Of a DNA stretch of 64,000 bases, positions 1 through 64,000 are shown piece after piece (position 1 is the stretch's first letter; each line of letters opens with the position of its first letter). The notes under the pieces are model-generated. The model worked only from the letters and a program-made list of their open reading frames with translations, was not told where the DNA came from and made no database searches. This stretch comes from Janthinobacterium sp. 64 (GTDB lineage: Bacteria > Pseudomonadota > Gammaproteobacteria > Burkholderiales > Burkholderiaceae_D), in the NCBI RefSeq assembly GCF_002813325.1, contig NZ_PHUG01000001.1, positions 5,022,001 through 5,086,000 of the forward strand, written 5' to 3'. Position numbers and translations under genes: made by a program.

Positions 1-2007
1 GACGTGCTGGTATCGGGCGGACAAGACATTCGCGTGCTGGCCGGCAAAGTGCCGAGCCTGAACGTGGAATCGTCGAATGGTCGCACCTTTCCCCGCTTCT
101 ACATCCGCGGCTACGGCAATACGGATTTCAATACGTTTGCATCGCAACCTGTTTCCCTGATTTACGACGATGTCGTGCAAGAAAATCCCATTTTGAAGGG
201 TTTCCCGATTTTTGACGTGGCCGGCGTGGAAGTATTGCGCGGCCCGCAAGGTACCCTGTTCGGGCGCAACACGCCGGCCGGCGTCGTGAAATTCGAATCG
301 GCCAAGCCCACGCTGGAGAAGGTCGAAGGTTATTACAACGTTTCCACCGCCACGCATAACACCAGCAACTTCGATGGTGCCGTCAACGTCCCCTTGAGCA
401 ATGAATGGGCCTTGCGTTTTTCGACCCTGCGCCAGCACCGTGACAATTACGTCGACAACACGTTTACGGGCAAGAAAGATGCGCTGGACGGCTACAACGA
501 ACACGCCGAGCGCGTGCAACTGCTGTACGCACCGAACACCACGTTCAACGCCCTGTTCAATGTGCATCAGCGCACCACGACGGGCAGCGCGCGCCTGTTC
601 TTCGCCAATGCAATCAAGCAGGGCACGAATGACCTGGTCGATGGTTTCGACCCGCAAAAATCGTACACCAATGGCCAGAACTTCCAGCGCCTGCGCACCA
701 GCGGCGCCAGCGCCCGCCTGAGCTGGGACCTGGACAGCGTCAAGCTGTTCTCGATCACCGGCTATGAAAAGGTCAACAATTACCTGAGCCATGGCGACAT
801 CGACGGCGGCGTACCTGGCCCTTCGAATAATTTGCCATTCCAGGTAGAAACGGCTGGCGGCATCAGCGGCGTCACCCAGTACAGCCAGGAATTCCGCGTC
901 GAATCGAAAAACGCCGGTCCTTTGAACTGGCAGTCGGGCCTGTACTTCTTCGATGAAGATGCCAACGGTTTCACCGACAACTTCGACAGCGACACGGGCG
1001 CGCTGACCTCGCACGTGGCCAGCCATCAGAAAAACAAGGCCTGGGCCGCCTTCGGTTCCGTCAACTACGCCGTCAACGAAGACTTCATGCTGCGCGGCGG
1101 CTTGCGCTATACCAAGGACAAGAAGGATTTCAACACGGTCGAAGCGGACCGCGTGAAGCAAATCTCCCCCACCAGCGCCGATGTCAGCAAGGGCAAGGTC
1201 AACTGGGACTTGAGCGGCACCTATAAATACAATAAGGACGTGAACTTCTACGCCCGCATCGCCACCGGCTTCCGCGCGCCGAGTATCGCGCCAGCTGGCG
1301 ACAAGGTGCCTGTCACCATCGCTGATGCGGAAACCATCCTGTCCTACGAGGCCGGCATCAAGGCTGACTTGTTCAACCGCCGCGCTCGCGTCGCCTTCAG
1401 CATTTACGACTACGAGATCAAGAACCAGCAACTGACCGTGGTCGGCGGCAGCTCGAACGTCAACCGCCTGATCAATGCTGCCAAGACCAGCGGCCGCGGC
1501 GTTGAGCTGGACCTGGAAGGCTTCGTGACGCCTAGCCTGAAAATGTCCCTGGGCGGCAGCTACAACTTCACCCAGATCAATGACGCTGGCCTGGCCGTCA
1601 GCAAATGCGGTTTTGCTTCCTGCACCATTCTTGATCCGATCAATGCCGCCGGCAACGTCGTCATCAACGGCAATCCGCTGCCACAGGCGCCAAAATGGAT
1701 CGTCACGGCCACCGGCCGCTATTCGATCCCGCTGGAAAACGGCGAACTGTTCCTGTTCACGGACTGGGCATACCGCAGCAAGATAAATTTCTTCCTGTAC
1801 GAAGCGGCCGAATACACGGGCAAATCGTTGCTGGAAGGCGGCTTGCGCGTAGGCTATACCTGGGATGCTGGCAAGTATGAAGTGGCTGCCTTTGGCCGCA
1901 ACATCACCGATACCCGCCGCATCACGGGCGCCATCGACTTCAACAACCGCACGGGCTTCATCAATGAGCCGCGTCAGTTTGGCGTGCAGTTCAAGGGCAA
2001 CTTCTAA
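1..2007 (+). CDS. TonB-dependent outer-membrane receptor, 5' partial
   Basis: The reading frame is open from the first base, so the true start, the signal peptide and any TonB box lie outside the window. About 668 residues are visible. The beginning is a plug domain (motifs VLAGKVPSLNV, RFYIRGYGNT, VEVLRGPQGTLFGRNTPAG), followed by a long beta-barrel region with alternating aromatic strands. It ends in phenylalanine (QFKGNF), the usual last residue of an outer-membrane barrel. The family imports siderophores, cobalamin or carbohydrates across the outer membrane using TonB-ExbBD energy. No substrate can be assigned from the sequence. A strong terminator follows directly, so this is the last gene of its transcript. 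Confidence 0.93.
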   Translation, partial: DVLVSGGQDIRVLAGKVPSLNVESSNGRTFPRFYIRGYGNTDFNTFASQPVSLIYDDVVQENPILKGFPIFDVAGVEVLRGPQGTLFGRNTPAGVVKFESAKPTLEKVEGYYNVSTATHNTSNFDGAVNVPLSNEWALRFSTLRQHRDNYVDNTFTGKKDALDGYNEHAERVQLLYAPNTTFNALFNVHQRTTTGSARLFFANAIKQGTNDLVDGFDPQKSYTNGQNFQRLRTSGASARLSWDLDSVKLFSITGYEKVNNYLSHGDIDGGVPGPSNNLPFQVETAGGISGVTQYSQEFRVESKNAGPLNWQSGLYFFDEDANGFTDNFDSDTGALTSHVASHQKNKAWAAFGSVNYAVNEDFMLRGGLRYTKDKKDFNTVEADRVKQISPTSADVSKGKVNWDLSGTYKYNKDVNFYARIATGFRAPSIAPAGDKVPVTIADAETILSYEAGIKADLFNRRARVAFSIYDYEIKNQQLTVVGGSSNVNRLINAAKTSGRGVELDLEGFVTPSLKMSLGGSYNFTQINDAGLAVSKCGFASCTILDPINAAGNVVINGNPLPQAPKWIVTATGRYSIPLENGELFLFTDWAYRSKINFFLYEAAEYTGKSLLEGGLRVGYTWDAGKYEVAAFGRNITDTRRITGAIDFNNRTGFINEPRQFGVQFKGNF

Positions 2008-2053
2008 TTTCCTGATACCAGGCGCCGGCCCTTGCGGCCAGCGCCTGTACTTC

Positions 2054-2087
2054 AACCCGCCCGGCTCGCGCCGCGGCGGGTTTTTTT
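2054..2087 (+). terminator. Intrinsic terminator after the TonB receptor
   Basis: Stem aacccgcc (2054-2061) pairs with ggcgggtt (2075-2082) and is followed by a run of seven T at 2081-2087. It lies 47 bases after the receptor stop. The far end touches the stop codon of the convergent gluQ gene, so transcription from both sides meets here. Confidence 0.85.
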
Positions 2088-3015
2088 ATGTGCGCTCGGG
2101 AAGGCGCGCCAGCCGCTGCGCCCAGGCGGGAATGGCTTGCCGCCAGAAATCCTCCACGTCGTCGGCGCGCACGTCGAGACCGAGGAAGCGGGCCGCCGGC
2201 AGCAGCGCCGACGTCAGCAGTTCGGCGGCATGCGTGCCTGTATCGAAGGCGAGGGCGCCCGTCTGCTTGGACAGCTTTTCGCCGCTGTCGTTCGTGACGA
2301 CAGGCACGTGCAGAAAGCCGGGATGCGGCAAGCCCAGCACATCCTGCAGATACAGCTGGCGCGGCGTGGAATCGAGCAAGTCCGCGCCGCGCACCACCTG
2401 CGTGATGCCTTGTGCGCCATCGTCGACGACGACGGCCAGCTGATACGCCCAGTAACCGTCGCCGCGCAGCACGATGAAGTCGCCCACTTCGCCGGCCAGA
2501 TCCTGCCGCTGCGGACCCGCCCAGCGGTCAATAACGCCATACACGGCTTGCGGCCCCTCTGGCACGCGCAGCCGCAAGGCCCGCGCCGCCTTGCCCGGCG
2601 CCAGGCCGTGGCGGCAGGTGCCTGGATACACGGCGGCCCCGCCTTTGGGCGTACCCGCCCGCAGCACCGAATCGTGGATCTCCTTGCGCGAACAGCCGCA
2701 CGCATACACGAGGCCATCATCCTGCAATTGCTTCAGCGCCGCCTGGTACAGCGGCAGCCTGCGGCTCTGCCATGTCGCCTCGCCATCCCAGTGCATGCCG
2801 CAGCGCTGCAAGGTGGCCAGGATGCCGACATCGGCGCCCTCGACATTGCGGTCATAGTCCAGATCCTCGATACGCAACAGCCACGTGCCGCGATGCACCT
2901 TCGCATCGAGATAGCTGGCCATGGCGGCGACAAGCGAGCCCATGTGCAGGGGGCCGGAGGGGGAGGGGGCGAAGCGGCCGATGTAGGGGGCGGTGGAGGA
3001 GTTCGGAGACGGCAT
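2086..3015 (-). CDS. gluQ: Glutamyl-Q tRNA(Asp) synthetase
   Basis: This 309-residue protein is a GluRS catalytic core without the anticodon-binding domain. The class I signature is visible at residues 13-28 (GRFAPSPSGPLHMGSL, HIGH equivalent around H24), and a late KLSKQT is the KMSKS equivalent. A zinc-type cysteine pattern (CGCSRKE, then YPGTC about 25 residues later) is typical of GluQ. The family attaches glutamate to the queuosine base in the anticodon of tRNA-Asp in the cytoplasm. Length fits the family (about 290-310). It stands alone, convergent with the TonB receptor. The start is the first ATG of the conserved N-terminus. Confidence 0.95.
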   Translation of the reverse strand: MPSPNSSTAPYIGRFAPSPSGPLHMGSLVAAMASYLDAKVHRGTWLLRIEDLDYDRNVEGADVGILATLQRCGMHWDGEATWQSRRLPLYQAALKQLQDDGLVYACGCSRKEIHDSVLRAGTPKGGAAVYPGTCRHGLAPGKAARALRLRVPEGPQAVYGVIDRWAGPQRQDLAGEVGDFIVLRGDGYWAYQLAVVVDDGAQGITQVVRGADLLDSTPRQLYLQDVLGLPHPGFLHVPVVTNDSGEKLSKQTGALAFDTGTHAAELLTSALLPAARFLGLDVRADDVEDFWRQAIPAWAQRLARLPERT

Positions 3016-3313
3016 GCTGTGAGTGTAGGCGGTGGTGACAGGCGTTTATTGCTCAGGATGGGGAGCTTTGGCAACAGCGGCAAGTATCGTGCAGGGCGAT
3101 GGGCAAGTCAAATCTTGGGTTGTTCGTGGGTTGCCTAATACTGAAAAATCCATATTAAAATTTAGAATTACGAACGATATTCGAGATGTTTTTCGATGTG
3201 CTCTGTTAGGATATTATTTTTTTGAAATTAACATGTAATTTTTGCAGATATTTTTATCTTTAAATGAGAGTCTAAAAATTATTTTTTGAAAAAATAGGTA
3301 AATTTACTTATCT
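3016..3313. other. AT-rich intergenic region between gluQ and the rhs island
   Basis: Base composition falls abruptly from about 3130 onward to runs of A and T, in contrast to the GC-rich DNA on both sides. I see no convincing gene here; the one short open frame on the plus strand lacks a ribosome binding site and resembles nothing I know. The composition suggests recently acquired DNA linked to the adjacent rhs tip and candidate immunity gene. Confidence 0.6.
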
Positions 3314-3616
3314 TTAGATTACTTTTATTTTTTGAAGTTTTATTAATTTCTTGTTTTTGTCAATTTTGTTTACTCTATAATTTTCTGAATATGCATAAAA
3401 GTAAGCTGAGAAAAAAATGGGATTTAGGAAAATGCAAAAAACAAACTTCCAACTTTTCTCCTCTGAATTTTCATTGATCAATAGGTTGATTATTTCTGGT
3501 GTAATTAATTTAGCATTCCAGGTGTCGGATAATTCGATACAAATATCACTTCCATTTCTAATTTCAAATTTTATATTTGACAAGAAGCTTTTACATGGAT
3601 AAGTAAGATTTTTCAT
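3314..3616 (-). CDS. Small AT-rich ORF, candidate immunity protein for the Rhs tip
   Basis: The ORF encodes 100 residues and starts one base after the rhs stop codon (TAA-A-ATG), so it is probably translationally coupled; no clear Shine-Dalgarno sequence is visible. The product is rich in Ile, Lys, Asn and Phe and contains a hydrophobic stretch (residues about 54-75, WKFVFCIFLNPIFFSAYF) that could span a membrane, followed by a basic tail. Position directly downstream of a polymorphic Rhs toxin and a very low GC content are the usual marks of a cognate immunity gene. I do not recognise the family, and the immunity role is inferred only from position and composition. Confidence 0.6.
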   Translation of the reverse strand: MKNLTYPCKSFLSNIKFEIRNGSDICIELSDTWNAKLITPEIINLLINENSEEKSWKFVFCIFLNPIFFSAYFYAYSENYRVNKIDKNKKLIKLQKIKVI

Positions 3617-3617
3617 T

Positions 3618-6600
3618 TTAGTCGTTTGAGTTTTTGCAGGTTAAAAATACAATAATGCAGCTTATGCCGCAAATTCCAGCTTTAACAACAGCTGGTCCCG
3701 GACATCTCTTTACGCATGCTGCTAGACAAAGTTTAAAGACCATATCACACGATGGTCTGCCAGGAGGTGGAGGAGGTACCTGTTCTGGAATGGGCTTTTG
3801 TGGAATACCTGGTTTCGGTTTCGGCTGCGGTGGTAATCGACCTGCGGCTAAGCCTTTCGGATCAGTATTGTTGACAGGATTGCCTTCAGCATAGCGGTAA
3901 ATGTTAATTCCGCCGACCAGGCCTATGGTGTCTTGAGTTAAATATATTGCAGTGTCCGAGTCGTAGAATCTTGATCGGTTATAATATAGTCCTGTCTCTT
4001 CATCTTCGTATTGTCCTTGAAATCTTAAAGGTTGACTACTTATCCCAACATCCACTTGGAAGAGTCTTCCCCAAGCCTTGTATCTCCCAGCCCAAACCAA
4101 TAGCCCTTGTTCGTCAATCAGTTCACGTGGCGTGCCCAAATGATCACAGTTGTAGTGGCGAATATTGTCGTTAGCACCCAGCTCAACTAGCTGCGTATCT
4201 TGGATAAGTAATTTTTTGCTAGATATTTCTTGTGAGATAAAATCTGATTGTGTTTTTTTCGCCTCAGTATTGCCGGGGAAATTACAGATATCAACTGTTG
4301 GTAAAGATTTCGATCTTGCATGGCCACCTTCGATAGATACAACGTTTGCCAATGGAACAAAACTATCTGGCTCATAAAGATATGTGATCGTATCTTGCTG
4401 GTTTATTTCCTGCAGAATTGCGTCGCTGTCCCACACAAAAAACGTCGTGGTGGTGGTGGTGCTCGCAGCCGCATCGGTTTCGATGTTTTGTTTGTTGCTC
4501 CATTTTTCGTGCCGGACGCGTTTGGCGATGCGGCGGCTGAAGGCGTCATAAAAGTATTCGGCATGGTAGCGCGTCAGATATGCGGTTTTGCACGTATGGT
4601 TAATGCGATTTTCTGCGTCGTAGTGCAACTCCAGGTCGCTCCATTGCGATGGTTTGCCGGGCGGCCGCTTGCGTTTGCGAGTAGTGTTGCCATGTTCGTC
4701 GTAGCTATATTGGATATCGCCGAATTGCTCTAGGCGGTTGCCCTTGACGACGCTATTTGACCCATCGGTTCTTGGCACGATCAAGTTGCCAGCCGGATCG
4801 AAGGAAAACCGTTCTACAAGCCCTGGCTGTGCGGCAGAGAGCACTTGCCCTATAGGGTCGTAGGTGTAGTGCAGATTGCCGAGCGGGCCGTTTTCCGTAT
4901 GACCGGTTTGGGAGATGGTGGTCATGTTGCCGGATGTGTCGTAGTGAAACCGGCGCTCACGCAAAGGTGAGGGGGCATTGATACCGCGCACCAGCGTCAT
5001 CTGTGCTAGCCGCTGCTGGCGGTCGTACAGGCGCGTGGAGGTCAGGCCGCTGTTTCCCAGGCGGCGCAACTTTTCACGGTGCAGGCTGTCGCGTTCGACA
5101 TCGACTATTGTGCGGCCGTGCCACATTACACCGTGCCAGTGACCAGAACCGTATCGCAAGGTATCGATGCGGCGACCATTGGGCAAAACAGTGTAGATAC
5201 GGTTGCCCAGTTCATCGTAGGCGTGCGTCATAACGAAGCTGGCGTTGGGCAGGCGCGGATCGTTCGGCAAGCGGCCGGCGGCCGGTAGCGTTTGTAGGAA
5301 GCAGGCGCTGCGTTCTTCGATCAGTTGACCAAGCGCATCATAAAGATAGCGTTGCTCGGCTTGCGGCGACGACACGGCGGTTAGGCGTCCCAGGGCGTCA
5401 TAAGCGTGGCGCGTGGTGCCATCGGCTGTGGTCGTGGCTGATAGGCGGCCAAGCACATCGCGCATAAAGTCGGTGCGCTGATTTCCGCTCTGGCTGGCAG
5501 TCAGGTTGCCAGTACGGTCATAGCTGTATTCGGTCAGCTTGCCGTCAAAACCAATTTCAGAGGCCAGCCAGCCTTCGGCATGGTAGGTCAGATGATAGGT
5601 CTCGTCCTTGGCATTGATCAGTTCGATAAGCTGTAGCGCGCTGTCATACCGATAGTGCAGTGTCTGGCCGATGGCATCCGTGCGTTGCACCGGCAAACCC
5701 TGGCCATTGTACTGGTAGCGTGTTTCGTGACCAGCGGCATCCAGATAGCTGAGCAGGTTGCCGTCGGCGTCGTAGTGGAATAGCTCGCCTTCGCCGTTTG
5801 GGCTCATGATGCTGTTCAGGCGGCCGAGAGCATCGTAGCCATAATACATGGCGTGTTCTTGAGCGTCGAATATCGCGCTCAACCGGCCTTGCTTGTCGTA
5901 GTGGTAGCGGTTGCTGTAGCCTGAACAATCGGTGTGACGTACAAATTGTCCTTTGCCGTTGTAATGCAGATACTGATGGCCACCTTTGGCATCGATAACT
6001 TCGATCAGTTGGCCATGCGCGTCGTGGCGATAGCTAGTGGTTTGGCCCAGCACGTTGGTTTCAGACAGCAGCCGGCCACTGTCGTCATAGATACGCCGGC
6101 TGCTGTACCCCAGTGCATCGGTGATGACAATCGGCTGGTTGTATTCGTCATAGCCGATGCTGTAGCGGTTTCCGAGCGCATCAGTACTGCTTATGAGATT
6201 TCCTTTATCATCGTACGTATGACGGATAGCGGTGCCGTTGGCGTCGATATCGGCCAGCAGCATGCCATCGCGGTCCCATTCGCGCCGGCCCAGACAGATA
6301 GCCTTGCCATCGATCACGCGGCGTACCTCGGTGACCAGCCAGTTGGCGTCGAATGTGTATTCGAGGACGCCGCCGTTTTCCGTGACGCGGCTGGTGTCGT
6401 TGTCCACGTAATCGATGCGCGTGTGCTCGCTGCCATCTTGGGCGCGCGTGGCGATGGCGCGCGCCTGGTAACTGTTGGCCAAGCTGATGGGATAGTGCTG
6501 CGCCAGTTCCTGTTCGCTCAATGGGGAAGCGCTCCAGCGGGCGCGCAGCGCGTCCAGGCTGATCCATTCCAGCTCGTAACTAAAACCCGTGTAGCTGCTG

Positions 6601-8393
6601 CACGACGTGAGCAGGTGATGGCGATAGGTGTAGCGGCGCGTGTCGCCCAGCACATTCGACTGGCTGACCAGGTTGTGGCGGGGCGCGAAGGGTGGCTGGG
6701 CGTTGTTCGTCTCAACGGCATAGGCGTAGCGGACGTGGCAGAGTCGGCTGCCGTCGGGCAATACCTCGTCGATGCTGCCGATGTGGATGGCCGTTTCCTC
6801 AGCTCCGCGCATGGCTTCGAGCACGCTGCCATCGTCGCTGCGCAGGCGCAGCAGCACTGCGCCCGGTTTTGCATCGATCAACCGTTCGATGCTGATGCCG
6901 CGCCCATCGCGCCCTTCGCTACGCATGAGTGCAAAGCGTTGCGTGGCGACGGGAGCGGACGGGGCCAGCATGGCGTTGACGCCGTCGTAGCCGTGCGGCA
7001 GCCAGCCGCCATCAGCGCGCGCGTAGCGGTCGACGCTGCCGTCGCGCCACAGCACGGTAAAAGTGTCGGCGCTGTCGCGCGTCAACGTAAAACCTTCCTT
7101 GCGGCTGTCGTGCTGCTGGCCCGGTTCCAGGCCCGGCAGGCGCAGGGCGCGGCCGCTGTCGTCGTGGTAGACGATGCCGGCATTGCACAGCGACAGGCTG
7201 GTGGTGTAGGGCGTGGACCAGCGCGCGCCCAGTAAGCCCCAGTCTTCGCATTCGGCGCCGGAGCGGTAGCAGCGCGTCCAGGCGATGGGGATGCTGCGTT
7301 CGAGCGCGAAATCCGTCTGGTACAGAATTTCCTGCCCCGTGCCGAAATGCACGGGCTTGCGGCCCTTGACGGGCTTTTTGGCGGGCCCGCTATCCTTGGG
7401 GCAGCAGTCGGACGGCGGCTCCGATTTCGGTTCTTTCTTGCCACGGCTCTTGCCGTCGTCGCCGCCGTTTTTTGGGGGAGGTTTGTCGAGTTTTGGGGGC
7501 GGCTTGTCCGGCTTTTTGCCGACCAGCTTGTCCTTGACCTTGTTGATGGTCGGCGCAGCCTTTTTGCCGAGGAACTTGCTCAGTATTTTTCCGCCGGGAA
7601 TCTTGCTGAACACTGCCGTTTGCAGTAATGTGCCTGCCGCATTCATGACGATGTCCGAGGCCGTATTGAGTAAATCAGGGGTCTTGCCTGTCAATACATA
7701 GTCGGCCGCCTGGTCGAGTACCGTGGCCGATGCTTTCATTGCCGTGCCTGTCGCAACGGTCGCCGTGCCGACAACTGCGCCGGTTGCTGCCGCTGTTTCC
7801 ATCGCGGCAGCTGCCGGCAGGCCAACGCCGGTTGCCGCCACGCCCACTCCGGCGACTCCCAGCACGGCGCTGCCTGTCAGGACGGTGCCACCCGCATCCA
7901 CGAGGTCTTCGGCGGCGCCATGCATGCTCTTCGAACCATGATCTTTGTAGTCTTGTGCCGCTTCCCGTATCGCCGCCTTCAGTTCCTTGAGCACGGGCTT
8001 GGCCGCCTCCCCACCCCGTTCATAAATCTTGCCCACGGTATTGCGCGAATTCATCCACACTTCGCGCCCCATCTGCACCAGATTGGCGCCATTGGCGCGG
8101 TGGATGGCGCTGGCGACCTTGGTGTCGACCTGCTTGCCGACGGTGCCGCTCTTGATGCCGCCCGCCTTGCCGGCCGCGTCGCCCTTGACGGTGGGAATGA
8201 TGCTGCGCTGGTGGAGGATGACGGGTTCGCTGTGCGACTTGACGTTGGGCGAAGCGTTCTGTGCCTCCGCAAACTCACCGATGATGCTGTAGGGAATAGG
8301 GGGCGTGCTGGAGCCGACGGGCGTCTTGCACATGTCGGGGCTGAGGCTGACGCAATAGAAGCGCGAGGCTTTGGTGACGGTTTCATTCGTCAT
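3618..8393 (-). CDS. Rhs-family T6SS effector with PAAR-like N-terminus and Cys-rich tip
   Basis: The start at 8393 (MTNETVTK) overlaps the DUF2169 stop by four bases (ATGA), so I prefer it over the longer upstream frame; product 1591 residues. The N-terminus has a DUF4150 PAAR-like domain (MCKTPVGSSTPPIPYS), then Ala/Gly-rich hydrophobic segments, a Lys/Pro-rich linker, many YD repeats (YDxxGRL type) and the Rhs core end (YRYAEGNPVNNTDPKGL). After DPKG only about 77 residues remain: a proline-rich linker and a segment with seven cysteines. Rhs shells encapsulate a cleaved C-terminal toxin delivered by VgrG. The tip and the last few hundred bases of the core are noticeably AT-rich. The tip matches no nuclease or protease family I can recognise. 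Confidence 0.92.
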   Translation of the reverse strand: MTNETVTKASRFYCVSLSPDMCKTPVGSSTPPIPYSIIGEFAEAQNASPNVKSHSEPVILHQRSIIPTVKGDAAGKAGGIKSGTVGKQVDTKVASAIHRANGANLVQMGREVWMNSRNTVGKIYERGGEAAKPVLKELKAAIREAAQDYKDHGSKSMHGAAEDLVDAGGTVLTGSAVLGVAGVGVAATGVGLPAAAAMETAAATGAVVGTATVATGTAMKASATVLDQAADYVLTGKTPDLLNTASDIVMNAAGTLLQTAVFSKIPGGKILSKFLGKKAAPTINKVKDKLVGKKPDKPPPKLDKPPPKNGGDDGKSRGKKEPKSEPPSDCCPKDSGPAKKPVKGRKPVHFGTGQEILYQTDFALERSIPIAWTRCYRSGAECEDWGLLGARWSTPYTTSLSLCNAGIVYHDDSGRALRLPGLEPGQQHDSRKEGFTLTRDSADTFTVLWRDGSVDRYARADGGWLPHGYDGVNAMLAPSAPVATQRFALMRSEGRDGRGISIERLIDAKPGAVLLRLRSDDGSVLEAMRGAEETAIHIGSIDEVLPDGSRLCHVRYAYAVETNNAQPPFAPRHNLVSQSNVLGDTRRYTYRHHLLTSCSSYTGFSYELEWISLDALRARWSASPLSEQELAQHYPISLANSYQARAIATRAQDGSEHTRIDYVDNDTSRVTENGGVLEYTFDANWLVTEVRRVIDGKAICLGRREWDRDGMLLADIDANGTAIRHTYDDKGNLISSTDALGNRYSIGYDEYNQPIVITDALGYSSRRIYDDSGRLLSETNVLGQTTSYRHDAHGQLIEVIDAKGGHQYLHYNGKGQFVRHTDCSGYSNRYHYDKQGRLSAIFDAQEHAMYYGYDALGRLNSIMSPNGEGELFHYDADGNLLSYLDAAGHETRYQYNGQGLPVQRTDAIGQTLHYRYDSALQLIELINAKDETYHLTYHAEGWLASEIGFDGKLTEYSYDRTGNLTASQSGNQRTDFMRDVLGRLSATTTADGTTRHAYDALGRLTAVSSPQAEQRYLYDALGQLIEERSACFLQTLPAAGRLPNDPRLPNASFVMTHAYDELGNRIYTVLPNGRRIDTLRYGSGHWHGVMWHGRTIVDVERDSLHREKLRRLGNSGLTSTRLYDRQQRLAQMTLVRGINAPSPLRERRFHYDTSGNMTTISQTGHTENGPLGNLHYTYDPIGQVLSAAQPGLVERFSFDPAGNLIVPRTDGSNSVVKGNRLEQFGDIQYSYDEHGNTTRKRKRPPGKPSQWSDLELHYDAENRINHTCKTAYLTRYHAEYFYDAFSRRIAKRVRHEKWSNKQNIETDAAASTTTTTTFFVWDSDAILQEINQQDTITYLYEPDSFVPLANVVSIEGGHARSKSLPTVDICNFPGNTEAKKTQSDFISQEISSKKLLIQDTQLVELGANDNIRHYNCDHLGTPRELIDEQGLLVWAGRYKAWGRLFQVDVGISSQPLRFQGQYEDEETGLYYNRSRFYDSDTAIYLTQDTIGLVGGINIYRYAEGNPVNNTDPKGLAAGRLPPQPKPKPGIPQKPIPEQVPPPPPGRPSCDMVFKLCLAACVKRCPGPAVVKAGICGISCIIVFLTCKNSND

Positions 8394-9688
8394 GATTTTT
8401 TGCCTTGCTTGGCGGCTTCGCTGAGCGCTTCCTGCGCCTGTTCCAGCAGTTCGATGCGGGCGATCTGCGCCGGTTCCATCAGGTGCAGCAGGCGCGAGGC
8501 GACCTGGCCCGCGTCGGCCGGCACGATGGCGCGCCACACCAGTTCCACGCTGGCCGCCTCGGGATCGATCAGTACCGTATCGATGGCCAGGCGCCAGACG
8601 AGCAACTGGTCGTTCTTGTCTGCCAGCAGCAGGCACAGTACTTGTTCAGGCAAGGCGAAGTGCAGCACGGTGTTGCCGCGCTGGTCGATGCGGGCCGAGG
8701 GATGGTCGTGGCGGCACAGGTTGGTCAGCGTAAATTGCTCCCGTCCCGCCAGGTACGGACATTGCTGGTCGGGCGGCGTGCTGTTCCAGTACGCGAAATC
8801 GAAGTCTTCCGGCAGGGCAGGGACTTCGTCGGTATCCCATTTTTCCTTGACGACGATACTGCCGGCCAGCGCGCGGCGCGGCAGCCAGCCACGGCCGATA
8901 ACGGCCAGCCCCGCCGGCGCCGGCAAGTCCTTGCCGCCGGCGCCTTGCCAGAACTGGGCGGCCGTACACGGCTGCGATGGCGGTGTGATGCGGGGTGCGG
9001 GCACCGCATCGATCTGTTTCACGTCCAGGTACCAGTGCCGCGCAAAACCCCGTCCCAGCGGATTGGCCTGGCAAGAGTCGTGCTTCGCCGCGTTGCAGTC
9101 ATCGGCCTCGATGCGGCATTGGCCGCCATATGCGTAGGCGTAGTGCAGCGGCAGTTGCAGGAACGCTTCCGGTGTGGATAGCTGCCACGGATTGGGCCGC
9201 AGCAAGCCCACGGTGGCGATGCGGGCGCAGCCTTGCGCCAGGCGCGTGAGGACGGTTTTCTTGCGGAAGGCGCGCTCGCCGCATACTTGCAGGGTCTTGT
9301 CGATCAGGGTTTTCTTTTCCGATCGCACCTTCAGGTTGACGAGAAATTGCGGCATCGCCTGGCCGCGCGGCGCATGCGCCACGCCATTGACGATCACGTC
9401 GCAGCGCGGTTTATAGGGCGCGAAATCGCTTTCCTGCACCGTGCCCGCCAGCGTGTCGCCGTCCAGGTGCCGGTCCTCCGTGGCCAGCGGCGACTGGCGC
9501 GCCATGGGCAGCAGGCTGGCCAGGCCGTCCGCGCCGCAGGGACCCAAGGTGTAACCCATGCGCGCTACCACCACATGAAAGGCCTCGCCAAACTGGTCGA
9601 CCATGTCGAACTGGCTGGCCGCGTGCGGCGTGCGGTTGTCGAAGAGCAGGTTGGGGATGTTGAAATGGGCTGTGCCGGCGTCGTTCAT
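8390..9688 (-). CDS. DUF2169 family type VI secretion accessory protein
   Basis: A 432-residue protein with the DUF2169 pattern: an N-terminal NIPNLLFDNRTP region, ATEDRHLDGD, and a later YAYGGQC segment. Members sit between vgrG and PAAR/Rhs effector genes and are thought to act as adaptors that load the PAAR-containing effector on VgrG. The gene begins two bases after the vgrG stop and overlaps rhs by four bases, which supports a single polycistronic transcript and a chaperone role for this particular Rhs protein. The exact molecular role is family inference. Confidence 0.88.
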   Translation of the reverse strand: MNDAGTAHFNIPNLLFDNRTPHAASQFDMVDQFGEAFHVVVARMGYTLGPCGADGLASLLPMARQSPLATEDRHLDGDTLAGTVQESDFAPYKPRCDVIVNGVAHAPRGQAMPQFLVNLKVRSEKKTLIDKTLQVCGERAFRKKTVLTRLAQGCARIATVGLLRPNPWQLSTPEAFLQLPLHYAYAYGGQCRIEADDCNAAKHDSCQANPLGRGFARHWYLDVKQIDAVPAPRITPPSQPCTAAQFWQGAGGKDLPAPAGLAVIGRGWLPRRALAGSIVVKEKWDTDEVPALPEDFDFAYWNSTPPDQQCPYLAGREQFTLTNLCRHDHPSARIDQRGNTVLHFALPEQVLCLLLADKNDQLLVWRLAIDTVLIDPEAASVELVWRAIVPADAGQVASRLLHLMEPAQIARIELLEQAQEALSEAAKQGKKS

Positions 9689-9690
9689 CG

Positions 9691-11832
9691 TCAGCCCGGA
9701 TTGTTGTCGATGTCGTCGCCATGGATCTGCACCTTCGACCTGCCGCGGATGATGATTTCATCGGCAACCAGTTCGATGCGCCCCGGCGTGATGGTGATGC
9801 TGGATGTGCCTACCGTCATCGTGTGCGAATCGGTGGCCGTGAGCGTGCTGTCGGCCCCGACGATGACGCTTTTCGTCAGGCCGACTTGCTCGGCCTGCGC
9901 CAGCACCACGGTGGTGTTCATGGCGCCGATGACGGTGGTCTGGTAGGCGGCGCCGATGGTCAGCACCTTGGCCAGGCCGATCGTTTCGTCCTTGGCCAGG
10001 GTCACCCGTTCCGAACGGTGGCCGTCAATTTGCACCTGCTCGTTGCCGCCCACATGTTCGCGGCGGTTGTCGCCGATGTCGATGTGTTCGTCATGGTCGA
10101 CGCGCTCACGGCGGTTGTTGTGTACGGTGATGTCTTCATCGTGGTCCACTGTTTCCGTGCGGTCGCGCTTGACGTGCACCGTTTCATCGCGGTCGATGGT
10201 TTTGCGCCGGTCATTGCCGACCCAGTGCGACTCGTCGTGCTCGACTTCGATGCGCTGGTCTTTTTCCGCATGCAGCCATAGCTCTTCCGCATCCTTGCGG
10301 TCTTCGAAGCGCAGGGCATTGGCGTGCGCGGAGGAACCTTTTTTTGAGGAGCGGCTCAGCATGCCGCTTTGCGTCTTGTTGGCCGGTAGCTCCCATGGCG
10401 GCATATTGCGCGCGTTGTAGACGCAGCCGATGATGATGGGCATGGCGACGTTACCGTCGAGAAATTGCACGGCCACTTCCATGCCCACCCGGGGCAGGCT
10501 GATGTGGCCGAAATTCGGCCCGGCCCAGTTCGATATCACTCTTATCCATGGCGAACTTTTGTCGTCGAAGGTGCCCAGGCGGTCCCAGTGGAATTGCACC
10601 TTCACCCGACCATAACCGTCCGTATGGATTTCCTCGCCGGGCGGCCCGACGACGGTGGCCGTCTGCACGCCGTAGATCTTCGGTTCGCGGCTATGAAAAT
10701 TGCGGCCGGGGCGCCAGGGAGTGGCGCGCGGGATGCACGTAAATGTGTTGCTGTAGTGCGAGGTGGCGCCGTGCCCTTGCTGATAGTTATTGCTGGCGTA
10801 GTGGTGCACGGACAGGATCAGGTATTCGCCAGCTGCGCTGTCGAAATGCCCGTCCAGGGTGAACCAGCGTCCCGGCTGCGCCGTGCGGTCATTGCCCTGC
10901 GCCTCGAACAGCTGGCCCTGTGCGTCAACCTCTTCCATGCGGCGCTGGGCCAGGGCTTCGCCATCGTCGATGTTTTTAAAACCGTAGCTGCCCGTGTTTT
11001 CATACACTTCCAGGGACGGCACGGCGCCTTGCCGGTTCAGCGAGTCGCGGCTGGCGCGGGCGCTGCGCGGATTCTTGAAGTTGAAACTGGCCACCGTCAT
11101 CTGGGCTGGGGCCATGCGCCGCACCGTGCGCCATTGATGCACGCCATCGTCCTCCAGGGAACCGGCCTGGTGCTGGAAGGGCATGGCGCTCGATTCTCCA
11201 TCGATGGGCTTGCCGGTAGTGCTGTCGTCGTCCAGCCACAAGGTGTGGCCGTCAAGGCGGTGTTCGTAGCGGTAGTGCCAGCCCAGCTGTTCCCAATGGC
11301 GGTGCAGCAGGTTGTGGTCGCTTTCGTTGTGCTGGCACGTGTAGGTGATGGCGGGATCCAGGCCGCTGGCGGCCAGCTTATAGTCGCGCATCAGGTAGTC
11401 ATCGAAGACCTTGTCCGTCAGCGCAGCCACCGTCAAGCCGTGGAAGGCGACATTGTTTTGCCGCAAGTGCAGGTGCGACAGCCAGGGCTCCAGCACCATT
11501 TCATAGAAGGCGAAGCCGCCGTCCGTGCGCAGGAAGCGGAACTCGAACACGTAACCATTGAAGTAGCGCAAGCTGCCGTCTTCGCGCACCAGTTCGATGG
11601 TCACCATCTTGCCCATCACCTTGTCGAGCGCGATGGCGGCGTTGTCGGACAGTGCTTCCACCACATAGGAAAAGTCGCGCGACAGGCTTTCGCTGGCGGC
11701 CAGGCTGTTGGCCAGGAACTGGATGCCGGCGGGGCCGTCGCCATGCGGAAAGTACAGGCGCAGCAGGCGCTGGCCCTGCATGTCGCCCGTTAATGCCGTC
11801 CATGCCGCTGTCGTATCGGGGAACTGGCTCAT
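9691..11832 (-). CDS. vgrG: Type VI secretion spike protein VgrG
   Basis: The start at 11832 (MSQFPDTTAAW) gives 713 residues; the longer open frame upstream has no similarity to the family and runs through tssG. The N-terminal two-thirds carry the gp27-like fold, then the conserved gp5 OB segment (VVGPPGEEIHTDGYGRVKVQ and FHWDRLG). The C-terminal part is a repetitive, charged beta-helix region with many VxHDE and ExVxxD steps, ending in NNPG without an extra effector domain. VgrG trimers form the tip of the secreted tube. It lies 77 bases after tssG and is followed at once by the DUF2169 adaptor and rhs. Confidence 0.95.
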   Translation of the reverse strand: MSQFPDTTAAWTALTGDMQGQRLLRLYFPHGDGPAGIQFLANSLAASESLSRDFSYVVEALSDNAAIALDKVMGKMVTIELVREDGSLRYFNGYVFEFRFLRTDGGFAFYEMVLEPWLSHLHLRQNNVAFHGLTVAALTDKVFDDYLMRDYKLAASGLDPAITYTCQHNESDHNLLHRHWEQLGWHYRYEHRLDGHTLWLDDDSTTGKPIDGESSAMPFQHQAGSLEDDGVHQWRTVRRMAPAQMTVASFNFKNPRSARASRDSLNRQGAVPSLEVYENTGSYGFKNIDDGEALAQRRMEEVDAQGQLFEAQGNDRTAQPGRWFTLDGHFDSAAGEYLILSVHHYASNNYQQGHGATSHYSNTFTCIPRATPWRPGRNFHSREPKIYGVQTATVVGPPGEEIHTDGYGRVKVQFHWDRLGTFDDKSSPWIRVISNWAGPNFGHISLPRVGMEVAVQFLDGNVAMPIIIGCVYNARNMPPWELPANKTQSGMLSRSSKKGSSAHANALRFEDRKDAEELWLHAEKDQRIEVEHDESHWVGNDRRKTIDRDETVHVKRDRTETVDHDEDITVHNNRRERVDHDEHIDIGDNRREHVGGNEQVQIDGHRSERVTLAKDETIGLAKVLTIGAAYQTTVIGAMNTTVVLAQAEQVGLTKSVIVGADSTLTATDSHTMTVGTSSITITPGRIELVADEIIIRGRSKVQIHGDDIDNNPG

Positions 11833-11909
11833 CGCGCATCGCTTCACGGTAGGAATCGTTGAGCGACTGTAGCAATAGCGAACACAAGCGTTTTGCGCCG
11901 CCGCAAGGT

Positions 11910-12962
11910 TCAATCTTTGAGTGAGGGCATCAATTGCATTTCGTAATGCATGTCGTCGCGGTCGCGCGGTGATGCTGCATCGCCGAGGAAACTGTTGCAG
12001 CCGAGTCCGCCTTGTGGCGCGGTCGTCAATGCCAGTCCCCGCACCTCGCTGGCGCGCAACACCAGTACGATCTCGTAGCGCACGAGCGGCTGGCCGAACA
12101 GCATCAGCATGTGCCGCAGCGCTTCGCTGCCAGGGGCGCGCGGCAGGAAGCTGGCGTGCTGCTGCGCCGTGAGCGGACCGAGGCGCAGGCGTACGGCCAG
12201 GTCGGGGCGGCGGCAGCGCTCGCCGATGGTGGCGCGCTGGCCCAGCACGGCATTGGCCATGCCCAGCGCCGTTTGTTCGCGCGGCGCCAGCACGTCCATG
12301 CCCCCCGTCGCTTCGTCGATGTGACAGGGCACGCCAAAGTGGTCGGCAAGGATGCGCGCCATGACGATGGAGGAGATGTTGCGTTGCTGCAGCAAGCCGC
12401 TGTACAGGCCGGTCGCCGCCTGGTATTGGTCCTGGCCCTGGCCCGGCTGGCACGCGGCCAGGGCCAGCAGGCGCGACAGGAAGGCGCCGCTGTGGCCGGC
12501 CTGCTCGATGCGGTACTTTTGCCACGCCTGGTAAAACAGGGTGACGGCACGGCTGGAAAACAGATCGAGAAAAGCGCGCGCGCTGGTGTCGCGCTCGCCA
12601 TGCTGGTGCGCGGCGATGCGTTCCGAATAGTGGCTGGGCAAGCTGCCCTGGCCGCCCAGCAAGCCCATGAAGGCGGGCGTGAGGTGGATATGTTGTAACT
12701 GACCCGACAGCAGCGCTTGCAGCAAGGCATCGGCATCAGCGATGCCGTTTGTCGTGAGCGCCTCGATCTGGCTGGCGGGAAAGCGCAGCGAGATGCTGTT
12801 GTCGAAGCGCATGATCTTTGCCAGCGCCGCGTGCTCATCGATGCCGTGTTCGGCCAGCCACGCCAGCAGCAGGCGTAGCGCCTGGAAGCACTCGAAGCGC
12901 TGCGGCGCGTCGAGCAATTGCTGGATCACGCTGGGGTGGCGTCGGCGCTGCGTTCCGGGCAT
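11910..12962 (-). CDS. tssG: Type VI secretion baseplate subunit TssG
   Basis: A 350-residue protein with TssG/ImpH/VasB features: an N-terminal PSVIQQLLDAPQRFECFQAL segment, a conserved IMRFDNSISLRFPASQI block, a MGLLGGQGSLP stretch and a C-terminal LGCNSFLGD, the counterpart of the family's LGxxxxLG ending. TssG joins TssF in the baseplate wedge that surrounds VgrG. The gene overlaps the end of tssF by 37 bases, as expected for translational coupling. Length matches the family (about 330-350). Confidence 0.93.
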   Translation of the reverse strand: MPGTQRRRHPSVIQQLLDAPQRFECFQALRLLLAWLAEHGIDEHAALAKIMRFDNSISLRFPASQIEALTTNGIADADALLQALLSGQLQHIHLTPAFMGLLGGQGSLPSHYSERIAAHQHGERDTSARAFLDLFSSRAVTLFYQAWQKYRIEQAGHSGAFLSRLLALAACQPGQGQDQYQAATGLYSGLLQQRNISSIVMARILADHFGVPCHIDEATGGMDVLAPREQTALGMANAVLGQRATIGERCRRPDLAVRLRLGPLTAQQHASFLPRAPGSEALRHMLMLFGQPLVRYEIVLVLRASEVRGLALTTAPQGGLGCNSFLGDAASPRDRDDMHYEMQLMPSLKD

Positions 12963-14767
12963 CGTATGAGTTCCTCGCCGCTGCGCTTGGACAGCAGCGT
13001 CAGTTGGCTAAAGCAGTTGAGCTGGCTGTTCAGGGCGAAGTAGCGCTGCAGCACCTGGGCGAAAATATAGATGCTGCTGCCGACGAAGGCTTGCTCGTCG
13101 ATGCCCAGGCGGATGGCGATGCCGGGCATCAAGGTGGGAAACGGCACGGTCGGCATCCACGCGCGCGTGCTGCCGTGCTCCAGCGTAACGATGCCCTGGA
13201 TCAGGCGCTGCGTGGTGGGCGAACGGGGCAGGTCGTACAGGCTGAGCATTTTCTGGAATTCGCCAAGGCCCGCTTGCGTCAGGCTGGCGTAATTGAGCGA
13301 CAGGTGCGTAATGAGGCGCCAGTGCGTGTCCGCCAGGAAGCGCATGCTGGGCGTGGGCTTGCGCAGGAAGCGCGCGGGGATGCCGTCGGGCACGTCTTCG
13401 GCTAGCAGGTCGCCGCCGGGCAAGCCGTAGTGCAACTGCGTGGGCAAGTCGCGGTTGCTGCACAGCAGTTGCGTCGAGACGGTGGCGCAGGCCGCGCTGT
13501 CCGGGGAAAACTGCGGGTCGATCAGGCTCAACCGTATTTCATGGCCGGGGCTGATGGCCGCCACGGCTTCGTCGCGGCGCGCCAGCCAGTATTGTCCATG
13601 CTCGGCTTGCGCGCCTTGCAGCGAGGCATACAGCGGCATAAAGGTGCTCAGGCGCTCGCCGGCCTCGTCCTTGCGCACCACGGTGACGGCCTCGATGCTG
13701 TGAACGTCATAGGCAAACGCATGCGTGGCATCGGCCAGCAGCGCATAGTCGGGCTCCGTATGCGTGAGGCGGATCGGCACGCCGGACTTGGCAAACAGGT
13801 TGACGACGGGCGTACATCCCAGCAAGAGGTTGTCGCGGCTGGCGCCGGACAAGAGCCGTGCTTCGTGGCTGTCGCTGCGCACGCCCTTGAGGGGCAGGTG
13901 CAGGGTGAACTGGCGGCACTGTTTCGGCAGCAGGGCCGCCAGCCGGGACCAGGCGATATCGATGAAATGGAATTTTTCCGGAAAGGCGAAATACTCGGTC
14001 AGCAGGCGCAGGGCCGGGTGGGAACGGGCGGAAATGGGGATCAGCGCGTCGTCGTCCGCATAGCCGGCCGGCGCCAGCAAGGTGCCGTCAACGGCCAGCC
14101 ACGGGCTGTGGTCATCCAGCGCCACGTATGCGCCCGTGCCGCGCAGGAACAGGGCGTCGAGCAGGGCCGCGCGCACGGACGGTTCGCCATCGGCAAACAG
14201 GCGCAGGCTGGCAAAGCCGGTCTGGTCCAGGTGGTAATTATCACTGCTGCTGGTGAACTGCATGCTGAGCAAGGCGCTGGCGCCGTCGGGCAGACGCAGG
14301 CCGGGCGGCGCGTCGATGATGGCTGAAAAATGCAGGCGAGAAATGGCCAGCGGCGCCAGGGTCACGTCATACGCGCTGGTGAATTTGCAGGCCACGCCTT
14401 GCACCGGCTGCGAGCGCAGCACCGTACCGCGCGCAATATGCACAAGCTGGGCCAGCTGGCCGCCGCCCGGCGCTTCGTCGGCAGCGATGCGCACGATGGA
14501 GCACGAAGGAAACGGCCGCAGATAGTGCGGGTACAGGGTGTCGAGCAGGGAATGCGTAAATTGCGGATAGGCGTCGTCGAGGCGCTTGGCGACCCTGGCA
14601 GTGAGCAGGGCAACGGACTGGATCAGGCGTTCGACATGCGGATCTTCGCAGGTGTCGCCGGCGATCAGCAGGCGCCCGGCCGCTTTCGGATAGCGGCTGG
14701 AAAACTCGCGCGTGTACTGGCGAAACAAGCCCAGCTCACGCTCGTAATACGGCAGCAGTTGTTCCAC
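12926..14767 (-). CDS. tssF: Type VI secretion baseplate subunit TssF
   Basis: A 613-residue protein whose first residues (LLPYYERELGLFRQY, later RYPKAAGRL and DPHVERLIQSVALL) are the conserved start of TssF/ImpG/VasA. It forms the main part of the baseplate wedge together with TssG. It is the first T6SS gene in this cluster; none of the sheath, tube, ClpV, TssJ, TssK, TssL or TssM genes is nearby. The upstream neighbour is the unrelated tsx-like gene, 78 bases away, and I see no obvious promoter in that gap. Confidence 0.94.
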   Translation of the reverse strand: MEQLLPYYERELGLFRQYTREFSSRYPKAAGRLLIAGDTCEDPHVERLIQSVALLTARVAKRLDDAYPQFTHSLLDTLYPHYLRPFPSCSIVRIAADEAPGGGQLAQLVHIARGTVLRSQPVQGVACKFTSAYDVTLAPLAISRLHFSAIIDAPPGLRLPDGASALLSMQFTSSSDNYHLDQTGFASLRLFADGEPSVRAALLDALFLRGTGAYVALDDHSPWLAVDGTLLAPAGYADDDALIPISARSHPALRLLTEYFAFPEKFHFIDIAWSRLAALLPKQCRQFTLHLPLKGVRSDSHEARLLSGASRDNLLLGCTPVVNLFAKSGVPIRLTHTEPDYALLADATHAFAYDVHSIEAVTVVRKDEAGERLSTFMPLYASLQGAQAEHGQYWLARRDEAVAAISPGHEIRLSLIDPQFSPDSAACATVSTQLLCSNRDLPTQLHYGLPGGDLLAEDVPDGIPARFLRKPTPSMRFLADTHWRLITHLSLNYASLTQAGLGEFQKMLSLYDLPRSPTTQRLIQGIVTLEHGSTRAWMPTVPFPTLMPGIAIRLGIDEQAFVGSSIYIFAQVLQRYFALNSQLNCFSQLTLLSKRSGEELIRCPERSADATPA

Positions 14768-14845
14768 GGTCGCGCTCTCCGCCAGCTGGAAAGCTTCATG
14801 CTGGCATCAGGCGCGACCGTGGATGTTGATGCGTGACAATGATTC

Positions 14846-15715
14846 TTAGAAATGGTACTCCGCGCGTATCATCGGCGTCTTCGCCGTCTGGCCCACATTG
14901 CCCGTGGTGGCGGGCGAGTTGCCGAACTTGTTCTTCCAGTACTGGTATTCCAGGCCCACGCGGAAAGTATTCTTGGCGCTGCCGAGGGCTGCGCCCACGT
15001 CGTACATCACTTGCATGTCGATATTCGTTTCCACCGCCGTCTTGCGTCCCACTTCATCGTTGCCTTTGGAGTCGATGAGGTTAAAGAAGCCTTCGAACGA
15101 GAACAGTGGCGACAGGGGAATGCCCCAGGCACCCGTCAGCATGGCATGCGTTTTAAACGTGTAGCGGCCCGTCACTTGCGAGATGGGCGGGAAGGCGCCG
15201 CTGGGGGCATTGCTTTCACGCAGCAACAGCAGGCTGGTGTTGAAGAAGCCGGGCACGTCCCACATCAGCGTCGGGCCGGCCACCAGCATGCGCTTGCGCG
15301 AGTTGTAGCCGACGTCATTTTTCGTGTTGACGTCGAAGCCCAGGGTGACGCCGACGCCGCGCACGGGGCCGAACTTGATGTCGCTGCCGCGCACCTTGCC
15401 GATGTCGATGGTGTTGCGGTACACCAGATACGCCTCTTGCGCGCCGGAAGTCTTGCCCAGCGCGCCAGGGTCCTTGCTGTCGGACATGAGGAAATCGAGG
15501 TTGACGAAGTTGCTGCCGTATTTGTAGCCGCTGGCGTGCGTGATGGCAAAGATGTTTTTCTTGATGTCATCGGGATTGAAGGGCTCGCGGTAGTCACTGC
15601 CGGCGCGCCAGCTCAGCGCGGTATCGCTCCATTCGGCAGCCTGGGCGGTCGCTCCCAGGCCCAGGGTCGTGGCAAGGCACAGGCAAGGCAACAGACACGG
15701 TAAGATTTTTGGCAC
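14846..15715 (-). CDS. Tsx-like nucleoside-specific outer-membrane channel
   Basis: A 289-residue precursor with a clear signal peptide (residues 1-27, hydrophobic LPCLCLATTLGLG then ATAQA-A). The mature part has the look of a 12-strand barrel and ends in aromatic YHF. The segment after the signal (AEWSDTALSWRAGSDYREPF) and the later NFVNLDFLMSDSKDPG match the Tsx channel family (OmpK-like). Tsx channels carry nucleosides and deoxynucleosides across the outer membrane. The gene is divergent from an ABC transporter of the BMP/nucleoside type, which supports nucleoside uptake as a shared function. Substrate is inferred from family and context. Confidence 0.85.
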   Translation of the reverse strand: MPKILPCLLPCLCLATTLGLGATAQAAEWSDTALSWRAGSDYREPFNPDDIKKNIFAITHASGYKYGSNFVNLDFLMSDSKDPGALGKTSGAQEAYLVYRNTIDIGKVRGSDIKFGPVRGVGVTLGFDVNTKNDVGYNSRKRMLVAGPTLMWDVPGFFNTSLLLLRESNAPSGAFPPISQVTGRYTFKTHAMLTGAWGIPLSPLFSFEGFFNLIDSKGNDEVGRKTAVETNIDMQVMYDVGAALGSAKNTFRVGLEYQYWKNKFGNSPATTGNVGQTAKTPMIRAEYHF

Positions 15716-16103
15716 TTTCGGCTCCTGATGGCGGTGTTGGAAAACGGGTACAAAGGATGGCGGGGCGCGTAGGGCGCATGATGCGCTGCGTTGCCGCAGA
15801 ATGCGCGCCGTTCAATCCATGATGCGAGAGGCGCGGCGTCAGATAATATGCAGTATTTACATACCTACTATCATTTCTTGCATATAATCATCGCATCTTC
15901 CAGCCCTTGTGGGGCAAGGCGGGGGCTGCAAAGCAGCTAATTTTTTCAAAATTGTATACAGGTGTTGTTTTTTTGTAGAAATAGAAACGGACTGCCAAAC
16001 GCCAGCCCCCAAGCATCCGCGGATGCCGATACGATAGCTATCGCGATGGCGTGATGCCGCACCGATCGATAGACGGACAACTTAGCGAGGCACGAAAAAA
16101 ACA
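15716..16103. promoter_or_regulatory. Shared divergent control region of the nucleoside uptake locus
   Basis: This 388-base region separates the tsx-like gene from the ABC transporter genes and holds no ORF of interest. The middle is AT-rich (about 15840-15975). A perfect 8-bp palindrome TGTATACA lies at 15953-15960, a shape used as half-site core by GntR-type regulators, and a 12-bp palindrome cgatagctatcg lies at 16032-16043. A TATAAT box is present at 15883-15888 but no good -35 element is correctly spaced. Regulator and exact promoters are not resolved. Confidence 0.5.
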
Positions 16104-17618
16104 ATGACGGCACGTCTGGAATTACACGACATCAGCAAGCGCTATCCGTCCGTGGTGGCCAATGACGGCATCCACCTGACCGTGGCGCCCGGACAAATTC
16201 ACGCCGTGCTCGGCGAAAACGGTGCCGGCAAATCGACCTTGATGAAAATCATCTATGGCGCCGTGCAACCCGATGGCGGGCGCATCCTGTGGAATGGCCG
16301 CGAGGTCGAGATCGCCAACCCGTCGGCCGCGCGCGCGCTGGGCATCGCCATGGTGTTCCAGCACTTTTCCCTGTTCGATACATTGACCGTGACGGAAAAC
16401 ATCGCCCTCGGTTTGCCCGCCGGCACCAACATGGCGGAACTGGCGCAGCGCATCGAAGACACGGCGCGCCAGTACGGCCTGGACCTGGAACCGCAGCGCC
16501 ACGTGCACACGCTTTCCGTCGGCGAATGCCAGCGCGTGGAAATCGTGCGCGCCCTGCTGGCCAAGCCGCAACTGTTGATCCTCGATGAACCGACGTCCGT
16601 GCTGACGCCGGGCGCCGTGGAGAAACTGTTTACGACCTTGCGCCAGCTGGCGGCCGAAGGCTGCAGCATCCTGTACATCAGCCATAAGCTCGACGAAATC
16701 CGCGCCCTGTGCCATACCTGCACGGTGGTGCGCGCCGGCAAGAATGCGGGCGTGTGCGACCCCACTCAGGAATCAGCGGCCAGCCTGTCGCGCATGATGA
16801 TCGGCGCCGAGCCGCCCGCCGTCACGCGCGTGGCGCGCACGCCCGGTGCCGTCATGCTGAGCGTGCGGCAGCTGGAGTTGCCGAAGAGCCACCCGTTTGC
16901 CACGCAGTTGACGGACATCAATTTCGACGTGCGCGCGGGCGAAATCGTCGGCATCGCGGGCGTGTCCGGCAATGGCCAGCAGGAATTGCTCGCTGCCCTG
17001 TCGGGCGAGGACATGCGCGCGGCCCCCGCCAGCATCGTGCTGAACGGCACGCCGGCGGGACGCTTGCCGCCGGGACGCCGGCGCGCCCTGGGCTTCGGCT
17101 TCGTGCCGGAGGAGCGGTTGGGGCGCGGTGCCGTGCCCGACATGGGGCTGGCCGACAACGTGTTGCTCAGCTTGCAGACCCCCGCCACCATCCGCCACGG
17201 CTTCGTGCTCCATCACGTCATCGCGCAGCGGGCGGCCGCCATCATCGAGCGCTTCCAGGTGAAGGCGGGCGGGCCGCAAGCGCTGGCGCGCAGCTTGTCT
17301 GGAGGAAATTTGCAGAAATACATAGTCGGCCGTGAAGTCATGCGCGAGCCCACCGTGCTGGTGGTGGCGCAGCCGACCTGGGGCGTGGACGTGGGCGCGG
17401 CCGCGCAAATCCGCGCCGAATTGCTGGCGCTGCGCGACGCCGGTTGCGCCTTGCTCATCGTGTCGGAGGAGCTCGACGAATTGTTCGAGATCAGCGACCG
17501 CTTGCTGGTGATGGCGAAAGGAAAAATTTCACCGTCGCTCAAGGTGGGCGAGGCCAGCGTAGATCTCGTTGGGCAATGGATGAGCGGGCTGTGGCCGCAG
17601 GAGGTAGTCCATGGCTAA
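16104..17618 (+). CDS. ABC transporter ATP-binding protein, nucleoside/BMP type
   Basis: A 504-residue protein with two tandem ABC domains, as in YufO/NupA and RbsA-like ATPases. First domain: Walker A GENGAGKST at residues 37-45, signature LSVGECQRVEI and Walker B LLILDEPT. Second domain: degenerate Walker A GVSGNGQQE, signature LSGGNLQK, and AQPTWGVDVGA where most relatives have PTRGLDVGA. It powers uptake through the two permeases encoded next. Its stop overlaps the next start by eight bases. The degenerate second site is normal for the family. The purine nucleoside substrate is inferred from the operon. Confidence 0.93.
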   Translation: MTARLELHDISKRYPSVVANDGIHLTVAPGQIHAVLGENGAGKSTLMKIIYGAVQPDGGRILWNGREVEIANPSAARALGIAMVFQHFSLFDTLTVTENIALGLPAGTNMAELAQRIEDTARQYGLDLEPQRHVHTLSVGECQRVEIVRALLAKPQLLILDEPTSVLTPGAVEKLFTTLRQLAAEGCSILYISHKLDEIRALCHTCTVVRAGKNAGVCDPTQESAASLSRMMIGAEPPAVTRVARTPGAVMLSVRQLELPKSHPFATQLTDINFDVRAGEIVGIAGVSGNGQQELLAALSGEDMRAAPASIVLNGTPAGRLPPGRRRALGFGFVPEERLGRGAVPDMGLADNVLLSLQTPATIRHGFVLHHVIAQRAAAIIERFQVKAGGPQALARSLSGGNLQKYIVGREVMREPTVLVVAQPTWGVDVGAAAQIRAELLALRDAGCALLIVSEELDELFEISDRLLVMAKGKISPSLKVGEASVDLVGQWMSGLWPQEVVHG

Positions 17619-18687
17619 GTTCGCCTTGCGTCTGGAAGCCCGTCCTACACCATCGCGGCTGATGTCCTGGCTGTCGCCCGTGCTGGCCGTGCTGCTCACC
17701 GTGCTGTGCGGCGCTTTGCTGTTTCTTGCGCTGGGACACGATCCGCTGGCGGGACTGGCCGTCTTCTTCGTGGAACCCTTGCGCGACGCGCATGGCTGGT
17801 CCGAGCTGGGCATCAAGGTGGCGCCGCTGCTGTTGATCGCCGTGGGCCTGGCCATCTGCTTTCGCGCCAACATCTATAACATCGGCGCGGAAGGGCAACT
17901 GACCCTGGGCGCCATCTGCGGCGGCGCGGCGGCCCTGTACCTCGATGATGGCGTGGGCGGCGCGACCGTCATCGGCGTGTCCCTGCTGGCCGGTATGCTG
18001 GGCGGCATGGCGTGGGCAGGCCTGGTGGCGTGGCTGCGCGACCGCTACAACGCCAGCGAAATCCTCGTCTCGCTGATGCTGGTCTACATCGCCCAATTGC
18101 TGCTCAGCTATCTCGTGTATGGCGTGCTGCGCGACCCGGAAGGCTTCAATTTTCCGCAATCGAAACTGCTGTCCGATGGCTTGCTGTTGCCGATGGTCAT
18201 CAGCGACACGCGCTTGCATGTGGGCATCATCTTCGCCTTGCTGGCCTCGCTGGGCGGCTGGCTGTATTTGTCGCGCAGTATTTCGGGTTTTCGCCTGCGC
18301 GTGGGCGGCATGGCGCCGGCCGCCGCGCGCTATGCGGGTTTTTCTTCGCGCAAGACCTTGTGGTCGTCCCTGCTGATCTGCGGCGCCCTGTCGGGCCTGG
18401 CGGGCGCCTGCGAAGTGCTGGGGCCGATGGGGCAGCTCACGCCCACGGTGTCGCCCGGCTACGGCTTTGCCGCCATCATCGTCGCTTTCGTCGGGCGCTT
18501 GCATCCGGTGGGCGTGATTTTTTCCAGCTTCGTCATGGCCCTGTTCTATATCGGCGGCGAACTGGCGCAATCGCGCCTGGGTCTGCCCAGCGCGATCACG
18601 GGCGTGTTCCAGGGCATCTTGCTGTTTGCCTTGCTCGCTTGCGACGTGCTGATCCAATACAAATTGCGCTGGAGAAAACATGGATAA
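17611..18687 (+). CDS. ABC transporter permease, nucleoside type (first subunit)
   Basis: A 358-residue membrane protein of the BPD_transp_2 class with about nine hydrophobic segments. Family landmarks include the FRANIYNIGAEGQL motif in the first third and GYGFAAIIVAFVGRLHP near the end. The start at 17611 is preceded by a good GGAGG ribosome binding site inside the upstream gene. It forms the transmembrane channel with the product of the next gene. Its end overlaps the next start by eight bases, so the two permeases and the ATPase are translationally coupled. Confidence 0.93.
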   Translation: MAKFALRLEARPTPSRLMSWLSPVLAVLLTVLCGALLFLALGHDPLAGLAVFFVEPLRDAHGWSELGIKVAPLLLIAVGLAICFRANIYNIGAEGQLTLGAICGGAAALYLDDGVGGATVIGVSLLAGMLGGMAWAGLVAWLRDRYNASEILVSLMLVYIAQLLLSYLVYGVLRDPEGFNFPQSKLLSDGLLLPMVISDTRLHVGIIFALLASLGGWLYLSRSISGFRLRVGGMAPAAARYAGFSSRKTLWSSLLICGALSGLAGACEVLGPMGQLTPTVSPGYGFAAIIVAFVGRLHPVGVIFSSFVMALFYIGGELAQSRLGLPSAITGVFQGILLFALLACDVLIQYKLRWRKHG

Positions 18688-19609
18688 CCTGGCCCTGACG
18701 ATAGCGCCCTTGATCGCCGCCAGCATCAATGCGGGCACGCCGCTGATGCTCGCCGCCCTCGGTTTATTGGTGAATGAAAAGGCGGGCGTGGTGAACCTGG
18801 GCGCGGAAGGCATGATGCTGGTGTCGGCCATCACGGGCTTTGCCGTGGCCGTCAACACGGGCAGCCCCACCCTGGGCTTCCTGGCGGGGGCGGGCGCCAG
18901 CATGGTGCTGTCCGGCTTCTTTGCCTGGCTGACCGTGTGGCTGGGCACGAACCAGTACGCGACGGGCCTGGCTTTATCGCTGTTCGGCGCGGGCGCGTCC
19001 ACGTATATCGGCTTGAAGTATGTGGGCAACAGCTTGCAGAACGGCCGCTTTGGCATCCCGTTCCTGGAAGACATTCCCGTGCTGGGCCCGGCCCTGTTCC
19101 GCCAGCATCCGATGGTGTATCTGTCGCTGCTGCTGTGCCTGGCCATCGCCTGGTTTTTGTACCGCACGCGGGCGGGACTGGTGCTGCGCGCCGTGGGCGA
19201 GTCGCCCGCGTCCGCGCATGCGCTCGGCTACCCCGTGCGGCGCATCCGCCTGGCGGCCGTGCTGTTCGGCGGCGCCTGCTGCGGCCTGGCCGGCGCCTTC
19301 TTGTCGCTCGTGTACACGCCGCTGTGGGTCGAGGGCATGGTGGCGGGGCGCGGATGGATCGCGCTGGCGCTGACCACGTTTGCCACCTGGCGCCCGGCGC
19401 GCGTGGTGGGCGGCGCCTATCTGTTTGGCGGCATCACGATTCTGACCTTCCATGCGCAGGCGCTGGGCGTGCCGATTGCCTCGCAGCTGCTGTCGATGCT
19501 GCCATATCTGGCGGCCATCGTCGTGCTCGTGCTCATTTCCAGCAATGCCAATTACATCAAGCTCAACATGCCCGCTTCGCTGGGGAAAAATTTCAATCCC
19601 GGAAATTAA
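18680..19609 (+). CDS. ABC transporter permease, nucleoside type (second subunit)
   Basis: A 309-residue BPD_transp_2 permease. The conserved block GLLVNEKAGVVNLGAEGMML near the N-terminus corresponds to the equivalent motif in the first permease and is typical for YufQ/NupC-type subunits. Eight or more hydrophobic helices are apparent. It pairs with the preceding permease and is followed 21 bases later by the binding-protein gene, completing a standard ATPase-permease-permease-binding protein order. Confidence 0.93.
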   Translation: MDNLALTIAPLIAASINAGTPLMLAALGLLVNEKAGVVNLGAEGMMLVSAITGFAVAVNTGSPTLGFLAGAGASMVLSGFFAWLTVWLGTNQYATGLALSLFGAGASTYIGLKYVGNSLQNGRFGIPFLEDIPVLGPALFRQHPMVYLSLLLCLAIAWFLYRTRAGLVLRAVGESPASAHALGYPVRRIRLAAVLFGGACCGLAGAFLSLVYTPLWVEGMVAGRGWIALALTTFATWRPARVVGGAYLFGGITILTFHAQALGVPIASQLLSMLPYLAAIVVLVLISSNANYIKLNMPASLGKNFNPGN

Positions 19610-19630
19610 TCACTCACCACAAGGAAAACC

Positions 19631-20716
19631 ATGTCCAAGAAATTACTGTGCGCCGCCGTTTGCGGTGCCACGCTGATGTCCTCCATGCCTGCCATGGCCG
19701 CCGCGCCCGCCGCCGCTCCATTGAACGTCGGTTTTGTTTACATCAGCCCCATCGGCGACGCGGGCTGGACCACCCAGCATGACCAGGCGCGCAAGGAAAT
19801 GGAAAAGGCGCTGGGCAACAAGATCACCACCAAGTTTGTGGAAAACGTGCCGGAGAGCGCCGATGCCGAGCGCGTGATCCGCGACCTGGCGCAAACGGGC
19901 AGCAAGCTGGTCATCACGACTTCGTTCGGTTACATGAATCCCACCTTGAAAGTGGCGAAGCAATTTCCTAATGTGAAGTTCATCCACCTGACTGGCTACA
20001 AGACGGCCGTCAACGTGGCCAACACGAATGCCCGTTTCTACGAGGGCCGCTACCTGGCCGGCGTGTTGGCAGGCAAGATGAGCAAAACGCATGTGGCCGG
20101 TTACGTGGCGGCGTTCCCCATCCCGGAAGTGTTGCAGGGCGTTAACGCCTTCACGCGCGGCATGCGCAGCGTCGACCCGAAGGCGGAAGTGAAAGTGGTG
20201 TGGGTCAATAGCTGGTTCGACCCGGGCAAGGAGCGCGACGCGGCCATTACCCTGATCGGCCAGGGCGCCGACGTGGTCACCCACCACACGGACTCGACCG
20301 CCGTGGTGCAGGCGGCGGAAGAGAAGGGCAAGTATGCGATCGCCTACCACTCGGACATGAAAAAGTACGGACCGAAGGCGCAGCTGGCCGCCGTCACCCA
20401 CCATTGGGGCGAGTACTATACGAAGCAGGCGCAAGCTGTGCTGGACGGTACGTGGAAGTCCAGCAGCACCTGGGGCGGCATCAAGGATGGCATGGTCAAG
20501 CTGGAAGGCATCAACGCCGCCGTGCCTGCGGACGTGAAACAGTTTGTATTGGCGCGTGAGAAAGACTTGGTTGCTGGTAAGCTCAATCCTTTCAGCGCGC
20601 CGATCAAGGATAACGATGGCAAGGTGCGCCTGGACAAAGGCGTGCTGGACGATGCGGCGCTGACGAAGATGGATTATTTTGTCGAAGGCGTGGCAGGGAA
20701 AGTTTCCGGAAAGTAA
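19631..20716 (+). CDS. BMP-family periplasmic substrate-binding protein
   Basis: A 361-residue precursor. The signal peptide (MSKKLLCAAVCGATLMSS, ending AMAAA) has no lipobox cysteine, so the mature protein should be free in the periplasm and not lipid-anchored as PnrA/BmpA are in many bacteria. The mature start NVGFVYISPIGDAGWT and the later THHTDSTAVVQAAEE fit the BMP (PF02608) fold, which binds purine nucleosides in characterised members. It captures substrate for the ABC transporter encoded just upstream and probably works downstream of the Tsx-like channel. A GGAAAACC sequence precedes the ATG. Confidence 0.92.
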   Translation: MSKKLLCAAVCGATLMSSMPAMAAAPAAAPLNVGFVYISPIGDAGWTTQHDQARKEMEKALGNKITTKFVENVPESADAERVIRDLAQTGSKLVITTSFGYMNPTLKVAKQFPNVKFIHLTGYKTAVNVANTNARFYEGRYLAGVLAGKMSKTHVAGYVAAFPIPEVLQGVNAFTRGMRSVDPKAEVKVVWVNSWFDPGKERDAAITLIGQGADVVTHHTDSTAVVQAAEEKGKYAIAYHSDMKKYGPKAQLAAVTHHWGEYYTKQAQAVLDGTWKSSSTWGGIKDGMVKLEGINAAVPADVKQFVLAREKDLVAGKLNPFSAPIKDNDGKVRLDKGVLDDAALTKMDYFVEGVAGKVSGK

Positions 20717-20762
20717 TAGGTTTGAGTTTGAACTTGCTGTAATATTGCCGGAAACGGGAGCA

Positions 20763-20792
20763 GGGCCGGGGATACATGCGCATTCCCGGCCC
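20763..20792. repeat. Stem-loop after the nucleoside transporter operon
   Basis: gggccggg (20763-20770) pairs with cccggccc (20785-20792) across a 14-base loop. No T run follows, so it is at best a factor-dependent terminator or mRNA 3' end stabiliser between the binding-protein gene and the HDOD gene. Confidence 0.5.
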
Positions 20793-20837
20793 CTCCATAG
20801 AGCAGAGCCTGTATAGGCCCGTACCGGAGATCGACCC

Positions 20838-21674
20838 ATGGACAGACTGGAAGTATTCAAGATTATCGCGCTGCAAGCGAGCAAGGGCGAGCTGACGTTC
20901 CCCGCCAACGTCAAGGCCACCTTGAAGCTGCAGGAAGCGCTGGACGACCCCGATTGCCATATCGAAGCGGCCGCCCGCATGGTCATGGCCGAGCCGCTGC
21001 TGTCGGCGCGGGTCGTGGCCTTGGCCAACTCGGCCGCCTACAACCGTTCCGGCAATGAAATCGCCAATGTGCGCGCAGCCGTTTCGCGGCTGGGCTTTGC
21101 CACCTTGAAATCGATGGTGGCGTCCGTCATCGTGCGCCAGCTGGGCAGCCAGATTACCGACCCGCAATTGCGCGCCAAGGGGGCCAGACTGTGGGAGCAC
21201 ACGGCCCACGTGGCGGCACTGAGCCAGGTCATCGCGCGCAAAGTCACGCACGTGGACGTGGAAACGGCCATGTTCGCCGCCATCGTGCACGAGGTGGGCG
21301 GCTTTTATCTGCTGTCGCGCGCCGAGGAATATCCTGGCTTGCTCGACGACAACACGGAAGACTGGATCGAATACGGCGAAAAACTGATCGGCCGCGGCGT
21401 GCTGCGCCAGCTGCAAGTACCGGACATGGTCTTGCAGGCCGTGGAAGGTATGTGGCACGGCGGCAGCCCGTTCCCGCCCCGCACCTTGGGCGCGACCCTG
21501 GTGCTGGCCAACGATCTGTCACCCGTCGGCTCGCCCCTGCACCCGCCGGAAAGCGCCGAGCGGCGCCTGGCGGCGGCGAAGATCGACTTCGGGATAGGCG
21601 GCAGCACCCTGCACACGATACTCGAGGAATCGGCCGAAGAGATCGAATCGCTGGCGGCGGCCCTGCTGGTCTGA
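20838..21674 (+). CDS. HDOD domain protein
   Basis: A 278-residue soluble protein made mostly of one HDOD domain (PF08668). The pattern AAARMVMAEPLLSARVVALA, then RAAVSRLGFATLKSM, LWEHTAHVAALS and FAAIVHEVGGFYLL is the family order; the degenerate HD site (H-E in IVHEVGG) is typical. HDOD proteins act in signalling and sometimes accompany c-di-GMP domains, but the family lacks a defined enzymatic activity. It stands alone between the transporter operon and a terminator. Confidence 0.88.
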   Translation: MDRLEVFKIIALQASKGELTFPANVKATLKLQEALDDPDCHIEAAARMVMAEPLLSARVVALANSAAYNRSGNEIANVRAAVSRLGFATLKSMVASVIVRQLGSQITDPQLRAKGARLWEHTAHVAALSQVIARKVTHVDVETAMFAAIVHEVGGFYLLSRAEEYPGLLDDNTEDWIEYGEKLIGRGVLRQLQVPDMVLQAVEGMWHGGSPFPPRTLGATLVLANDLSPVGSPLHPPESAERRLAAAKIDFGIGGSTLHTILEESAEEIESLAAALLV

Positions 21675-21690
21675 CGCTTCCCCATCGTCT

Positions 21691-21719
21691 ATCCCCGCCT
21701 TTGCCGCGGGGATTTTTTT
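21691..21719 (+). terminator. Intrinsic terminator after the HDOD gene
   Basis: atccccgc (21691-21698) pairs with gcggggat (21706-21713), followed by seven T. It ends transcription of the HDOD gene and isolates the M28 peptidase gene. Confidence 0.88.
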
Positions 21720-21810
21720 CGTCCGCATTTTGCTGCGCCTGCCCCATGGCATACAATCGCCGGCCCGGTTATCCGCCGGACTGACTGTCTCCTCTTACCC
21801 AAAGGATCTT

Positions 21811-23448
21811 ATGCAGAAGCTGTTTTCTTCCCTGACCTTGACTGCGCTGGCGTTTTCCGCGCACGCCGCTACCGGTTTGCCCGTGGTACAGGAAGCGCCC
21901 CTGCGCGCCCACCTGGCCTTCCTGTCCAACGATTTGCTGGAAGGCAGGGGCACGGGCCAACGGGGCGCCGACCTGACGGTGGCCTACCTGGAAACCCAGG
22001 CGCAGATGGCCGGTTTGCGTCCCGTGCGCGGCAACAGCTACCGCCAGAGCGTGCAGATCGCCGGCGTGAAGTCGCTGCCTGCCGAGAGCAGCCTGCAGGC
22101 GCTGGCCGGCGGTAAAACCGTGCCGCTGGCGTTTGGTCCGGACTGGGTCTGGGCCACGGGCGACTCCGTTGCCGCGCACACCTTCGATGCGCCGCTGGTC
22201 TTCGTCGGCTACGGCATCACGGCGCCGGAAGAGGGCTGGAACGATTTCAAGGGGACCGATGTCAAAAACAAGATCGTCGTCATGATGGTCAACGACCCGC
22301 AGCCGACCGCTGGCGATCCGAATCGCTTTGCCGGCAAGGCGCTGACCTATTACGGCCGCTGGACGTATAAATTCGAGGAAGCCAAACGCCAGGGCGCCGC
22401 TGGCGTCTTGCTGATCCACACGAAACCGTCGGCCTCGTACGACTGGAGCGTGGTACAGAACAGCTGGAGCGGCAGCGAACGCTTCCAGTTGGCGGACCGC
22501 ACTGTCGGCACTCCCCTGCAGGGCTGGATCGCGGAAGACGCGGCGCGCCGCCTGTTTGCGGCCGGTGGGCAAGACCTGGACGCCTTGCGCGCGCAAGCGG
22601 AAAGCAAGGACTTCAAGGCCGTCGCATTGAATGCCAAGTTGTCGGGCGACATGAAGTCCATCGTGCGCAAGGTGGAACAGTTCAATATCGCCGGCATGGT
22701 GCCGGGCACGGACCCGACACTGAAAGAGGAAGCCGTCATCTACAGCGGCCACTGGGACCACCTGGGCAAGCAAGGCGAGGGTGACGAAAAAGCGGGAGAT
22801 ACGATCTACAACGGCGCCGTCGACAACGCCTCGGGCACGGCCGGCCTGCTGGCCATGGCGCAGGAAGCCGTGAAAAAGCCGGCCAAGCGCACGCAGATCT
22901 TCCTGTGGGTGGCGGCTGAAGAGCAGGGTTTATTGGGCAGCGCCGCGTATGCGGCCGACCCGCTGTGGCCCCTGAACAAGACGGCGGCCGCGCTGAATCT
23001 CGATAGCCTGAACTTCGTCGGTGCCACGCACGACATCGGCGCGCAGGGCAGCGAGCGCACGGAACTGGGCGCCATGGCGGCGGCAACTGCCAAAGCCATG
23101 GGCATGCATATTGCCCAGGCGCGTCCCGACCTGGCCGGCGGCTATTTCCGCAGCGACCATTTCAGCTTTGCCAAGGCGGGCGTGCCCGCGTTTTCCATCA
23201 ATGGAGGACGCGAGTACGTCAAGGATGTGGCAGAGTCGAAAGCCAAGGCGGCTGCCTATGGCCCCCGCTACCATCAAGTCACCGATGAGTACGATGCCAG
23301 CTGGGATTTGTCCGGCATGACGCAGCAGGCGCAATTTACCTTGAACCTGGGGCAAGCCGTGGCCAACGCGGCGAAAATGCCGGCCTGGAAGGCGGGCGAT
23401 GCGTTTGGCAAGGCGCGCGAGCAGGCCGGCGCCAAGTCAGCCATGTAA
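21811..23448 (+). CDS. Secreted M28-family zinc peptidase with PA domain
   Basis: The start at 21811 (MQKLFSSLTLTALAFS) gives a 545-residue precursor with a signal peptide ending SAHAA; the open frame extends further upstream but without a signal. A PA-type insertion is seen around VFVGYGITAPEEGWNDF. The M28 metal ligands are all present: GHWDHLG (His), GAVDNASG (Asp), AAEEQGLLGS (Glu-Glu), NLDSLN (Asp) and SDHFSF (His). The family removes amino acids or cleaves peptides in the periplasm or outside. It sits alone between a terminator and a convergent oxidoreductase gene. Confidence 0.92.
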   Translation: MQKLFSSLTLTALAFSAHAATGLPVVQEAPLRAHLAFLSNDLLEGRGTGQRGADLTVAYLETQAQMAGLRPVRGNSYRQSVQIAGVKSLPAESSLQALAGGKTVPLAFGPDWVWATGDSVAAHTFDAPLVFVGYGITAPEEGWNDFKGTDVKNKIVVMMVNDPQPTAGDPNRFAGKALTYYGRWTYKFEEAKRQGAAGVLLIHTKPSASYDWSVVQNSWSGSERFQLADRTVGTPLQGWIAEDAARRLFAAGGQDLDALRAQAESKDFKAVALNAKLSGDMKSIVRKVEQFNIAGMVPGTDPTLKEEAVIYSGHWDHLGKQGEGDEKAGDTIYNGAVDNASGTAGLLAMAQEAVKKPAKRTQIFLWVAAEEQGLLGSAAYAADPLWPLNKTAAALNLDSLNFVGATHDIGAQGSERTELGAMAAATAKAMGMHIAQARPDLAGGYFRSDHFSFAKAGVPAFSINGGREYVKDVAESKAKAAAYGPRYHQVTDEYDASWDLSGMTQQAQFTLNLGQAVANAAKMPAWKAGDAFGKAREQAGAKSAM

Positions 23449-23479
23449 ACCAGGCACGGCCAGATCGTCGCCAGGTCGC

Positions 23480-24493
23480 TTAGCCGGCGACCTGGATGAC
23501 GACCTTGCCGAAGGCGCCGCGCGACAGGTGCTCATAGGCTTGCACTGCTTCCTCGAACGCATACACATGCTCGATCACGGGCTTGATGTTGTGCTTGTCC
23601 AGGAACGGGTTCATGCGGTCGAACGAGGTGCGCGGCGCCACGGCGATGCCGCGTATCGTTGTCTGGCGGAAGATGAGCGGCATCAGTTTCAGCGCCGTGG
23701 TCTGTCCCGTCAGGAAACCGACCTGCGCGATCACTCCAGCCGCCTTGGTGGCGGCAACGGACTGGTTCAGGCCATCGCCGCCGGCCACGTCGATGGTGAT
23801 GTCGACGCCTTTGCCGTCCGTCAATTCCAGCACCTTCTGTTCCCATTGCGGAAACGTCCGATAGTTGATGCCGTCCGTGACGCCCAGCGCCTTGATCCTG
23901 GCCAGGTTGGCATCGCTGCTGGAGGTGGCGATGACGCGCGCGCCGTGCGCCAGGGCGATCTGCGCGGCAAAGATCGACACGCCGCCCGTGCCTTGCACCA
24001 GCACTGTCTGGCCCGGCTGTAAGTTGCCCACATCCATCAGCGTATACCAGGCGGTGAGGGCGGCGATGGGCAGCGTGGCTGCCTCGGCGTCGCTCATCAT
24101 GTCCGGCGCCCGGACGGCGCTGTCTTCATGGATGATCATGAATTCGGCCAAGCCGCCCGGCAACGGCGAACCGAAGCAATAGTCGGGTTCGTTGGGGCCT
24201 GGCGGGCCGTCGATCCAGCGCGAATACAAATGCGAATTGACGCGCTCGCCCACCTTGAAACGGCTCACGCCGGCGCCCACGGCTACCACCACGCCGGCGG
24301 CGTCGGAAACGGGAATCAGGGGTTTCGGCACCATGTGCGGCTCGTAGATGCCGTCGACAATCGCCTTGTCGCGGAAATTGAGCGAAACGGCGCCCACCTT
24401 CACCAGCAACTCGCCCGCCTGCGGCACGGGTGTCGGCACCTCTGCCATCTTCAAATTGTTCAAGCCGAAATCCTGTAACAGCCATGCTTTCAT
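23480..24493 (-). CDS. NAD(P)-dependent alcohol dehydrogenase, quinone oxidoreductase-like MDR
   Basis: The start at 24493 (MKAWLLQDFG) is preceded by GGAGAAGAAT and gives 337 residues; the upstream extension is not conserved-looking. The protein has the GroES-like N-terminal half and a Rossmann half with VLVQGTGGVSIFAAQIA. The structural-zinc cysteine cluster of classical alcohol dehydrogenases is absent, as in zinc-independent members. It would oxidise or reduce an unknown alcohol, aldehyde or enone. A 9-bp stem (23471-23479 with 23487-23495) surrounds its stop codon. The divergent LysR gene is its likely regulator. Confidence 0.9.
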   Translation of the reverse strand: MKAWLLQDFGLNNLKMAEVPTPVPQAGELLVKVGAVSLNFRDKAIVDGIYEPHMVPKPLIPVSDAAGVVVAVGAGVSRFKVGERVNSHLYSRWIDGPPGPNEPDYCFGSPLPGGLAEFMIIHEDSAVRAPDMMSDAEAATLPIAALTAWYTLMDVGNLQPGQTVLVQGTGGVSIFAAQIALAHGARVIATSSSDANLARIKALGVTDGINYRTFPQWEQKVLELTDGKGVDITIDVAGGDGLNQSVAATKAAGVIAQVGFLTGQTTALKLMPLIFRQTTIRGIAVAPRTSFDRMNPFLDKHNIKPVIEHVYAFEEAVQAYEHLSRGAFGKVVIQVAG

Positions 24494-24608
24494 ATTCTTC
24501 TCCAGTGAGCCATGCCGGGCAAGTGCCAGGCCGTGCAACGATGGAGACAGTGTAATTGCATCCTCTGGCGAGAGTTAGGGGGTAAAAAGACGGGCACTGC
24601 ATCCTGTC

Positions 24609-24659
24609 ATTCCAGAATTGACTATACTGTGCACGATTGCATTCAACACTTTTGGAATG
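24609..24659. promoter_or_regulatory. Inverted repeat in the oxidoreductase/LysR divergent region
   Basis: cattcca (24609-24615) is repeated inverted as tggaatg (24653-24659), bracketing a TATACT box at 24623-24628. It lies just upstream of the LysR start and in the path of the divergent oxidoreductase, so it is a plausible regulator site. Assignment is inference. Confidence 0.35.
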
Positions 24660-24667
24660 GCGGTGAC

Positions 24668-25585
24668 ATGGAAGATCGTTTTGCAGGCATCCGCGAGTTT
24701 GTCGCGGCCGTCGACGGCGGCAGTTTCACGGCGGCGGCGCTGGTGCTGGGTGTGACCGGCTCGGCGGTCGGCAAGAGCCTTTCGCGGCTGGAAGCGCGCC
24801 TGGGCGTGCAACTGCTGCACCGCACGACGCGCCGCATCGACCTGACCACGGAAGGGGAAGCGTACCTGGGAAGTTGCCGGCGCGTGCTGGAAGAGCTGGA
24901 ACAGTCCGAAGCTTGTCTGGCCACCGGCCACCAGCAGCCCGTCGGACGCCTGCGCATCGACTTGCCGACTACATTTGGCCGGCGCCACATCCTGCCAGCC
25001 CTGCTGGCGCTGGGTGAGCGCCATCCCCGGCTGGACCTGTCCGTTTCCCTGCGCGACAGGGCGGTGGACATGGTGGGCGAAGGCATCGATATCGCGGTGC
25101 GCATCGGTAGCCTGGGCAACCATGCGGATCTGGTGGCCCGTCGCCTGGGCGAGCAGCATCTGGTGATCTGCGCTTCGCCCGCGTATTTGCAGCGGCGCGG
25201 CACGCCCTTGACGCGCGCGGACCTGGCCAGCCATGCTTGCCTGGCCGGCTGGCGTCGTGGCAACCGGCCGGCATGGCTGTTAAGAAATGAATTGGGAGAA
25301 ACCGCGCTGCAGGAAATCCATGCCCGGCATGAATTGGCCGATGGCGATGCCTTGCTGCAAGCTTGCGTGAGCGGCAGCGGCCTGGCGCAGCTGCCGACCT
25401 GGCTGGCAGGCGATGCCTTGCGTAGCGGCGCCTTGTTGCCCGTCTTGCCCGATATTGCCGGCGCCGCCATGCCCATCCACGTGCTGTGGCAGAAAACCTG
25501 GCATATGCCAACCAAGGTCAGGGTGACGGTCGATGAACTGTTGCGCCTGGCCGCGGCCGACAGCGCCGTCTTTTCTGCCGCTTAG
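24668..25585 (+). CDS. LysR-type transcriptional regulator
   Basis: The start at 24668 (MEDRFAGIREFVAAVDGG) gives 305 residues and begins directly with the winged helix-turn-helix (SFTAAALVLGVTGSAVGKSL), then LHRTTRRIDLTTEG, the conserved recognition wing. The remainder is the periplasmic-binding-protein-like effector domain. It most resembles the AphB/CrgA-like branch that regulates a divergent oxidoreductase. The gene is divergent from the MDR oxidoreductase and convergent, with one base between the stop codons, with an MFS transporter. Confidence 0.92.
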   Translation: MEDRFAGIREFVAAVDGGSFTAAALVLGVTGSAVGKSLSRLEARLGVQLLHRTTRRIDLTTEGEAYLGSCRRVLEELEQSEACLATGHQQPVGRLRIDLPTTFGRRHILPALLALGERHPRLDLSVSLRDRAVDMVGEGIDIAVRIGSLGNHADLVARRLGEQHLVICASPAYLQRRGTPLTRADLASHACLAGWRRGNRPAWLLRNELGETALQEIHARHELADGDALLQACVSGSGLAQLPTWLAGDALRSGALLPVLPDIAGAAMPIHVLWQKTWHMPTKVRVTVDELLRLAAADSAVFSAA

Positions 25586-25586
25586 A

Positions 25587-26801
25587 TCAGGCTAGCCGCT
25601 CAAGGCGCCGCTGCGTGTGCCGATACTTGCTCCACACCAGCAGCATCAGCAAGGGCATGGCGCCGCCCACCATGCACAGGGCGGGCCAGCCGCCGGCGGC
25701 AAAGCTGGCGCTGGCCAGCGCCGAGCCAGCGGAGGCGCCGATGAAGCCGCCCGCGATGAACACGGTGGTGACCCTTGCCCGCGCATGCGGCGCCAGTTTA
25801 TAGATGATGGACTGGTGCGTCACTTGCAAGCCCATCACGCCCATGTCCAGCAGGACGATACCGATCAGCAATAGCACGAGCGAGTGGGCGCCGAAGCCGA
25901 TCAGGGCCCAGCCCGCGATCGAGGCGACGGCCAGCAGCCAGGTGGCCTGGCGCGCGTAGCCGCGGTCGGCCATGCGGCCAGCCGTGTTGGCGGCAAACGC
26001 GCCCGTGGCGCCGGCCAGGCCGAACAGGCCGATCTGCATTTCCGAATAGTGATACGGCGCGCCGCTGAGCAAGAAGGTCAGGCCCGTCCAGAACACGCTG
26101 AAAGTGCCCAGGCCCAGGCCCGAGAACAGGGCGCGCTGGCGCAGCAACGGTTCCTGGCGGATGATGTCGGCCAGGGAAGCCAGCAATTTTCCGTACTGCA
26201 GCTTGCCACGCGGCGCCTCGTTCGGCAGGATGCGGCGCAGCATGACGAGCAGGGCGGCCACGACGATGGCGGCCAGCACGTAGACGCTGCGCCAGCCGCC
26301 GCTGATCTGCGACACCGTGCCGGAGACGGTACGCGCCAGCAAGATGCCCAACAACAAGCCCGTCATGACGGTGCCCACCATGCGGCCCCGGCTGTGGTCG
26401 GGCGCATACGAAGCGACCATGGCCGTCACCACCATCAAGGCGCTGGATGTGATCCCCATCAAGACGCTGGCGATGGCAAAGACGATGATGTTCTGGCTGG
26501 TGGCGGCCAGCAGCAGGGCGGCTATCTTGGCGATCAGCATCCACGTCAGCAACTGGCGGCGGTTCAGCACGTCGCTGAGCGGCACCAGAAACACGATGCC
26601 CAGCACATAGCCGATCTGCGTGGCCGTGACCAGGTAGCCCGCTTGCGGCACGCTGACGCCAAACGAGGCGGCCAGCATGGAGGTGAGCGGCTGCACGTAA
26701 TAGAGGCTGGCGACGAGCACGCCGGCGGACAGGGCAAACAACAGGATGCGGGTGGACGTCAGCAGGGTACTGGCGTCGACGGAGGACGGTGCGGATTTCA
26801 T
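25587..26801 (-). CDS. Major facilitator superfamily transporter
   Basis: A 404-residue protein with about 12 hydrophobic helices. The N-terminal YYVQPLTSMLAASFGVS segment, the loop LSDVLNRRQLL and the central VASYAPDHSRGRMVG are typical of DHA1-type exporters. It probably expels a small molecule; substrate unknown. It converges on the LysR gene with a single base between the stops, and no downstream partner shares its transcript. Confidence 0.9.
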   Translation of the reverse strand: MKSAPSSVDASTLLTSTRILLFALSAGVLVASLYYVQPLTSMLAASFGVSVPQAGYLVTATQIGYVLGIVFLVPLSDVLNRRQLLTWMLIAKIAALLLAATSQNIIVFAIASVLMGITSSALMVVTAMVASYAPDHSRGRMVGTVMTGLLLGILLARTVSGTVSQISGGWRSVYVLAAIVVAALLVMLRRILPNEAPRGKLQYGKLLASLADIIRQEPLLRQRALFSGLGLGTFSVFWTGLTFLLSGAPYHYSEMQIGLFGLAGATGAFAANTAGRMADRGYARQATWLLAVASIAGWALIGFGAHSLVLLLIGIVLLDMGVMGLQVTHQSIIYKLAPHARARVTTVFIAGGFIGASAGSALASASFAAGGWPALCMVGGAMPLLMLLVWSKYRHTQRRLERLA

Positions 26802-26876
26802 GCGCTTACAACTTTCTTGGAATGATGCTTTTGGATGGACATGATAGCGGGGCTGCGCATTTCTTGCCGGGCAGGC

Positions 26877-26911
26877 AAAAAAATCCCGGCGATCGTTGCC
26901 GACGGCCGGGA
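26877..26911 (-). terminator. Intrinsic terminator after the LLM oxidoreductase
   Basis: On the minus strand, tcccggc (26905-26911, read in reverse) pairs with gccggga (26884-26890), followed by seven U (A at 26877-26883 on the plus strand). It lies 40 bases after the LLM oxidoreductase stop and before the MFS gene on the same strand. Confidence 0.82.
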
Positions 26912-26951
26912 AAAGGGTATAGGGGGATATATACCGAGGGAGAGTTAAAAC

Positions 26952-27950
26952 TTAAGCAGCGCGTGCCAGCTCCGCATGCACCTGCGCCGTGATTTCATAC
27001 GAGCGCAGCCGGTGCTGGTGCTCGAAAATTTGCGAGGTGATCATCAGCTCGTCGGCGCCCGTTTCGGCGATGAAGGAAGCCATCTTTGCCTTGACGGTGT
27101 CCGGCGCGCCGATGGCCGTGCACGACAGGACGGAATCGAGCATGGCGCGTTCCTGCGGGCCCAGTTGCTCCAGGTAGCCGGGCACGGGCGGCTGCAAACG
27201 CGACGGGCGGCCCGTGCGCAGGTTGACGAAGGCCTGCTGCATCGACGTGGCGCGCAGGTGCGCCTCGGCATCCGTGTCGGCGGCGAACACATTAAAGCCC
27301 AGCATCACGTACGGTTTCGCCAATTGTTTGGACGGCTTGAAGTGTTCGCGGTAATACGCCACGGCTTGCAGCATCATTTGCGGCGCGAAATGCGAAGCGA
27401 ACGCATACGGCAAGCCCAGGTGGGCGGCCAACTGGGCGCCGAACAGGCTCGACCCCAGTATCCACACGGGCACTTTCGCGCCCTTGCCGGGCACGGCCAG
27501 CACGCGCTGGCGCGGCTCGTCGGACATATAGTCGATCAATTCCAGCACGTCTTGCGGGAACTGCTCCGCGTCCGATTGCAGGTCGCGGCGCAGGGCGCGC
27601 GCCGTGGTCTGGTCAGAGCCGGGCGCGCGGCCCAGGCCCAGGTCGATGCGGCCCGGGTGCAGCGCTTCCAGCGTGCCGAACTGTTCCGCGATGACCAGCG
27701 GCGAATGGTTCGGCAGCATCACGCCACCCGCACCCACGCGGATGGTGGTCGTGCCGGCCGCCACATGGGCGATGACGACGGCCGTGGCGGCGCTGGCGAT
27801 GCCGGGCATGCCGTGGTGTTCGGCCAGCCAGTAGCGGTTGTAGCCCCAGCGTTCGCCGTGCTGCGCCAGGTCCAGCGTGTTCTTGAACGACTGGCTGGCG
27901 TTGCTGCCTTCGGCGATGGGCGCGAGGTCGAGTATGGAAAATGGAATCAT
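26952..27950 (-). CDS. LLM-class flavin-dependent oxidoreductase (luciferase-like)
   Basis: The start at 27950 ([16 protein letters not shown]) gives 332 residues and matches the typical beginning of this branch; the upstream extension is not conserved-looking. The bacterial-luciferase-like TIM barrel shows [36 protein letters not shown] and [15 protein letters not shown]. The family uses reduced FMN from a partner reductase to oxidise small molecules; the substrate is unknown. A terminator follows. The region between this gene and galT, on the opposite strand, carries the promoters of both. Confidence 0.9.
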
Positions 27951-28175
27951 GGTAGCGATATCGGGACGTGGTGGAAAATCACAATGGACGATTTGTCTAT
28001 CCCCTGACGACAATAGGGTCGGCCGTGAAAGCGGCAGGGATGACAGGCTGTGCACATGATAATGCGAATCGGGAATTTGCGTACTGATCGGTAAAAAACT
28101 CGTGCTGATCGGGGGCGGTACCGCTTGAACTGGAGAAATTGCCGTCGGCTTCGGAACTTTTCTTGCCAGTGCCAG

Positions 28176-28198
28176 TCTTAAGAAGTCGTGTCTTAAGA
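28176..28198 (+). promoter_or_regulatory. Paired palindromes upstream of galT, candidate operator
   Basis: The 8-bp palindrome TCTTAAGA occurs twice, at 28176-28183 and 28191-28198, with centres 15 bases apart and 12 bases from the galT start. A repeated palindrome so close to the start could be a repressor site for the galactose operon. No regulator gene is encoded next to it. Function is inferred from position. Confidence 0.4.
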
Positions 28199-28210
28199 TT
28201 GCGAAACATC

Positions 28211-29314
28211 ATGTATTGCAAGCAACTCGTCAAGCCCGACGGCCGCCAGCTGACCCTCTACAGCCGGCGTCCCATCGTCGTCGCCGGTCTTGCACCGAGT
28301 CCTTTCCCGCTGCCGCAGCAAGCCAATCCGCACTTGCGCTGGCACCCCTTGCGCGGCGAGTGGGTGGCGTATGCGGCTTACCGCCAGGGCCGCACTTTCC
28401 TGCCACCGCCAGAGTACAACCCGCTGGCGCCCACGCGCGATCCCGACCATCCGACGGAATTGCCTGCCGGCGACTATGATATCGCCGTCTTCGACAACCG
28501 CTTTCCCACCCTGGCGCCGCATGCCCATGACCCGCCCGACCTGACGGTCGCCACGGCGCCCGCCAGCGGCCATTGCGAAGTGGTGGTGTTCGCCCAGGAT
28601 GCCGGCGCTTCGCTCGGTACATTGCCTGTCAGCCACATTGCCTTGCTGCTGCAAGCATGGGCCGGACGCACGCAGGAGCTGGCCAGTCGGCCCGGCATCG
28701 CCTACGTGCTGCCGTTCGAAAACCGTGGCGCGGAAGTGGGCGTGACCCTGCACCATCCGCATGGCCAGATCTACGCCTATCCCTTTGTCCCGCCGGTGCC
28801 GGCGCGCATGCTGGCGCAGGAGCGCGCGTATTGTGCCGAGCATGGCCAGGCCTTGCTGGTGGACATGGCGCGGCGCGAAGCCGATGGCGGCACGCGCTTG
28901 CTGTATCTGGGACCGGAAGCCATCGCCTTTGTTCCCGCCTGCGCCCGCTACCCGTATGAAGCGTGGGTGATGCCGCGGCGGCAGACGGACAGTTTTACGG
29001 CTTTGTCGGCCGGGCAGCGCGAGGATCTCGCATGCGCGCTGAAAACCGTCTTGCTGAAATACGACGGCCTGTGGCAACGCGCCATGCCCTATCTGATGGC
29101 CTGGTACCAGGCGCCGCCGGACGGGTGCGCGCACCCGGAAACGCAGCTGCACGCGCAGTTCTATCCGCCGTATCGCACGCGCGAACGGCTCAAATACCTG
29201 GCTGGCACGGAGCTGGCCGCCGGCATGTACGCCATGGATGCCTTGCCCGAGGAATCGGCGCGGCAGTTGCAGCAAGTGCGCGTGGCATGGGAAATGGCAG
29301 GAGATATCGCATGA
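28211..29314 (+). CDS. galT: Galactose-1-phosphate uridylyltransferase
   Basis: The start at 28211 ([12 protein letters not shown]) gives 367 residues. The active-site strand [12 protein letters not shown] and the preceding [12 protein letters not shown] are the GalT histidine-triad motif. GalT exchanges UMP between UDP-glucose and galactose-1-phosphate in the Leloir pathway. The zinc cysteines (CPLCP in many homologues) are replaced by NPLAP, so the structural metal site is probably missing. The gene opens a five-gene operon; its stop overlaps the next start (ATGA). Confidence 0.93.
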
Positions 29315-30426
29315 ACTGGAATGTGGAACTGGAAATTGCACATAAGCTGGCGCAGATGCGCGGCTGGCTGGAACAGGAGCGCGCTGGCGTGCTGCGCTTG
29401 CGCGGTGTGGACTGGTTCGCCTGGGCCACGGCGGGCGCGTCGGGCAGCGCCAGCCACTCGGCCGAGTGCGGCTGTGCCGAGGTGCTCGTCACGCGCGATG
29501 CGGCCTACATCCTGACCGATGCGGCCGAGGCGCAGCGGCTGCGCCAGGAAGAGGTGCGCGGCAGCTGGACCTGGCAAGTGACGCCGTGGATGCAGCCGCG
29601 GATGGCCGAGCTGCGCGAACACTTCGTGCAGCATGCGGCAGGCGGGCGCTCCGTGCTGTGCGACCGGCCGGGCCTGCATGAACGCAGCCTGCCCGCCGCG
29701 CTGCGCGAAGAGCGCCTGCCCCTGCTGGCCGCGGAACAGGCGCGCTACCGCGAAGTGGGACGCCTGGCCGCCGCGGCCGCCAGCGAAGCGCTGCGCGCCG
29801 CGCGTCCTGGCTGGAGCGAGCAGGACCTGGCCGGCGCCTGCGCCCGCGCCCTGTGGTCGCGCGGTCTGCACGCCGTGTACGTGCTGGCGGCCGGTGCCGA
29901 GCGCTTCGAGCGCTACCGGCGCGCGCCACCGGCCGCGTCGCCGCTGGGCGAGCGGGCCGTGCTGGCGCTGTGCGCGCAAGCTTACGGCCTGTGCGCCAGT
30001 CTGAGCCGCCAGCGCCGCTTCGTTCCCGTCCCTCCCGCGCGCGACGGCATCGATGAAGCGGACGCGGCCATCCTGGCGCTGGAAGCGGTGGCGCTCGATG
30101 CCTGCGAAGTGGGCCACGCGCTGAGCATGGTGTATCACGCGCTCGACAGCGCCTATGCGTATGCGGGCCAGCCCGATACGGTGCATGAATACCGGCAGGG
30201 CGGCATCGCCGGCTACCGCTCGCCCGAAGTGGCGGCCGGCGCGCACACGGAAATCGCCCTGAAGGACGGCATGGCGCTGGCCTTCCATCCCAGCTTGCCC
30301 TGCAGCATGGTGGAAGACACTTTCCTGCTCAGCGGCGGGCGTCTGCACAACCTGACTTGCGACCCGGACTGGCCGGTCACTTCTGTGCAGGGAAGGCTGC
30401 GTCCGCTGACCCTGGAGTTGCCATGA
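29311..30426 (+). CDS. M24-fold protein (aminopeptidase/creatinase-like), probably not a metallopeptidase
   Basis: The start at 29311 overlaps the galT stop (ATGA) and the stop overlaps galK (ATGA); product 371 residues. The N-terminal half resembles the creatinase N-domain and the C-terminal half keeps the order of the M24 pita-bread fold. The usual metal ligands look degenerate: the two aspartates are absent around ALCAQAYGLCASLSRQRRF, a histidine is seen in VHEYRQGG, and the first glutamate position reads AFHPSLP, though a later VED glutamate remains. Its tight coupling between galT and galK suggests a role in galactose or glycan metabolism, not peptide degradation. Function is unknown. 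Confidence 0.75.
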   Translation: MNWNVELEIAHKLAQMRGWLEQERAGVLRLRGVDWFAWATAGASGSASHSAECGCAEVLVTRDAAYILTDAAEAQRLRQEEVRGSWTWQVTPWMQPRMAELREHFVQHAAGGRSVLCDRPGLHERSLPAALREERLPLLAAEQARYREVGRLAAAAASEALRAARPGWSEQDLAGACARALWSRGLHAVYVLAAGAERFERYRRAPPAASPLGERAVLALCAQAYGLCASLSRQRRFVPVPPARDGIDEADAAILALEAVALDACEVGHALSMVYHALDSAYAYAGQPDTVHEYRQGGIAGYRSPEVAAGAHTEIALKDGMALAFHPSLPCSMVEDTFLLSGGRLHNLTCDPDWPVTSVQGRLRPLTLELP

Positions 30427-31490
30427 TCAGCCCCGACGCGTATTTTGGCGCCAGCCCCGTGGTGGAGGCGTCGGCGCCCGGCAGGGTCAACCTGCTGGGC
30501 GAGCATACGGACTACAACGATGGCTACATGCTGCCGTGCGCCACGCCGCAGCGCACGCGCGTGAGGCTGGCGCTGGCCGCCGACGGACACCACCAGTTCT
30601 ATTCGGCAACCCTTGATCAGCTCGTGCATTTCGAGCAGCAGTGCGCCGCGCCGCCCGGCTTTGGCCGCTACCTGGAAGGCTGTATCCGCCTGCTTGAGGA
30701 GCGCGGCGTCGCCGTGCCCGCCGTGCGTGCCCACATCGATTCGGACGTGCCGCCGGGCGCCGGCCTGTCGAGCAGCGCAGCGCTGGAGATCGCCATGCTG
30801 CGAGCGCTGCGCCAGCTGCTGGGGCTGCAGATTGACGACGTGTCGCTGGCGCTGATGGGGCAGCAGGCGGAAGTCCGCTACGCGCAAGTCAATTGTGGCG
30901 TGATGGACCAGATGGCGTCGAGCCTGGCCGACGAGCGCCATATGCTGCTGCTCGATGCGCGTACCTTGCAGCATGAATTGCTCGACTTGCCCGGCGACAG
31001 CGAGGTGCTGGTCATCGACAGCGGCGTGGCGCGCACCCTGGCCGGCAGCAAGTACAACGAACGGCGCGCCGAATGCGAACAGGCGGCGCGCCTGCTGGGC
31101 GTGGCGGCGCTGCGCGACGTGCGCGCGCCGTCCATGGTGGACGGCTTGCCCGAGCCGTACCGCCGCCGCGCGCGCCATGTGGTCAGCGAAAACCTGCGCG
31201 TGCTGCAAGCGTGCGGCCAGCATGATCCCGTGCTCTTCGGCCAGTTGATGGCGCTGTCGCACGCCAGCCTGCGCGACGATTACGAGGTGTCGCTGCCGTT
31301 GCTCGATACGCTGGTGGCGCTGATGTCGGCACAGTCCGCCGTGTACGGCGCGCGCCTGACCGGTGCCGGTTTTGGCGGCGCTTGCGTGGCCCTGTGCCGC
31401 AAGCAGTGCGCGGCCAGCGCGGGGCGCGCGGTGGTGCAGCGCTTTAACGCTGATGGACACAGCGCACGCATGGTGGTTCCGTTGACGTGA
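30423..31490 (+). CDS. galK: Galactokinase
   Basis: The start at 30423 (MISPDAYFGAS) overlaps the previous stop; product 355 residues. All GHMP-kinase landmarks are present: the galactose signature GRVNLLGEHTDYNDG, the ATP loop PPGAGLSSSAALE and the C-terminal LTGAGFGGACVAL. It phosphorylates galactose at C1 with ATP in the cytoplasm, feeding GalT. Length is slightly below E. coli GalK (382). No galE or galM lies in the operon. Confidence 0.95.
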   Translation: MISPDAYFGASPVVEASAPGRVNLLGEHTDYNDGYMLPCATPQRTRVRLALAADGHHQFYSATLDQLVHFEQQCAAPPGFGRYLEGCIRLLEERGVAVPAVRAHIDSDVPPGAGLSSSAALEIAMLRALRQLLGLQIDDVSLALMGQQAEVRYAQVNCGVMDQMASSLADERHMLLLDARTLQHELLDLPGDSEVLVIDSGVARTLAGSKYNERRAECEQAARLLGVAALRDVRAPSMVDGLPEPYRRRARHVVSENLRVLQACGQHDPVLFGQLMALSHASLRDDYEVSLPLLDTLVALMSAQSAVYGARLTGAGFGGACVALCRKQCAASAGRAVVQRFNADGHSARMVVPLT

Positions 31491-31556
31491 GCGTGTGTTG
31501 ATCTTGCTCATGCGTTGCGGCGCAAGCCCCCTACGCCGGAACTTGCTCCTTGCCGC

Positions 31557-33407
31557 ATGCATCCAACAGGCATGCTCAATGACCATCTCTCCCCACCCGA
31601 TACAGATGAAGGCCAGGCCGAAACCGTCCTGTCTGGCGCGGGCGGCTTCGCCTATCCCCGCCCGCAGATGGTGCGCGAAAACTGGCAATCGCTGAACGGC
31701 ACCTGGCGTTTCACCTTTGACAATGAACGGCGCTATCGCCTGCCCGATGGCGGCATCGGCTGGACGCACGAGATCACCGTGCCATTTCCGCCCGAATCGC
31801 AGGCCAGCGGCGTGGGCGACCGGGGCTTTCACCGCGTCTGCTGGTACCAGCGCGAGTTCCTGCTGCAGCCGGGCGGCCCCTGCGTGCTGCTGCATTTCGG
31901 CGCCGTCGACTACCATGCGAAGGTGTGGCTGAACGGGCATGTGGTGGCCGACCACGAGGGCGGACACACGCCGTTTGTCGCCCACATCAGCCATGCGCTG
32001 CTGCCCAACGGGCCGCAGGTGCTGACGGTGCGCGTCGAGGACGATCCGCACGACCTGGCCAAGCCGCGCGGCAAGCAGGACTGGCAACTGCTGCCCCATT
32101 CCATCTGGTATCCGCGCACCACGGGCATCTGGCAAAGCGTGTGGATCGAGCGCGTGGCGGCCACCTACATCGGCAAGCTGCGCTGGACGCCCGTGTTCGA
32201 GGGCTACGAGATCGGCTGCGAAGTGTTCGCCATGGGCGACCTGCAGGATGACCTCACGGTGGGCGTGCGCATCTGGCATGGCGGCAACCTGCTGGCCGAC
32301 GACCAGTACAAGCTGATCGAAAACGAGGCGAGCCGCAAGATCGCGCTGTCCGACCCCGGCATCGACGATTCGCGCAACGAATTGCTGTGGAGTCCGGAGC
32401 GTCCCATTTTGCTCGATGCCGAAGTGACCTTGTGGCATGACGGCGAGCTGCTCGATACGGTCAAGTCGTACACGGCGCTGCGCTCGGTGGCGATCAACCG
32501 CGACCGCTTCATGCTCAATGGCCGGCCGTATCCGCTGCGCCTGGTGCTCGACCAGGGTTACTGGCCCGACACTCTGCTGGCGGCGCCTTCCGACGACGCC
32601 TTGCGGCGCGACGTGGAACTGGCCAAGGCCCTGGGTTTCAACGGCGTGCGCAAGCACCAGAAGATCGAGGATCCGCGCTACCTGTACTGGGCAGACCGCC
32701 TGGGCTTGCTCGTGTGGGAAGAAATGCCATCGACCTACCGCTTTTCCAGCAAGGCCATCACGCGCATGGTGCGCGAATGGACGGACGTGATCGAGCGCGA
32801 CTACAGCCACCCGTGCATCCTCGTCTGGGTGCCGTTCAATGAATCGTGGGGCGTGCCCAACCTGACGGCCATCCAGGCGCACCGCAACGCCGTCGAAGCG
32901 CTGTACCACCTGACGCGCACGCTCGACCCCACGCGCCCCGTGATCGGCAACGACGGCTGGGAAGCGTCGGCCACCGACATCCTCGGCATCCACGATTACG
33001 ACTGCGATCCGGAACGCCTGCAGGCGCGCTATGCGATCAGCGATTCGGCCCGCACGACCCTGTTCGACCAGCGCCGCCCGGGTGGGCGCATCCTCACGCT
33101 CGACGGCTTCCCGCACCGGGGCCAGCCCATCGTCCTGACGGAATTTGGCGGCATCGCCTTTGACCGGGAACAGGGTGAATCGCCGGAAACCTGGGGCTAT
33201 GCGCGCGTGGGCAACGAGGCGGCCTTCCTCGATATTTACCGACGCCTGATGACGGTCGTCAATACGGCGCAGATGTTCAGCGGCTTTTGCTACACGCAGT
33301 TCGCCGACACCTTCCAGGAAGCCAATGGCCTGCTGACGGCGGACCGAACGCCGAAGGCCGCGCTGGAACTGCTCAGCGCGGCCACCTGCAACATCCGGCT
33401 CAATTGA
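31557..33407 (+). CDS. Glycoside hydrolase family 2 protein (beta-galactosidase/glucuronidase-like)
   Basis: The start is uncertain; I take ATG 31557 (MHPTGMLND), with ATG 31572 as alternative; neither has a good ribosome binding site. About 616 residues. The order is a jelly-roll sugar-binding domain (WQSLNGTWRFTFDNE, FHRVCWYQREF), an Ig-like domain, then a TIM barrel. Catalytic residues are visible as acid/base E429 in VPFNESWG and nucleophile E529 in LTEFGGIAF. There is no signal peptide, so the enzyme should act in the cytoplasm. Its place after galK fits release of galactose from an imported oligosaccharide, but glucuronide or mannoside substrates cannot be excluded. Confidence 0.88.
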   Translation: MHPTGMLNDHLSPPDTDEGQAETVLSGAGGFAYPRPQMVRENWQSLNGTWRFTFDNERRYRLPDGGIGWTHEITVPFPPESQASGVGDRGFHRVCWYQREFLLQPGGPCVLLHFGAVDYHAKVWLNGHVVADHEGGHTPFVAHISHALLPNGPQVLTVRVEDDPHDLAKPRGKQDWQLLPHSIWYPRTTGIWQSVWIERVAATYIGKLRWTPVFEGYEIGCEVFAMGDLQDDLTVGVRIWHGGNLLADDQYKLIENEASRKIALSDPGIDDSRNELLWSPERPILLDAEVTLWHDGELLDTVKSYTALRSVAINRDRFMLNGRPYPLRLVLDQGYWPDTLLAAPSDDALRRDVELAKALGFNGVRKHQKIEDPRYLYWADRLGLLVWEEMPSTYRFSSKAITRMVREWTDVIERDYSHPCILVWVPFNESWGVPNLTAIQAHRNAVEALYHLTRTLDPTRPVIGNDGWEASATDILGIHDYDCDPERLQARYAISDSARTTLFDQRRPGGRILTLDGFPHRGQPIVLTEFGGIAFDREQGESPETWGYARVGNEAAFLDIYRRLMTVVNTAQMFSGFCYTQFADTFQEANGLLTADRTPKAALELLSAATCNIRLN

Positions 33408-33460
33408 ACGCAAGCCGGACCTCGCACGTTTCATCTGGTTCAGATTTCAAAGGAGCAGGC

Positions 33461-36400
33461 ATGGCCGATACCGATGGCGCGGCAGCGCCGTTCCTGACTT
33501 ACTGGCAGGCTGGCTACGAAGGTGCCGACCATGTCACCCATGGCGGCCAGGCGCTGGACATGAACCGCGCCACGGGCCACCTGGACAGGGTGCGCGCAGA
33601 CTACCTGCTGCTGCGCCAGTTCGGCATTCGCAGCGTGCGCGAAAGCATAGGCTGGCGCCTGGCCGAGCGCGATGGCCAGTTCGATTTCTCTTTCATCGAG
33701 GAGCGCGCCGCCGTGGCGCAGGAACTGGGCCTGCAGATCAACTGGACCTTCTGCCACTACGGCTGGCCGGCCGGGCTCGACCTGTTTTCACCCGACTTCG
33801 TGCCGCGCTTTGCCCGCTATTGCCGGGCGGCGGCGCAGTTCCTCGCGCCGTATGCGGGTAGCGCGCCCGTGTATTCGCCCATCAATGAAATCTCGTTTAC
33901 CAGCTGGGGCTTGTCCGTGCACATGTTTCAGTGCCTGAATATGTACCGGGCCGATGCGGGCCACGAAGGCAAGCGGCAGCTGGTGCGCGCCAGCATTGCC
34001 GCCTGCGACGCGATCCGCGCCGTCAGTCCACAGGCGCGCTTCCTGCAATGCGATCCCCTGATCCACGTGACCGCGCCGCCCGGACGCACGGACTGGGTCG
34101 ACCAGGCGGCGGCCTGGCGCGCCTCGCAGTTCGAAGCGTGGGACATGCTGTGCGGCCGGCAAGCGCCGGAACTGGGCGGCGCGCCGCGCTACCTGGACTT
34201 GATCGGCCTGAACTATTACCACAGCAACCAGTGGGAAAGCGGCAGCAATTTGCGCCTGTGGTGGCACCTGGGCGAACCGCGCCGCATGCCCCTGCACCAG
34301 TTGCTGCTGGAAGTGCAGGCGCGCTACCAGCGGCCGCTGCTGCTGGCGGAAACGAGCCACGTGGGCAGCGGGCGCGGTGCCTGGATACGCGACGTGGCCG
34401 CCGAGGCGGCGCTGGCCGTCCAGCATGGCGCCGCGCTGCGCGGCATCTGCATCTATCCCATCATCGACCGTCCAGACTGGGATGATGCCAGCCACTGGCA
34501 CCACAGCGGCCTGTGGGAGGCTGGCCTGGAAGGCGAGGGGGGCGAGCGGCTGCGGCGCATCCCCGTGCCCCCTTATGCGGCGGCATTACGGCAGGCACAG
34601 CGTCTGACCGGACAACTTTGTTCAACGTTTGCCCTGGCGGGGCAGAAAGGAACTGGCATGCGAACCATCATCGTGTTTTCCCATTTGCGCTGGAATTTCG
34701 TGTATCAGCGTCCGCAGCAGCTGCTGTCGCGGCTGGCGCAATTCTACCGCGTGGTCTTCGTCGAGGAACCCGTCTGGCACGATGGACCCGGCACGCTGGA
34801 ACTGTCCACGCCGGCGCCGAACGTGACCGTGTGCCAGCCCCGCACGGCCGTGCAGGCACCCGGCTTTCACGACGACCAGCTGGCCGTGCTGCAGCCCCTG
34901 CTGAGCCAGATCACGCCTGCCGACGACCCCATCGTGTGGTTCTATACGCCGATGGCGCTGCCGCTGCTGCCGGCCCTGCACGCGGGCCTGGTCGTGTATG
35001 ACTGCATGGATGAGCTGGCCGCGTTCAAGAATGCGCCGCGTCAGTTGTTGCAGCGCGAAGCGGCCTTGCTGGCGCGCGCCGACCTCGTGTTCGCGGGCGG
35101 GCCCAGCCTGTTCGAGGCGAAGCGCTCGCGTCATGCCAACGTGCATTGTTTCGCCAGCAGCGTCGACACCGTGCACTTCGAACAGGCGCTGGACCGCCAC
35201 AATGGCCATCCCGCGCAGGCGGAGATCGGCCGGCCCAGGCTCGGCTATTACGGCGTGATCGACGAACGTTTCGAGCCGGCCCTGGTGGCGGCGCTGGCCG
35301 ATGCCCATCCCGACTGGCAAATCGTGCTGGTCGGCCCCATCCTCAAGATCGACCCGGCCAGCCTGCCGCAGCGGCAGAATATCCATTACCTGGGCCAGCA
35401 ACCGTATCAGGCCCTGCCGCACTTCCTGGCCGGCTGGGACGTGTGCCTGCTGCCGTTTGCCAGCAATGAGGCGACCCGCTTCATCAGTCCCACCAAGGTG
35501 CTCGAATACATGGCGGCGCAACTGCCCATCGTCAGCACCCCGATCGCCGATGTGGCCGTGCCGTATGGCCACATCGTGGCCATCGCCGACACGCCCGACG
35601 CCTTTGTTGCCGCCTGCGAGGCGGCGCTGGCCGCGACGCCGGAACAGCGCGCGGTCATGGCCGCGAACATGCGCGCCATCGTCGAGGCCACCTCCTGGGA
35701 TGCCACGGTGGAGCAGATGCGCAACTTGCTCGACACGACACCGCCGGGGCAGGGCGCGCGCCAGGCCGTGCCCGCCGCCGGCACGGGGCAAGCCGCCGCA
35801 GCAGGCGCCGGTGCCGATGTCAATCTGCTGCATCCCCCCGGTGCGCCGCAAGCCGTGGCCTGCGCCATCATCGGCGCCGGTCCGACGGGCCTGAGCGCCG
35901 CCTATCACCTGGGCGCCGATACCTTGCTGCTGGACAAAAATGCCACCGTGGGCGGCTGGTGCCGCTCCATCCAGGACCGCGGTTTTACCTTCGATCACGC
36001 GGGCCACATCATGTTTTCCAACGATGACTATGTGCTCGACATGTACCGCACCTTGCTGGGTACTAACCTGCACTGGCAAAACCGCGAAGCCTGGGTTTAC
36101 AGCAAGCAGGTCTACACGCGCTATCCTTTCCAGGGGGCGCTGTACGGCTTGCCGCCGGCCGTCATCAAGGAATGCATCGTCGGCGCCATCGAGGCGCGCT
36201 ACGGCAAGGCGCCGGCCGCGCCAAGCCCTGAAGCGGCTGCGGCCTGCGCCGTGGAAGACTGCTGCGCCGACGGCGGCACGGGGCTGGAACAGGTGCACGA
36301 TGCCGTGGCGGCGCCGGACCAAGCCCAGGGCCAGAGCGCGCCCAATTTCGAGCAATTCATCCATCAGGTGTGGGGCAGCGGCATCGCCCGCCATTTTGCG

Positions 36401-37297
36401 ATTCCCTACAACAAGAAATTGTGGACCGTCCCCCTGGCCGAAATGGAAACGTCGTGGCTGGGCGGGCGGGTGCCCTTGCCGAACCTAGAAGAAATCATCG
36501 AGGGCGCGCTCGAACCGGTGGCCAGGCCGATGGGCCCGAATGCGCGCTTCGGCTACCCCTTGCGCGGCGGTTTTCAGGCCTTGATGTCGGGCTTCCTGCC
36601 GCACCTGCAGGGCAAGCTGGAACTCAATGCCGATGTGGTGCAGGTCTTGCCGCGCCAGCACGTGATCGTGCTGGGCGATGGCCGCCGTTTCCGCTATCAG
36701 CACTTGCTGAGCACCATGCCCCTGCCGCAACTGGTGCGCCTGATCGGCGAGCAGGCGCCGCCGCGGGTACAGGCGGCAGCGCGCGCCTTGCGGCATATTT
36801 CCGTGCGCTGCGTCAACCTGGGCGTGGCGCGCGAAAACATCAGCGAGAAACACTGGATTTACTATCCGGAAGAGACGATATTCCACCGTATTTTCCTGCA
36901 AGGGAATGCCAGCCCCCACTGCAACGCGCCGGGTGGTTTCGGCCTGACGTGCGAGATCAGTTATTCGCCCTGGAAACCGTTGCCGCTCGATGGACAGGCC
37001 CTGATCGACCGCTGCATGGCTGACTGCATCGCGGTGGGTTTGCTGCGCGACGATGACCGCCTGCTGGTCGCCAACCAGGTAGACATGCCGTACGCCTACG
37101 TGGTGTACGACCATGCGCGGGCCGCCAACGTGGCGCTGGTGAAAGCATGGCTGTCCACGCAGGACATCGTGCTGGCGGGACGCTACAGCGAGTGGGAATA
37201 CTACAATTCCGACCATGCCTTCCTGGCCGGGAAAAAAGCGGCGGAACTGATCGCCGGGCTGGCGGCAAGCCAGCGCAAGGTGGGTATGGTGGAATAG
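33461..37297 (+). CDS. Three-domain fusion: glycoside hydrolase, glycosyltransferase and UGM-like FAD oxidoreductase
   Basis: The start at 33461 (MADTDGAAAPF) follows AAGGAG at 33449-33454 and gives 1278 residues. Residues 1 to about 395 form a GH1/GH5-like barrel: acid/base in YSPINEISF (E143) and nucleophile in LLLAETSHVG (E297). Residues 400 to about 760 are a GT4-like transferase (FSHLRWNFVYQRPQQLL; ATRFISPTKVLEYMAAQLPI). A Pro/Ala/Gly linker leads to an FAD enzyme from 799 (IIGAGPTGLSAAYHLG) resembling UDP-galactopyranose mutase or protoporphyrinogen oxidase, with a low-complexity insert near 915-970. M400 is preceded by AAAGGAA, so a separate GT-FAD protein may also be made. The role may be in assembling or remodelling a galactose-containing glycan; this is inference. 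Confidence 0.85.
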   Translation: MADTDGAAAPFLTYWQAGYEGADHVTHGGQALDMNRATGHLDRVRADYLLLRQFGIRSVRESIGWRLAERDGQFDFSFIEERAAVAQELGLQINWTFCHYGWPAGLDLFSPDFVPRFARYCRAAAQFLAPYAGSAPVYSPINEISFTSWGLSVHMFQCLNMYRADAGHEGKRQLVRASIAACDAIRAVSPQARFLQCDPLIHVTAPPGRTDWVDQAAAWRASQFEAWDMLCGRQAPELGGAPRYLDLIGLNYYHSNQWESGSNLRLWWHLGEPRRMPLHQLLLEVQARYQRPLLLAETSHVGSGRGAWIRDVAAEAALAVQHGAALRGICIYPIIDRPDWDDASHWHHSGLWEAGLEGEGGERLRRIPVPPYAAALRQAQRLTGQLCSTFALAGQKGTGMRTIIVFSHLRWNFVYQRPQQLLSRLAQFYRVVFVEEPVWHDGPGTLELSTPAPNVTVCQPRTAVQAPGFHDDQLAVLQPLLSQITPADDPIVWFYTPMALPLLPALHAGLVVYDCMDELAAFKNAPRQLLQREAALLARADLVFAGGPSLFEAKRSRHANVHCFASSVDTVHFEQALDRHNGHPAQAEIGRPRLGYYGVIDERFEPALVAALADAHPDWQIVLVGPILKIDPASLPQRQNIHYLGQQPYQALPHFLAGWDVCLLPFASNEATRFISPTKVLEYMAAQLPIVSTPIADVAVPYGHIVAIADTPDAFVAACEAALAATPEQRAVMAANMRAIVEATSWDATVEQMRNLLDTTPPGQGARQAVPAAGTGQAAAAGAGADVNLLHPPGAPQAVACAIIGAGPTGLSAAYHLGADTLLLDKNATVGGWCRSIQDRGFTFDHAGHIMFSNDDYVLDMYRTLLGTNLHWQNREAWVYSKQVYTRYPFQGALYGLPPAVIKECIVGAIEARYGKAPAAPSPEAAAACAVEDCCADGGTGLEQVHDAVAAPDQAQGQSAPNFEQFIHQVWGSGIARHFAIPYNKKLWTVPLAEMETSWLGGRVPLPNLEEIIEGALEPVARPMGPNARFGYPLRGGFQALMSGFLPHLQGKLELNADVVQVLPRQHVIVLGDGRRFRYQHLLSTMPLPQLVRLIGEQAPPRVQAAARALRHISVRCVNLGVARENISEKHWIYYPEETIFHRIFLQGNASPHCNAPGGFGLTCEISYSPWKPLPLDGQALIDRCMADCIAVGLLRDDDRLLVANQVDMPYAYVVYDHARAANVALVKAWLSTQDIVLAGRYSEWEYYNSDHAFLAGKKAAELIAGLAASQRKVGMVE
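34646..34660 (+). promoter_or_regulatory. Internal ribosome binding site and ATG at the hydrolase/transferase boundary
   Basis: AAAGGAA lies 7-9 bases before ATG 34658, which encodes M400 of the fusion and begins the motif MRTIIVFSHLRWNF, the natural N-terminus of GT4 proteins. This is what would be expected if two genes had been fused by loss of a stop codon, or if both long and short products are made. Confidence 0.5.
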
Positions 37298-37303
37298 GCG
37301 CTA

Positions 37304-37336
37304 GCGCCGGGAGCACGGGAATGGCGCTCCCGGCGC
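37304..37336. repeat. 11-bp perfect inverted repeat after the fusion gene
   Basis: gcgccgggagc (37304-37314) pairs with gctcccggcgc (37326-37336) with an 11-base loop, seven bases after the stop of the fusion gene. No T run follows, so it may act as an mRNA 3' stabiliser or factor-dependent stop. Confidence 0.55.
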
Positions 37337-37393
37337 GTGGCAGGCACGATGGGAACGACGGACATGGGGGATGCGATGAAGATGAGGGACGGG

Positions 37394-37449
37394 TAACAGG
37401 CAACAGGCAACAGGCAACAGACAACAGACAACAGACAACAGACAACAGG
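37394..37449. repeat. Heptanucleotide tandem repeat, eight units
   Basis: Eight consecutive 7-bp units of the form caacagR (one taacagg, then caacagg and caacaga variants) fill 37394-37449 between the fusion gene and the convergent lipoprotein gene. It is outside any gene I can support. Such arrays change length by slippage and are useful strain markers. Confidence 0.9.
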
Positions 37450-37558
37450 CAGCAAGACAGGCAAGGACGATGGAACCTGCCTTGCCTGTGCAGGGCGCGG
37501 GTGGCGCGCCTGGCCAATGGCGCTCTGCGCCCCGAACGCCAAGGGCCAGGCGGGATCG

Positions 37559-38065
37559 TTAATAGCGCTGCAGCAAGCCGTTGACCACCTTGACCCTATC
37601 GCCAATCTGGTAGCCGGGCTGGGAGTTTTGCATGAGGGTGCGTGTGCTGCCGTCGTCCAGGCGCAGGGTGACCCGGTACTGCGTGTTGCCCGAGGTGGTG
37701 CCTGCCGTGCCGGAGCTGCCCGACTGCATGTCGCCGCTGCCCTGGTCCATGCCGCGCGCTACCGGCTCGATCGATTGCACCGTGGCGGAGGCGATGCTGA
37801 CACCCGATTGGCTGCCGTCCATGCTCATGGCGTTGTTGGCCGTGGAAGTGCGCGTGTCGGCGCTGCCTGTGCTGCTTGTGCTGGTGTCGCTCATGCTGCT
37901 GGTGGCGCCGGTGTTGGTCGTTGCGTTGCCCGTCGCGGTTGTGTTGCTGTAGTTTTCGCCGCTGCGACCATTCGTGCTGCTCATGCTGGTGCCGTTCGGA
38001 TTCGAACTGCAGGCGGCCAGCGTACACAGCAGGCCGGCCAGCGCCATGGTTTTTTTTGCTCTCAT
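37559..38065 (-). CDS. Outer-membrane lipoprotein with SlyB-like C-terminal part
   Basis: The start at 38065 (MRAKKTMALAGLL) gives 168 residues with a lipoprotein signal ending LAAC (lipobox), so the mature protein starts at a lipidated cysteine. Residues about 25-90 are extremely rich in Ser, Thr, Asn and Gly and are likely disordered. The C-terminal 70 residues (ATVQSIEPVARG, then YRVTLRLDDGSTRTL and YQIGDRVKVVNGLLQRY) resemble the OB-like end of SlyB/Pcp-type lipoproteins. A glycine-zipper is not apparent. The gene is convergent with the fusion gene. Role unknown; envelope stability is a guess from the family. Confidence 0.75.
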   Translation of the reverse strand: MRAKKTMALAGLLCTLAACSSNPNGTSMSSTNGRSGENYSNTTATGNATTNTGATSSMSDTSTSSTGSADTRTSTANNAMSMDGSQSGVSIASATVQSIEPVARGMDQGSGDMQSGSSGTAGTTSGNTQYRVTLRLDDGSTRTLMQNSQPGYQIGDRVKVVNGLLQRY

Positions 38066-38188
38066 CTTGTTCTCCTCTTGGTCTGACAAAGTGTTAACCC
38101 GGTTTCCAGGGTGCGGCGGAGGTCAGCGTCAATGACGCATGCCAGGCATGGCCGCAACTGCTGCTAGTAAGAGAGCAGGAGGACTGAG

Positions 38189-38359
38189 ATGTTCGGTACT
38201 TGTTATTTCACATTGAGGTACATCAAGCGCTTCAATTGTCGAGCTTGGTATAAAAGACATTCTTGTGCAGGGCGAGCACGGCGTTCGCGCTTTCCCCTTG
38301 TTCCCCGTTGCTTACTTCAGGAGAATAAATGTCTGCCGATTCCCATAGCGTCAAGCTGA
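38189..38359 (+). CDS. Possible 56-residue small protein overlapping the next gene
   Basis: A perfect AGGAGG six bases before ATG 38189 opens a 56-codon frame (MFGTCYFTLRYIKRFNCRAW...) that is basic and has six cysteines. It runs out of frame through the start of the 38329 gene. Composition differs from neighbouring genes and I recognise no family. It could be a real small protein, a leader peptide coupling translation of the next gene, or chance. Confidence 0.25.
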   Translation: MFGTCYFTLRYIKRFNCRAWYKRHSCAGRARRSRFPLVPRCLLQENKCLPIPIASS

Positions 38360-38628
38360 TCAATGAGCTGGTGATTGCGGTGTACGGTGCCCCGGGCGCT
38401 GCGAACGGGGCGCGCGCCCGCTATGCGCTGACCCAGGCGCTGCATGCCTTGACGAGGCTGTCACGGTCGGAGCAGTTGATGGAGATGCAGCGCGATGCGG
38501 CGCGTGCAGCGGGAGCGGCCAGCCGGCGCGAGATGCGCACGGCCTTGCGGCGCATCGCCAGCCGGGCGGCAGCCGGCCAGGGCCAGTTGCCGCTGGCGCT
38601 GGGCGCCAGCGATGGCGGCGCGCCGTGA
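38329..38628 (+). CDS. Hypothetical 99-residue helical protein
   Basis: The ATG follows CAGGAGAATAA, a good ribosome binding site. The product is alanine- and arginine-rich and probably all helical (SVKLINELVIAVYGAPGAAN, later HALTRLSRSEQLMEMQRDAA), without signal or membrane segment. I do not recognise a family. It ends immediately before, and convergent with, the vanZ-like gene. Confidence 0.7.
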   Translation: MSADSHSVKLINELVIAVYGAPGAANGARARYALTQALHALTRLSRSEQLMEMQRDAARAAGAASRREMRTALRRIASRAAAGQGQLPLALGASDGGAP

Positions 38629-39042
38629 TCAGCCCTGCTGTTTCTTCAGCGCGGCGGCGGCCATGCCAGGCCAGCAAAAGTAGAGCGGCAGCACCACCGC
38701 CGTGGCGGCCGTGATATCGACCACCCAGTCGCTGACGGCGCCACGGCGGTAAGGCAGGAAACTCTGGATGAATTCGTCCAGCGCGCCCATGGCCGCCACC
38801 ATCAGCACCGACAGCAGCGCGCGGCGCGCCATGCCGCCGGCCGTGCCGCTGAACAGGATCAGAGCCAGCACGCCATAGCCGACGGAATGCAGCACGCCGC
38901 CCGACGCATATTGGCCCACGTCCGCGCGCACGCCCGGTATGTCGCCGATCAAAATGACCAGGGCATACAGCAGCAGTGCGGTGCGGTAGCGCAGGCGTTC
39001 GTAGCGGTCGGCAAAACACAGTTCGGGCAAGGGGGCAGGCAT
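38629..39042 (-). CDS. VanZ-like membrane protein
   Basis: A 137-residue protein with about four membrane helices. The signature is the VanZ-type end: ALDEFIQSFLPYRRGAVSDW followed by VVDITAA, where the conserved DEhxQ and DhhhN/D motifs occur. The first helix (TALLLYALVILIGDIPG) and the middle LHSVGYGVLALILF also fit. VanZ itself gives low-level teicoplanin resistance, but most relatives have no known role. Stop codons of this and the previous gene are adjacent. Confidence 0.82.
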   Translation of the reverse strand: MPAPLPELCFADRYERLRYRTALLLYALVILIGDIPGVRADVGQYASGGVLHSVGYGVLALILFSGTAGGMARRALLSVLMVAAMGALDEFIQSFLPYRRGAVSDWVVDITAATAVVLPLYFCWPGMAAAALKKQQG

Positions 39043-39129
39043 GAGGCGTCAGGACAGGTGGAAAGGCCGCCACAATAGCATGGGCATGCCAGGTCACCAT
39101 GTTTTTGCGCAAGAGCTTGCCGATCAGGC

Positions 39130-39156
39130 AAAAAAAGGCCCGCGGGGACGCGGGCC
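39130..39156 (-). terminator. Intrinsic terminator between SDR region and vanZ-like gene
   Basis: Stem ggcccgc (39137-39143) with gcgggcc (39150-39156), and seven A on the plus strand before it, which read as seven U on the minus-strand RNA. Confidence 0.8.
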
Positions 39157-39312
39157 AAAAACCCAAATGAAATGGGTCAAGAGTTGAGAGTTGCTCGGTA
39201 CTCAGCATGTCGCGCGCCTTGCCGGCGCCCGCCACGGTCATGAAAGGGGAGTGGTGTGCCATCGCGGCACACCTGTCTGTAGTCAGGCATATCGGTTGCC
39301 TGTACAGCAGAT
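39130..39312 (-). ncRNA. Candidate structured small RNA or leader upstream of vanZ-like gene
   Basis: Three hairpins follow one another on the minus strand: a 6-bp stem (39284-39289 with 39297-39302), a perfect 8-bp stem GGTGTGCC/GGCACACC with a 5-base loop (39253-39273), and a terminator stem (39137-39156) with a seven-U tail (39130-39136). A TATACT box on the minus strand at 39319-39324 could start the transcript near 39312. The unit is either a free small RNA of about 180 bases or a terminating leader before the vanZ-like gene, whose start is 88 bases further on. Confidence 0.4.
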
Positions 39313-39436
39313 GAAGCAAGTATAGGGGGCGAAAATGACGAGCTGATGACACGCCGCAACATTTTTTCAGCGCCGGCATAGTGACTGGAAAAACCGGGCG
39401 GGATGGCAAGAATGGCCATGTTTCATTCGTGATAGC

Positions 39437-39466
39437 AAAAAAAAGCCCGCTGGTGAAAGCGGGCTT
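39437..39466 (-). terminator. Intrinsic terminator after the SDR gene
   Basis: aagcccgc (39443-39450) pairs with gcgggctt (39459-39466); eight A at 39437-39444 supply the U tail on the minus strand. It is about 120 bases after the SDR stop. Confidence 0.8.
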
Positions 39467-39583
39467 AAAACTATTTTCTTGGAGGAGAATAGTGGAGACA
39501 GGTGCATTATGCTGCGTCGCACGATATGTGTCTAATGATCTTTCTAGATATGCATTATTATTTTTTGATATAACTCGCCTGTT

Positions 39584-40348
39584 TCACTCTTTCACGGGCA
39601 CCGTGTAGTTGAGTGCCATGCGTCCGCCATCGACATAGATGGTCTGGCCCGTCATGTAGGTGGCGTCGTCGCTGGCCAGGAAGGCGGCGATGCCGGCCAC
39701 TTCTTCCGGTTCGCCGCAGCGGCCCAGCGGCGTGCGCGACAATATCGTGTGGCGCGCCTCCGGGCTCGACAGCACCGCCTGCCTGGCCAGTTCCGTCAGG
39801 ATGGTGCCCGGGCCGATGCCGTTCACGCGCACGCCGTACGTGGCCAGGTTCAGGGCCATGACCTTGGTCAGCTGGTTGATGGCGCCTTTCGATACCACGT
39901 ACGGCACCTGGTTCGGGATCGCCAGCTCCGCATTCACACTGGACATATTGATGATGCAGCCGCTGTTGCGCTTGACCATCTCGCGCGCCACGGCCTGGCC
40001 GCACAGGAACATCGATTTCAGGTTGATGCGCATGACCCGGTCGAAATCGTCTTCGCAGACATCGAGGAAATCGGCCGCGTGCGTCACGCCCGCATTGTTG
40101 ACGAGGATATCGATGTGGCCGAACTGCGCCAACGTTTCCTTCAGCATGGCGTCCACATCCGCCTTCTGGCTGACGTCGGCGCAAAAGAAGCGCGCCTGCG
40201 GGCCGAGCGCGGCGGCCGCCTGCGCGCCTTCTTCCTTGATGTCGACCAGCATCACCTGCGCTCCTTCGGCGATCAGGCGGGTGGCGCATGCCAGGCCGAT
40301 GCCTTGCGTGGCGCCCGTGACGATGGCGGTTTTATTGACTAGTTTCAT
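39584..40348 (-). CDS. Short-chain dehydrogenase/reductase
   Basis: A 254-residue classical SDR. The cofactor loop TGATQGIG is at residues 11-18, NNAG follows around residue 90, and the catalytic Ser (NMSSVNAEL) and YVVSK are in place. The acidic residue after the second strand (LVDIKEE) suggests NAD preference. It probably oxidises a sugar or hydroxy acid; relatives include glucose, fucose or galactose dehydrogenases, but the substrate is not determined. The gene is monocistronic, with its own terminator downstream and the TPM operon upstream on the same strand, 23 bases away. Confidence 0.9.
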   Translation of the reverse strand: MKLVNKTAIVTGATQGIGLACATRLIAEGAQVMLVDIKEEGAQAAAALGPQARFFCADVSQKADVDAMLKETLAQFGHIDILVNNAGVTHAADFLDVCEDDFDRVMRINLKSMFLCGQAVAREMVKRNSGCIINMSSVNAELAIPNQVPYVVSKGAINQLTKVMALNLATYGVRVNGIGPGTILTELARQAVLSSPEARHTILSRTPLGRCGEPEEVAGIAAFLASDDATYMTGQTIYVDGGRMALNYTVPVKE

Positions 40349-40371
40349 GTAATCGCCTCAGCAAAAAAAAA

Positions 40372-40893
40372 TCAGAGGAGGATGGGTTCGTTCGGCAACT
40401 GGTTGCCGCGCGTGCCATCGGCGGGAAAGTGGCTTTGCAGCAAGGTATTCAGCTGCGCCAGTGCTTCCAGCGTGCTGTCGTGGTAATTGCCATCCTTGAA
40501 GCCGCCCGTCATGGTGCGGCACACGGCTTGCCACTGTTCCGGCGTGACGCGGCGGCCCACGTTGCGGTCGGCCACGATATCGACCTGGTGCTCGGCCAGG
40601 TTGATGTAGATCAGCACGCCGACGTTGTCTTCCGTATCCCACACGCCATACTGGGCGAACAGTTCGCGCGCCCGCTCGCGGTTGCTCACGCCCTGGTAAG
40701 CCATGCCGGGTGTCAATGCCGCCTCGACGATCAGACGCACTTCCGCCTGGTGCATCGCTTCACCGTCGGCAATCGCCGTCTCGATGGCTTTCAGTGTACG
40801 TTCCGGAAAGGCCTGGCGCGCCGTTGCCGGCGTGCCGCGCAAATGTTTTAAAGCGCGCCCGCAGCGCTGGCCAAATGTCAGTTGTTTCGTCAT
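40372..40893 (-). CDS. TPM domain protein, cytosolic
   Basis: The ATG at 40893 (MTKQLTFGQRCG) overlaps the last base of the upstream stop codon and gives 173 residues. The TPM domain (PF04536) shows ETAIADGEAMHQAEVRLIVE, RARELFAQYGVWDTEDNVG and LIYINLAEHQVDIVADR. Unlike its neighbour it has neither signal peptide nor membrane helix. TPM domains are found in photosystem assembly and membrane proteins; no function is fixed for this short form. It is the last gene of the lemA-TPM-TPM operon. Confidence 0.85.
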   Translation of the reverse strand: MTKQLTFGQRCGRALKHLRGTPATARQAFPERTLKAIETAIADGEAMHQAEVRLIVEAALTPGMAYQGVSNRERARELFAQYGVWDTEDNVGVLIYINLAEHQVDIVADRNVGRRVTPEQWQAVCRTMTGGFKDGNYHDSTLEALAQLNTLLQSHFPADGTRGNQLPNEPILL

Positions 40894-41723
40894 TACCAAT
40901 CTCCCGAGGCGCCGCCGCCGTCAAATCCGCCGCCGCCGCCACCGAAACCACCGCCGCCACCGCCAAAACCACCGCCGCCGCCGAAGCCTCCGCCACCACC
41001 GCGGTTGTTCAGCGCCTGGCTCAAAATGCTGCCCAGCACGACACCGGTGGCGCCGCTGGACCAGTTGCTGCCGCGCTGCAGGCGGTTAGGCCCGCCGCGC
41101 GAACGGAACAGGGTCAGCACGACGAGGAAGCCGAAGAACAGCAGCGGCAGCCAGAACGTCAGGCCGCCCGCTTCCACGGTGGCTGGCGCCTTTTGCTGTG
41201 CCGGAGCGGGAAATTGCTCCTGGTTCAGCAGGGTGGCAATCGACCCCACGCCGGCGACCAGGCCGCCGTAATAGTCGTTTTGCTTGAAATGCGGGGCGAT
41301 CACGTCTTGCAGGATGCGTTTCGATTGCGCATCCGTCAGCACGCCCTGCACGCCGCGGCCCGCTTCGATGCGCAGGCGGCGCAGCGACGATGGGTTGTCT
41401 TTCGCCACCATCAGCAGCACGCCGTCATCGACGCCCTTGCGGCCCAGCTTCCAGGCATCGGTCACGCGGATGCTGTATTGCTCGATGGCTTCCGGTTCCG
41501 TGCTCTTGACCAGCAGCACGGCGATCTGGCTGCCCGTCTTGGCTTCGTAGTCGGCCAGCACGCCTTCCAGCGCCGCCTTTTGCTTGGCGTCGAGCATGCC
41601 GGCGTTGTCCGTCACGCGCGCGGCCAGCGGCGGCACGGGCTGCAAGCCCTGCGCGCCGGCTGGCGCCATCGTCCACAGCAGCAGCGCCGTCGCCAGCGCC
41701 GCGAGGTAGGACCAGGCTTTCAT
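40893..41723 (-). CDS. TPM domain membrane protein with glycine-rich tail
   Basis: The ATG at 41723 (MKAWSYLAALATALLL) gives 276 residues: signal peptide ending in AGAQG, a periplasmic TPM domain (RVTDNAGMLDAKQKAALEGV, SQIAVLLVKSTEPEAIEQYS, WKLGRKGVDDGVLLMVA), one membrane helix (LTFWLPLLFFGFLVVLTLF) and a tail of GGGGGFGG-type repeats ending GASGDW. This YgcG/TPM architecture is typical beside lemA. The tail is encoded by simple GCC/CCG repeats at 40905-41000 that may vary in length. Function is unknown. Confidence 0.9.
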   Translation of the reverse strand: MKAWSYLAALATALLLWTMAPAGAQGLQPVPPLAARVTDNAGMLDAKQKAALEGVLADYEAKTGSQIAVLLVKSTEPEAIEQYSIRVTDAWKLGRKGVDDGVLLMVAKDNPSSLRRLRIEAGRGVQGVLTDAQSKRILQDVIAPHFKQNDYYGGLVAGVGSIATLLNQEQFPAPAQQKAPATVEAGGLTFWLPLLFFGFLVVLTLFRSRGGPNRLQRGSNWSSGATGVVLGSILSQALNNRGGGGGFGGGGGFGGGGGGFGGGGGGFDGGGASGDW

Positions 41724-41724
41724 C

Positions 41725-42339
41725 TTATTTGCCAAAGTTGACGGTCGGCGCGGTCGAGATGGCTTTTTCGTTTTCCACCGTGAACGATGGCTTGACCTTG
41801 TAGCCGAAGACCATGGCCGTCAGGTTGTTCGGGAAGCTGCGCGCATGCACGTTGTAATCCTGCACGGCCACGATGTAGCGCTGGCGCGCCACGGTGATGC
41901 GGTTTTCCGTGCCTTCCAGTTGCGACTGCAGGTCGCGGAAGCTGGTATCGGCCTTCAGGTCCGGATATTTCTCGGACACCACCATCAGGCGCGACAGGGC
42001 CGACGACAGCTGGCCCTGCACTTGCTGGAATTTCTCGAACGCGGCCGGATCGTTCAGCACTTCGGGCGTGATCTGGAAACTGGTGGCGGCCGCGCGCGCC
42101 TTGGTCACCGCTTCCAGCGTTTCGCGCTCGTGCGTGGCATAGCCCTTGACGGTATTGACCAGGTTGGGGATCAGGTCGGCGCGGCGCTGGTACTGGTTGA
42201 CCACTTCGCCCCAGGCGGCCTTGGTGGCTTCATCCTTGCTCTGGAAGTCGTTGTAGCCGCAGCCCGTCAGGACGCCGGCTAGCACGGTGATGCTCAGGGC
42301 CAGGCGCAGCCATTTGGTGAATTGATTGGTGATTTGCAT
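41725..42339 (-). CDS. lemA: LemA family lipoprotein
   Basis: The ATG at 42339 (MQITNQFTKWLRL) gives 204 residues with a lipobox LTGC. The LemA core is evident: WGEVVNQYQRRADLIPNLVN, TVKGYATHERETLEAV, SEKYPDLKAD and ENRITVARQRYIVAVQDYN. LemA proteins are coiled-coil envelope proteins of unclear function, usually encoded with TPM proteins as here. One base separates its stop from the next start, indicating an operon. GGAACCC precedes the ATG. Confidence 0.94.
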   Translation of the reverse strand: MQITNQFTKWLRLALSITVLAGVLTGCGYNDFQSKDEATKAAWGEVVNQYQRRADLIPNLVNTVKGYATHERETLEAVTKARAAATSFQITPEVLNDPAAFEKFQQVQGQLSSALSRLMVVSEKYPDLKADTSFRDLQSQLEGTENRITVARQRYIVAVQDYNVHARSFPNNLTAMVFGYKVKPSFTVENEKAISTAPTVNFGK

Positions 42340-42435
42340 GATGGGTTCCGTGCCGAGTAAAAGGGATGGGGCAAATATACCTGAAACGGCCCGCAATGGC
42401 GTTTTAATCAGCGCCGGCTGCCACCACCGGCTGAC

Positions 42436-42464
42436 TTGACAGGACCGCGCCGCGTTACAATACG
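42436..42464 (+). promoter_or_regulatory. Likely pyrF promoter
   Basis: A perfect TTGACA at 42436-42441 is followed after 16-17 bases by a CAATAC/AATACG box, about 33 bases before the pyrF start. The -10 match is weak. Confidence 0.4.
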
Positions 42465-42496
42465 GGGTTTGCAACTGAATATAGAGAAGGTGTGCC

Positions 42497-43321
42497 GTGA
42501 ATTTCATCAATAAATTATCCGCCGCATGGACGGCCAATAATTCCCTGCTGTGCGTGGGCCTCGACCCCGACCTGGCGAAACTGCCGGCCGAACTGCGCGA
42601 CCTGCCCGATGGAATCACCACCTTTTGCACGCGCATCATCGATGCGACGGCCGACCTGGCCTGCGCCTTCAAGCCGCAGATCGCCTATTTTGCCGCGCTG
42701 GGCGCGGAAAAGCAGCTGGAAGACATCTGCCGCTACTTGCGCGAACATTATCCGCACATCCCCCTGATCCTCGACGCGAAACGGGGCGACATCGGCGCGA
42801 CGGCCACGCAGTACGCGCGCGAAGCGTTCGAGCGCTATGGCGCCGACGCCGTCACCGTCAACCCCTACATGGGCGAGGATTCGCTCGATCCCTACCTGGC
42901 GTGGAAAGACCGCGGCGTGATCATCCTGTGCCGCACCTCGAACCCGGGCGGCTCGGACCTGCAATTCCTGAATACGGATGGCGAACCGCTGTACCAGCGC
43001 GTGGCGCGCCTGGTGGCCAATAAATGGAACAAGAATGGCCAGTGCGCGCTCGTCGTCGGCGCCACTTTTCCTGAAGAACTGGCGCAAGTGCGCGCCATCG
43101 TCGGCGACATGCCGCTGCTGGTGCCCGGCATCGGTGCCCAGGGCGGCGACATCGCGGCGACAGTTGGCGCGGGCCAGACGGCGAACGGCATGGGCATGAT
43201 GATCAGCTCGTCGCGCGCCATCATCTACGCCACGCCGCACGATGGCGAAGACTGGGCCGACGCGGCGCGCCGCGTGGCCATTGAAACGCGCGATGCGATC
43301 AATCAGCATCGTTCGGTTTAA
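42497..43321 (+). CDS. pyrF: Orotidine-5'-phosphate decarboxylase, type 2
   Basis: A 274-residue enzyme. The catalytic motif [18 protein letters not shown] holds the conserved Asp-Lys-Asp residues, and [14 protein letters not shown] and [12 protein letters not shown] are family hallmarks of the long (type 2) form. It makes UMP in the last step of pyrimidine synthesis. It is monocistronic and is followed by two hairpin-forming repeats, not a recognisable intrinsic terminator. Confidence 0.96.
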
Positions 43322-43339
43322 GCACTATCCATAAAAAAT

Positions 43340-43438
43340 GTAGGTCGGGTTAGGCCAGCGGCCGTAACCCGACAACACCGGTAACGTCAACAATGTTGTC
43401 GGATTACGCGGGCCTTCTGCCCGCTAATCCGACCTACG
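43340..43438. repeat. REP/BIME-like palindromic repeat, two hairpins
   Basis: Outer ends gtaggtcgg (from 43340) and ccgacctac (to 43438) are inverted repeats. Inside are two separate hairpins, gtcgggtta...taacccgac and gtcggatta...taatccgac, each with its own GC-rich inner stem. This layout is that of a bacterial interspersed palindromic element; I recall similar sequences between genes in several proteobacteria. It may end pyrF transcription. Confidence 0.7.
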
Positions 43439-43510
43439 GCTGCAAATTGAGCGCGCGATGTGATCAAAGCGCAACGTGCGGGCTGAAAAATTACATTCAG
43501 CAGGCCTCAC

Positions 43511-43630
43511 GGCGCCTAACAAAACCGTAGCGAGCGGAAGGGAGAGGTGGTCGAGAAGCGCAACCGTACTCTAGTACGGTGAGCATCGCAGGCCACCTAT
43601 ACCGACGCGCAGTAGGTTTGGTTAGGTGCG
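43511..43630. repeat. Long imperfect palindrome, MITE-like
   Basis: Ends ggcgcctaacaaaacc (43511-43526) and ggtttggttaggtgcg (43615-43630) are near-perfect inverted repeats. The middle contains aggtgg/ccacct arms and a perfect palindrome ccgtactctagtacgg at 43564-43579. The whole 120 bases can fold as one hairpin. It has no coding content and ends just at the stop of the exonuclease gene. A small non-autonomous mobile element or structured repeat is likely. Confidence 0.65.
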
Positions 43631-43631
43631 A

Positions 43632-45080
43632 CTAATCGCGCATGGGCGCCACCATCTCCGCGTAATCGTACAGCTCGCCCAATATTTCTTCCCCCCGCTC
43701 ATCGACCGACTCCGACACCACGTCGATCTCCGTAAACAGCATTTCGATGTTGCGGGCGCCGCCGTCGCCGTCGAACAGGCGGGCGGCGCGGTGCTGTTCC
43801 CAGCGCAAGCTTTCCGCTTCGCTCAGGGTTTGCGGGAAATTGCGGGCGCGGTAGCGGAACAGCAGTTCCTGCAGGCGCTCGTCGGCAAACGAGGGGCGGG
43901 CCGTGGCCAGCCTGGCCGGCGTGTCGCGGCGCAGGGATTCGAGCAGACGGCGGTCGTCGTTGCTGACGAAACCGTTGTACAAATCCTCATCCACGTCCAG
44001 CGCGGCATTCGCGCCCGGGCGCTGGAACACTTCGGCCCAGATCGCATCCATGTTCGGCGCCGCGGCGGCCAGCTGGGCGTTGACCTTCGCCGCATCCACG
44101 TCGATGCCCCATTGCGCAGCCATGGCCGGCGACAGGGTTTTTAAATTGCCGACCAGCATGGGCGACTTGTTCAGGTGCACGCTTTTCACGGGCAGGCGCG
44201 TCATGCCTTCCGGCATGGCTTCCTTGCGCGTAAACAGGCTCGTGCGGATGGTGTCGGCGTCCAGACTGAACAGTTCGCGCGGATCGTAGGCGCAATCCCA
44301 GACGAGGATTTCATTTTTGTTGCTCGGGTGCGTGGCCAGCGGCCAGACGATGCCCAGGCAGCCCCGTTCGGCGGGGAACATGCCCGACACGTGCAGGAAG
44401 GGCTGGCGCTCGGCGGCGGCCAGGTGCATGCCCATTTCGCTGGCGACCCTGTCCTTCTTGTGCAGGGCCAGGCAGAATTCGAACAGTTTCGGCTGCTTTT
44501 CGCGGATCAGGCGGGCCAGGGCGATGGTGGCGCGCACGTCGGACAGCGCATCGTGCGCCGCTTCGTGCACCAGGCCATTGGCCTTGCTCAGGTGTTCCAG
44601 CTTAAAACTGGTCTGGCCATCGTCGCGCTTCGGCCATTGCATGCCTTCCGGGCGCAGCGCGTGCGTCATGCGCACCACGTCGAGGATGTCCCAGCGGCCG
44701 CAATGGTTTTTCCATTCGCGCGCATACGGGTCGATCAGGTTGCGCCAGAACAGGAAACGCGTGACTTCATCGTCGAAACGGATGGTGTTGTAGCCCACGC
44801 CGATGGTGCCTGGTTCCGAAAAGGCCGCTTCGATGGTGGCGGCGAACTGGTGCTCGGGCACGCCCAGCTGCAAGCACTGCTGCGGCGTGATGCCCGTGAT
44901 CAGGCACGCTTGCGGATCGGGCAGGAAATCATTGGCAGGCTGGCAATACAGCATGATCGGCTCGCCGATCTCGTTGAGGTCGGCATCCGTGCGGATGGCG
45001 GCGAACTGGGCCGGGCGGTCGCGGCGCGGCTGGGCGCCAAAGGTTTCGTAGTCGTGCCAAAGGAAAGTCTGGGTAGTCAT
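43632..45080 (-). CDS. sbcB: Exodeoxyribonuclease I
   Basis: A 482-residue protein. The DEDDh exonuclease domain starts with FLWHDYETFGAQPRRDRPAQ, and GIGVGYNTIRFDDE-like and HDALSDVRATIALARLI blocks carry the remaining acidic residues and histidine. The C-terminal half has the SH3-like and extended ExoI regions. ExoI degrades single-stranded DNA 3' to 5' and works in recombination and mismatch repair. Length matches E. coli ExoI (475). Its stop codon borders the MITE-like palindrome. Confidence 0.95.
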   Translation of the reverse strand: MTTQTFLWHDYETFGAQPRRDRPAQFAAIRTDADLNEIGEPIMLYCQPANDFLPDPQACLITGITPQQCLQLGVPEHQFAATIEAAFSEPGTIGVGYNTIRFDDEVTRFLFWRNLIDPYAREWKNHCGRWDILDVVRMTHALRPEGMQWPKRDDGQTSFKLEHLSKANGLVHEAAHDALSDVRATIALARLIREKQPKLFEFCLALHKKDRVASEMGMHLAAAERQPFLHVSGMFPAERGCLGIVWPLATHPSNKNEILVWDCAYDPRELFSLDADTIRTSLFTRKEAMPEGMTRLPVKSVHLNKSPMLVGNLKTLSPAMAAQWGIDVDAAKVNAQLAAAAPNMDAIWAEVFQRPGANAALDVDEDLYNGFVSNDDRRLLESLRRDTPARLATARPSFADERLQELLFRYRARNFPQTLSEAESLRWEQHRAARLFDGDGGARNIEMLFTEIDVVSESVDERGEEILGELYDYAEMVAPMRD

Positions 45081-45225
45081 TGATGTCGTTGCTGAATTGG
45101 TTATCTGGGCCGCTCAAAGCGTCGCTGCTACAGTTTTCTGAAAACCTGCCGATACTACATGAGAGGATGGTCATCATGGCGTTTCCCGCATGGTGGCATA
45201 TATTGCCCGTTCAAGGAGGTCTATC

Positions 45226-45840
45226 GTGTCAATTCCCATCGCCGCAAGCGGCAATTCCACCCCTTCCGTGACTTCCGTCAGTACGGGCGTTGCCGGCAAG
45301 GACGATAAAGTCCAGAAAAAGGACGGCGTCAACGCTGAAATGAGCGTGAACGAGCGCAGCAAGCTGCAGTTGAACGCCTCCATCATGCAGGCGTCGCTGA
45401 ATGTCTCGATCGGTTCGGAAAACGAGCCGCTGGCGCTGCTGTACAAGACGGCCATCACCAACATCAATGAAGCGCTGAAGAGCCAGTACGGTGACGATGC
45501 GATCCAGAACGCTGCCTCGCAAGACAATAGCGCCGAAGCGACGGCAAGCCGCATCGTGTCGCTGTCGACGGGTTTTTTTGACGCGTTCAAAAAACAGAAT
45601 CCCGGCATGGACGACGATGCGGCCCTGAGCAAGTTCATGGACACCATCAGCGGCGGCATGGAAAAAGGCTTCAAGGAAGCGCGCGACATCCTGGACGGCT
45701 TGAAAGTGCTCAATGGCGATATTGCCGGCAATATCGACAAGACGTACGAGCTGGTGCAGAAGGGCTATGCGGATTTCATCGCCGCGCACAGCAGCAAGAA
45801 GGATGACGCGGCCAAGCCGGCCGACAGCAAGGCTGCCTGA
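45226..45840 (+). CDS. DUF5610-like protein
   Basis: I choose GTG 45226 because a perfect AAGGAGGT lies seven bases upstream; product 204 residues. The N-terminus is Ser/Thr-rich and likely disordered, followed by a helical domain (LQLNASIMQASLNVSIGSEN, LLYKTAITNINEALKSQYG, VSLSTGFFDAFKKQNPGMDD) of the DUF5610 type, and an acidic/lysine-rich tail. No signal peptide or membrane helix. The biochemical role is unknown. It is convergent with the GGDEF gene with one base between the stops. Confidence 0.78.
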   Translation: MSIPIAASGNSTPSVTSVSTGVAGKDDKVQKKDGVNAEMSVNERSKLQLNASIMQASLNVSIGSENEPLALLYKTAITNINEALKSQYGDDAIQNAASQDNSAEATASRIVSLSTGFFDAFKKQNPGMDDDAALSKFMDTISGGMEKGFKEARDILDGLKVLNGDIAGNIDKTYELVQKGYADFIAAHSSKKDDAAKPADSKAA

Positions 45841-45841
45841 G

Positions 45842-46813
45842 CTACAGCATGACCCGGTTGCGACCCGAGGCTTTTGCCCGGTACAGCGCCGCGTCGGCGG
45901 CGGCGATCAGCGCCTCGTCGTCCTGGTCGGCCGCCAGGCTGGCCACGCCGAAGGAACCCGTGATGTGCGGCAGCGCGCTGCGCATGTCGGCGAAGATGAC
46001 GGCATGCTGCATGCGTTCGCACAGGCGCTCGGCCACCCGCAGGGCCACGTGTTCGTTGGTATCGGGCAAGATCACCATCATTTCCTCGCCACCATAACGC
46101 ACAGCAAAATCCGTCGGACGCAGGGCTGCGCCCAGCACTTGCGCGGCGATGCGCAACGCCTGGTCGCCCGCCTGGTGGCCGTGGGTGTCGTTGAAACGCT
46201 TGAAATGGTCGAGGTCTATCATCACCAGCGACAGCGGCGAGCCGCTGGCGTGGGCCGTGATGATCATGTTCGGCAGCAGATCCGTCAGCCAGGCGCGGTT
46301 GTACAGACCCGTCAGGCTGTCGACCATCGACAGCTGGCGGTAGAATTCGCCCAGTTTCTGGCGCCGGCGCAGCAGGGCATTGGCGGCGCGGATGCGGAAG
46401 GACAGCAAGCGCAGCAGGTTGCGCGCCAGGCCGTTCGATTGTTCGATCAATTCCCAGACGACGGCCGCGTCGATCACCAGCAAATCGGTTTCTTCCAGGG
46501 CGGAAATGGCAGCCAGGTTGCTCGCTTCATCGAGCACCGATTGTTCGCCCACGCTTTCGCCGGGCAAAACCTTGCTGACGGTGCCGTCATCCATGCCCGT
46601 GTGGGTGTCGGCCGCCACGGCCAGCGAGCCGCGCAGGACGATGTACAGGCTGGTGCCCTGGCTGTCGGCAATGGCTTCGCCCGCTTCGAGGCGCATGACG
46701 GGGCAGGGCGCCAGCATGGCGGCCGTCTGGCTGTCCGCAGCATCGCTAAATAGCTGTAAATCGCCGATGTTGCAGCCTGAAGCACCGAAATTACCGATCT
46801 GTTCCACAATCAT
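45842..46813 (-). CDS. Diguanylate cyclase with N-terminal cyclic-nucleotide-binding domain
   Basis: A 323-residue soluble protein. Residues about 15-140 are a CRP-like cNMP-binding fold (LEAGEAIADSQGTSLYIVLRG, VLPGESVGEQSVLDE). A short helical linker leads to a GGDEF domain: DSLTGLYNRAWL, MIDLDHFKRFNDTHGHQAGD and the active site YGGEEMMVIL, with all catalytic residues present. An RxxD inhibitory site is seen (RPTD). The enzyme should make c-di-GMP under control of a bound ligand. Whether the sensor still binds cyclic nucleotide is not clear. Confidence 0.92.
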   Translation of the reverse strand: MIVEQIGNFGASGCNIGDLQLFSDAADSQTAAMLAPCPVMRLEAGEAIADSQGTSLYIVLRGSLAVAADTHTGMDDGTVSKVLPGESVGEQSVLDEASNLAAISALEETDLLVIDAAVVWELIEQSNGLARNLLRLLSFRIRAANALLRRRQKLGEFYRQLSMVDSLTGLYNRAWLTDLLPNMIITAHASGSPLSLVMIDLDHFKRFNDTHGHQAGDQALRIAAQVLGAALRPTDFAVRYGGEEMMVILPDTNEHVALRVAERLCERMQHAVIFADMRSALPHITGSFGVASLAADQDDEALIAAADAALYRAKASGRNRVML

Positions 46814-47018
46814 ACTTTCAAAAAGCCGGTGCGCGCGAGCAGGGGGCCGGTAGCTTCATGATAGCGTAAAGCGGCCTTGGCTGTAACGGCAAAGGCTTGC
46901 TCGACGTCACTTACTGTGGGAAATACGACAATTATTTCATTCTCGCGTCCATGCGTTGGAATGCTGATGGTTTTGGCATTCTTGTTACCGCGCACGAAAG
47001 ACGGGGCCGGATGTGCAA

Positions 47019-47040
47019 AGGCAGCCTTGAACGGCTGCCT
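47019..47040 (-). terminator. Weak terminator after the HPF-like gene
   Basis: aggcagcc (47019-47026) pairs with ggctgcct (47033-47040); only three U follow on the minus strand. It separates the HPF-like gene from the GGDEF gene. Confidence 0.5.
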
Positions 47041-47069
47041 CAGTCTCTGGAAATCCTGCAGGTGGGGAG

Positions 47070-47447
47070 TTACTCGGCGGTTTCTTCCGCTTCAGCCGTA
47101 TCGATCACGGCATTCTTGCCGGTGGCGTGGCGCTTGCTGTCTTGCAGGCGGCCCAGGGCACTATCGATGGCGCGTTTCAGTTTGTCCGTGGCGCCGGCAA
47201 CGGATTGATGCACGGTGGCGTTCTGTTCGGTCACGGCAATCGGTTGATAGCCAGCAACGCGTGCTTCCATGACGCAGCGGATATCGTCGGCGCCGCCTTT
47301 CGGGCCATTCGTGTCGCTGATGTGGACTTCGATGCGGGTCAGGTTGTCGCGGAAGCGGTTCAGTGCGGCTTCCAGTACGGATTGCACATGTTCGTTCAGT
47401 CCAGCGGTGTTGGCGATGGTGCTGTCGGTATGAATATTGATTTGCAT
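47070..47447 (-). CDS. HPF/RaiA-family ribosome-associated protein
   Basis: A 125-residue protein starting MQINIHTDSTIANTAGL after CAGGAGTAAGC. The beta-alpha-beta-beta-beta-alpha order (VLEAALNRFRDNLTRIEVHI, CVMEARVAGYQPIAV, GATDKLKRAIDSALGRLQ) fits the RaiA/HPF fold that binds the 30S decoding centre during slow growth. It differs from standard HPF in the loop DTNGPKGGADDI and its acidic end, so it may be a specialised paralogue. It is monocistronic with its own promoter. Confidence 0.82.
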   Translation of the reverse strand: MQINIHTDSTIANTAGLNEHVQSVLEAALNRFRDNLTRIEVHISDTNGPKGGADDIRCVMEARVAGYQPIAVTEQNATVHQSVAGATDKLKRAIDSALGRLQDSKRHATGKNAVIDTAEAEETAE

Positions 47448-47537
47448 ATGCTTACTCCTGTCAATTCAAAAAAAACCCATCTCAGGCGTGCTGCGGCCTG
47501 GTTGCTGCCTCATGCACATGACCTCTGTGCATGGAAC

Positions 47538-47566
47538 TTATCTTACTCCTCTTTCTGGTATTTCAA
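47538..47566 (-). promoter_or_regulatory. Promoter of the HPF-like gene
   Basis: On the minus strand TTGAAA (47561-47566) and AGATAA (47538-47543) are separated by exactly 17 bases. The preceding bases read CTTGAAA, which also matches a heat-shock sigma-factor -35 element, but no matching -10 is seen. The 5' leader would be about 80 bases. Confidence 0.55.
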
Positions 47567-47635
47567 GAGGGGGCGCACGATTAAGATGAGCTTAACCCTT
47601 CAGCCAGGTCAAGTTTCCGCTAGGAAATGATTTTT

Positions 47636-48301
47636 TCAGCCATTGATGAGTCCAGCCGCGATATTGATCGACAGTCCCAGCACGACCAGGTTGAAGAAAA
47701 AGCTCAGCACGGATTGCCCCAGCACGATTTGCCGCATCGGGCGCGTCTGCACGCACACGTCCGACGTTTGCACGGCCACGGCGATGGTGAAGGCGAAATA
47801 CAGGAAATCCCAGTAATCGGGATTGGGCTCGTCGTCGGGAAACTTCAGGGGGCGCAGCGTGGGGTCGGCCTGGTAATACAGGTGGGCATAATGAAAGCAG
47901 AACAGGGTGCCGACGAGAAACCAGGAGCCGACCAGGGTGAGGATCGTCAAGCCGTAGTGCAGCGCGCGCTCGTCCGGCGCCATGTCTTTCATCGAGGACA
48001 GCTGCGAGACGATGGCCGCCAGGCTCATCACGGATGCGACGGACAGGGCCGACAGGACTGTTGCTGCCCGCTCGTCCTGGCGCGCCGCCATGGCTTTGAC
48101 CTTGTGATGGTTGGCGCGCATCATCATCCAGGCCATCGTTGCCAGGTAGAACCAGACGGCCACGTTCCACGCCGTCAGCAAGCGCGTCATCTCTTGCCAC
48201 GAGGCGGGCAGCAGCAGGCCGGCCGCCACGCCGATGGCCGTGGCCATGCTCAGGTGGGGGCGGCTGCGGATGAAGCTGTGGAACGGAAGCGTGATTTTCA
48301 T
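47636..48301 (-). CDS. DUF1345 membrane protein
   Basis: A 221-residue protein with about five membrane helices. The DUF1345 pattern includes WNVAVWFYLATMAWMMMRA, LSVASVMSLAAIVSQLS, HYGLTILTLVGSWFLVGTLF and the conserved DYWDFLYFAFTIAVAVQTSD. The family is widespread and has no assigned function. No partner gene is apparent; the next gene on the same strand starts over a kilobase upstream. Confidence 0.88.
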   Translation of the reverse strand: MKITLPFHSFIRSRPHLSMATAIGVAAGLLLPASWQEMTRLLTAWNVAVWFYLATMAWMMMRANHHKVKAMAARQDERAATVLSALSVASVMSLAAIVSQLSSMKDMAPDERALHYGLTILTLVGSWFLVGTLFCFHYAHLYYQADPTLRPLKFPDDEPNPDYWDFLYFAFTIAVAVQTSDVCVQTRPMRQIVLGQSVLSFFFNLVVLGLSINIAAGLING

Positions 48302-48339
48302 GCTGCGGCTTGGTCAGTGGCGATAGCGCATCTTATAGC

Positions 48340-49590
48340 TTATGTGCCTGCCGCGGTGGCCGTCCTGGCGGCCGCTTCCTTCTCGTGGTGGGGGAAGCGG
48401 TCCATGCGCGACAGCACGGGGAACAGCACGGCCCAGATGCCCGTTACGGCCAGGGTGGCGGCGCCGCCGAAGAGCACGGCGCGCACGAGGCCGAACCAGC
48501 CGGCCGTCAGGCCCGATTCGAATTCGCCCAGCTCGTTCGAGGCGCCGATGAAGACGGCATTCACGGCGCTGACCCGGCCGCGGATCTCGTCGGGCGTTTC
48601 GAACTGCACCAGCAGGTGGCGGATGTAGACGCTGACCATGTCGCCGGCGCCCATCAGGAACAGCGCCGCCAGCGCCAGCGGGAAATAGCTGGTGCTGCCC
48701 AGCACCAGGGTGCCCAGGCCGAAGACGGCCACGCCGCCGAACATCCACGCGCCCACGCGGCGCGTGATGGGAAAGATGGCCAGCGCGATCGAGCACAGGG
48801 CGGCGCCGGCGCCCGGCGCCGTGCGCAGCAAGCCCAGGCCGCTGGGGCCGATATGCAGCACGTCATGCGCCAGCGCCGGCAGCAGCGCCGTGGCGCCGCC
48901 GAACAGCACGGCAAACAGGTCGAGCGAAATGGCGCCCAGCACGATGGGTTTCGACCAGACGAAGCGCAAGCCTTCGAGCAGCGTATGCCAGCTGACGGGC
49001 TCGCGCTTGACCACTTGCGGCGCCGGCGTGGTGGCACGCATCAGCAGCACGGACACGACCAGCAGCGACGCCGAGATCAGATACACCACCTTGGGGCCGA
49101 AGTAATACAGCAAGCCGCCCAGGGTAGGCCCAAGGATGATGGCCACGTGCGAGCTCGACGAACTGAGCGCGACGGCGCGGCTGAAGTGTTGCGTGGGCAC
49201 CATGTTGACGAGCACGGCTTGCGTGGCCGGCATCATGAAGGCGCGCGCGCTGCCGAACAGCACCAGCACGGCAAACACGGGCCAGACGATGGACAGTCCG
49301 CTCAGGGTAAAGGCCAGCAGGGCCAGCGCGCACGCCAGTTGCGCCGCCAGGCACCAGGCGATGATGTTGCGGCGGTTATAGCGGTCGGCCACGTGGCCAG
49401 CCGGCAAAATCAAGACGAGGAAGGGCGCGAACTGTGCCAGGCCGATCAGGCCCAGGTCGAACAGGCTGCCCGTGATCTGGTACACCTGCCAGCCGATGGC
49501 CACGCTTTGCATCTGCACGGCCACCGTGCCCAGCACGCGGGCGGACAGGTAACAGGCGAAATTGCGGTGACGCAGGATAGCGATGGACAT
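48340..49590 (-). CDS. Major facilitator transporter, MFS_3/EntS-like
   Basis: A 416-residue protein with about 12 helices. It begins LRHRNFACYLSARVLGTVAV and has the loops VADRYNRRNIIAW and FETPDEIRGRVSAVNAVFIG, characteristic of the EntS-like (MFS_3) branch. EntS exports enterobactin, but many relatives have unknown substrates and no siderophore genes are nearby. The start is preceded by GGAAATCTC. It is 78 bases downstream of the reductase gene on the same strand. Confidence 0.9.
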   Translation of the reverse strand: MSIAILRHRNFACYLSARVLGTVAVQMQSVAIGWQVYQITGSLFDLGLIGLAQFAPFLVLILPAGHVADRYNRRNIIAWCLAAQLACALALLAFTLSGLSIVWPVFAVLVLFGSARAFMMPATQAVLVNMVPTQHFSRAVALSSSSSHVAIILGPTLGGLLYYFGPKVVYLISASLLVVSVLLMRATTPAPQVVKREPVSWHTLLEGLRFVWSKPIVLGAISLDLFAVLFGGATALLPALAHDVLHIGPSGLGLLRTAPGAGAALCSIALAIFPITRRVGAWMFGGVAVFGLGTLVLGSTSYFPLALAALFLMGAGDMVSVYIRHLLVQFETPDEIRGRVSAVNAVFIGASNELGEFESGLTAGWFGLVRAVLFGGAATLAVTGIWAVLFPVLSRMDRFPHHEKEAAARTATAAGT

Positions 49591-49668
49591 GAGATTTCCA
49601 GGAGGCAGCGGGGTGGGGCGGGTGGCGGCAGCGGATGCCGCGCCAGCAGCACCCCGCTGTCTGGAGGC

Positions 49669-50694
49669 TTACTTGGCCAGGTCGGCTTCGGTGGTGAAGG
49701 CGTCCGCGTAGAACTCGTCGGCTGGCAGCTGGCACAATTGCACGAAATCGCGGTTGGCCGACTCGACGACGATCGGTGCGCCGCAGGCATACACCTGATA
49801 CGCGGACAGGTCGGGCAGGTCGGCCATGACGGCCTGGTGCACGAAGCCCGTGCGGCCGCTCCAGGCGTCTTCCGGCAGCGCTTCCGACACGACGGGCACA
49901 TAGGTGAACTGCGGCAAGTCGGCGGCCCACTGGCGGCACAGCGCATCCATGTACAGGTCGTGCGGACGGCGCGCGCCCCAGTACAGGGTGATCGGGCGCG
50001 GCGATTGCTCGTTGATCATGTGCTCGACGATGGCTTTCAAGGGGGCAAAGCCCGTGCCCGAGGCCAGCAGCACGACGGGCTTGTCGGAATCCTCGCGCAG
50101 GAAGAAGGTGCCCATCGGGCCTTCGAAGCGCAGGATGTCGCGCTCTTTCATGCTGCCGAACACCTGGTCGGTGAACAGGCCGCCCGGCATGTGGCGGATG
50201 TGCAGGCTCACGGGGCCGCCGTCGACGGGCGCGCTGGCCATGCTGTAGCTGCGGCGCTTGTTGTCGCGCAGCATGATTTCGATATACTGTCCGGCGCGGT
50301 AGTTGAGGCGCTCGCTGGCCGGCAACTGCAGGGTCAGCACGACGACGTCGGGCGCGACCTTTTCGATGGTGGTCACGCGCGACGGCATTTTCTTGATCGG
50401 GTAGTCGCTGCTGCCCGCCACTTCGCGCGCCTGCACCACCAGGTCGCCTTGCGGCACTGCGCAGCACAGCAGCGAGTAGCCGGCTGCCGCTTCCTCTTCC
50501 GTCAGGGAGCGCGCCTGGTAGGGCTTATGCTGTACATTGCCGGAGACGATCTTGCCTTTGCAGGAGCTGCAGGCGCCGCTCTTGCAGCTGTACGGCAAGC
50601 CCACGCCGGCGCGGATCGCCGCCGACAGGACGGTTTCGTCCGCTTCACAGCTGAATTGGTGGCCGCTGGGCTGAACAGTAATTTGAAAAGTCAT
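49669..50694 (-). CDS. Ferredoxin-type NAD(P)H reductase, glucoseen reductase-like
   Basis: A 341-residue electron-transfer protein. The N-terminal plant-type [2Fe-2S] domain has CKSGACSSCKG and a fourth cysteine in LLCCAV. The FAD domain shows RSYSMAS, and the NAD domain GTGFAPLKAIVEHM. This fusion is often annotated CDP-6-deoxy-delta-3,4-glucoseen reductase in beta-proteobacteria, but no dideoxysugar genes are nearby, so the true partner is unknown; oxygenase reductase or a general electron donor are alternatives. AAGGA lies five bases before the ATG. Its start is 12 bases from that of the divergent epimerase gene. Confidence 0.9.
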   Translation of the reverse strand: MTFQITVQPSGHQFSCEADETVLSAAIRAGVGLPYSCKSGACSSCKGKIVSGNVQHKPYQARSLTEEEAAAGYSLLCCAVPQGDLVVQAREVAGSSDYPIKKMPSRVTTIEKVAPDVVVLTLQLPASERLNYRAGQYIEIMLRDNKRRSYSMASAPVDGGPVSLHIRHMPGGLFTDQVFGSMKERDILRFEGPMGTFFLREDSDKPVVLLASGTGFAPLKAIVEHMINEQSPRPITLYWGARRPHDLYMDALCRQWAADLPQFTYVPVVSEALPEDAWSGRTGFVHQAVMADLPDLSAYQVYACGAPIVVESANRDFVQLCQLPADEFYADAFTTEADLAK

Positions 50695-50706
50695 ACAATC
50701 CTTGAG

Positions 50707-51624
50707 ATGAAAAATATGTTAATGCACTCTTTGCGCAAGCCGGTGGGCTTGCCGCGCTTGCTGATCCTGGGCTGCGGCGACGTGGGCATGCGCTTGCTGC
50801 CGCAGCTAGCGGCGCGCTTTCGCGTCTTTGCCGTCACCAGCCAGCCAGCGCGTTGCGCGCAGCTGCGGGCAGCCGGCGCCGTGCCCATCGTGGCCAACCT
50901 CGATGACCGCGCCAGCCTGCAGCGGCTGGCGGGACTGGCGACGATGATCGTGCACCTGGCGCCGCCCATGTCGTCGGGCTTGCTGGACCGGCGCACGCGC
51001 AATCTGGTCGCCATTTTACCCGAGCATGCACGCATGGTGTATGTGAGTACCAGCGGCGTGTATGGCGATTGCGCCGGCGCCTGGGTCGATGAGACGCGCC
51101 CGACGGCGCCAGCGAATGCACGCGCGAAGCGGCGCGTCGATGCGGAGCAGGTCTTGCGTGGCTGGGGCGCGCGCCGCGGCGCCACGGTGGCCATCCTGCG
51201 CGTGCCCGGCATTTATGCGCCCGACCGTTTGCCGTTGAAGCGCCTGCGCGAAGGCACGCCGGCCCTGGCCGCTGACGACGATGTGTACACCAACCATATC
51301 CATGCCGATGATTTGGCGCGCATCATCGAACGGGCCTTGTGGCGCGGCAAGCCGGGACGCGTGTATCACGCCAGCGATGACAGCGAACTCAGGATGGCCG
51401 AGTATTTCGATGCCGTGGCCGATACTTTCGGTCTGCCGCGCCCGCCGCGCCTGCCGCGTGCCGAGCTGCGGCAAGTGGTCACGCCGATGCTGCTGTCGTT
51501 CATGTCCGAGTCGCGCCGCCTGCACAATACACGCCTCAAGCGCGAGCTGGGCGTGCGCCTGCGCTACGCGCGCGTAGCCGATGCCTTGCAGTTGCTGTCC
51601 GCCGATACGGCCGGCATCGGGTAA
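50707..51624 (+). CDS. NAD-dependent epimerase/dehydratase, YeeZ-like
   Basis: The first ATG is taken (305 residues); ATG 50716 and 50722 are alternatives and no strong ribosome binding site separates them. The Rossmann motif LLILGCGDVGMRLLPQ, then VYVSTSGVYGDCAGAWVDE and the late NHIHADDLARIIERAL, fit atypical extended SDRs like YeeZ. The second glycine loop is GCGDVG instead of GxxGxxG. Substrate unknown, probably a nucleotide sugar or none. The gene diverges from the reductase with only 12 bases between starts. Confidence 0.87.
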   Translation: MKNMLMHSLRKPVGLPRLLILGCGDVGMRLLPQLAARFRVFAVTSQPARCAQLRAAGAVPIVANLDDRASLQRLAGLATMIVHLAPPMSSGLLDRRTRNLVAILPEHARMVYVSTSGVYGDCAGAWVDETRPTAPANARAKRRVDAEQVLRGWGARRGATVAILRVPGIYAPDRLPLKRLREGTPALAADDDVYTNHIHADDLARIIERALWRGKPGRVYHASDDSELRMAEYFDAVADTFGLPRPPRLPRAELRQVVTPMLLSFMSESRRLHNTRLKRELGVRLRYARVADALQLLSADTAGIG

Positions 51625-51707
51625 AATGGCCGGTTATCTGCGCACTTTGCCGGACCGGTGCGCAGCGCGCCGTTGCGGCGGCGCGCCATTCACTTAAGGA
51701 CTACAGC

Positions 51708-51968
51708 ATGACCACCCTCACTTACGAAGAATACCTGGACGAGGTCACCACCGTCCTGACGGAACTGTATGACCTCGACGACGACGCCGCCATCAAGCTG
51801 GTCGTGGCGGCGCAGGATGCCGAATTTTTTGTTCCGCACGATGCGCATGAGGAAATGCGGACCGCTGAGCAAGCCAAGAAAGATGCGGTCACCCTGTTCG
51901 AGCGCAAGCAGAACCGCCAGCAAACGCAGGAAAAACAGCAACAGCGCGTGCGCCAGCAAAAGAAATAA
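51708..51968 (+). CDS. Hypothetical 86-residue charged protein
   Basis: A short acidic protein with a strongly basic, glutamine-rich C-terminus (KQNRQQTQEKQQQRVRQQKK) probably forming a helix. The first half (TLTYEEYLDEVTTVLTELYD) is helical and acidic. No signal peptide or known domain. A TAAGGAC precedes the ATG. Role unknown. Confidence 0.68.
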   Translation: MTTLTYEEYLDEVTTVLTELYDLDDDAAIKLVVAAQDAEFFVPHDAHEEMRTAEQAKKDAVTLFERKQNRQQTQEKQQQRVRQQKK

Positions 51969-52146
51969 AACGCTGGGGCAGTGTGGGCTTCGGCGCAACG
52001 CCGGGGCCTTGCCATTTGATGCAACGCAAACGCGTCATGGCGCGCTGGCGATATGGTGAGCAATGTCGTCACGCGTCCTGGCTTGTTGTGGCGGGCTCGG
52101 CATCTACAATTAGCGCGACGCAGTTTCCCGTCAGCAGGAGCGATCC

Positions 52147-52416
52147 ATGCGAGCTACGAGTCACCCCAGCAAGGAACAGGTGCGCGCCTATATGCGGCGT
52201 CGTGAACGTGCGCTGCAGCCGCCACCGCCGCCCGATGAAATTCGCCGGCAACTGGCCTGGTGCCGCGTGGATGCCTTCACCGGCACTTGCCTTCCCGCCA
52301 CCCCGGCCGGCCTGGCCGTGCAAGGCTGGCATTTATCCGCCGACATGGTCCGCCTGGGCACCCTCATGGCCATAGCCTGGCTGATGCACGGCGGTGTTGC
52401 TCATCGTAAAAATTGA
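52147..52416 (+). CDS. Hypothetical 89-residue protein
   Basis: The ATG follows AGCAGGAGCGATCC, a fair ribosome binding site. The product is basic at its N-terminus with a poly-proline run (PPPPPP), and ends in a short hydrophobic segment (MVRLGTLMAIAWLM) that may be amphipathic. I recognise no domain. It is an isolated reading frame downstream of the charged 86-residue gene. Confidence 0.6.
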   Translation: MRATSHPSKEQVRAYMRRRERALQPPPPPDEIRRQLAWCRVDAFTGTCLPATPAGLAVQGWHLSADMVRLGTLMAIAWLMHGGVAHRKN

Positions 52417-52658
52417 TGACGTGCAGCAAATTTTCCCGATTTGAGTTATCCTCTAGCACATCCCAAGTGCGTCAATTCTCTTCAATTATCACAATTTTGC
52501 TTTAAGTTACGCAAAAATCAACAATAGCGTGTATTATATTGTTTGTGGCGTAAAGGCCGCATAAGTGATGGCGCTTTTTAGTGTGTTTACCCTGAATTAT
52601 TGCAGAAGAGACATTCTGTTTCTTTTTGCCTTAATACAACAAGTACGGATTTTCGATC

Positions 52659-52898
52659 ATGTCTCTCAAACAAATTACCTCTTTGCCTACCTACAACCCG
52701 AATCGCGTCCTCGACGCGATCATCGACAAGCTGCAGCTGAAAAACGATGCCGCCCTGTCGCGAGCACTGGAAGTGGCGCCACCGGTCATCAGCAAGATTC
52801 GTCACAACACCTTGCCGATCGGCGCCACGATCCTTATCCGCATGCATGAAATCAGCGATTTCAGCATTCGTGAACTGCGCGAGTTGATGGCTGCCTAA
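52659..52898 (+). CDS. Small HTH-like protein (79 residues)
   Basis: The protein starts MSLKQITSLPTYNPNRVLDA and contains NDAALSRALEVAPPVISKIR, which has the spacing of an XRE-type helix-turn-helix (Ala-x3-Leu, then PPVISKIR as recognition helix). I have the impression of short homologues throughout Oxalobacteraceae, but cannot verify that here. It may be a DNA-binding regulator without a separate sensory domain. A 242-base AT-rich leader lies upstream, and no ribosome binding site is obvious. Confidence 0.72.
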   Translation: MSLKQITSLPTYNPNRVLDAIIDKLQLKNDAALSRALEVAPPVISKIRHNTLPIGATILIRMHEISDFSIRELRELMAA

Positions 52899-52981
52899 GA
52901 GCGCCTGACAGACGGCAAACTGAGAGGTGCTGTCTGGGTAAGTCAGGCTTGCCGCGTGCGGCAGCCACATCTGTTCTTTTT

Positions 52982-53641
52982 CTATTGCGGGTCGCGGTTC
53001 AGCACCGGACGATCGACATAGAAGCGCCCCATTTCCAGGCCAGTCGTGGACGACTTGACCACCGCCGCCGTCAGTGAGGCAGGTGCGCTGGAAAATGCCG
53101 TGCTGGCAGTCCCCGTCGCGCGGCCTGAATATGCCGTCGCTTGTACCGCCGCACTCGAAAACGCCGCCTGCACGGCACGGCCCGAGTATGCCGTCGCTTG
53201 TACCGCGCGTCCCGAATACGCTGCCTGTACTGCCCGTCCCGAATACGCCGTTTCTGCGCGGATATAATCTTCCCCGAACGTTTGCTCATACAGCTGCTTC
53301 ATGCGCTCGCCCACGCGCTGGTGCGCCGCTTCGTCGTCTTCGCCGCGCAAGCCGATGTACGGGAAGTGATGCAGAAAGTAACCGAAGACCTGTTCGCAGT
53401 CCGCCGCATATTTCAGCGTGTCGAGGATGTGGTAGTGCCAGAAGGTATCGACGTCCATCAGCGGCGCCGTTTCTTCTTGCGGAAACTGTTTCATCAGGAT
53501 CAGGAAACGCCGGTATTCGAATTCCACCGCATTGGCCTTCTCCAGGCTCCATCCTTCGCCTGACTCCCGGTGCATCAGCTTGACCTTGATCGCGTCCAAA
53601 TTCAAATCGGCAATTGCCTTGAAACTGTCGTTCGTATCCAT
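52982..53641 (-). CDS. GRDP-like protein with C-terminal AYSGRAVQA repeats
   Basis: The start at 53641 (MDTNDSFKAIADLN) gives 219 residues; the longer frame upstream shows no conserved feature. Residues 1-130 carry the glycine-rich-domain-protein-like signature TFWHYHILDTLKYAADC, FGYFLHHFPYIGLRGEDDE. From residue 132 to about 191 the sequence is a tandem array of 9-12 residue units (AYSGRAVQA, AYSGRAVQAT, AFSSAAVQAT, AYSGRATGTAST, AFSSAPASLT). The tail resembles a multi-copy core region of a precursor protein; the role is unknown. Related proteins that I recall carry cysteine-containing repeats in the same place. Confidence 0.78.
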   Translation of the reverse strand: MDTNDSFKAIADLNLDAIKVKLMHRESGEGWSLEKANAVEFEYRRFLILMKQFPQEETAPLMDVDTFWHYHILDTLKYAADCEQVFGYFLHHFPYIGLRGEDDEAAHQRVGERMKQLYEQTFGEDYIRAETAYSGRAVQAAYSGRAVQATAYSGRAVQAAFSSAAVQATAYSGRATGTASTAFSSAPASLTAAVVKSSTTGLEMGRFYVDRPVLNRDPQ

Positions 53642-53841
53642 GAATGTCCTTGTGGTAAAGAGCGTTGTGGGAAATACAGTGCAACAAGGGAGAGCGGCGC
53701 TTGTGTGGCGGTTGTGTACTCCTGGCAAATGGTCGCGGAATGCCTGGCCCTTGGCGGGCTTGGCGCTGAGTTGTTCTACATCAATATTGCATCTAATTAC
53801 AAAATACGCAAGCTGAGCTTGTTTCATGCGGGACGTGCCTG

Positions 53842-55701
53842 TCAAGCGCTGGCCCGGCCATCTTCCTGGTAGGGAAATGCGGTGGCGTCCGCGCCCAGTG
53901 GTACGCTGACGTGCACGCTCATGCCGGCGCCGGGACTGCTTTCGATGTAAAAAGTGCCGCCTAGCAACTTAATGCGCTCCTCGATGCCCACCAGGCCAAA
54001 CGAGCCCAGCTTGTTGCGCCCGTCGATGGCCGCGCCCACGCCGTTGTCGCTGATGCTCATCGATACCGTATCGCGGCACTTTTCCAGCTTGACTTGCACG
54101 CGGCTGGCATGGGCATGCTGGGAAATGTTGCTGAGCGACTCTTGCAGGATGCGGAACAGGGCCGTCGCGCACTGGTCGCTGAGGCAAATGTCGTCATGGC
54201 TTTCGCTCACTTCGCAGGCGATGCCCGTGCGCTGGCGAAATTGCGCCACCTGCCATTCGACGGCCGCATTCACGCCCAGGTCCAGTACGGTAGGGCGCAA
54301 GTCGTTGATGATCTGCCGCACGCTCTTGATGGTGGCGTCGATCTGTTCCAGGGTCGAGCGGGCGCGGGCATTCAGGCGCGGGTGGCGGCGATGCGTGCGC
54401 GAGGCCAGCATGTCTGCGTCGATGCGCAGCACCAGCAGGTTCTGTCCCAGGTCGTCATGGATTTCGCGCGCGATGCGCTTGCGCTCTTCTTCCTTGATCT
54501 GGTCGGCGTGGGCCGCCAGGCGGCGCAGTTTCTGGTGCGACAGCTGCAGACGGATCTGGCTGGCGCGCAATTCCTCCGTCATGCCGTTCGCCATCTGGAT
54601 GGCGCGCCGGCGCGACGATGCCAGGGTGTGGAACAGCATGTACAGCAGCATGGTGCTGGCAAAGCCTATCAGCAGGGCCAGCCAGGGCAAAAAGGCGTCG
54701 AAGCGCGTATACAGGTCGCTCTTGCGCACGCTGAACAGTGCTTGCCACACGCGGCTATTATGTTCGATCAGCATCGTGCTGCTCAGGTAGCGGCCGGAAT
54801 TGCCGGGCAGCCACCATGGCGCATGCATGCCTGCCGTCGTGCTGTCGAAGATGGGGCGCATGTCGTGCGGTAAGTCTAGCGGTGCGCGCGCCTGCGGGCC
54901 GATATCGAACAGGGTCAGGCGGACGTTGCGTACCGGCATGTCCGCCAGCGCGCTGCGCATCATCGTCACCAGGTCGTAGCCGATGCCGACGGAACCCTGG
55001 TACGCCGCGCGCCGCTGCTCCACCGTATCGACCGGCATGCCAAAACGGTACACGGGCAGGCGCATGGCCATGCCCGTCAATTGGGGACGGCCTTGCATCG
55101 GCACGGGCACGCCGGAATTGCTGATGTTGCCGGAGTCGCGCGACTGCGCCAGCATTTCGGCGATCAGGGGGCGCGAGGCGATGTCATAGCCATATTTTTC
55201 AGGGGCGCTGGCAATCGGTTCGATATACACCAGTACGGAATAGTGTGCGCGCGGGGCGGGTGGATGGATGGCAAACGCCGGATAGCCGTCGCGCCCGGGG
55301 GGATAGTCGCGCTGCATGGCCGCTTCGAGGGCGGCGCGCTGCGTCTCGTCCAGTTCCTGGCTGTAATTGAGGTTCATCACGCCAGGATAGTTCTGTTGCA
55401 GCGCGATGTTCGCCACGTAGCGGTGGAATTGCTCGCGGCTCACGTGTTCGTTGGCGTGGAACAGGCTGGCCGTGCCGCGCAGCAGGTTGGCATACGACTT
55501 GACGCGTGATTCGATGTTTTTCTGGGTATTGCGGGCCAGATTGTTGAATAACTCACTGGCATCGTTTTCGATCGACAGCGAGGCGGCCATATAGAACAGC
55601 AGGCCCACCATCGTCGACATCACGAAGCCGAGCAGCCACAGTGGTCTTTTTTCAGCAGATAAGGGGTGTTCGCCGGCAGTAGAAGACATCGCCATCCGCA
55701 T
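53842..55701 (-). CDS. CHASE-domain sensor histidine kinase, NarX/UhpB type
   Basis: A 619-residue protein; several nearby ATGs (55701, 55695, 55689) make the exact start uncertain. A first membrane helix (LLGFVMSTMVGLLFYMAASL) precedes an extracytoplasmic CHASE domain (GVMNLNYSQELDETQRAALE, YPAFAIHPPAPRAHYSVLVY), then a second helix (ALLIGFASTMLLYMLF). The HisKA_3 histidine is H415 in AREIHDDLGQN, and the ATPase has DNGVGAAIDG and GSFGLVGIEERIKLLGG. It phosphorylates a LuxR-type response regulator, which is not encoded here. The sensed molecule is unknown. Confidence 0.92.
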   Translation of the reverse strand: MRMAMSSTAGEHPLSAEKRPLWLLGFVMSTMVGLLFYMAASLSIENDASELFNNLARNTQKNIESRVKSYANLLRGTASLFHANEHVSREQFHRYVANIALQQNYPGVMNLNYSQELDETQRAALEAAMQRDYPPGRDGYPAFAIHPPAPRAHYSVLVYIEPIASAPEKYGYDIASRPLIAEMLAQSRDSGNISNSGVPVPMQGRPQLTGMAMRLPVYRFGMPVDTVEQRRAAYQGSVGIGYDLVTMMRSALADMPVRNVRLTLFDIGPQARAPLDLPHDMRPIFDSTTAGMHAPWWLPGNSGRYLSSTMLIEHNSRVWQALFSVRKSDLYTRFDAFLPWLALLIGFASTMLLYMLFHTLASSRRRAIQMANGMTEELRASQIRLQLSHQKLRRLAAHADQIKEEERKRIAREIHDDLGQNLLVLRIDADMLASRTHRRHPRLNARARSTLEQIDATIKSVRQIINDLRPTVLDLGVNAAVEWQVAQFRQRTGIACEVSESHDDICLSDQCATALFRILQESLSNISQHAHASRVQVKLEKCRDTVSMSISDNGVGAAIDGRNKLGSFGLVGIEERIKLLGGTFYIESSPGAGMSVHVSVPLGADATAFPYQEDGRASA

Positions 55702-55846
55702 CAGGAAGAGGAATCGGGTGCCGCCTGGGCGGCGGAGGCTAGGCTGCGTTGTGTAAGCGCTATTAAAATTGCAAATTGCTCAATAGCTGCCTAATATACA
55801 AAATTATCGTTATTATAGTCAACAGGCAATATTTCTCGCTGAAACG

Positions 55847-55873
55847 AAAAAAACCGCCGCAGCGGTTTTTTTT
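55847..55873 (-). terminator. Bidirectional terminator at the glnS end
   Basis: aaaaaaaccgc (55847-55857) pairs with gcggttttttt (55862-55873). It ends glnS on the minus strand and separates it from the histidine kinase gene. Confidence 0.82.
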
Positions 55874-55889
55874 CGTGTGCCGTCAGCCC

Positions 55890-57656
55890 TTATTTGGCGG
55901 GTTGCCAGCTGTCTTTCAGGGTGACGATGCGGTTGAATACGGGCTTGCCAGGCTGGCTGTCGACGCGGTCGGCCGCAAAATAACCGTGGCGCTCGAACTG
56001 GAAGCGCTCTTCCGGCTGGGCCAGTTCAGCGCCCGGTTCCAGCCACGCTTGCACCACTTCCTTGGCCAGCGGATTCAGGGCCAGCTTGAAGTCCTTGCCG
56101 CCCGCATCAGGCTGCGGGTCCGTAAACAGGCGGTCGTACAGGCGTACTTCGGCGGCAATGGCCGTCGGCGCGCTGACCCAGTGCATATTGCCCTTGACCT
56201 TGTAGTTGGAGCTGCCTTCCGTGCCCGACTTGCTGTCCGGGAAGTAGGTGCAATGCACGGCGATGACTTTGCCGTTGTCATCCTTGTCGTAGCCCGTGCA
56301 CTCGATCACGTAGCCGTAGCGCAAACGCACGCGGCTGCCCGGCTTGTCGTCGATCGGCGGATACAGACGGAAATAGCCCTTGTTCGGCACTTCCATGAAG
56401 TCGTCTTCCTCGATCCACAGCTCGCGCGAGATGGGGAAGGTGCGCAAGCCGCGCTCGGGGAAGTGCGGGTGCACGGGCGCCGTGCATTCCACGCTTTCGC
56501 CTTCGGGGAAATTGTCGATGATCAGTTTCAAAGGACGCAGCACGGCCACCGTACGGGGCGCCTTCGGGTCCAGGTCTTCGCGCAAACAGCCTTCGAGCAC
56601 GCTGTAGTCGATCCAGCCGTCCGATTTCGTCACGCCCGTGCGTTCGCACATCAGCTGGATCGCTTCCGGCGTGTAGCCGCGGCGGCGCATGCCCACCAGG
56701 GTCGGCATGCGCGGGTCGTCCCAGCCATCGACGATGTTTTCTTCCACCAGCTGGCGCAGCTTGCGCTTGCTGGTGACGATGTACGTCAGGTTCAGGCGCG
56801 AGAATTCGTACTGGTGCGGCACGGGCTTGGCGAAGAAGCCGCCGGCCGACAGGGTTTCCAGCAGCCAGTCGTAGAACGGGCGGTGATCCTGGAATTCCAG
56901 GGTGCAGATGGAATGCGTGATATTTTCCAGCGCGTCCGAGATCGGGTGCGTGTAGTCGTACATCGGATAGATGCACCAGGCGTCGCCTGTGCGGTGGTGG
57001 TGCGCATGGCGGATGCGGTAGATGGCCGGGTCGCGCAAGTTCATGTTCGGCGAACTCATGGCATCTTCGCTCATCTTCGCGCGCAGGATGTGCTCGCCGT
57101 CCTTGAATTCGCCCGCCTTCATAGCGCGGAACAGGGCCAGCGATTCGTCGCGCGGACGGTCGCGGAATGGCGAATTCTTGCCGGCCTGGCCGAAATTGCC
57201 GCGGTTGGCGGCCATGTCTTCGGCGCTCTGGCTGTCGACGTAGGCAAAGCCGGCCGTGATCAGGTACTCGGCCATCGCGTACAGCTGGTCGAAATAGTCG
57301 CTCGCGTAGTGCAGGTGGCTCTGGCCATCGGCCTGCTTCGGCTCCCAGTCAAAGCCCAGCCATTTCACGCTGTCCATGATGGTGTCGACGTATTCCTGCT
57401 CTTCCTTGGCCGGATTGGTGTCGTCGAAGCGCAGGTTGCACTGGCCGGCGTAATCGCGCGCCAGGCCGAAGTTGACGCAGATCGACTTGGCGTGGCCCAC
57501 GTGCAGGTAGCCGTTCGGCTCCGGCGGGAAACGCGTGATCACCTGGGGCAGGCCGGGACGCACGTGGGCGCCGGCAGCCAGGTCGGCTTCGATGATGTTA
57601 CGCAAGAAATTGGGCGCCAGCGCTGGCGCGGCGGTATTCGGTTTATCGTTGCTCAT
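55890..57656 (-). CDS. glnS: Glutaminyl-tRNA synthetase
   Basis: A 588-residue class I enzyme. The HIGH motif lies in RFPPEPNGYLHVGHAKSI, NPAKEEQEYVDTI follows, and KMSKS is represented by VTSKRKL. The C-terminal anticodon-binding barrels are present. It charges tRNA-Gln directly, so this organism has the GlnRS route. It is somewhat longer than E. coli GlnRS (554) because of an N-terminal extension of about 20 residues. It is monocistronic. Confidence 0.97.
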   Translation of the reverse strand: MSNDKPNTAAPALAPNFLRNIIEADLAAGAHVRPGLPQVITRFPPEPNGYLHVGHAKSICVNFGLARDYAGQCNLRFDDTNPAKEEQEYVDTIMDSVKWLGFDWEPKQADGQSHLHYASDYFDQLYAMAEYLITAGFAYVDSQSAEDMAANRGNFGQAGKNSPFRDRPRDESLALFRAMKAGEFKDGEHILRAKMSEDAMSSPNMNLRDPAIYRIRHAHHHRTGDAWCIYPMYDYTHPISDALENITHSICTLEFQDHRPFYDWLLETLSAGGFFAKPVPHQYEFSRLNLTYIVTSKRKLRQLVEENIVDGWDDPRMPTLVGMRRRGYTPEAIQLMCERTGVTKSDGWIDYSVLEGCLREDLDPKAPRTVAVLRPLKLIIDNFPEGESVECTAPVHPHFPERGLRTFPISRELWIEEDDFMEVPNKGYFRLYPPIDDKPGSRVRLRYGYVIECTGYDKDDNGKVIAVHCTYFPDSKSGTEGSSNYKVKGNMHWVSAPTAIAAEVRLYDRLFTDPQPDAGGKDFKLALNPLAKEVVQAWLEPGAELAQPEERFQFERHGYFAADRVDSQPGKPVFNRIVTLKDSWQPAK

Positions 57657-57817
57657 TGATCAATGCGGAAGAGTGACAGTAAAAAGCATTTTACCGTACC
57701 GCAAGCGCTTTATAAGCACGTATTTACCCCCATTTCCCGGCATGCAAGCGACGCCGACGCCGTTCTATAGGATAATTCGCCTTTAATTAGTAGAAAAACG
57801 TGACCCCGGAGCCTTTT

Positions 57818-58111
57818 ATGGAAAATTTATATAACGTCCTCGGTGTCGCGCCCAATGCCAGCGACGATGAAATCAAGAAGGTTTACCGTTCGCTGGCCAT
57901 GCGCTTCCACCCCGACCGCAACCAGGCCCCCGGCGCCGAGGCGCGCTTCAAGAGCGTCACCAAGGCGTATGAAATCTTGGCCGACCCGGCCAAGCGCGCC
58001 GAATACGACCAGAGCGTGAACCACCGCATCATCATCGATCCGGAAGCGGAAGCGTATGCGCTGTGGTGCGGCGTGTTTCGTTTACATGGCACAGTATTAC
58101 CTGCCGACTAA
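57818..58111 (+). CDS. Minimal J-domain protein
   Basis: The ATG at 57818 ([16 protein letters not shown]) gives 97 residues, preferred over the GTG at 57800 because CGGAG lies at a good distance. It is a J-domain with the HPD motif ([20 protein letters not shown]) and a short tail; no glycine-rich, zinc-finger or C-terminal substrate-binding domain is present. It would stimulate DnaK ATPase. It heads a row of three unrecognised genes on the same strand, with 93 bases before the next start. Confidence 0.88.
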
Positions 58112-58204
58112 AACGATGCGGCCCGCATCAGCCGGCCCGAATTACTTGAAAACAACAACAACGGCGCTTTTATCAGCGCCGCGCATTACATTGGAAAGCA
58201 CAGC

Positions 58205-58717
58205 ATGAGAAGAGTACACCCTGAATTCGCGTACCAGTCGCGCGAGCTGGAAGGCCAGATCGAAGGCATCCTCGGCGACCCGCCGAACCGCAAGAACTAC
58301 AAGAGCATGGTCGATGCATTGGTCGGTGAATACGCGAGCGGCGGCGGCATTGAAGACGTGAACATGCTGGCCTTCGCGCTGGTCGACCACATCACCTTCA
58401 GCGACCCGAAAGGCTTGCTGGCCGAAAGCGAAGACTACGAGTTCGGCGACTCGGCCCGCGTGTTTTCCATGGCCGCCTGCGCCGCGCCGGAAGCGGCGAA
58501 GATGTACGCCGCCATCGAAGAGAGCTTCCCCGACCTGGCGCGCCAGGCCATCATCACGGCTTTCCTGCACAAGAATCCGCGCCTGTGGGACGACGACGAC
58601 CAGTCGCTCGACCAACTGGCTGCCAATGACGACGGCGACGACGATCACGACGAAGACGAAGCCACCGACGATTTCGCCCAGATGTTTGACCAGGATGGAG
58701 ATGACCATGGCCGATAA
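58205..58717 (+). CDS. Hypothetical protein with acidic tail, J-domain operon
   Basis: A 170-residue protein with a helical body (ESFPDLARQAIITAFLHKN) and a very acidic C-terminus (DDGDDDHDEDEATDD). I do not recognise a domain. The stop overlaps the start of the next gene, so translation is coupled. Its place after the J-domain gene suggests a client or partner of the chaperone system. Confidence 0.72.
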   Translation: MRRVHPEFAYQSRELEGQIEGILGDPPNRKNYKSMVDALVGEYASGGGIEDVNMLAFALVDHITFSDPKGLLAESEDYEFGDSARVFSMAACAAPEAAKMYAAIEESFPDLARQAIITAFLHKNPRLWDDDDQSLDQLAANDDGDDDHDEDEATDDFAQMFDQDGDDHGR

Positions 58718-59495
58718 CACGGAACAAAAGAGCAATCTTCCCGCGCTGACGAAACAGGTCACGGAATTGGTGCTGTCCGGTTCGCTGGGCCACGCCGAGC
58801 AGGCGTTTGCCGACGCGGCCGACCAGTACGGCGACCTGGCCGTGGTGGAAGTGCTGAGCGCGATCCCGCCACAGGTAACGGCCCTGCACCTGGCCGGCTT
58901 TGACGGCGGCAAGATGTCGCTGGCAACCCTGCTGGTGCCGCCGAAGGCGTGGGCCGACAGCCTGGCCTTCATCGCCGCCACCTGGAGCGACGACCAGATC
59001 GAGGACGATCCGGAACGCATCGCCGAAGCCCTGTTCGCGCACATCCACGGCGTGGTGTTTTCCACCGACGACGCCGAGCGCCGCCGCGAGCTGCTGCTCG
59101 AAGCATCCGCCACCGACTGGGGCGCCACGGCGTTCGCCATCCTGTTCTCGATGGCACCGAAGGAAATCCTCGAAGTGGCGGGCGAGATCGTCATCAAGGG
59201 ACCGTACGTGACGGGCGTGACCTCGTCCGACAACGACGTCGTGCCGCTGGCCATCGAACTGGCGCAAGCGAATGAAGACGGCTGGGACCGCTCGCTGTTC
59301 GAACTGTTCCCCGACTTCCGCCACAGCGCCGACCTGGCCGACGCGGAATACTCGGACGACCCGGACGAAGAGCCGACCATGTTGCAGCGGAGCACCAAGG
59401 AATTGCTGTACCGCCTGCGCAAGCAAGTGCCGAGCACGCGCAGCGCGCCGCGTTCCAGCACGCGCCGCAGCCTGGGCACGGGCATTTTCTCGTAA
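58707..59495 (+). CDS. Hypothetical protein, J-domain operon
   Basis: I take ATG 58707 (MADNTEQKSNLPALTKQ) because GGATGGAG is correctly spaced before it; ATG 58701 is possible. 262 residues, soluble and mostly helical with acidic stretches, ending in a basic Ser/Arg-rich tail (STRSAPRSSTRRSLGTG). I do not recognise a domain. It overlaps the preceding gene by 11 bases and is followed 19 bases later by the last gene of the operon. Confidence 0.75.
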   Translation: MADNTEQKSNLPALTKQVTELVLSGSLGHAEQAFADAADQYGDLAVVEVLSAIPPQVTALHLAGFDGGKMSLATLLVPPKAWADSLAFIAATWSDDQIEDDPERIAEALFAHIHGVVFSTDDAERRRELLLEASATDWGATAFAILFSMAPKEILEVAGEIVIKGPYVTGVTSSDNDVVPLAIELAQANEDGWDRSLFELFPDFRHSADLADAEYSDDPDEEPTMLQRSTKELLYRLRKQVPSTRSAPRSSTRRSLGTGIFS

Positions 59496-59514
59496 TGAAA
59501 GCAGGGAACGTCTA

Positions 59515-60387
59515 ATGCTGCCAGCAATTGTTGTAGAGAATCTTCCGCGCCTCGTGCGCGCCATCAAACTGTTGCCGGGCGACCCGCGCGAGGACGCGGC
59601 CCTGAACCTGGCCGACGAATTGACGGGTATCACGGCCATGGTGGCCGAGAAGTTCACGAATGAACGCACGGCCGACGGCATCCAGAAAGCGCTGTACCTG
59701 ACGGTGGGCGGCGTGTCCTTGGGCCTGGAACAGGCCGTCACGCATGAAGGCGACCAGGCCGCGCTCGATTTCCTCGTCGAGCACGGCGCCGAGCACGCGT
59801 TCCAGGTGGGCTTTCGTCTGATCAAGGAATTGTCGCAGCTGCCCGAAGACGCCCTCGTCGGTGAGTACGACCAGGACCCCGTCTACCTGCAGCGGCGCCT
59901 GCGCGAGCTGTTCATTGATATTTGCCAGGCCGACCCGAACCAGAACTGGGCCGGCTATGAAAAGTATGCGGTTCAATTGCAACAGCGCAAGGAAGTGCAA
60001 GCCGTCGTGCGCCTGGCAAGCTGGCTGCGCCGCCACCATGACAACGGCCCCGTCAGCGACAGCGACTTGAATGCCGAGGGCGTCATCGCGCTGGCCATCA
60101 TCTTCGCCATCGAAGGCGGCGGACGCATCATCGCGCGCACGGGTCAAAAGGAGTTTGAACGCTTCGTGCGTTCCGTGCGCAAGAACAAGCCCGACTTCGA
60201 GGAAGGCTGGGCCGCCCTGGTGGCCAAGGTTCCCGTGCAGCACCATCCGGTCTTGCTCGACCGCATCGAGTCGTACCGCCGCAGCTGCACCGTCGTGCAT
60301 AAAATCCTCACGCGGGCCAGCATGAAAAGCCTGTTCGAGGACCTGGAAAATTATGCGGGTTCGGAGCTGGACGCCGATTACTCCTGA
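59515..60387 (+). CDS. Hypothetical protein, J-domain operon
   Basis: The ATG at 59515 (MLPAIVVENLPRLVRAIKLL) gives 290 residues. It is helical, without signal or membrane segment, and includes ERTADGIQKALYLTVGGVSLG and LAIIFAIEGGGRIIARTGQK. No domain is recognised. It is the fourth and last gene of the operon; a terminator follows directly. The three unrecognised genes share no obvious sequence similarity with each other. Confidence 0.75.
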   Translation: MLPAIVVENLPRLVRAIKLLPGDPREDAALNLADELTGITAMVAEKFTNERTADGIQKALYLTVGGVSLGLEQAVTHEGDQAALDFLVEHGAEHAFQVGFRLIKELSQLPEDALVGEYDQDPVYLQRRLRELFIDICQADPNQNWAGYEKYAVQLQQRKEVQAVVRLASWLRRHHDNGPVSDSDLNAEGVIALAIIFAIEGGGRIIARTGQKEFERFVRSVRKNKPDFEEGWAALVAKVPVQHHPVLLDRIESYRRSCTVVHKILTRASMKSLFEDLENYAGSELDADYS

Positions 60388-60400
60388 TGTACCTCAATGT

Positions 60401-60429
60401 AGGCCGGCACCTGCCGGCCTATTCTTTTT
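60401..60429 (+). terminator. Intrinsic terminator of the J-domain operon
   Basis: aggccggca (60401-60409) pairs with tgccggcct (60412-60420) followed by ATTCTTTTT. It overlaps the stop codon of the convergent LysR gene. Confidence 0.82.
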
Positions 60430-61321
60430 CTTCCAGCGCCGCTGCCTCGGCCAGTTTCACGAACGCCGCCACCAGCGGCGACGTCTCTTCTTCCCGTTGC
60501 GCAAGTAATAAGCTGGTGGTCGCCTGCGGGTCGGCGATCGGGCGGTAGCACACGCCGTCCATGCGGATGCGGTCGAACGAGGCGGGCAGCACGGAAATGC
60601 CGCAGCCGGCCGCCACCAGGCCGATGATGGTCGACGCTTCGCCCGCTTCCTGCGCCACCTGGGGCACGAAGCCGGCCGCCTTGCACAGGCGGAAGATCTG
60701 CGGATAAATCCCCGTGCCCGCATCCTTGGGATACATCACAAAACCTTCGCCCGCCATGTCGGCAATGGCAATCGCGTCCTTGGCCGCCAGCGGATGGGCG
60801 ACGGGCAGCACGAGGAACAGCGGATCCTGGCGCAATTGCGTCAGCTTGATATCGGATGGATACGTCGTTTCCGGCGGGCGCACGAAGCCCAGGTCCATGG
60901 TGCGGCCGCTGATCGCTTCCAGCTGATGCAAGGTCGCCATTTCATGCAGGGTCAGTGTGACGTGGGGAAACTGCTGGCGGTAGCGGTTGATGACGGTGGC
61001 GAAATACGGCGTAAACGGCGTGGAAAACGTAAAGCCGATGCGCAATTCCCCCGCTTCGCCCCGCTGGGCCCGGCGCGCCGTGACGGCCGCCTGTTCCGAC
61101 AGGGCCAGGATGCGCCGCGCATCGTCGAGGAAGAGGCGGCCCGCTTCCGTCAGCCGCACGGAGCGCTTGTTGCGCTCGAACAACTGCGCGCCCAGTTCCC
61201 CTTCCAGCGCCTGGATTTGCTGGCTCAGCGGCGGCTGGCCGATGTGCAGGCGCTCGGCCGCGCGCGTGAAGTGCAGTTCCTCGGCGACGGCGACAAAGTA
61301 ACGCAGGTGGCGCAGTTCCAT
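60419..61321 (-). CDS. LysR-type regulator, BenM/CatM-like
   Basis: A 300-residue regulator. The N-terminal HTH shows ELRHLRYFVAVAEELHFTRA, AERLHIGQPPLSQQIQALEG and LFERNKRSVRLTEAG, the sequence pattern of the BenM/CatM/CatR group. The C-terminal part is the effector-binding domain. The gene diverges from an MFS transporter gene, so that exporter is the likely target. The effector cannot be told. Confidence 0.93.
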   Translation of the reverse strand: MELRHLRYFVAVAEELHFTRAAERLHIGQPPLSQQIQALEGELGAQLFERNKRSVRLTEAGRLFLDDARRILALSEQAAVTARRAQRGEAGELRIGFTFSTPFTPYFATVINRYRQQFPHVTLTLHEMATLHQLEAISGRTMDLGFVRPPETTYPSDIKLTQLRQDPLFLVLPVAHPLAAKDAIAIADMAGEGFVMYPKDAGTGIYPQIFRLCKAAGFVPQVAQEAGEASTIIGLVAAGCGISVLPASFDRIRMDGVCYRPIADPQATTSLLLAQREEETSPLVAAFVKLAEAAALEEKE

Positions 61322-61345
61322 GTTTGTCCAGTAATCGTTTTAAAG

Positions 61346-61387
61346 TATGAGTTGGTCCTTAAATATATATTGGACGATATGAGTTGG
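61346..61387. promoter_or_regulatory. Direct repeat and inverted repeat between LysR and MFS genes
   Basis: tatgagttgg occurs at 61346-61355 and 61378-61387, 32 bases apart (three helical turns). Between them gtcc-ttaaatatatatt-ggac forms an inverted repeat with an AT-rich centre, a typical LysR box layout. Confidence 0.5.
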
Positions 61388-61422
61388 CAATCCTAACATG
61401 CAGACTCGCTCCTCTTCGAAAC

Positions 61423-62712
61423 ATGGCCATGTCTGATTCATCGCTTGCCTTTGCCCCCGCTGCCCCCGCTGCCCCATCGGCCATCCCGGTTTCCGCTCCT
61501 GCTGCCCGCACGGCCATCGCCAAGGGTTCGATTGAATTCAAGCGCAGCAACCGCGCCCTGTTCTTTGGCGGCTTTTCCACCTTCAGCTTGCTGTACTGCA
61601 TCCAGCCGCTGTTCCCGCTGCTGTCGCAGCAGTTTCATTTGACGCCGGCGCAAAGCAGCTGGTCGCTGTCCGTGTCGAGCGGCTTGCTGGCCATTTCCCT
61701 GGTGTTGCTCAGTGCCGTTTCGGACCGGGTGGGGCGCAAGCCGCTGATGGTGGCGTCGATGTTTTCCGCCGCCATATTGACGATTTTGTCCGCCTTCGCG
61801 CAGGATTACGCGCAATTGCTGGCGATCCGCGCGGCGCTCGGCATCGCCCTGGGCGGCATGCCGGCCGTGGCCATGGCCTACCTGGGCGAGGAAATCGAGG
61901 GACCGTCCCTTGGCTTGTCGATGGGCTTGTATATTGCGGGCAGCGCCTTTGGCGGCATGTCGGGGCGCTTGATCGCTTCCATGCTCAGCGATTTCCTGTC
62001 GTGGCGCTGGGCGCTGGGCGTGCTGGGCGTGGCCGGCGTGCTGGCGGCGGCGGAATTCTGGCGCAGCCTGCCCGCGTCGAAAAATTTCGTGCCCAGTACC
62101 AAGGGTTGGAATGCCTTGCCGCACGCCATCAAACAGCATTTTTCCGATAAGGGCTTGCCGTGGCTGTTCTGCCTGGCGTTCGTGCTGATGGGTTGTTTTG
62201 TCAGCCTGTATAACTACATCGGTTACCGCCTGCTGGCCGCACCATTCAATTTGCGCCAGAGCACGGTCGGCTTGCTGGCCTTTTTGTACCTGATCGGCAT
62301 CTTCAGTTCCGTCTGGGCGGGACGCCTGGTGGACCGGCTGGGGCGCCGGGGCGTGCTGTGGATCATGCTGTCGCTGATGCTGTCCGGCATTGTATTGACC
62401 CTGTTCGATTCGCTGCCGCTGATCGTCATCGGCATGGCGCTGGCCACGTTCGGCTTCTTTGCCTCGCACTCGATCGCCAGCAGCTGGGTCAGCCGCCGCG
62501 CCCGCGCGCCGCAGGCGCTGGCCTCGGCTTTCTATCTGCTGTTCTATTACCTGGGATCGAGCCTGATCGGTTCCGCTTCGGGCATGATGTGGGGCTTCGA
62601 CGGCTGGACGGGCGTCATCATCATGCTGGGCCTGTGCCTGGGCGGCGGCGTGCTGATCGCCTTGCGCCTGCGCCATCTGCAGCCGCTGGGGGCGCGCGAA
62701 GCGGTGGGCTGA
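61423..62712 (+). CDS. Major facilitator transporter, YnfM-like
   Basis: I take ATG 61423 (MAMSDSSLAFAPAA); ATG 61429 is possible. 429 residues: an Ala/Pro-rich soluble N-terminus of about 50 residues, then 12 helices with VSDRVGRKPLMVAS and GRLVDRLGRRGVLWI loops. Substrate unknown; relatives of this group export arabinose-like sugars or drugs. The divergent LysR gene probably regulates it. It ends seven bases before the convergent TonB-like gene. Confidence 0.9.
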   Translation: MAMSDSSLAFAPAAPAAPSAIPVSAPAARTAIAKGSIEFKRSNRALFFGGFSTFSLLYCIQPLFPLLSQQFHLTPAQSSWSLSVSSGLLAISLVLLSAVSDRVGRKPLMVASMFSAAILTILSAFAQDYAQLLAIRAALGIALGGMPAVAMAYLGEEIEGPSLGLSMGLYIAGSAFGGMSGRLIASMLSDFLSWRWALGVLGVAGVLAAAEFWRSLPASKNFVPSTKGWNALPHAIKQHFSDKGLPWLFCLAFVLMGCFVSLYNYIGYRLLAAPFNLRQSTVGLLAFLYLIGIFSSVWAGRLVDRLGRRGVLWIMLSLMLSGIVLTLFDSLPLIVIGMALATFGFFASHSIASSWVSRRARAPQALASAFYLLFYYLGSSLIGSASGMMWGFDGWTGVIIMLGLCLGGGVLIALRLRHLQPLGAREAVG

Positions 62713-62718
62713 GTCCGG

Positions 62719-63348
62719 CTATTTGGGACACATGCCGATCATCGTTTCGCCCTGCTTGCCGGCGCGCGTGGTCACGCACAAGCTGCCCAGCGCGCTGGTG
62801 ATTTTATACGTGCGGCTGCCCTTGGCCTCATTCGCGCCGATTTCCTCGATTTTTGATGCCTCGTACCATTTCGGCGGCACGGCCGCGTAGGCTTCGGCAA
62901 AGCCTTGCTGCATGCGCTTGTAACCCGTGTCCTCGAATTTCTCTCCGCCCCGCTGCGGGAATTCCTTGCGCAACTCCCTGTCGATCTTGCCCACGTCGCG
63001 CTTGGCTTGCGCCAGGATATCGGCCGCGCTGGGCGCTGGCGTCACTGTGATCGCTTCCGGCGCTGCAGGTGCTGGCACCTGTTCGATGGCGGGCGCCGGC
63101 ATGGGCCGGCGAGGCACTCTTGCGACAGTTGGTTTTGTGCTGGGTAACGCTACGGGGACGGGCTTGGGCGGTGCCGGCAGCGTGTGGCGCAGCCAGGTGA
63201 TGGCCGGACCTTGCTGCAGGTTGTCGTCAGAGGCAAGGCGGGGCCGCGACTGCACGATGACATAGGCCAGCCCTGCGTGTAGCAGGATGATCAGCAGCAA
63301 GCCGGGCGCGCGGCGGGGCAGGATAGTCAGCGAGGTCATGGAGGGCAT
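62719..63348 (-). CDS. TonB-like single-spanning protein with proline-rich region
   Basis: A 209-residue protein. A membrane helix near the N-terminus (GLLLIILLHAGLAYVIV) follows a short basic tail; residues about 55-110 are Pro/Ala/Val-rich (ITWLRHTLPAPPKPVPVALP). The C-terminal 90 residues are a small folded domain with two cysteines (SLCVTTRAG, GMCPK). The layout is like TonB, but the C-terminal domain does not show the TonB signature. Role unknown. No exbB or exbD is adjacent. Confidence 0.75.
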   Translation of the reverse strand: MPSMTSLTILPRRAPGLLLIILLHAGLAYVIVQSRPRLASDDNLQQGPAITWLRHTLPAPPKPVPVALPSTKPTVARVPRRPMPAPAIEQVPAPAAPEAITVTPAPSAADILAQAKRDVGKIDRELRKEFPQRGGEKFEDTGYKRMQQGFAEAYAAVPPKWYEASKIEEIGANEAKGSRTYKITSALGSLCVTTRAGKQGETMIGMCPK

Positions 63349-63512
63349 GGTGGTTCAGGTACGCCAATGTATCTGAGGCATTTGATCATTATCTAAAATG
63401 TCACAAGCGCTTACAAAAAAGTGCTGCATGGAAATTTCGACCTTGTGGCCGCCAGCGGGGAACCCCGTACCGGCTTGACGATCCAACTCCCTACACTGTG
63501 GGAGGACACATC

Positions 63513-63839
63513 ATGATGCAGGTAAAGGAAGTGGCACGGCGCTTCGGCGCCATCGAACACGCGATCGGCCAGGCGGCCCAGCTGTGCGGCCAGCAGCAGG
63601 GCATGCCCATGGATTTGAAGGATTGCATCAACCAGCTGGACCAGCAAAAGAGCGCCGTGCGGCAAGCGATCGACACGCAAGACGATGCGCGCATCCGGCA
63701 AGCCGTCGACCAGATGGAATCCTTGGGCGACCGCGCCAAGCGGGCCTGCGGCACGGCGTCCAGCGTCACGCCGGAAATGAAGAGCGCCGTGCTCAAGGTG
63801 CACGATGAATTGTCGGACCTGAAGCACCAGCTGCATTAA
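63513..63839 (+). CDS. Hypothetical 108-residue helical protein
   Basis: The ATG at 63513 follows GGAGG after seven bases. The product is all helical and moderately charged (EVARRFGAIEHAIGQAAQLC, then VRQAIDTQDDARIRQAVDQM), with no signal or membrane segment. I see a four-helix-like heptad pattern but no known domain. It is monocistronic, between the divergent TonB-like gene and the convergent LytTR gene. Confidence 0.72.
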   Translation: MMQVKEVARRFGAIEHAIGQAAQLCGQQQGMPMDLKDCINQLDQQKSAVRQAIDTQDDARIRQAVDQMESLGDRAKRACGTASSVTPEMKSAVLKVHDELSDLKHQLH

Positions 63840-63852
63840 CCAGTTGCATTAG

Positions 63853-64000
63853 CTACATCTGGCGGAACAGATGCGCATATAAAGGACTGACGCGCAGCTG
63901 CGCCGGATGCTGGCGCAGGGTCAGCGACAGCTTGCCCGCCTCGTCGCGCACGGCCGTGGCGATGGCGCTGGCGTTGACGATGGTGCTCCGGTGGATTTGC
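63853..64000 (-). CDS. LytTR-family response regulator, C-terminal end (partial)
   Basis: Only the last 49 residues lie in the window; the gene continues beyond 64000. The segment QIHRSTIVNASAIATAVRDE, then LSLTLRQHPAQLRVSPLYA, is the end of a LytTR DNA-binding domain (HRSxIVN and the LxVSxxYA strand). LytTR regulators commonly have a receiver domain N-terminal to this part and partner a LytS/AlgZ-type kinase. Function cannot be told from this fragment. Confidence 0.8.
   Translation of the reverse strand, partial: QIHRSTIVNASAIATAVRDEAGKLSLTLRQHPAQLRVSPLYAHLFRQM

Follow-up and report, generated by a model that had tools for sequence, protein, structure and literature searches.

A single reading frame in Janthinobacterium sp. 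64 appears to join a glycoside hydrolase, a glycosyltransferase and an FAD enzyme, which raises the question of whether such a fusion is real, what it would make, and in how many forms. A first-pass annotation of the window (the whole stretch of 64,000 nucleotides analysed here) had proposed this three-domain fusion, and domain searches and relatives bear it out. The annotation knew of no described system with the layout, and a literature search aimed at the three-part layout likewise found none among the matches listed; the parts are known kinds of enzyme, and their arrangement is apparently new. The reading that we favour, with moderate confidence and on sequence comparison, is that of a galactofuranosyltransferase that provides its own sugar donor and carries an optional hydrolase domain, and that would be made in a long and a short form (Table 1).

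Table 1. Features of the fused gene and its surroundings (window coordinates).
Feature	Position	Strand	Remarks
Galactose-1-phosphate uridylyltransferase (galT)	28139..29314	+	
Peptidase M24-like gene	29305..30426	+	
Galactokinase (galK)	30423..31490	+	
GH2 gene	31515..33407	+	closest 7xyr (GH2_19); matches beta-D-galactofuranosidase 9j6n; NE motif present
Ribosome-binding site AAGGAG, long form	33450..33455	+	from the sequence
Fused gene	33461..37297	+	1278 aa; order GH1-type hydrolase, GT4, eukaryote-type UGM
GH1-type hydrolase domain, residues 1-399	33461..34657	+	putative acid/base E143 and nucleophile E297
Putative internal ribosome-binding site AAAGGAA	34646..34652	+	six bases between GGA and ATG
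TuaH-like GT4 domain, residues 400-770	34658..35770	+	Pfam, NCBIfam
Predicted short product GT4-UGM, 879 aa	34658..37297	+	internal ATG at M400
Low-complexity linker, residues 771-795	35771..35845	+	no in-frame ATG
Eukaryote-type UDP-galactopyranose mutase domain, residues 796-1278	35846..37294	+	
Low-complexity insert in mutase	36203..36346	+	conserved DCCADG motif at 36257-36274
Strong GC hairpin, no U run	37300..37341	+	directly after stop codon

The frame is open from the ATG at 33461 to the TAG at 37295-37297, which confirms the 1278 residues, and N142-E143, E297, the M400 codon (ATG, 34658-34660) and the AAAGGAA before it (34646-34652) lie where they had been placed. So does the FAD domain, put near residue 799: its GxGxxG region starts at about residue 800 and the Pfam NAD_binding_8 match at 803. 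Among the best 120 of 3141 protein hits, 119 are 1240-1354 aa long (another search was taken as the best 120 of 2756). An assembly error or a recent stop-codon loss in this strain, the latter having been suggested to explain how the hydrolase joined a GT-FAD pair, is practically certain to be wrong and is rejected: the parts do exist as separate genes in L077, L078, L095, L096 and L100, but near full-length frames at 70-97% identity and free of internal stops occur in 11 further genomes of the genus, as well as across several orders, and because the fusion is so widespread and intact neither explanation is supported.

Close relatives do not uniformly encode two separate genes here, since 12 of 37 same-genus genomes carry the stop-free three-part gene; it is absent from the other 25 and from all 24 same-order genomes of the same search. 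The fused gene is found in 46 of 92 fetched loci (relatives taken as the best 80 of 577; some species are present twice, L010 and L043 for example being identical in the GT) and ranges from Oxalobacteraceae to Enterobacterales and Lysobacteraceae. A class-level search of 369 genomes, scoring at most two candidates per genome, gave matches at E 1e-100 in five, including the strain's own genome; the other four hold the GT and no more of the FAD part than its start, and the fusion is therefore patchy. On a quick GT tree, with eight near-identical Janthinobacterium loci left out, domain make-up changes at least 21 times, and the GH domain is missing in many relatives, so the role of the hydrolase may differ between lineages. 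The family genome scan was limited to three scored candidates in each genome (E 1e-60), which makes its counts of copies and of genomes with no match lower bounds. For the same reason we set aside as evidence the observation that a separate GH gene occurs in none of 14 fused genomes and in 15 of 57 other matching genomes.

For the C-terminal domain, phmmer gives matches to the UDP-galactopyranose mutases (UGMs) of Trypanosoma cruzi (E 2.5e-45) and Aspergillus fumigatus (E 3.3e-42), and G805, G807 and G810 of the FAD GxGxxG motif are invariant in 16 rows. We compared 15 substrate and FAD contacts of the A. fumigatus enzyme, placed by hand on the phmmer alignment (H63, Y104, F106, Q107, N163, W167, R182, N207, W315, Y317, R327, Y419, R447, Y453 and N457, of which W315 is one that we take to be a contact). 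The other 14 come from a table in PMC3624792. All 15 are present in the window domain, and each is kept in 56 or 57 of the 57 rows of an alignment that combines the window with 56 of the 66 GT-UGM pieces (nine loci were left out before this and the GH alignment). The domain shares sequence family and contacts with A. fumigatus UgmA and T. cruzi UGM, but differs in sitting in a bacterial fusion, with a GT4 before it and the DCCADG insert within it. It belongs to another UGM branch than the canonical bacterial enzyme (Glf, PF03275), which probably performs the same reaction and replaces the window-type domain in related loci and genomes; a passage of PMC3624792 puts identity between the two groups at 14-18%. 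The window protein has no PF03275 hit, and it scores 17 bits against the TIGR00031 cut-off of 304, below the canonical bacterial threshold.

That low score, together with best Pfam hits to NAD_binding_8 and Amino_oxidase and database names such as amine oxidase and protoporphyrinogen oxidase, could be read as the mark of some other amine-oxidase-type FAD/NAD(P) oxidoreductase. We consider this very unlikely, given the intact eukaryote-type contacts and the fact that canonical UGM takes the domain's place both in gene content and beside the GT. What had been called 'UGM-like' can on the same two grounds be named more firmly as a eukaryote-type UGM.

Among the family genomes, canonical GLF (PF03275) is encoded in 23 of the 24 whose only GT lacks a UGM, in 6/6 with both kinds of GT, in 10/27 with GT-UGM and in 0/14 that have the complete fusion; of 124 genomes that gave no match, 3 encode it. 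The strain's own genome has no GLF. Fisher's test on 23/24 versus 10/41 gives 1e-8 with related genomes counted as independent. In the locus-led set, which overlaps the family genomes so that the two tests are not independent, GLF accompanies 12/13 UGM-less and 4/16 UGM-bearing GTs (p 5e-4). Four genomes (G076, G131, G148, G183) were counted as GT-UGM with the match in two pieces, and the UGM-less assignment of G204 and G234 rests partly on pieces at contig ends. GLF directly adjoins the UGM-less GT in L087, L089, L103 and L107; in seven GT-only loci and in L084, the flanks that were fetched contain no UGM. The distance from GT to GLF was measured in 15 genomes, leaving out G204, a sixteenth single-contig case at about 0.5 Mb. 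The presence of GLF with UGM-less GTs and its absence with the full fusion indicate that the mutase domain would supply UDP-galactofuranose to the GT, with one type of mutase substituting for the other. The family would then represent a widespread and apparently unnamed bacterial galactofuranose system built on a eukaryote-type mutase, whose members now bear names such as amine oxidase, protoporphyrinogen oxidase or NAD(P)-binding protein.

The assignment of the transferase to GT4 also holds, with Glyco_trans_1_4 at 42.6 bits against a cut-off of 27. The best GT-only model is NCBIfam TuaH (E 1.2e-19; 70 bits, the model's cut-off being 550), and the domain differs from TuaH-like GT4 enzymes in being fused to a mutase. 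GT4 glycosyltransferases carry an EX7E motif; read by eye, it is absent from the window domain, where residue 674 is F, and E682 is kept in 57/57 rows.

For the hydrolase, the first-pass annotation had left the choice between GH1 and GH5. Profile searches match GH1 structures (E 4e-17) and reject GH5 in favour of GH1, and the positions of E143 and E297 line up with those of the GH1 chain 6z1h. At E 0.01 the window domain matches no Pfam family, the Pfam GH1 model included, and 15 of 43 members match PF00232. In an alignment built from 39 of 43 GH pieces, the window and three GH genes that stand alone, N142 and E143 are kept in 42/43 rows and E297 in 43/43. GH1 beta-glycosidases have ENG at the nucleophile site. 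The window domain shares their profile similarity, their NE and their nucleophile Glu, but has ETS where ENG is expected, and from its sequence we regard it as a divergent GH1 relative. A weak match to GH53 appeared in 2/43 members, and a hit to GH14 was at chance level. A related GH1-type domain (hhalign probability 99.9) occurs in GH1-RmlD fusion proteins (12675-14978 in L067, and kin), which share some gene neighbourhoods with the family but join GH1 to an RmlD-like reductase, not to GT-UGM.

The junction between hydrolase and transferase appears to be a start site in its own right. The motif ahead of M400 resembles a ribosome-binding site within the gene, and a database protein of 879 aa (P0099) starts exactly at this position. 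We scored 35 of 36 fused ORFs below 90% identity (from 46), taking the best of several start codons where the junction had more than one; the thirty-sixth, L085, has no ATG or GTG there. A site of -5 kcal or lower precedes 27 of the 35 junction starts; that level is reached at 20% of the 827 remaining in-frame ATGs and at 13 of the 27 starts presumed to be the genes' own. Synonymous change is also depressed: among 11 Janthinobacterium-type sequences, the smallest synonymous difference of all the gene's scored six-codon windows falls on codons 393-398 (0.005 versus a mean of 0.289, rank 0.0008). In 13 further genes from Oxalobacteraceae, ranks of 0.004-0.011 were obtained for windows 392-400; of two sets of 16 input sequences, this test retained 12 and 13.

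The same motif could instead be a relic of a once separate GT-UGM gene, or a by-product of the linker's amino acids, with only the long protein made. In keeping with this, 21 of 29 GT-UGM genes that lack the hydrolase part carry an ATG at the codon aligned to M400, a count that equally speaks for a start there; 8/35 fusions do not reach -5 kcal at the site, and the residues alone favour some pairing: residue-preserving random synonymous recoding gives a mean of -4.7 kcal against the real -6.6 kcal, a modest advantage that falls below 0.05 singly in 4/35 genes (combined p 6e-4). Against it, the motif is still present where protein identity has fallen to 63-74%, its core is found in all three codon phases, and synonymous change at the site reaches the gene's minimum in one clade and about the lowest 1% in another, so that we judge a long-only product unlikely. 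A separate promoter was set aside; no sigma-70-like site was found before M400, and the second start is therefore taken as translational. Comparison of relatives thus supports the earlier proposal of a second, shorter product, and suggests that the gene makes two products, with and without the hydrolase. Keeping a domain border as a second start bears on how parts of fused enzymes can be expressed separately.

Taken together, these parts suggest a mechanism. The C-terminal mutase would convert UDP-galactopyranose to UDP-galactofuranose, which we infer to be the donor that the adjoining GT4 would use in passing galactofuranose to an acceptor, and the N-terminal GH1-type domain would trim or remodel the glycan product; both that acceptor and the hydrolase substrate are guesses. 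Translation from residue 1 would yield GH-GT-UGM and translation from M400, with its own ribosome-binding site, GT-UGM, and with two starts the transferase-mutase could therefore exceed the hydrolase in the cell. We put forward more tentatively, at somewhat under even confidence, that a conserved internal start lets one gene specify two nested enzymes, namely a complete galactofuranosylation unit with and without hydrolase. If so, the relative use of the two starts would set how much new glycan is trimmed during synthesis, and the transferase would take its furanose donor straight from the mutase in the same chain. The protein offers a testable candidate galactofuranosyltransferase.

Spacing and strand suggest an operon with galT, galK and the GH2 gene, in which galK and galT would convert free galactose to UDP-galactose. 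The GH2 neighbour appears nearest to the GH2_18/GH2_19 furanosidases and is probably an intracellular furanosidase that could feed galactose back into the cycle; it has NE where its closest PDB chain, 7xyr, has TV according to a passage of PMC12243196. An alternative is that GH1, GT4 and GH2 build and degrade a small galactoside in the cytoplasm, a compatible solute or store, in place of a surface glycan or glycolipid. The hydrolase sits beside the transferase, the sugar could be recycled through galK and galT, inspection by eye shows no obvious signal peptide in the fusion or in GH2, and most GH2_19 members are not secreted according to PMC12243196. We nevertheless find such a cycle rather unlikely, since in L036, L046, L084 and L086 the fusion or GH-GT gene is immediately followed by an ABC exporter gene (one blastp cluster), as would suit a product that is exported or linked to lipid. 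The exporter of L046, the sole member of the cluster scanned, is MsbA-like.

The window gene that joins a GH1-type hydrolase (residues 1-399), a GT4 transferase (400-770) and a eukaryote-type UDP-galactopyranose mutase (UGM; 796-1278) is a conserved fusion. It is a single open frame of 1278 residues running from an ATG, preceded by AAGGAG, to its stop, and within it we located the landmarks that the first-pass annotation had listed: N142-E143, E297, M400, a low-complexity linker, and an FAD motif near residue 800. Judged from its closest named matches, the genome resembles Janthinobacterium. A near full-length, stop-free gene at 70-100% identity was found in 12 of 61 genomes searched (12 of the 37 same-genus genomes, own genome included; of the 24 genomes from the same order but another family, none), and fused length was kept by 119 of the 120 protein matches listed, the best 120 of 3141. 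The exception, the Janthinobacterium database protein P0099, is 97% identical, 879 aa long, and has its first residue exactly at M400. Stop-free genes in 12 same-genus genomes and fused length in the listed proteins lead us to reject an artefactual origin of the fusion.

Relatives were sought by scanning one genome per species; at least 577 were found and 80 kept, which with twelve same-genus loci gave 92 loci, some species being present twice. Their reading frames are GH-GT-UGM (46), GT-UGM (29), GH-GT (6) and GT alone (11), and the parts are separate genes at a few distant loci, e.g. L095 and L096. Fused genes occur in Oxalobacteraceae, Nitrosomonadaceae, Comamonadaceae, Enterobacterales, Shewanella, Lysobacteraceae and others. 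On a quick GT tree of 85 rows, no fewer than 21 changes in domain composition are required, and domain gain or loss has therefore been frequent. Among the titles and abstract starts listed in searches of openly accessible papers, we found no description of the fusion or the system.

On profile evidence, the first domain is best classed as a divergent GH1. Pfam gave zero matches for the window's hydrolase domain taken alone, and a 43-row hydrolase profile matched GH1 structures at E 4e-17, in two stretches spanning both catalytic regions. Pfam GH1 is matched by 15 of the 43 members (E 0.01), and the profile aligns with the GH1-type region of GH1-RmlD fusions (hhalign probability 99.9), one of which passes the Pfam GH1 cut-off. 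E297 is conserved in 43/43 rows and E143 in 42/43; the sole exception, from a Herminiimonas MAG (L035), has G instead in a fusion that is still open, and its hydrolase domain is possibly inactive. Fusions of a GH1-type domain to an RmlD-like reductase were also seen as genes in their own right (L067, with kin at L069, L093, L097, L101 and L107), adjoining GT-UGM or GT genes in 6 of 40 such loci. The second domain is assigned as a GT4-type transferase by a Glyco_trans_1_4 match above cut-off; TuaH is its closest NCBIfam GT model, scoring far under the TuaH cut-off, and the EX7E motif reads by eye as incomplete.

The third domain is classed as a eukaryote-type UGM. Fifteen Aspergillus fumigatus UGM contact residues were placed by hand on the phmmer alignment; 15/15 are present in the window, each kept in at least 56 of the 57 rows. 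Fourteen of the 15, all but W315, come from a table in PMC3624792, and PMC3893270 describes R182, R327 and H63 as important for UGM function. A DCCxD motif lies in the low-complexity mutase insert in 48 of 57 GT-UGM rows, and DCCADG-type forms are retained as distantly as Acidobacteriota (L077) and Planctomycetota (L079).

In gene content, canonical bacterial UGM (GLF, PF03275) replaces the mutase domain. It adjoins a UGM-less GT at L087, L089 and L103 (GH-GT) and at L107 (GT alone), while at L095-L097 a separate eukaryote-type UGM gene does so. The fetched flanks of L084 and of seven loci with GT alone (L102, L104-L106, L108-L110) contain no UGM, and a canonical UGM lies elsewhere in the genome; at L074 and L099 the locus sequence stops inside the gene or just past its end. 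Genome-wide in the locus-led set, which leaves out L074, canonical UGM was present in 12/13 genomes with a UGM-less GT (the eight above among the 12) versus 4/16 with a mutase domain, the single UGM-less GT genome without it being the 3.0-Mb genome of L099. In 195 genomes of the window's family scored for GT type and canonical UGM, it was found in 23/24 with a UGM-less GT only, 6/6 with both kinds, 10/27 with GT-UGM, 0/14 with the full fusion and 3/124 with no match; it was not found in the own genome. The 14 full fusions fall in six genera and the 23 GLF-bearing UGM-less genomes in eight. P-values for these comparisons are a guide only, because the two samples share genomes and the genomes are not phylogenetically independent. 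Across 15 genomes with GT and GLF on one contig (a sixteenth, G204, left out), ten gaps measure 0.6-3.1 kb and five 11 kb to 1.5 Mb. We infer that the GT needs UDP-galactofuranose and that the fused domain supplies it, since this pattern is otherwise hard to explain.

Comparative evidence also identifies a conserved, predicted ribosome-binding site, AAAGGAA in the window, before M400. Pairing with the 16S tail reaches -5 kcal or lower at junction starts in 27 of 35 diverse fusions (mean -6.6; the best of several nearby start codons was scored, a slight bias toward this result), compared with 20% of the remaining in-frame ATGs of these genes (827 in all; mean -2.7) and 13/27 of their guessed own starts (mean -4.8). 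Random synonymous recoding of the site still averages -4.7, and the signal is therefore owed partly to residues and partly to codon choice; real sites fall singly below 0.05 in 4/35 (combined p 6e-4). Among 11 Janthinobacterium-type sequences, the site codons show the lowest synonymous change of the scored six-codon windows (0.005 vs a mean of 0.289); across a further 13 Oxalobacteraceae genes, windows 392-400 are among the lowest 0.4-1.1%. In the 35 of 40 genes in which the motif core was located, every codon phase is represented (19, 12 and 4 genes), so the bases themselves are conserved. An ATG stands at the aligned M400 codon in 21 of 29 GT-UGM genes lacking the GH domain. Against this, 8 of the 35 junction starts do not reach -5 kcal, and the L085 junction has no start codon. 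Bacteria are known to make shorter forms from downstream starts, as PMC13245402 describes, and one gene would here yield two nested products.

The fusion is preceded, in the same orientation, by galT, an M24-like gene, galK and a GH2 gene. The same order adjoins GT-UGM in Massilia, and Noviherbaspirillum (L067) reads GT-UGM, GH1-RmlD, galT, M24, galK, GH2. Behind the fusion or GH-GT gene of L036, L046, L084 and L086 stands an ABC exporter gene; the four fall into one blastp cluster, and the L046 member is MsbA-like. The window's GH2, which has the NE motif, best matches 7xyr (E 1e-99) and also the beta-D-galactofuranosidase 9j6n/9j6m (E 4e-62 and 1e-61). PMC12243196 assigns 7xyr to GH2_19 and 9j6m to GH2_18, which are the two subfamilies of GH2 that show furanosidase activities; it describes secretion as rare among GH2_19. 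GalK and GalT would activate galactose, which the UGM domain would contract and the GT4 domain would then transfer; the hydrolase might trim or remodel the product, and a lipid-linked or exported glycan may serve as acceptor.

Positions of the fusion and associated features (window coordinates unless a locus is named)
Feature	Position	Strand	Remark
M24-peptidase-like gene	29305-30426	+	between galT and galK; borderline at Pfam's cut-off; position conserved in relatives
Fusion gene	33461-37297	+	
AAAGGAA	34646-34652		
M400 ATG	34658-34660		
DCCADG (or DCCGDG-like) motif	36257-36274		surrounding insert variable
GH1-RmlD fusion	L067:12675-14978		
Hydrolase domain with G for E143	L035:6357-7511		
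GC hairpin	37300-37341		very stable (-32.5 kcal, z -3.65), without U run; immediately 3' of fusion stop
AACAGAC tandem repeat	37395-37459		7.7 copies; downstream of fusion
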